From: Planctomicrobium sp.
GTDB lineage: Bacteria > Planctomycetota > Planctomycetia > Planctomycetales > Planctomycetaceae
NCBI GenBank assembly: GCA_029259835.1
Contig: JAJDEL010000315.1
Coordinates: 1-12,463, forward strand
DNA: 12,463 nt
Reading direction: 5' to 3'
Under the pieces are notes generated by a model. It worked only from the letters and a program-made list of their open reading frames with translations, did not search any database and was not told the origin of the DNA. A program made the position numbers and the translations under genes. Positions 1-12,463 of the stretch are shown in pieces (position 1 is the first letter of the stretch; each line of letters starts with the position of its first letter).

Positions 1-357
1 ATAGGCGCGTGCTTCGTGACCGAAAACCACGCCAATGACTCGGTCTTCCGGGCGGAGAAAGTTTGCTTTCTGGACTTCGACATAGTCTGGATTTGTCAGT
101 GCAGGAATTCCATCTTTCCGTGGGCCGCCAGAGCGAATCTCTGGTTCAGGAACAATCAACTGGCTCATGTTGAACTGAGAAGGTCTTCGTCGATTTTGAG
201 CATTGGCATTCTGCGGAGCGAGGTCATCTCCCCAACCGGTCCAAATAATTGTGTAGAAAGCGGCAACGAAGAGTACGAGAGAGAGCAAGACAATCCGGCC
301 CCACATCGCCGCGCGGGAGTGAACGCTAGTGTGAGAGGAATTCTGGTGATCGTCCAT
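1..357 (-). CDS. DUF3179 domain protein, N-terminal part (cut by window edge)
   Basis: The reading frame opens with ATG at 357 and stays open to base 1, giving 119 codons without a stop. Residues about 22-39 form one hydrophobic segment after a short polar, arginine-containing N-terminus, so it is probably a signal anchor or uncleaved signal peptide. A linker rich in Asn, Gln and Arg follows. The visible end carries GGPRKDGIPAL and, further on, RVIGVVFGHEARAY; both resemble the opening of DUF3179, a family of unknown function common in planctomycetes. Only the start of that domain is inside the window. A weak AGG lies about 8 bases before the ATG. The gene diverges from the acyltransferase gene at 717. 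Family assignment is from motif memory; the role is unknown. Confidence 0.75.
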   Translation of the reverse strand, partial: MDDHQNSSHTSVHSRAAMWGRIVLLSLVLFVAAFYTIIWTGWGDDLAPQNANAQNRRRPSQFNMSQLIVPEPEIRSGGPRKDGIPALTNPDYVEVQKANFLRPEDRVIGVVFGHEARAY

Positions 358-447
358 GGCTTTACCTGGAGCAGTTTGCTCTACACTGATTAGGGCTCTG
401 TGGATATCTTGAGTCTGCCCTACTCTCCTTGACTAATAAAGTCTGAT

Positions 448-495
448 GTAGGACAGGATTTCATCTTGTGCGGACAGGTTGGAAACCTGTCCTAC
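448..495. repeat. Nested inverted repeat built on GGACAGG
   Basis: GTAGGACAGG at 448-457 is a perfect inverted match of CCTGTCCTAC at 486-495. Inside it, GGACAGGTT (472-480) and AACCTGTCC (484-492) form a second perfect 9-bp hairpin with the loop GGA. The right arm can therefore pair with either of two left partners. I remember similar GGACAGG/CCTGTCC palindromes as recurrent intergenic sequences in planctomycete genomes, but could not check this here. No T tract follows, so it is not an obvious terminator, and it lies between divergent gene starts. Confidence 0.6.
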
Positions 496-560
496 GTCGG
501 TGTTCAACTCGACACTCTTAGTCACTAGTGGTCTATACTACCGGCTTCGATTTCGTCAAA

Positions 561-578
561 CTGTGACCTCTCTCACAG
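561..578. promoter_or_regulatory. CRP/FNR-family-like operator (TGTGA-N6-TCACA)
   Basis: CTGTGA-CCTCTC-TCACAG is a perfect 6-bp dyad with a 6-base spacer, and its core is the exact TGTGA-N6-TCACA consensus of the CRP/FNR superfamily. It lies about 140-155 bases upstream of the acyltransferase start and about 205-220 upstream of the DUF3179 start. Which regulator would bind is unknown, since no such gene is in the window. Confidence 0.45.
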
Positions 579-716
579 ATGCATTATCAAATTGCCGCGT
601 GAGATCATCACGATTTTATCGCCTGATCACCATTAAGAGCGTACGACTTCTTTGGCTCGGATAATTGAAGTTTCAGCTTTGCATTCGAGCACAAAAACAT
701 ATCAAAGCGTAATCCG

Positions 717-1943
717 ATGAATCCTCAACCTTATCAAACTCCGCCGAACTGGTGGCCTTCGCGGCTCAGTCCGAGGTTTGTGAATGCAACACGGTTCTGG
801 AGGCTTCGAGATTTGAGAAAGCTGGGAATCCGCAGTCTGGAAGTTCAGCATGGGGACAGAATCGGCGAGTCTCTAAAAAGTGGAGCGGGCGTACTCATTT
901 TGCCGAATCATTCGTTTCATTACGACTCGCACGCAATCATTGAAGCAGGGATTCGTCACGGTTGGTCCACTCACTTTATGTCTGCCTGGCAGGTGTTTGC
1001 GATGGCAGGCAGACTGGGAAAAAATATTCTGCAAAGGCACGGCGCCTTCAGCATCAACCGCGAAGGGACCGACACAAAAGCGTTCCGGCAGGCACTTTCG
1101 ATTCTGAGTTCCGATCCACATGCTTTAGTGATGTACCCCGAAGGTGACCTGTACCATTCAAATGATCGGGTGATGCCGTTTCGCGAGGGGGCAGCGGCGA
1201 TTGCATTGAGCGCAAGTAAGAAGTCGCCAAGACCGATTCACGTTTACCCGACAGTCATGAAGTGTTTCTACACGAAAGATCCAACTCCAGAACTTGCTCA
1301 AATGATGAGCAATCTGGAACACCGCATTCGCTGGCGGTCTCGTCCAGACATGCCGCTCTTGGATCGGATCTATCGCTTCGGAAAAGGCTTTCTGGCTTCG
1401 AAGGAAATCGAATACATGGGAACGTCTCACTTTGGCGAACTCCCAGAGCGGTTGAAAAACTTAGCGACGTTTGTTTTGGAACAAGTTCGCTCACAGCACG
1501 ACTTGAAAAGTCGAGGTCACGATGTTGTCGACCAAATTCGAAACGTGCGAGGCTTCCTGATTCGTGAGACGGAAAAAGCTCAACAGGAAATCAAACAAAG
1601 TGTTTCTAACCCGGAACTGGAAAAACGATTGCAGCAACTTCAACATCACATGGCAGATATGTTTTTCGTGACGCAACTTTCGAGCTATCGTGGAAACTAT
1701 GCCGTTGAAAATCCAACGGTGGAACGCATCGCCGAAACGATCGACAAATTTGAAGAAGATATCTTTGAACTGCAATACCCAACCCCCCGAGGCGAACGAC
1801 ACCTGGTGGTGAAATTTGGTGAGCGAATCGATCTTACAGAACAACAATTCACTGCCGCTAGTTTGACTCAACTCGCCGAAACACGAGTGCAGCAGCTAAT
1901 GGACGAAGTCAACTCCGAAGGTTTGAACCTTGAGATGATTTAG
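717..1943 (+). CDS. PlsC-type lysophospholipid acyltransferase family protein
   Basis: A 408-residue protein whose first half fits the glycerol-phosphate/lysophospholipid acyltransferase fold. Block I is NHSFHYD at residues 64-70, the catalytic HX4D motif (H65, D70). GAFSINREG (109-117) fits block II, and YPEGDLYHS (140-148) fits block III, where the Glu of the usual EGTRS is kept but the rest differs. FREGAAAIAL (155-164) is the later conserved block. Such enzymes move an acyl group from acyl-CoA or acyl-ACP to a lysophospholipid or related acceptor at the membrane. The C-terminal half (from about residue 205) is charged, partly coiled-coil-like, and makes the protein much longer than a minimal PlsC (about 240 residues). 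No clear transmembrane helix is seen. The ATG at 717 has no good Shine-Dalgarno sequence. The acceptor cannot be told. Confidence 0.8.
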   Translation: MNPQPYQTPPNWWPSRLSPRFVNATRFWRLRDLRKLGIRSLEVQHGDRIGESLKSGAGVLILPNHSFHYDSHAIIEAGIRHGWSTHFMSAWQVFAMAGRLGKNILQRHGAFSINREGTDTKAFRQALSILSSDPHALVMYPEGDLYHSNDRVMPFREGAAAIALSASKKSPRPIHVYPTVMKCFYTKDPTPELAQMMSNLEHRIRWRSRPDMPLLDRIYRFGKGFLASKEIEYMGTSHFGELPERLKNLATFVLEQVRSQHDLKSRGHDVVDQIRNVRGFLIRETEKAQQEIKQSVSNPELEKRLQQLQHHMADMFFVTQLSSYRGNYAVENPTVERIAETIDKFEEDIFELQYPTPRGERHLVVKFGERIDLTEQQFTAASLTQLAETRVQQLMDEVNSEGLNLEMI

Positions 1944-1971
1944 GAACTGTCCCGAAATAGTTTTCCAATAC

Positions 1972-2043
1972 CAGCCGTTTGGGCGCTAGCCCCGGATCGG
2001 ATTTCGGTTCACGCCTAGAACCGGGGCTAGCGCCCTGCGGCTG
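1972..2043. repeat. Long palindromic element between convergent genes
   Basis: The left arm (1972-1995) and right arm (2021-2043) match as CAGCCG on the outside, a short TTT/CA bulge, then 15 perfect pairs, GGGCGCTAGCCCCGG. A 25-base spacer separates the arms. It fills the gap between two genes that end towards each other (1943 and 2059). It could act as a structured 3' end or transcription block for both, although no T tract follows. I recall GGGGCTAGCGCC palindromes as a dispersed repeat type in planctomycetes; copy number could not be checked from one window. Confidence 0.75.
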
Positions 2044-2058
2044 ATGCAGACCGAATCA

Positions 2059-3237
2059 CTACAAAGACGAAAGACGTTCAGCAACAATCGCGCGTGTTTT
2101 GCCTTGCAGACGGGCAATGAACAGAGTTGTTCGATTTTTCCCTTTTCGGGGAAGCTTCTTTCGAAGCTGATCTGCATTCGTTGGAACGTGGCGGCATTTG
2201 ATCTCGATCTCACCGACAGGGTGGTCGCGAAAGTATTTCCGCATCTCCTTCACATTATTTGGAAGAACTTCGAGAACCCGAAATGCCGTCACCGCTGGAG
2301 TCTGAACAAGACTGTTACTCGTTAGATATTCTTCGGCATCGTCGAGGCGTGTTAATTCGAGCTCATCGACCAGGGCATCAACGAGACCAGCGCGGACAAT
2401 CGCGGGGTCGGGATCGTAAAGGAATTCTGAAAGATCGCCGATCTTCGGGTAATGCTCCATCGGATTTGCGGAAATCGTATAGCCACTCGGAAGAAGCGTC
2501 GCGCGCCAATCGTGTTCACCTGCTAAGTCCCCAAACCAGACGGTGGCCTCTTTGCATTCCCCGTTCAAACTAATCAGTTCGATTTCGCAATCGAGAAACT
2601 TCCCTCCAAAATTGCTCGCCGGTGAAAGCTTCATCGCTCCTGCTGGAGAGGTTTGGGCGAGAGTTTGAAGGAATTCCAGCGGTGGTTCGTAGTCTTCCAA
2701 GCGAATCGCACGGCGGTGGCTGCTTCGCCGGTCAGGATCGATGTGGATCCAGTTTGAACTCAAGTCCAGTGTTCTCAAATCGCATTGCTCAATCGTGATG
2801 CGGTCTTGAACTCCATAGGCGTCGGCGTTTAACTGCGTACGCAGTCCGGCAGACTTCGAGACATCTACGCTTGTGACATCAATTCCTTGCAAGGCGATCG
2901 CCAGGCTATCCGAACCAATCCCAGAGCAGAGGTCATACACCGGGGATGGAGCTTGTTGAAATCGTTTCGCTTTGTGGATTGCGACGGCTTCAGGTGTTGA
3001 TTGCTCAAAACCTTGCCGATCGAACCACATCTGATCTGCTTTGGAAAACTTCGACTGTGCCCTTCTTCTCAGGTCGATGAGCGCAAACGCAGCGCGAACG
3101 AGTTCTTCCGGATATTCATCGCGAAGAGTTTGCTGAAGCTTCAACTCTGACACGTCTGAAGAGCGGATACATTCAAGAAGCTTCGGTTGCTGCTGCAACT
3201 GAAGGATGATCTCGCATTCAGAATCGGAGTGAGTCAC
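2059..3237 (-). CDS. Class I SAM-dependent methyltransferase with THUMP-like C-terminal domain
   Basis: A 392-residue protein in three parts. Residues 1-95 are helical and charged. Residues about 98-215 form a Rossmann methyltransferase core: DLCSGIGSD (102-110) is the SAM-binding loop, VTSVDVS (121-127) carries the acidic residue that should bind the ribose, and HIDPDRR (166-172) followed by LSPASNF is the DPxRR-type motif typical of this family. From about 265 to the end the sequence, starting EFLYDPDPAIVRAGL, matches the THUMP-like domain found at the C-terminus of these proteins. This suggests a nucleic acid, perhaps RNA, as substrate, but that is family inference. The start is GTG at 3237 with no clear ribosome-binding site. 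It is separated from the upstream gene by a terminator and converges on the acyltransferase gene. Confidence 0.8.
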   Translation of the reverse strand: MTHSDSECEIILQLQQQPKLLECIRSSDVSELKLQQTLRDEYPEELVRAAFALIDLRRRAQSKFSKADQMWFDRQGFEQSTPEAVAIHKAKRFQQAPSPVYDLCSGIGSDSLAIALQGIDVTSVDVSKSAGLRTQLNADAYGVQDRITIEQCDLRTLDLSSNWIHIDPDRRSSHRRAIRLEDYEPPLEFLQTLAQTSPAGAMKLSPASNFGGKFLDCEIELISLNGECKEATVWFGDLAGEHDWRATLLPSGYTISANPMEHYPKIGDLSEFLYDPDPAIVRAGLVDALVDELELTRLDDAEEYLTSNSLVQTPAVTAFRVLEVLPNNVKEMRKYFRDHPVGEIEIKCRHVPTNADQLRKKLPRKGKNRTTLFIARLQGKTRAIVAERLSSL

Positions 3238-3308
3238 CGGGACAGATTAGTAGAGTGATTCAATGAGTATGCGCACACAGCACGCTTCTCAACTCATTGG
3301 AAAGAGTT

Positions 3309-3350
3309 AAAAAATCCTGTCCTCTCAGTTCAATGACGGAGAGGACAGGA
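3309..3350 (-). terminator. Intrinsic terminator of the gene at 3426-3920
   Basis: TCCTGTCCTCTC (3315-3326) and GAGAGGACAGGA (3339-3350) form a perfect 12-bp stem with a 12-base loop. Read leftwards, the stem is followed directly by six T (3309-3314), as expected for a Rho-independent terminator. On the + strand a run of eight T (3356-3363) lies five bases after the stem, so it may work both ways, but no rightward gene ends here. Confidence 0.8.
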
Positions 3351-3425
3351 ATCAATTTTTTTTGCTGCATCGAGGAACAAGCTTCGCTCACGCGCTGATT
3401 TCGCAGCAAGAGTTTTCGATGTTTG

Positions 3426-3920
3426 TCAGTTCGTCGAACCACGCCACGGGAAATTGGCGATAGGGATCAGTTCTCGCACAGGGACAACTCGTCCACCCGC
3501 ATTGTACTGAAATCCATACATATTGATGAGTCCGGAGTTTAATTCACCAACATAAATGCAGCCTCTCGCCGGAGGATTTCCCCCTGCACCACGAAGTTCG
3601 ACTCGACCCGGAACCATGACATACTGAGCGTTGTCGACGACTCGAAAATCTGCTGCTAAGTTTCTCGCATACGTCTGTGAGAAAATGTTTCCCTGAGGAG
3701 TGTGTGCTGCTCCAATAAGACGTCCCGTCAGGTGATCGAGGACGAATATCGCCTCACTTTGCCCAGCTAGAGTCGGGACCGTACACATCGAAAACTTCTC
3801 AGATCTCGCGGCACTATCCGCATACGCAGGTTCTTGAGGACAATAATACGCAATCATCATCCCTAAGATGGTTCCGGCAGTCAGCCAGAATGTTTTTCTT
3901 TCTGTTAGTTTTTCTTTCAC
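3426..3920 (-). CDS. Exported protein of unknown function
   Basis: A 164-residue protein I do not recognise. The N-terminus has a charged stretch (KEKLTERK), a hydrophobic segment at about residues 11-26, and then YADSAARS, which could be a signal-peptide cleavage region; export is therefore likely. The mature part has beta-like repeats such as AIFVLDHLTGRLIGA, QYVMVPGRVEL and CIYVGELNSGLINMYGFQ, with two cysteines (in MCTVP and RGCIYV). The alternating strands and turns could suit a small beta-rich domain, but no function follows. The start is GTG at 3920 with a GGGAG ribosome-binding site (3929-3933) eight bases upstream. It appears to be a single-gene unit with the terminator at 3309-3350. 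Confidence 0.65.
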   Translation of the reverse strand: MKEKLTERKTFWLTAGTILGMMIAYYCPQEPAYADSAARSEKFSMCTVPTLAGQSEAIFVLDHLTGRLIGAAHTPQGNIFSQTYARNLAADFRVVDNAQYVMVPGRVELRGAGGNPPARGCIYVGELNSGLINMYGFQYNAGGRVVPVRELIPIANFPWRGSTN

Positions 3921-4601
3921 TTCCTGAACTCCCGGTTAGTTGATGAATCATTTCCGCCGACAGTCGACTACATGAGGTCAAACGCAGGCCGAACAGAACT
4001 TTCATCAACAATCATACTCTCCAAAGCATTAAGTGAACAGTTGAAGAGACCACAATCCAGAGTTTTACTATTTACACTTTGGTGACTCTGCGTACTCCTG
4101 ATTGAGTTTATGGAGGTCGAAAATTTCTTCACGGAGATTACAAAATGGTTGCTGCCTGCGAGGGGGCTTGCTGACATATTTGTCACAAGTGCCTGATCCA
4201 CGTACAAGACCACAGTACGAACCCCACAGAGAGCACCGATATTTCGGAAGTGCAAGTGAAATGGACAGTTAGAGAGTTCGCGTATTAATCGATCAAGGGT
4301 GACTGACCGACTCGCTCGATTATGAGTCGTTGAGCTGATCAGTGCTGCTTGCGCTCCACACTCTTTCGAAATGCATCAATCTCAGATATTGAGTTCACAC
4401 CGGTATCGTGCTTGAACTCTCTCTCGTTGGCTATCAGATTTCAAGAGTGGCCTGCGTTCAAATTGTCGGACCGTTGGTCCTCTCGGTTTGCTTTGGTTCG
4501 ATTTCCCAGCCCTCCGGACTGGGCGAGGCAAAAAATGGTCCTGTGGGCCGGAGAAGTGAAAAGCAAGTTGTGTATCACAGACAGACCAAAGTCCTCGCAC
4601 C
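3921..4601. other. Intergenic region, 681 bases, no gene recognised
   Basis: Open frames here (such as 3968-4255 minus and 4349-4618 plus) lack a ribosome-binding site, recognisable motifs or protein-like composition. A small palindrome, TGACA-TATT-TGTCA, lies at 4172-4185. Near the right end an imperfect GC hairpin (4537-4549) is followed, read leftwards, by one A and six T (4530-4535). It could be a weak terminator for the P460 operon that ends at 4602. Nothing else stood out. Confidence 0.4.
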
Positions 4602-5243
4602 TCAATTGCTCTTCGTAGAATTTTTCGCGGCGCGAAGGACTGGGTAATACTGTGTGAATACGAAATCGTCGTCGGCAGATCCGTCGTGGCAATCGTTGCA
4701 GCTTGCGGCTGGTTGTGCTTTTGCGTGATCTTTCAATGGATACTTATGTCCAAAGCTGAAGTAGGCCCAATTGCCTGGCTTATCCTTGTAACGAGTCTTA
4801 TCTTTCATTGAGACCTCAAGTCCGACGAATTCACCCATGAAATAGCCAATACCACTGGTCGCTTCTTTATCACCAACGCTGACAAGTTCCTTCACAATGA
4901 CAGTCCCGTCCGGAAAGTCACCGGTATTTTCATAGTGATCGAACGCGTCTGGACTCATGTAGACACTGTGGAATTCCGGAAATGGTGCGTTACCACCATT
5001 CATGTCATTCGGAGTCACTGGCGTGCCGACGTATGTCCATTTTCGGTAGCCAGTCGGCCTGACGAGTTCCCCATCTTTGTTGAACTGGACGAGCGATGAC
5101 GCGTGAGATTTCTTCTTCGCGTTTTGTGCTGCAACTGCCTGCCCCTGCAAATTCATTGAGACCGCAATCGCCGCGATGGCAATGACTCCGGGGACAAGCA
5201 ACAACAGGCGAAAGCGTCGTGTTTTGAGTGGGGGGTGATTCAT
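4602..5243 (-). CDS. cytL: Cytochrome P460, close to the ammonia-oxidiser type
   Basis: A 213-residue secreted c-type heme protein. Residues about 12-30 are hydrophobic and AVAA at 36-39 fits signal cleavage, so the mature protein should be periplasmic. The heme motif is CNDCH (182-186), with H186 as the proximal ligand. GTVIVKELVSVGD (113-125) aligns with the Nitrosomonas europaea P460 segment that contains Lys70, the lysine cross-linked to the heme; the equivalent here is K118. PGNWAYFSF and FTQYYPVLRAAK also match that enzyme as I remember it. P460 enzymes oxidise hydroxylamine, giving N2O when NO reacts with the intermediate. ATG at 5243 has an AAGGA site (5250-5254) seven bases away. It is second in a likely two-gene operon, 70 bases after the other P460 gene. 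Confidence 0.9.
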   Translation of the reverse strand: MNHPPLKTRRFRLLLLVPGVIAIAAIAVSMNLQGQAVAAQNAKKKSHASSLVQFNKDGELVRPTGYRKWTYVGTPVTPNDMNGGNAPFPEFHSVYMSPDAFDHYENTGDFPDGTVIVKELVSVGDKEATSGIGYFMGEFVGLEVSMKDKTRYKDKPGNWAYFSFGHKYPLKDHAKAQPAASCNDCHDGSADDDFVFTQYYPVLRAAKNSTKSN

Positions 5244-5313
5244 TTTGTTTCCTTAATTGAGAGAGGAGGTAAAAACTGTTGCCAGGTAAATTGGCGAGAC
5301 GGAAATTTTGTCT

Positions 5314-5946
5314 CTAACGCTTGGATCTTTTTAGATCGGGATAACCGTAGGCGTAGACCCAGTCGCTATCTGCGACGGGAGTGTGGCAAGCAATGCAGCT
5401 TGTGTCGTAACCTGCTGAAACGTTCTTGGTCGGGTCTTTCGCTTCAAACAAAGCCCATCCCCAGCCGTCACCCCAGTGATCGTTGTTCTTGAATCGCTCT
5501 TTGTGATCTTTGATCATCACAAACCAAATCTTGATATCCGCAGACCAGGCCGCGTGGCCTGTTGTCAGTCGATCAGACTGCGTTTTGCGAACCTCTTTCA
5601 CCAGCACTGTCCCGTCGGGAAACTGACCAGTTTTGTTGAAGTCGCTGATCGTCTGCGGCTGTGTGTAAACATCGTGCATCTCGTGGACAGTTTCACCCGG
5701 TTTCTTTGCGACAGCCCAACTCCCGAGGTGTGACCACTTCTGCTTGTAGTCTTCAGGCAAACTAATGTTGCCGTCCTGATCGACATACGGCGAGAACGCG
5801 TCTTGTGCGTCGACAGGGTTTCGGTTCGCTTGAGTCTTTGTGTCATTCACTGTTTTCGCGGCGTCACGTTGAGCAGTCACGCCAACCGCGACTGCAACGC
5901 AGGAGAGAATCACTGAGGAGAGCAGAATGAATCGAACAGGTTTCAT
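5314..5946 (-). CDS. Cytochrome P460 family protein, divergent paralog
   Basis: A 210-residue protein with a signal peptide (hydrophobic residues about 6-24, cleavage likely after VTA at 23-25) and a c-type heme motif CIACH (184-188). FPDGTVLVKEV (109-119) keeps the lysine (K117) that in cytochrome P460 is cross-linked to heme, so it is more like a true P460 than a lysine-less cytochrome c'-beta. The rest differs strongly from its neighbour: it has a tryptophan-rich stretch (HWGDGWGWALFEA, 157-169) instead of the PGNWAYFSF region. A separate substrate or redox role is possible. It is the first gene after a sigma-54 promoter (5994-6010), with a predicted leader of about 36 bases. The ATG at 5946 has no clear Shine-Dalgarno sequence. 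Confidence 0.85.
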   Translation of the reverse strand: MKPVRFILLSSVILSCVAVAVGVTAQRDAAKTVNDTKTQANRNPVDAQDAFSPYVDQDGNISLPEDYKQKWSHLGSWAVAKKPGETVHEMHDVYTQPQTISDFNKTGQFPDGTVLVKEVRKTQSDRLTTGHAAWSADIKIWFVMIKDHKERFKNNDHWGDGWGWALFEAKDPTKNVSAGYDTSCIACHTPVADSDWVYAYGYPDLKRSKR

Positions 5947-5993
5947 GGTTCACATTTTCGAAAGGGGCCAAGTGCTTTGACTCCCGTTGAAAA

Positions 5994-6010
5994 GCGAACC
6001 GTGTGCCAAA
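5994..6010 (-). promoter_or_regulatory. Sigma-54 promoter of the P460 operon
   Basis: Read on the minus strand the site is TTTGGCACACGGTTCGC. The -24 element TGGCAC is perfect, and GG (6007-6006) and GC (5995-5994) are separated by exactly 10 bases; the -12 element is TCGC against the consensus TTGC. The predicted transcription start is near 5982, about 36 bases before the ATG at 5946. Confidence 0.8.
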
Positions 6011-6108
6011 CGCAGATGTTTCTGACGATCTGCATGCAACAGGCTTAATGATCAAGTTTCGCATGAAGCCTTCACATTCAAACAGCAAAACGCAGAGTTA
6101 CTATTCGC

Positions 6109-6160
6109 AACATATGACAAATATGGTCTTCAAATATGACGCACTCAGCAAATATGGCGA
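6109..6160. promoter_or_regulatory. Activator-binding cluster upstream of the P460 operon
   Basis: Four related sites lie in 52 bases. AACATATGAC (6109-6118) and AAATATGGTC (6119-6128) together give the dyad CATAT-N5-ATATG (6111-6125). AAATATGACG (6132-6141) and AAATATGGCG (6150-6159) follow as direct repeats 18 bases apart. The cluster lies at about -127 to -178 from the predicted sigma-54 start, the usual range for enhancer sites. The same pair of repeats occurs at 6980-7008. The likely binder is the activator encoded at 7757-9361; that is inference. Confidence 0.7.
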
Positions 6161-6178
6161 TGACAATTACGTCCAGAA

Positions 6179-6766
6179 TCAGGTTGCATCGAGAATCGAC
6201 TTCGTCTCTCTCTGTAGAGCTGGAAGAACCTCCGCAGCAAACCATGGGTTCTTTTTGAGCCACCGGTTATTACGCGGGCTTGGATGAAGGATCGGAAAGA
6301 TCGCGGGGGCGTATTCCTGCCAACGCTTGACGGTTGCTGTCAGAGACTCTCCTTTGACCTCAGACAGCCGATGTTTCTGAGCGTAGTTTCCGATCAAGAT
6401 TGTCAGTTCGATTTTATTCAGGTGAGCCAGAAGAGAATCATGCCACAATTCGGCACATTCTTTTCGAGGTGGCAGATCACCAGAATCACCAGTTCCTGGA
6501 TAACAAAAGCCCATCGGAACCAGAGCGACGGTATCAGGGTCGTAAAATTGCGTTGATTCAATTCCCATCCAACTACGCAGCCGGTCTCCACTGGCATCCT
6601 CCCAAGGAACGCCCGATTCGTGTACGCGTCGACCGGGAGCATGACCAATGATTAAAATTCTCGCGGAATGACCTGCCTGCAAGATCGGACGAGGGCCAAA
6701 CGGCAAGTGTTCTTCACACTCCCGGCACTGACGAATTTCATCGAGTAAAATCGGTAGTTCAGTCAT
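6179..6766 (-). CDS. Uracil-DNA glycosylase family protein
   Basis: A 195-residue cytoplasmic protein. GHAPGRRVHESGVPW (41-55) matches the active-site loop of the family 4/5-like uracil-DNA glycosylase superfamily, SGDRLRSWMG follows it, and HPSPRN (161-166) is the C-terminal HPS-type DNA-binding motif. Four cysteines, C14 and C17 (CRECEEH) and C88 and C104 (spaced by 15 residues), have the C-x2-C ... C-x15-C pattern of the [4Fe-4S] cluster in family 4 enzymes. These enzymes remove uracil from DNA, made mainly by cytosine deamination. Activity in this subgroup is inferred. The ATG at 6766 has GAGGA (6771-6775) four bases upstream. It has its own sigma-54 promoter (6841-6857). Its stop lies just before the P460 activator sites, with no terminator seen, so readthrough into the P460 operon is possible. 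Confidence 0.85.
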   Translation of the reverse strand: MTELPILLDEIRQCRECEEHLPFGPRPILQAGHSARILIIGHAPGRRVHESGVPWEDASGDRLRSWMGIESTQFYDPDTVALVPMGFCYPGTGDSGDLPPRKECAELWHDSLLAHLNKIELTILIGNYAQKHRLSEVKGESLTATVKRWQEYAPAIFPILHPSPRNNRWLKKNPWFAAEVLPALQRETKSILDAT

Positions 6767-6840
6767 TCATTCCTCAGCTTCCTGCAAGCGTGGGCCACCA
6801 GTATTTCAGATATAATCGAGTATCTCGTGTCTCGGTCAGG

Positions 6841-6857
6841 GCGAACGAAGTGCCAAA
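6841..6857 (-). promoter_or_regulatory. Sigma-54 promoter of the uracil-DNA glycosylase gene
   Basis: On the minus strand the site is TTTGGCACTTCGTTCGC. The -24 element TGGCAC is perfect, and GG (6854-6853) and GC (6842-6841) are 10 bases apart. It closely resembles the P460 promoter: + strand bases 6841-6875 and 5994-6028 agree at 26 of 35 positions. The predicted start is near 6829, giving a leader of about 62 bases. Confidence 0.75.
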
Positions 6858-6957
6858 CTCGAACGTTTGTGAAGAGACAATCGCAATGTTCCAAAACGGC
6901 CAGTCTTCTTTTACTTTCATTATTTTGAAACGTGTATGCGTCAATTTGTAAATTGCA

Positions 6958-7009
6958 ATATTTAACGAAATGAGTCGTTAAATATGACGAGGTTCGCCAA
7001 ATACGGCGA
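6958..7009. promoter_or_regulatory. Activator-binding cluster shared by the glycosylase and globin genes
   Basis: ATATTTAACGA (6958-6968) and TCGTTAAATAT (6975-6985) form a perfect 11-bp dyad with a 6-base spacer. The right half runs into AAATATGACG (6980-6989), and AAATACGGCGA (6999-7009) follows 19 bases on. The last two copy the arrangement in the P460 cluster. The cluster lies at about -129 to -180 from the glycosylase start and -168 to -219 from the globin start, so one enhancer could serve both directions. Confidence 0.7.
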
Positions 7010-7149
7010 GCATCCCGTGATGGTCTCAGTGCCACCGTTTTAACGCTGCGCGGATTAGTCAGTAAATACAGATCGCCCGTCAGTGATTTTCAAGAGCAGA
7101 AAAAGAACACCTCTATTTTCCAGTGCAGGCCAGAGTTCCAATCGCGCGA

Positions 7150-7165
7150 TTGGTACGGCACTTGC
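7150..7165 (+). promoter_or_regulatory. Sigma-54 promoter of the globin gene
   Basis: TTGGTACGGCACTTGC differs from the sigma-54 consensus TTGGCACG-N4-TTGC at one base. GG (7152-7153) and GC (7164-7165) are 10 bases apart. The predicted transcription start is near 7177. This rules out the longer open frame from 7123 as the real protein start and leaves a leader of about 45 bases before the ATG at 7222. Confidence 0.8.
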
Positions 7166-7210
7166 GTTTCCGTTCAGCATACTTGACCACAAACACCGAA
7201 ACCAGAAAAC

Positions 7211-7215
7211 GGAGG
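7211..7215 (+). promoter_or_regulatory. Ribosome-binding site that fixes the globin start
   Basis: GGAGG lies six bases before the ATG at 7222 and is one of the best Shine-Dalgarno sites in the window. It supports the start at 7222 over the in-frame ATG at 7123. Confidence 0.85.
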
Positions 7216-7221
7216 AAGTCG

Positions 7222-7746
7222 ATGACGAATCTCACTCGAAGGACAATGCTTGGAAACTTGCCGGCTGCGGCGATTGGCGTTGCGAGTACGGTCGCACTGA
7301 TGAGTACCAAAGATGCAGAAGGGCAGGAACCGGCAAAGCCCGCAGCCGGGGCGACGCTTTATGAGCGACTTGGCGGCTACGACGCGATCTCAGCCGTTGT
7401 CGAGGACTTCGCGGACAAGCTCCTCGCAGACAAGAAAATCAATCAGTTCTTTCGCGGGATGGGGACGGACACCTGGGACACCTTTAAGCAGAAGAATAAA
7501 AATTTGCTTGCCGCCGCCACAGGCGGTCCAGCCAAGATCATCAGTCGTCCAGCCAAAACCGTCCATGGGGGACTCAAAATCACCCAAGGTGATTTCAACG
7601 TTGTCGCCGGTCACCTCAAAGTAACTTTAGAGAAATTCAAAGTTCCGGAACGCGAAACAAAGGAAGTTTTCGCGATCATCGGATCACTTCAGCCAGACAT
7701 CGTGGAACGAAAAACTGTCAAACTCAGCCGCGATATCGATTGTTAA
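7222..7746 (+). CDS. Group 1 truncated hemoglobin with Tat signal
   Basis: A 174-residue protein. Residues 5-28 (TRRTMLG, then a hydrophobic Ala/Val/Leu stretch) look like a twin-arginine signal, so the folded globin may be exported or membrane-anchored. The globin domain covers about residues 46-160. LYERLGGYDAI (46-56) is the family's opening motif, GGP (101-103) the conserved loop, and H115 in TVHGGLKI the proximal F8 histidine. The B10 position, usually Tyr in the FY pair of this group, is Ala (FAD, A64), which should alter the distal pocket. Group 1 globins bind O2 and NO, and some convert NO to nitrate. The start at 7222 is supported by GGAGG and by the sigma-54 promoter upstream. The gene converges on the activator gene with a 10-base gap. 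Confidence 0.88.
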   Translation: MTNLTRRTMLGNLPAAAIGVASTVALMSTKDAEGQEPAKPAAGATLYERLGGYDAISAVVEDFADKLLADKKINQFFRGMGTDTWDTFKQKNKNLLAAATGGPAKIISRPAKTVHGGLKITQGDFNVVAGHLKVTLEKFKVPERETKEVFAIIGSLQPDIVERKTVKLSRDIDC

Positions 7747-7756
7747 GGAACTCAAA

Positions 7757-9361
7757 CTAATGACGCTCGATCCCCAGTTTACGCATCCGTGCTCGGAGCG
7801 TACTGGGGTTCATGTCCAGAACTTCAGCTGCTCCACCATTGCCGCTGATCTTCCAGTTTGTTTCTTCGAGCGTGCGTGTGATGTGGCGACGTTCGACTTC
7901 TTCCAAAGTTGATTTGACTTGCAGAAGCGGTGCGGTCTCCTTGGCAGCGTCTGCCGTGACTGGAATATCGAGGGGCTCATCGACGTGGAGAACGCTGCCG
8001 CGAGCCAGGATCACTGCTCGCTCGATGACGTTCTGAAGTTCGCGGACATTTCCAGGCCAGTGGTAAGACTGAAACGCTTCGATCACTTCGTGAGGGATCG
8101 AATCAATCGACTTGCCGAATCGCTTTGAAAAACGAGTGACAAAGTCGCGAACCAACAACGGGATATCTTCGCTACGTTGCCGTAGCGGCGGCAGCACTAT
8201 CGGAAAGACGTTCAGCCGATAGAAAAGGTCTTCACGAAACTCCCCATTCTTGGCTGCTTGCTTCAAATCTCGGTTCGTTGCGGCAATCACGCGGGCATTG
8301 ATTCGGATCGTTGCTGAGCCACCAATTCGTTCGAACTCCTGTTCCTGCAAGACTCGCAACAGTTTGACCTGTAACTCCAACGGCAGTTCGCCGATTTCGT
8401 CCAGGAAGATCGTCCCACCATCAGCTAATTCAAAGCGTCCAATTTTCTGTGAAAAAGCGCCCGTGAAAGATCCTTTCTCGTGACCGAACAACTCGCTTTC
8501 GATGAGATCTCTCGGCAGTGCTGCACAGTTGACCTTAACCATTGTCCGGCTTTGACGGTCACTCAAATTGTGGATCGCACGCGCGAGTAATTCTTTGCCT
8601 GTCCCTGATTCACCAAGAATCAACACTGTTGCCGAAGTCACCGCAACCTGCTCGACTTCTCTGAGAACTACGTTAAGCGCTGGGCTGCTACCGATGATAT
8701 CATCGAAGTTGTTTTCAACTTTGATCTCGTCCTGAAGATAGAGATTTTCAGCCTGCAAACGGTTCTTCAGTTCTCCGACTTCTTCTAACGCCGCAGTGAG
8801 TTCCTTCGTTCGGAGCACAACTTGCTCTTCGAGTCTGAGATTGGCTTTCTCCAGTCGCTGCTCCGCTCGTAACCTAAGCATTTCCGTGCGGACACGCGTC
8901 GCGAAGATATGGAACACAGCCAGGTTCCGTGGCTGCTCGGGCATCGGCTGATCGTCCATGACCGCCAGATGACCTAAAACAAGACCGTTTTCGTCACACA
9001 ACGGCACACCTAAATAGCTCACTGCACTGAGGTCTTTCAAAGTCGTATCATCCGGAAATTCATGAGCGACGTGATCTGGGTGGTGACAGATGCTGCCATT
9101 GATGACCTCTTCGCACGGAGTTCCCATTAACTCATATTCAACATTATCGAGCAGTTTGTCGCCTGCCCAGTACGCCAGTGTCCGCACCCGACTTGTCGAA
9201 TCCGCAAATTCCGCCACGAACGCAAACCGCACTCCAAGCGCGCCAGCAAGATGCTCGACGAGTGACTGAAAGAATTCATCGCCCGAAGCCGCTGCCGTTC
9301 CTTTCACGAGACTTCTCAGTAGTTCGTGTTCAGAATCGATTTCGGACACTCGAAAACTCAC
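7757..9361 (-). CDS. Sigma-54-dependent transcriptional activator, GAF-AAA+-Fis
   Basis: A 534-residue enhancer-binding protein. Residues about 12-160 form a GAF sensor domain, and 163-215 a predicted coiled coil. The AAA+ domain starts near 220: Walker A GESGTGKE (250-257), sigma-54 contact loop GSFTGA (297-302, where GAFTGA is usual), Walker [11 protein letters not shown] (317-326) and [12 protein letters not shown] (375-386) with the arginine-finger region. The C-terminal helix-turn-helix (about 492-532) contains [18 protein letters not shown] and looks more like FhlA than NorR. Such proteins bind upstream sites and use ATP to open sigma-54 promoters. Three candidate sigma-54 promoters lie beside it. 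The GAF segment AVSYLGVPL (113-121) aligns with NorR's iron-ligand stretch but has Val and Tyr where NorR has His111 and Cys113, so the signal is open. The start is GTG at 9361; no clear ribosome-binding site. Confidence 0.92.
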
Positions 9362-9684
9362 GTCAAAATTGATGAGATCGTCTGATTTGCTTCAGCCAAA
9401 ACTTTCCTACAAACACACTGCGAGACCGCGTCTGGGTGAACTTGTCGTTTTCTGCCTCGCAGGGAGGATTCCGTATGGAATCGGACACTCTGACCCGTGG
9501 ACGATCAATGATACTGACTAAGTATTCGAACTGAAAGTATCACGGTGGAGTTCAATGCTGTGTGTGCCTCCTGACCAATGATTCGACGCTTCGGGACGAG
9601 TGACTCATCCCTGAAAAGAGGACTAAGGAATGATGCGGTAAAAAAATCAACACTTAGAAGCTCATTCTTCAGCAAACTCCCTCC
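9362..9684. other. Divergent region between activator gene and tmRNA
   Basis: No gene is seen. The activator's promoter should lie here on the minus strand, but I find no convincing -35/-10 pair, no GG-N10-GC site and no AAATATGRCG site, so self-regulation through the shared motif is not supported. A small perfect hairpin, GATTCC-GTAT-GGAATC, lies at 9467-9482. Confidence 0.4.
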
Positions 9685-9712
9685 TTGACGAATTCGGAAG
9701 GCAGCGTAGGAT
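9685..9712 (+). promoter_or_regulatory. Sigma-70 promoter of the tmRNA gene
   Basis: TTGACG (9685-9690) and TAGGAT (9707-9712) are separated by 16 bases. The predicted start is about 10 bases before the mature tmRNA 5' end at 9730, leaving a short leader for RNase P to remove. Confidence 0.65.
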
Positions 9713-9729
9713 AAGACTGACTAAACCTC

Positions 9730-10083
9730 GGGGGCGATCGGATTCGACTGGTTTACCGCAGGTGTTGGTTGCGTGTCGTGGTTAATCAGCAGGCCACGTA
9801 AAAAGCTGATTAAAACCTTAATTGCAAACAAAAACTTTGCAATGGTTGCCTAAATAGGTGACCCCGGTCAAGAAATCCCCGTCTGAGGAGTTCGAAGACC
9901 GGTCACAAAATCAGACTGGCTTCAAGTCATCGATTGCCACGCTTGAAGTAAGATTCGTTGCAATCTGGCCGCCGGAGGGTTTGTCGTTCGTCCCAAAGGC
10001 AGTGAGAAACAAGCGAGCGAATACACACGTAGAAGCCTCATCTCAGGACTCACAGGACGCGGGTTCAATTCCCGCCGCCTCCA
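9730..10083 (+). ncRNA. ssrA: tmRNA (transfer-messenger RNA)
   Basis: About 354 bases with all main tmRNA parts in order. The 5' end GGGGGCG (9730-9736) pairs with CGCCTCC (10076-10082) as the acceptor stem, including one G-U pair. GGATTCGACTGG at 9740-9751 is the conserved D-like region. A textbook PK1 pseudoknot follows: CGTGG (9777-9781) pairs with CCACG (9794-9798), and TTAATCAGC (9782-9790) with GCTGATTAA (9805-9813). The tag frame begins 10 bases later. The T arm is GCGGG-TTCAATT-CCCGC (10059-10075). A10083 is the discriminator base, and CCA is not encoded, so it must be added after transcription. tmRNA with SmpB frees stalled ribosomes and tags the unfinished protein for breakdown. Confidence 0.97.
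9824..9853 (+). other. tmRNA tag reading frame, ANKNFAMVA
   Basis: The resume codon GCA at 9824 opens a frame of nine codons, ANKNFAMVA, ended by TAA at 9851-9853. It starts 10 bases after PK1. The NFA core fits planctomycete tags as I remember them, such as AEENFALAA, but the end is MVA instead of the usual LAA. Confidence 0.88.
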
Positions 10084-10797
10084 TTTTGTAAAGACTTTCT
10101 TGAAAAAGAGTGAGAGGAATCGGCATGCCACCCGGGAGTATCTGGGGAGTGTGCTGGTGACTCAAACAGTCAAATTGAGTCAGTCTCTGACAACGCACTA
10201 AGTCCCGGTGCACAACATGTTGCCCAAGCTTAGTCATCTCTTCCACCACATATTCGTGAAGCCATCTTTACTCTGATAGATGGCACACTTTCTGTGAAAA
10301 AAACAGAAATTGGACCTCATTAAGCTATTCAGTACTTCTTCTCTTGGCGTGCCAATCGAGCAAAGCCCTTCCCAACAGTTGTGGCTTTTCGCAGTATTCA
10401 CTTTTGCTGGGTCGTCAAGTCGCTATAAGTTGCCCATTCCGGTCAATCTAGTATGACTGTTCAAAGCTCGAACAGGTAAGTCCCCCCACTTATCAGCCAC
10501 TAACCAACCTTGAGCAAAGCCAGGTCGAAGCCTAAGCAAAGAAAAACCCTTGGAATCCCAAGGGTTTTTGAAGCATCAGAAAAGCGTAAGGAAAGGTGCA
10601 ACGGTCTACGGAACCGGAGGGGCTGGCTCAATCAATTCGTTGCCAAGCCCTTGGTGATTCTGTTCGGTATGAAAATGTTCAAGGTGCGACTTCACCGTTT
10701 TTCGGACTGATGCTTTCCTAAGGGGCTTCCAACATCAGCAATGAATTGAACTTCGCGGAGTTTTTTATACTACGCGATTTCGGAAACAACGACAGAG
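10084..10797. other. Non-coding stretch after tmRNA
   Basis: No gene is supported in these 714 bases. Two small perfect hairpins lie side by side: GCCATCT (10261-10267) with AGATGGC (10278-10284), and TTTCTGT (10289-10295) with ACAGAAA (10303-10309). Neither is followed by a T tract. A strong bidirectional terminator at 10542-10569 is listed separately. I found no copy of the tmRNA 3' end that would mark an integrated element. Confidence 0.5.
10542..10569. terminator. Bidirectional intrinsic terminator
   Basis: AAAAACCCTTGG (10542-10553) and CCAAGGGTTTTT (10558-10569) form a perfect 12-bp stem with the loop AATC. The A tract on one side and T tract on the other let it work on both strands. 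It lies between the rightward tmRNA and the leftward DUF1501 gene, which stops at 10798, so it probably ends transcription from both sides. Confidence 0.8.
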
Positions 10798-12180
10798 TCA
10801 ACTGAACAATTCCTGTAGTGGTTTTCCATGGTCGGTGATAGGAATGGGGCGGTCGTCGTCGTAGAGTTCCTTCCCAGAATCGATCCCCAACGTTGCCAGA
10901 ATGGTTGCGTGAAAGTCAGGGATGGAGACTGGATGATCGACAATCTCCGCGCCCAATTCGTCTGTGGCGCCAATCACTTGGCCTGTGCGAAGCCCTCCGC
11001 CAAACAGAGCGCCGCTGAACGCTTTCGACTGGTGCCCCCGTCCGCCTTGCCCGTCGAACTCCGCAGGTCTTCCGAATTCTGTAGCGACAACGACCAATGT
11101 GGTGTCTAACAATCCACGTCTTTCGAGATCCTCGATGAGAACACTGAGTGACTGGTCAAAGTCCTCGATGAGCAAATGCTGATTTTTCTGACCCTGGCGA
11201 TGCGTATCCCATCCCGTACCGTTTTTGAAATTTAGGTCGTACGCGGCCTCTACAAACCGAACCCCCGACTCGACAAGCCTACGAGCCATCAGACAACGCT
11301 GGCCGAACGGGCTTCCATAGCGTAAGCGAGTCTGGTCCGATTCATCTTCCAGGCTGAACACTTTCGCGAAAGGACCATTCATCAATATCCTCGCCCCGTC
11401 AATCGCGGCATCGTATTCCTGCGTCGTCGGTTCCCTAGCAGCTCGTTTTCGGGCCCCGGAGCGTAGGAGATTCAGCAATTCCAGACGCCGCTCCATTCGA
11501 GAAGCGTTCACGTCCGCGGCCGCTCGCAGCCCTGTCGGCCCCGAGGATACATCCGTCAGATACAGATAACCGAATCGGCTGCCCAGAAATCCGGGACCTC
11601 GCGTGAGATTGGGCGTACCCATCACGATATAGGGGGGCACATCATCTCCGCGTGCTCCGCGTTCGTGGGAGATCAACGAGCCAAGTGACGGATAGACAAC
11701 CGTGCCGCTCGTCAGTCGCCCGGTCTTCATAAAATTCGCCGAGTCGGCGTGGTCCACTTTCAAAGGATGATTCAAACTTCGCAGCAGCACTCCCTTGTCA
11801 AGCAGCGGTGCGGTCCGCGAAAGATGTTGGCAGACGCGCGCGTCATGAATCGCCGTTTCAATGGACGAGTAAGCAGAACCTGTCTTATTCGCGGTCGGGT
11901 CGCCGACGGATTTCGGATCGAATGTGTCGATATGGCACATGCCGCCGCCGAGCCACAAAAGGATACAAGCTTCAGCTTTACCACGCGGCGAATTTCCTGG
12001 TTCCGACGCGGTAGCATTCGGGTTTGACGAAAGACCTGAGGCGCCTAGCAGCGCAGCACTCGATACTGTAGTCGTGTGAAATTGACGGCGCGTGATCGCC
12101 CTCTCTTGCATCTGGATGGTGCCCTCTCGAGCTTGAATTGTCGCTCCGTTGTTGCTCATTAAATTTTTTCCGCTCGGCAT
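10798..12180 (-). CDS. DUF1501 domain protein with Tat signal
   Basis: A 460-residue member of the large planctomycete DUF1501 family, which has a sulfatase/alkaline-phosphatase-like fold; its biological role is not established. The twin-arginine signal ITRRQFHTTT is followed by a hydrophobic stretch (VSSAALLGASGL), so export in folded form is expected. Family landmarks include LLWLGGGMCHIDTFDPK near residue 75-90, FMKTGR, FGQRCLMARRLVESGVRFVE, GWDTH, and TLVVVATEFGR followed by GRGHQSKAFSGALFGGG. Met8 or Met24 are possible later starts that would put the Tat motif nearer the N-terminus; none of the three has a strong ribosome-binding site. It follows the DUF1549/DUF1553-type gene by 28 bases, the usual planctomycete pairing. 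By eye, the GC content is higher than in the left part of the window. Confidence 0.9.
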   Translation of the reverse strand: MPSGKNLMSNNGATIQAREGTIQMQERAITRRQFHTTTVSSAALLGASGLSSNPNATASEPGNSPRGKAEACILLWLGGGMCHIDTFDPKSVGDPTANKTGSAYSSIETAIHDARVCQHLSRTAPLLDKGVLLRSLNHPLKVDHADSANFMKTGRLTSGTVVYPSLGSLISHERGARGDDVPPYIVMGTPNLTRGPGFLGSRFGYLYLTDVSSGPTGLRAAADVNASRMERRLELLNLLRSGARKRAAREPTTQEYDAAIDGARILMNGPFAKVFSLEDESDQTRLRYGSPFGQRCLMARRLVESGVRFVEAAYDLNFKNGTGWDTHRQGQKNQHLLIEDFDQSLSVLIEDLERRGLLDTTLVVVATEFGRPAEFDGQGGRGHQSKAFSGALFGGGLRTGQVIGATDELGAEIVDHPVSIPDFHATILATLGIDSGKELYDDDRPIPITDHGKPLQELFS

Positions 12181-12208
12181 TTCAGGAGAGATGAACTACT
12201 CGTCTTAC

Positions 12209-12463
12209 TCATGGAATTACCATAAATTCTGGAGAATTAATCAACGCCCAAAGTACATCCTCAACGTGTTCTCGATACTCCTGCGTCAGCCGCGTCGTCG
12301 GTGGATCGCCCAATGCAACGCGCTCACGTGCAGCGAGCATGAGCAGGGTCTGTTCCGCTTCCAAATGTTTACGCCAATCCGGCTGAAAGTCGCTCAGCGG
12401 CTGCAAAGTCCGCTGTGGCAAATGAGTTTTCCTCGTCTCGAAATTCGGTTTCAGGAAACCGAC
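12209..12463 (-). CDS. C-terminal end of a DUF1549/DUF1553-type protein (cut by window edge)
   Basis: The frame is open from the window edge at 12463 to a stop at 12209, giving 84 residues. The apparent TTG start at 12421 is internal, because the frame continues upstream without a stop. The ending HVEDVLWALINSPEFMVIP, preceded by GDPPTTRLTQEYREH, is the typical tail of large planctomycete proteins with DUF1549 and DUF1553 domains, often with a cytochrome-like PSCyt1 domain in front. These are usually encoded directly before a DUF1501 gene, as here, with 28 bases between them. The domains themselves are outside the window, so the assignment rests on the tail and the neighbour. Confidence 0.7.
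   Translation of the reverse strand, partial: VGFLKPNFETRKTHLPQRTLQPLSDFQPDWRKHLEAEQTLLMLAARERVALGDPPTTRLTQEYREHVEDVLWALINSPEFMVIP

Follow-up and report, generated by a model that had tools for sequence, protein, structure and literature searches.

The window analyzed here, a 12,463-nucleotide stretch from Planctomicrobium sp., carries on its minus strand genes for a cytochrome P460 (P460a; 4602 to 5243; PF16694, 105 bits), a P460 paralogue (P460b; 5314 to 5946; PF16694, 98.6 bits; best PDB match, 52 bits), and a UDG-superfamily protein (6179 to 6766; PF03167). They are followed by a globin gene on the plus strand (7222 to 7746; Bac_globin, PF01152) and, again on the minus strand, by the gene for an activator of the bacterial enhancer-binding protein type (7757 to 9361) with GAF, Sigma54_activat, and HTH_8 domain profiles. 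As an earlier note on this DNA had claimed, three neighboring transcription units each have a predicted GG-N10-GC promoter, and the activator gene adjoins the enhancer-type sites. Pattern matching placed predicted sigma-54 -24/-12 elements just upstream from P460b-P460a (TGGCACACGGTTCGC; 5994 to 6008, minus strand), in which P460b is the first gene behind the promoter and P460a lies 70 bp further on; from the UDG gene (TGGCACTTCGTTCGC; 6841 to 6855, minus strand); and from the globin gene (TGGTACGGCACTTGC; 7151 to 7165, plus strand). The pattern TGGYACN5TYGC, which was fitted to these same three sites, has 3 matches in the window against a mean of 0.07 expected from 200 shuffles, none of which reached 3. 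The sigma-54 promoter consensus is TGGCACN5TTGC; independently of the fitted pattern, it returned the same 3 sites as the only ones in the window when 1 mismatch was allowed and GG and GC were kept intact. The rpoN gene was found in the window's genome (PF04552, 215.6 bits, at G000:C820) and in 14 of the 15 genomes queried, the one without it being G020 (88% complete).

Two putative enhancer clusters lie 137 to 201 bp upstream from the predicted starts (5982, 6829, and 7177). Cluster 2 (6976 to 7008) consists of the dyads CGTTAAATATGACG and CGCCAAATACGGCG at an offset of 19 bp and sits between the promoters of the divergently oriented UDG and globin genes, which have this dyad pair in common. 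Cluster 1 (6119 to 6159; AAATATGGTC, AAATATGACG, and AAATATGGCG), 137 to 177 bp upstream from the predicted start at 5982, is less regular, with offsets of 13 and 18, and its AAATATGGTC at 6119 is a weaker half-site. The two clusters that had been described as AAATATGRCG half-sites at enhancer distance are present, but that motif fits only 3 of the 4 places (6132, 6150, 6980, and 6999) with an exact match to AAATAYGRCG, the last of which reads AAATACGGCG. At 1 mismatch, the half-site showed no clear excess over chance in the window (6 matches versus a mean of 2.46, with 9 of 200 shuffles reaching 6). The 14-bp dyad CGYYAAATAYGRCG occurs exactly at three places in the 6.0-Mb genome (6976, 6995, and C392:12698, the last within a long ORF), and at 1 mismatch it is no commoner genome-wide than a reversed control (27 versus 29). 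The exact pair at 6980 to 7008 is the sole zero-mismatch match in the genome, in which no further window-type sites were found at that stringency; at up to 3 mismatches, the whole genome gave 3 pairs versus 3 in the control. Because the window dyads are near chance level at relaxed mismatch, the window's enhancer sites alone are weak evidence, and it is the relatives that carry the weight.

In 12 other loci, a related activator lies beside a P460 gene, and all 12 have a -24/-12 element together with a dyad pair offset by exactly 20 bp (up to 3 mismatches allowed). In ten of these loci, both genes are on a single contig; G387 was joined via a 149-bp contig overlap, and G308 was included because its P460 contig carries the first codons of the activator; two of the 12, G059 and G060, are nearly identical. 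The sigma-54 elements have 0 mismatches in 6 loci, 1 in 5, and 2 in 1. Among the 105 upstream regions in these loci, 9 contain a sigma-54 site with at most 1 mismatch, and all 9 belong to P460; 12 P460 loci without an activator had 0 dyad pairs and 0 upstream sigma-54 sites at the same limit. Single dyads with at most 1 mismatch numbered 20 in the relatives' loci versus 0.07 in shuffles, for a consensus drawn from the same loci, and the dyad pair was unique in each of three genomes scanned whole (control, 0). This activator/dyad/sigma-54/P460 architecture, as read from the relatives' sequences, argues for P460 as the core target of the sigma-54 regulon proposed in the earlier note (12 of 12 loci versus 0 of 12), and we consider it highly likely that P460 is wired to the regulon.

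The AAATATGRCG pair that had been suggested for a scan of relatives is not conserved as an exact motif, and we rejected it as the conserved signal: relatives have ACGRNATNTCGT at offset 20, whereas the window has CGYYAAATAYGRCG at 19 and at 13/18. The dyads ACGRNATNTCGT do share an AAATAT-like core, and the window dyads differ from them in the outer arms. Across 397 genomes of the class, the activator search gave 48 matches, of which 12, the window's among them, share a contig with a P460 gene no more than 5 kb away. The Fimbriiglobus locus (G051) has an activator and a P460 pair, yet it lacks both a dyad pair and any sigma-54 site with at most 1 mismatch, and the closest counterpart of the window's P460 pair, in G298, has an ECF sigma gene beside it in place of an activator. 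A qNOR gene in the G020 locus was rejected as a target, with no sigma-54 site at up to 2 mismatches just upstream.

The activator itself matches Sigma54_activat at 245.6 bits and a Fis-type HTH at 36.9 bits, and its AAA+ L1 loop reads GSFTGA (comparison motif, GAFTGA). Identity with NorR was rejected (354.5 bits versus an NCBIfam cutoff of 476; the relative in G004 scored 369.4). The best NCBIfam model is FhlA at 444 bits; the protein resembles FhlA-type enhancer-binding proteins in this match and in its FhlA-like HTH but differs in falling below the cutoff of 830, in having one GAF domain, and in its targets. The GAF domain of NorR has a non-heme iron that binds NO; the predicted GAF fold of the window activator (pLDDT 89.1) matches GAF domains of several ligand types and points to no single ligand. 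In the tree, the window activator groups with two PSTL-type activators (90/86) and stands weakly (83/73) beside the P460-linked clade, and we do not treat it as an established one-to-one ortholog of the P460-linked activators. Window-type dyads were absent near one of the two nearest PSTL-type activators (L262/L263), and one poor match was seen near the other (L149). It might be argued from the 23 Sigma54_activat matches in the genome, and from window dyads unlike those of the relatives, that the dyads serve another activator while the adjacent one controls something else; this seems quite improbable to us, as the activator adjoins P460 in 16 other loci examined (the 12 plus G051, G125, G128, and G159) and the change in the dyad arms is accompanied by a changed recognition helix (PSTLRAR in the window versus PNTLRSR in relatives).

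A heme-lysine cross-link defines cytochrome P460, as stated in an excerpt of PMC11928373, and the Lys is present in both P460a and P460b. In an alignment of 53 P460 ORFs, P460a (188 bits against Nitrosomonas europaea P460) keeps Lys118, Glu143, Phe88, and CNDCH, with equivalents of the Lys that forms the cross-link, the distal Glu, and the capping Phe of the N. europaea enzyme. Unlike that enzyme, P460b has replaced the distal carboxylate required for hydroxylamine oxidation by Phe, and the combination of Lys and Phe recurs in all 16 of the P460b ORFs examined. Every one of 30 high-scoring ORFs has the complete set of hydroxylamine-oxidase residues seen in P460a, a count that leaves out seven P460-domain ORFs of 85 to 112 bits (L123 to L129) without the Lys. 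Judged by the retained residues, P460a would be fit for hydroxylamine oxidation and P460b would not.

The PF03167 score places the UDG gene product in the UDG superfamily (88.4 bits versus a gathering score of 24.3; 3ikb, 182.5 bits), and a type 4 uracil-DNA glycosylase was rejected (NCBIfam equivalog score of 22.3 versus a cutoff of 250). The closest solved relative of this branch, 3ikb, is an uncharacterized protein, which weakens the earlier proposal that the product repairs deaminated bases. Of 15 UDG matches, 4 lie within 5 kb of P460 or an activator (rough binomial estimate, 5e-7); with the window left out, 3 of 14 remain (3e-5). In G387, sigma-54 element and dyads are followed by P460, a 119-amino-acid gene, a YHS-like gene, and UDG, all on one strand, and in G311, UDG lies 8 bp behind the activator, with a dyad pair in front. 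In the fetched stretches of G208, G387:C1, G106, G135, G044, G380, G276, G364, G007, and G371, neither P460 nor a sigma-54 site (at most 1 mismatch) was found directly upstream from UDG. We regard the wiring of UDG to the regulon as likely, and the recurrent link would predict a substrate class for this uncharacterized branch, namely, base lesions arising from the same chemistry. In G321, a low-scoring P460 fragment (27 bits) at a contig end lies 2.5 kb from UDG; it was left out of the linkage count.

The globin falls among the group 1 truncated globins (PF01152, 45.1 bits), with the proximal His present in the window and in 29 of 29 relatives, and its N terminus (MTNLTRRTMLGNL), judged by eye, resembles a twin-arginine leader. 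Tyr B10 of its best structural relative, HbN (72.7 bits), is Ala in the window at the position that we take to be B10, where the 29 relatives have Val (14), Leu (13), or Ile (2). Because of this replacement, an HbN-type NO dioxygenase role is unsupported; the idea that the products act in hydroxylamine/NO chemistry is supported by the residues of P460a and weakened by the missing carboxylate of P460b and the B10 residue of the globin. Globin linkage in relatives likewise fails to bear out the proposed regulon, of which UDG does appear to be a member: no other globin gene lies within 5 kb of P460 or an activator among 102 globin-bearing genomes. This absence, and an element that reads TGGTAC, one step off the consensus, would fit a core regulon of P460 (and UDG) only, with the globin a neighbor that has an unrelated or accidental GG-N10-GC. 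We think this rather unlikely, since the site is 57 bp ahead of the globin start, the dyad pair is common with UDG, and comparable sites are rare in the window, and we hold the wiring of the globin to the regulon to be fairly probable.

On balance, a sigma-54 stress regulon is the best explanation of the locus as a whole, and we judge it more likely than not. The GAF sensor would restrain the AAA+ motor; on sensing a reactive small molecule, the activator, which we infer to bind the window dyads, would assemble on these paired enhancers and remodel sigma-54 polymerase at the three promoters, so that P460b-P460a, the protein of the UDG family, and the globin, which would be exported, are expressed. 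The most likely outputs would be periplasmic oxidation of hydroxylamine and/or NO-derived species by P460a, binding or scavenging of heme ligands by P460b and the globin, and action of the UDG-family protein on deaminated or otherwise damaged bases. We take a reactive nitrogen species (NO, hydroxylamine, or a related one) to be the leading candidate for the signal, with about even confidence; the partner genes of relatives (DUF417, CMD, and a molybdopterin enzyme) seem to point at least equally to chlorine or general oxidants. DUF417, the RclC/RcrB family, is tied to HOCl resistance in an excerpt of PMC9600549; in G125, its gene follows the dyads and separates the activator from P460, and in G051 and G044, it is close to P460. 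A CMD/AhpD-type gene adjoins the G004 locus, and dyad-like pairs behind other related activators precede SDR, ferric reductase-Rieske, or molybdopterin oxidoreductase genes. Such partners would suit an unchanged wiring that responds to stress from reactive chlorine or chloramine or from oxidants/electrophiles in general, with P460 as one of several periplasmic oxidant handlers. We find this unlikely, given the residue set of P460a conserved across the high-scoring ORFs, the insecure dyads behind Gemmata-type activators (3 mismatches in GC-rich DNA), and a window with neither RclA nor a methionine sulfoxide reductase pair. RclR/RcrR reactive-chlorine regulons resemble some related loci in their DUF417 partner genes but have another regulator type, and the window is without DUF417.

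Among the known systems closest to this locus is the sigma-54 nitric oxide detoxification regulon NorR/norVW of Escherichia coli, as given in an excerpt of PMC2941729. Both systems have a GAF-AAA+-HTH activator, several enhancer sites upstream from a sigma-54 promoter, and adjacent detoxification genes, but the window activator scores below the NorR cutoff, with only AAA+ and HTH aligned, its targets are P460, UDG, and globin instead of NO reductase, and the enhancer sequence differs. In the open-licence literature searched, we found neither a described system of comparable make-up nor sigma-54 control of cytochrome P460, in agreement with the earlier note's statement that no such gene set is described under one sigma-54 regulator. 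Cytochrome P460 has been studied in nitrifiers and methanotrophs, and its regulation and role in other bacteria are largely open in that literature; an activator with its DNA sites and sigma-54 promoter, conserved across planctomycete genera, offers a direct handle on P460, and the activator's inducer would reveal the purpose of P460 in planctomycetes. The layout appears to be that of one enhancer-type switch next to its own sites, repeated with its targets in related bacteria. We tentatively suggest that it represents an undescribed sigma-54 regulon of widespread planctomycete GAF enhancer-binding proteins with P460 as its core and UDG added in some lineages, so that extracytoplasmic hydroxylamine/NO destruction and repair of deaminated DNA would be coinduced. 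In the P460-linked clade, the promoter would be palindromic, with two -24/-12 elements head to head and 4 bp between the -12 ends, and one enhancer would drive P460 or, in the reverse direction, the activator's own gene.

Profiles of the activator N-terminal domain and of the P460 family matched 48 places in 45 and 87 places in 60, respectively, of the 397 genomes of the class, and at 12 of the 48 activator places, the window included, the contig also carried a P460 no more than 5 kb away. In relatives, activator and P460 stood back to back in 12 loci, three of which (G020, HKST-UBA45, and HKST-UBA33) came from smaller samples or a named collection; these amount to about 11 independent cases, because the loci of G059 and G060 are nearly identical in sequence. 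The linkage was on one contig in 10 of the 12, and in genome G308 the first codons of the activator were present on the P460 contig. In genome G387 the ends of contigs C3 and C14 (stretches L268 and L237) share 149 bp; the activator and the P460-UDG gene row are therefore a single locus split by the assembly. All 12 loci carried a -24/-12 element (sigma-54 promoter) before P460, with no mismatch in 6, one in 5, and two in 1, as well as a pair of ACGRNATNTCGT dyads, putative palindromic sites for the activator, at an offset of exactly 20 (0 to 3 mismatches over the pair). No further copies of the dyad pair occurred in three relatives' genomes scanned whole, and 12 P460 loci whose fetched stretch contained no activator had neither dyad pairs nor upstream sigma-54 sites with up to 1 mismatch.

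We file the system as a sigma-54/GAF stress regulon, a known type, with a new core target set. Among open-licence papers on P460 with sigma54, NorR, planctomycetes, or UDG, the regulon was not described; those combining P460 with sigma54 or NorR concerned other genes in their available text, and the main text of a recent sigma-54 survey covering Planctomycetia lacks P460.

The dyad pair was also present, together with a TGGCACRGCGTTCGC element, in three loci with GAF-PAS-type activators (G125, G128, and G159), where P460a-P460b lies at a greater distance downstream; a fourth such locus, G051 (Fimbriiglobus), had neither pair nor element. GAF-PAS activators of other planctomycetes showed dyad-like pairs (2 to 3 mismatches) at the activator 3' end, directly behind the gene (L245, L246, L251, L257, and L260), followed, where looked at, by genes for an SDR, a ferric reductase-Rieske protein, or a molybdopterin oxidoreductase; such loci are possibly further branches of the regulon. 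In the P460-linked clade, an inverted -24/-12 copy followed the sigma-54 promoter, 4 bp beyond the first -12. Between activator and P460 (L039, L040, L232-L236, L146, L148, and L264), the best reverse match was at offset 4 in 10 of the 12 loci, 7 of these 10 with up to 2 mismatches; the offset was 5 in G020, and the copy was missing from G387, the window's three promoters, and three GAF-PAS-type loci. G020 also encodes, 1.6 kb from the activator and convergent with it, a NorB-type nitric oxide reductase with NorB cytochrome c-like and COX1 domains (L041:6319-8553).

The window is the entire contig C240 (12,463 bases) of a genome that is 82% complete in 954 contigs and has a sigma-54 gene. The earlier note had proposed a candidate sigma-54 regulon for reactive nitrogen species, and its five genes are all present, with Pfam scores far over the curated cut-offs: P460b (5314-5946) and P460a (4602-5243), both minus and in tandem; upstream of them, a UDG-superfamily gene (6179-6766, minus); a globin gene (7222-7746, plus) that points away from UDG; and, convergent with globin, a GAF-AAA+-HTH activator gene (7757-9361, minus). 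Its three promoters likewise held: TGGYACN5TYGC, a pattern fitted to these sites, matched only at 5994-6008 (minus), 6841-6855 (minus), and 7151-7165 (plus), against 0.07 matches in shuffles, and the same three were the only sites with up to 1 mismatch to the sigma-54 consensus TGGCACN5TTGC. They lie 48, 75, and 57 bp upstream of the start codons of P460b, UDG, and globin, respectively. The two half-site clusters it described (6119-6159 and 6976-7008) contain four exact AAATAYGRCG sequences, 137 to 177 bp upstream of the predicted P460b start, 147 to 179 bp upstream of UDG, and 169 to 201 bp upstream of globin. Half-sites with 1 mismatch were hardly commoner in the window than in the control, and in the genome 14-bp dyads with 1 mismatch and pairs with 3 were no commoner than in controls; exact matches stand out: of three perfect dyads in the genome, two are in the window, as is the one perfect pair. 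Taken alone, these enhancer sites are weak evidence for a regulon.

The window activator is about 54% identical to those of relatives and groups in the tree with two PSTL-type activators, weakly beside the P460-linked clade. We infer that the window has the same architecture with a shifted binding specificity of the activator, because the recognition helix (PSTLRAR versus PNTLRSR in relatives) and the outer arms of the dyads (CGYC/GRCG versus ACG/CGT) both differ while the AAATAT core is kept. Most likely, the GAF domain would repress AAA+ until a signal arrives and lifts the repression, and the activator bound at the dyads would loop to sigma-54 polymerase, as in the NorR scheme in the available text of PMC2941729. 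Unlike NorR, the window activator falls short of the NorR model cut-off (354.5 versus 476), and NorR identity was rejected. Its GAF domain is predicted confidently as a GAF fold, which does not reveal the ligand.

P460 as the core enzyme speaks for hydroxylamine or NO as the signal. The available text of PMC11928373 defines P460 by a cross-link Lys and ties hydroxylamine oxidation to a distal carboxylate. Lys, Glu, and a Phe cap are kept in 30 of 30 high-scoring P460a ORFs, and in all 16 P460b ORFs examined Lys is kept and Phe replaces the carboxylate (window included in both sets); seven low-scoring P460 ORFs lack the Lys. The main rival signal is reactive chlorine or general oxidants, for which relatives' partner genes, DUF417 and oxidoreductases, speak; DUF417 has been connected with HOCl (PMC9600549, in its available text).

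Matches to this rare UDG branch came from only 14 of the 397 genomes and numbered 15, of which 4 adjoin P460 or the activator. Besides the window, UDG lies 8 bp behind the activator in G311, with a dyad pair in front of both; in G387 it comes after P460, a 119-aa gene, and a YHS-like gene, all in one direction downstream of a dyad-bearing sigma-54 promoter; in G158 it lies about 70 bp behind P460b, with neither activator nor dyads. Gene order suggests operons at these loci. A rough binomial, which assumes a distance of 5 kb and three such loci in each genome, puts the chance of this linkage at 5e-7, or 3e-5 with the window left out. The closest solved relative of the window's UDG is 3ikb, an uncharacterized protein.

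Globin matches occurred in 102 of the 397 genomes; judged by contig and position, the window's is alone in having an activator or P460 match 5 kb away or less. Membership of the window's globin gene in the regulon is suggested by the gene's own promoter and by the dyads that it shares with UDG. The globin has Ala in place of HbN Tyr B10.

The P460a/P460b pair is recurrent: each of the 16 P460b ORFs has a P460a on the same locus (L263, L265-L267, L269, L270, L332-L335, L122, L048, L239, L240, L242, and the window). The pair or UDG also occurs near other regulators, namely, ECF sigma (G298 and G208) and AraC (G044).
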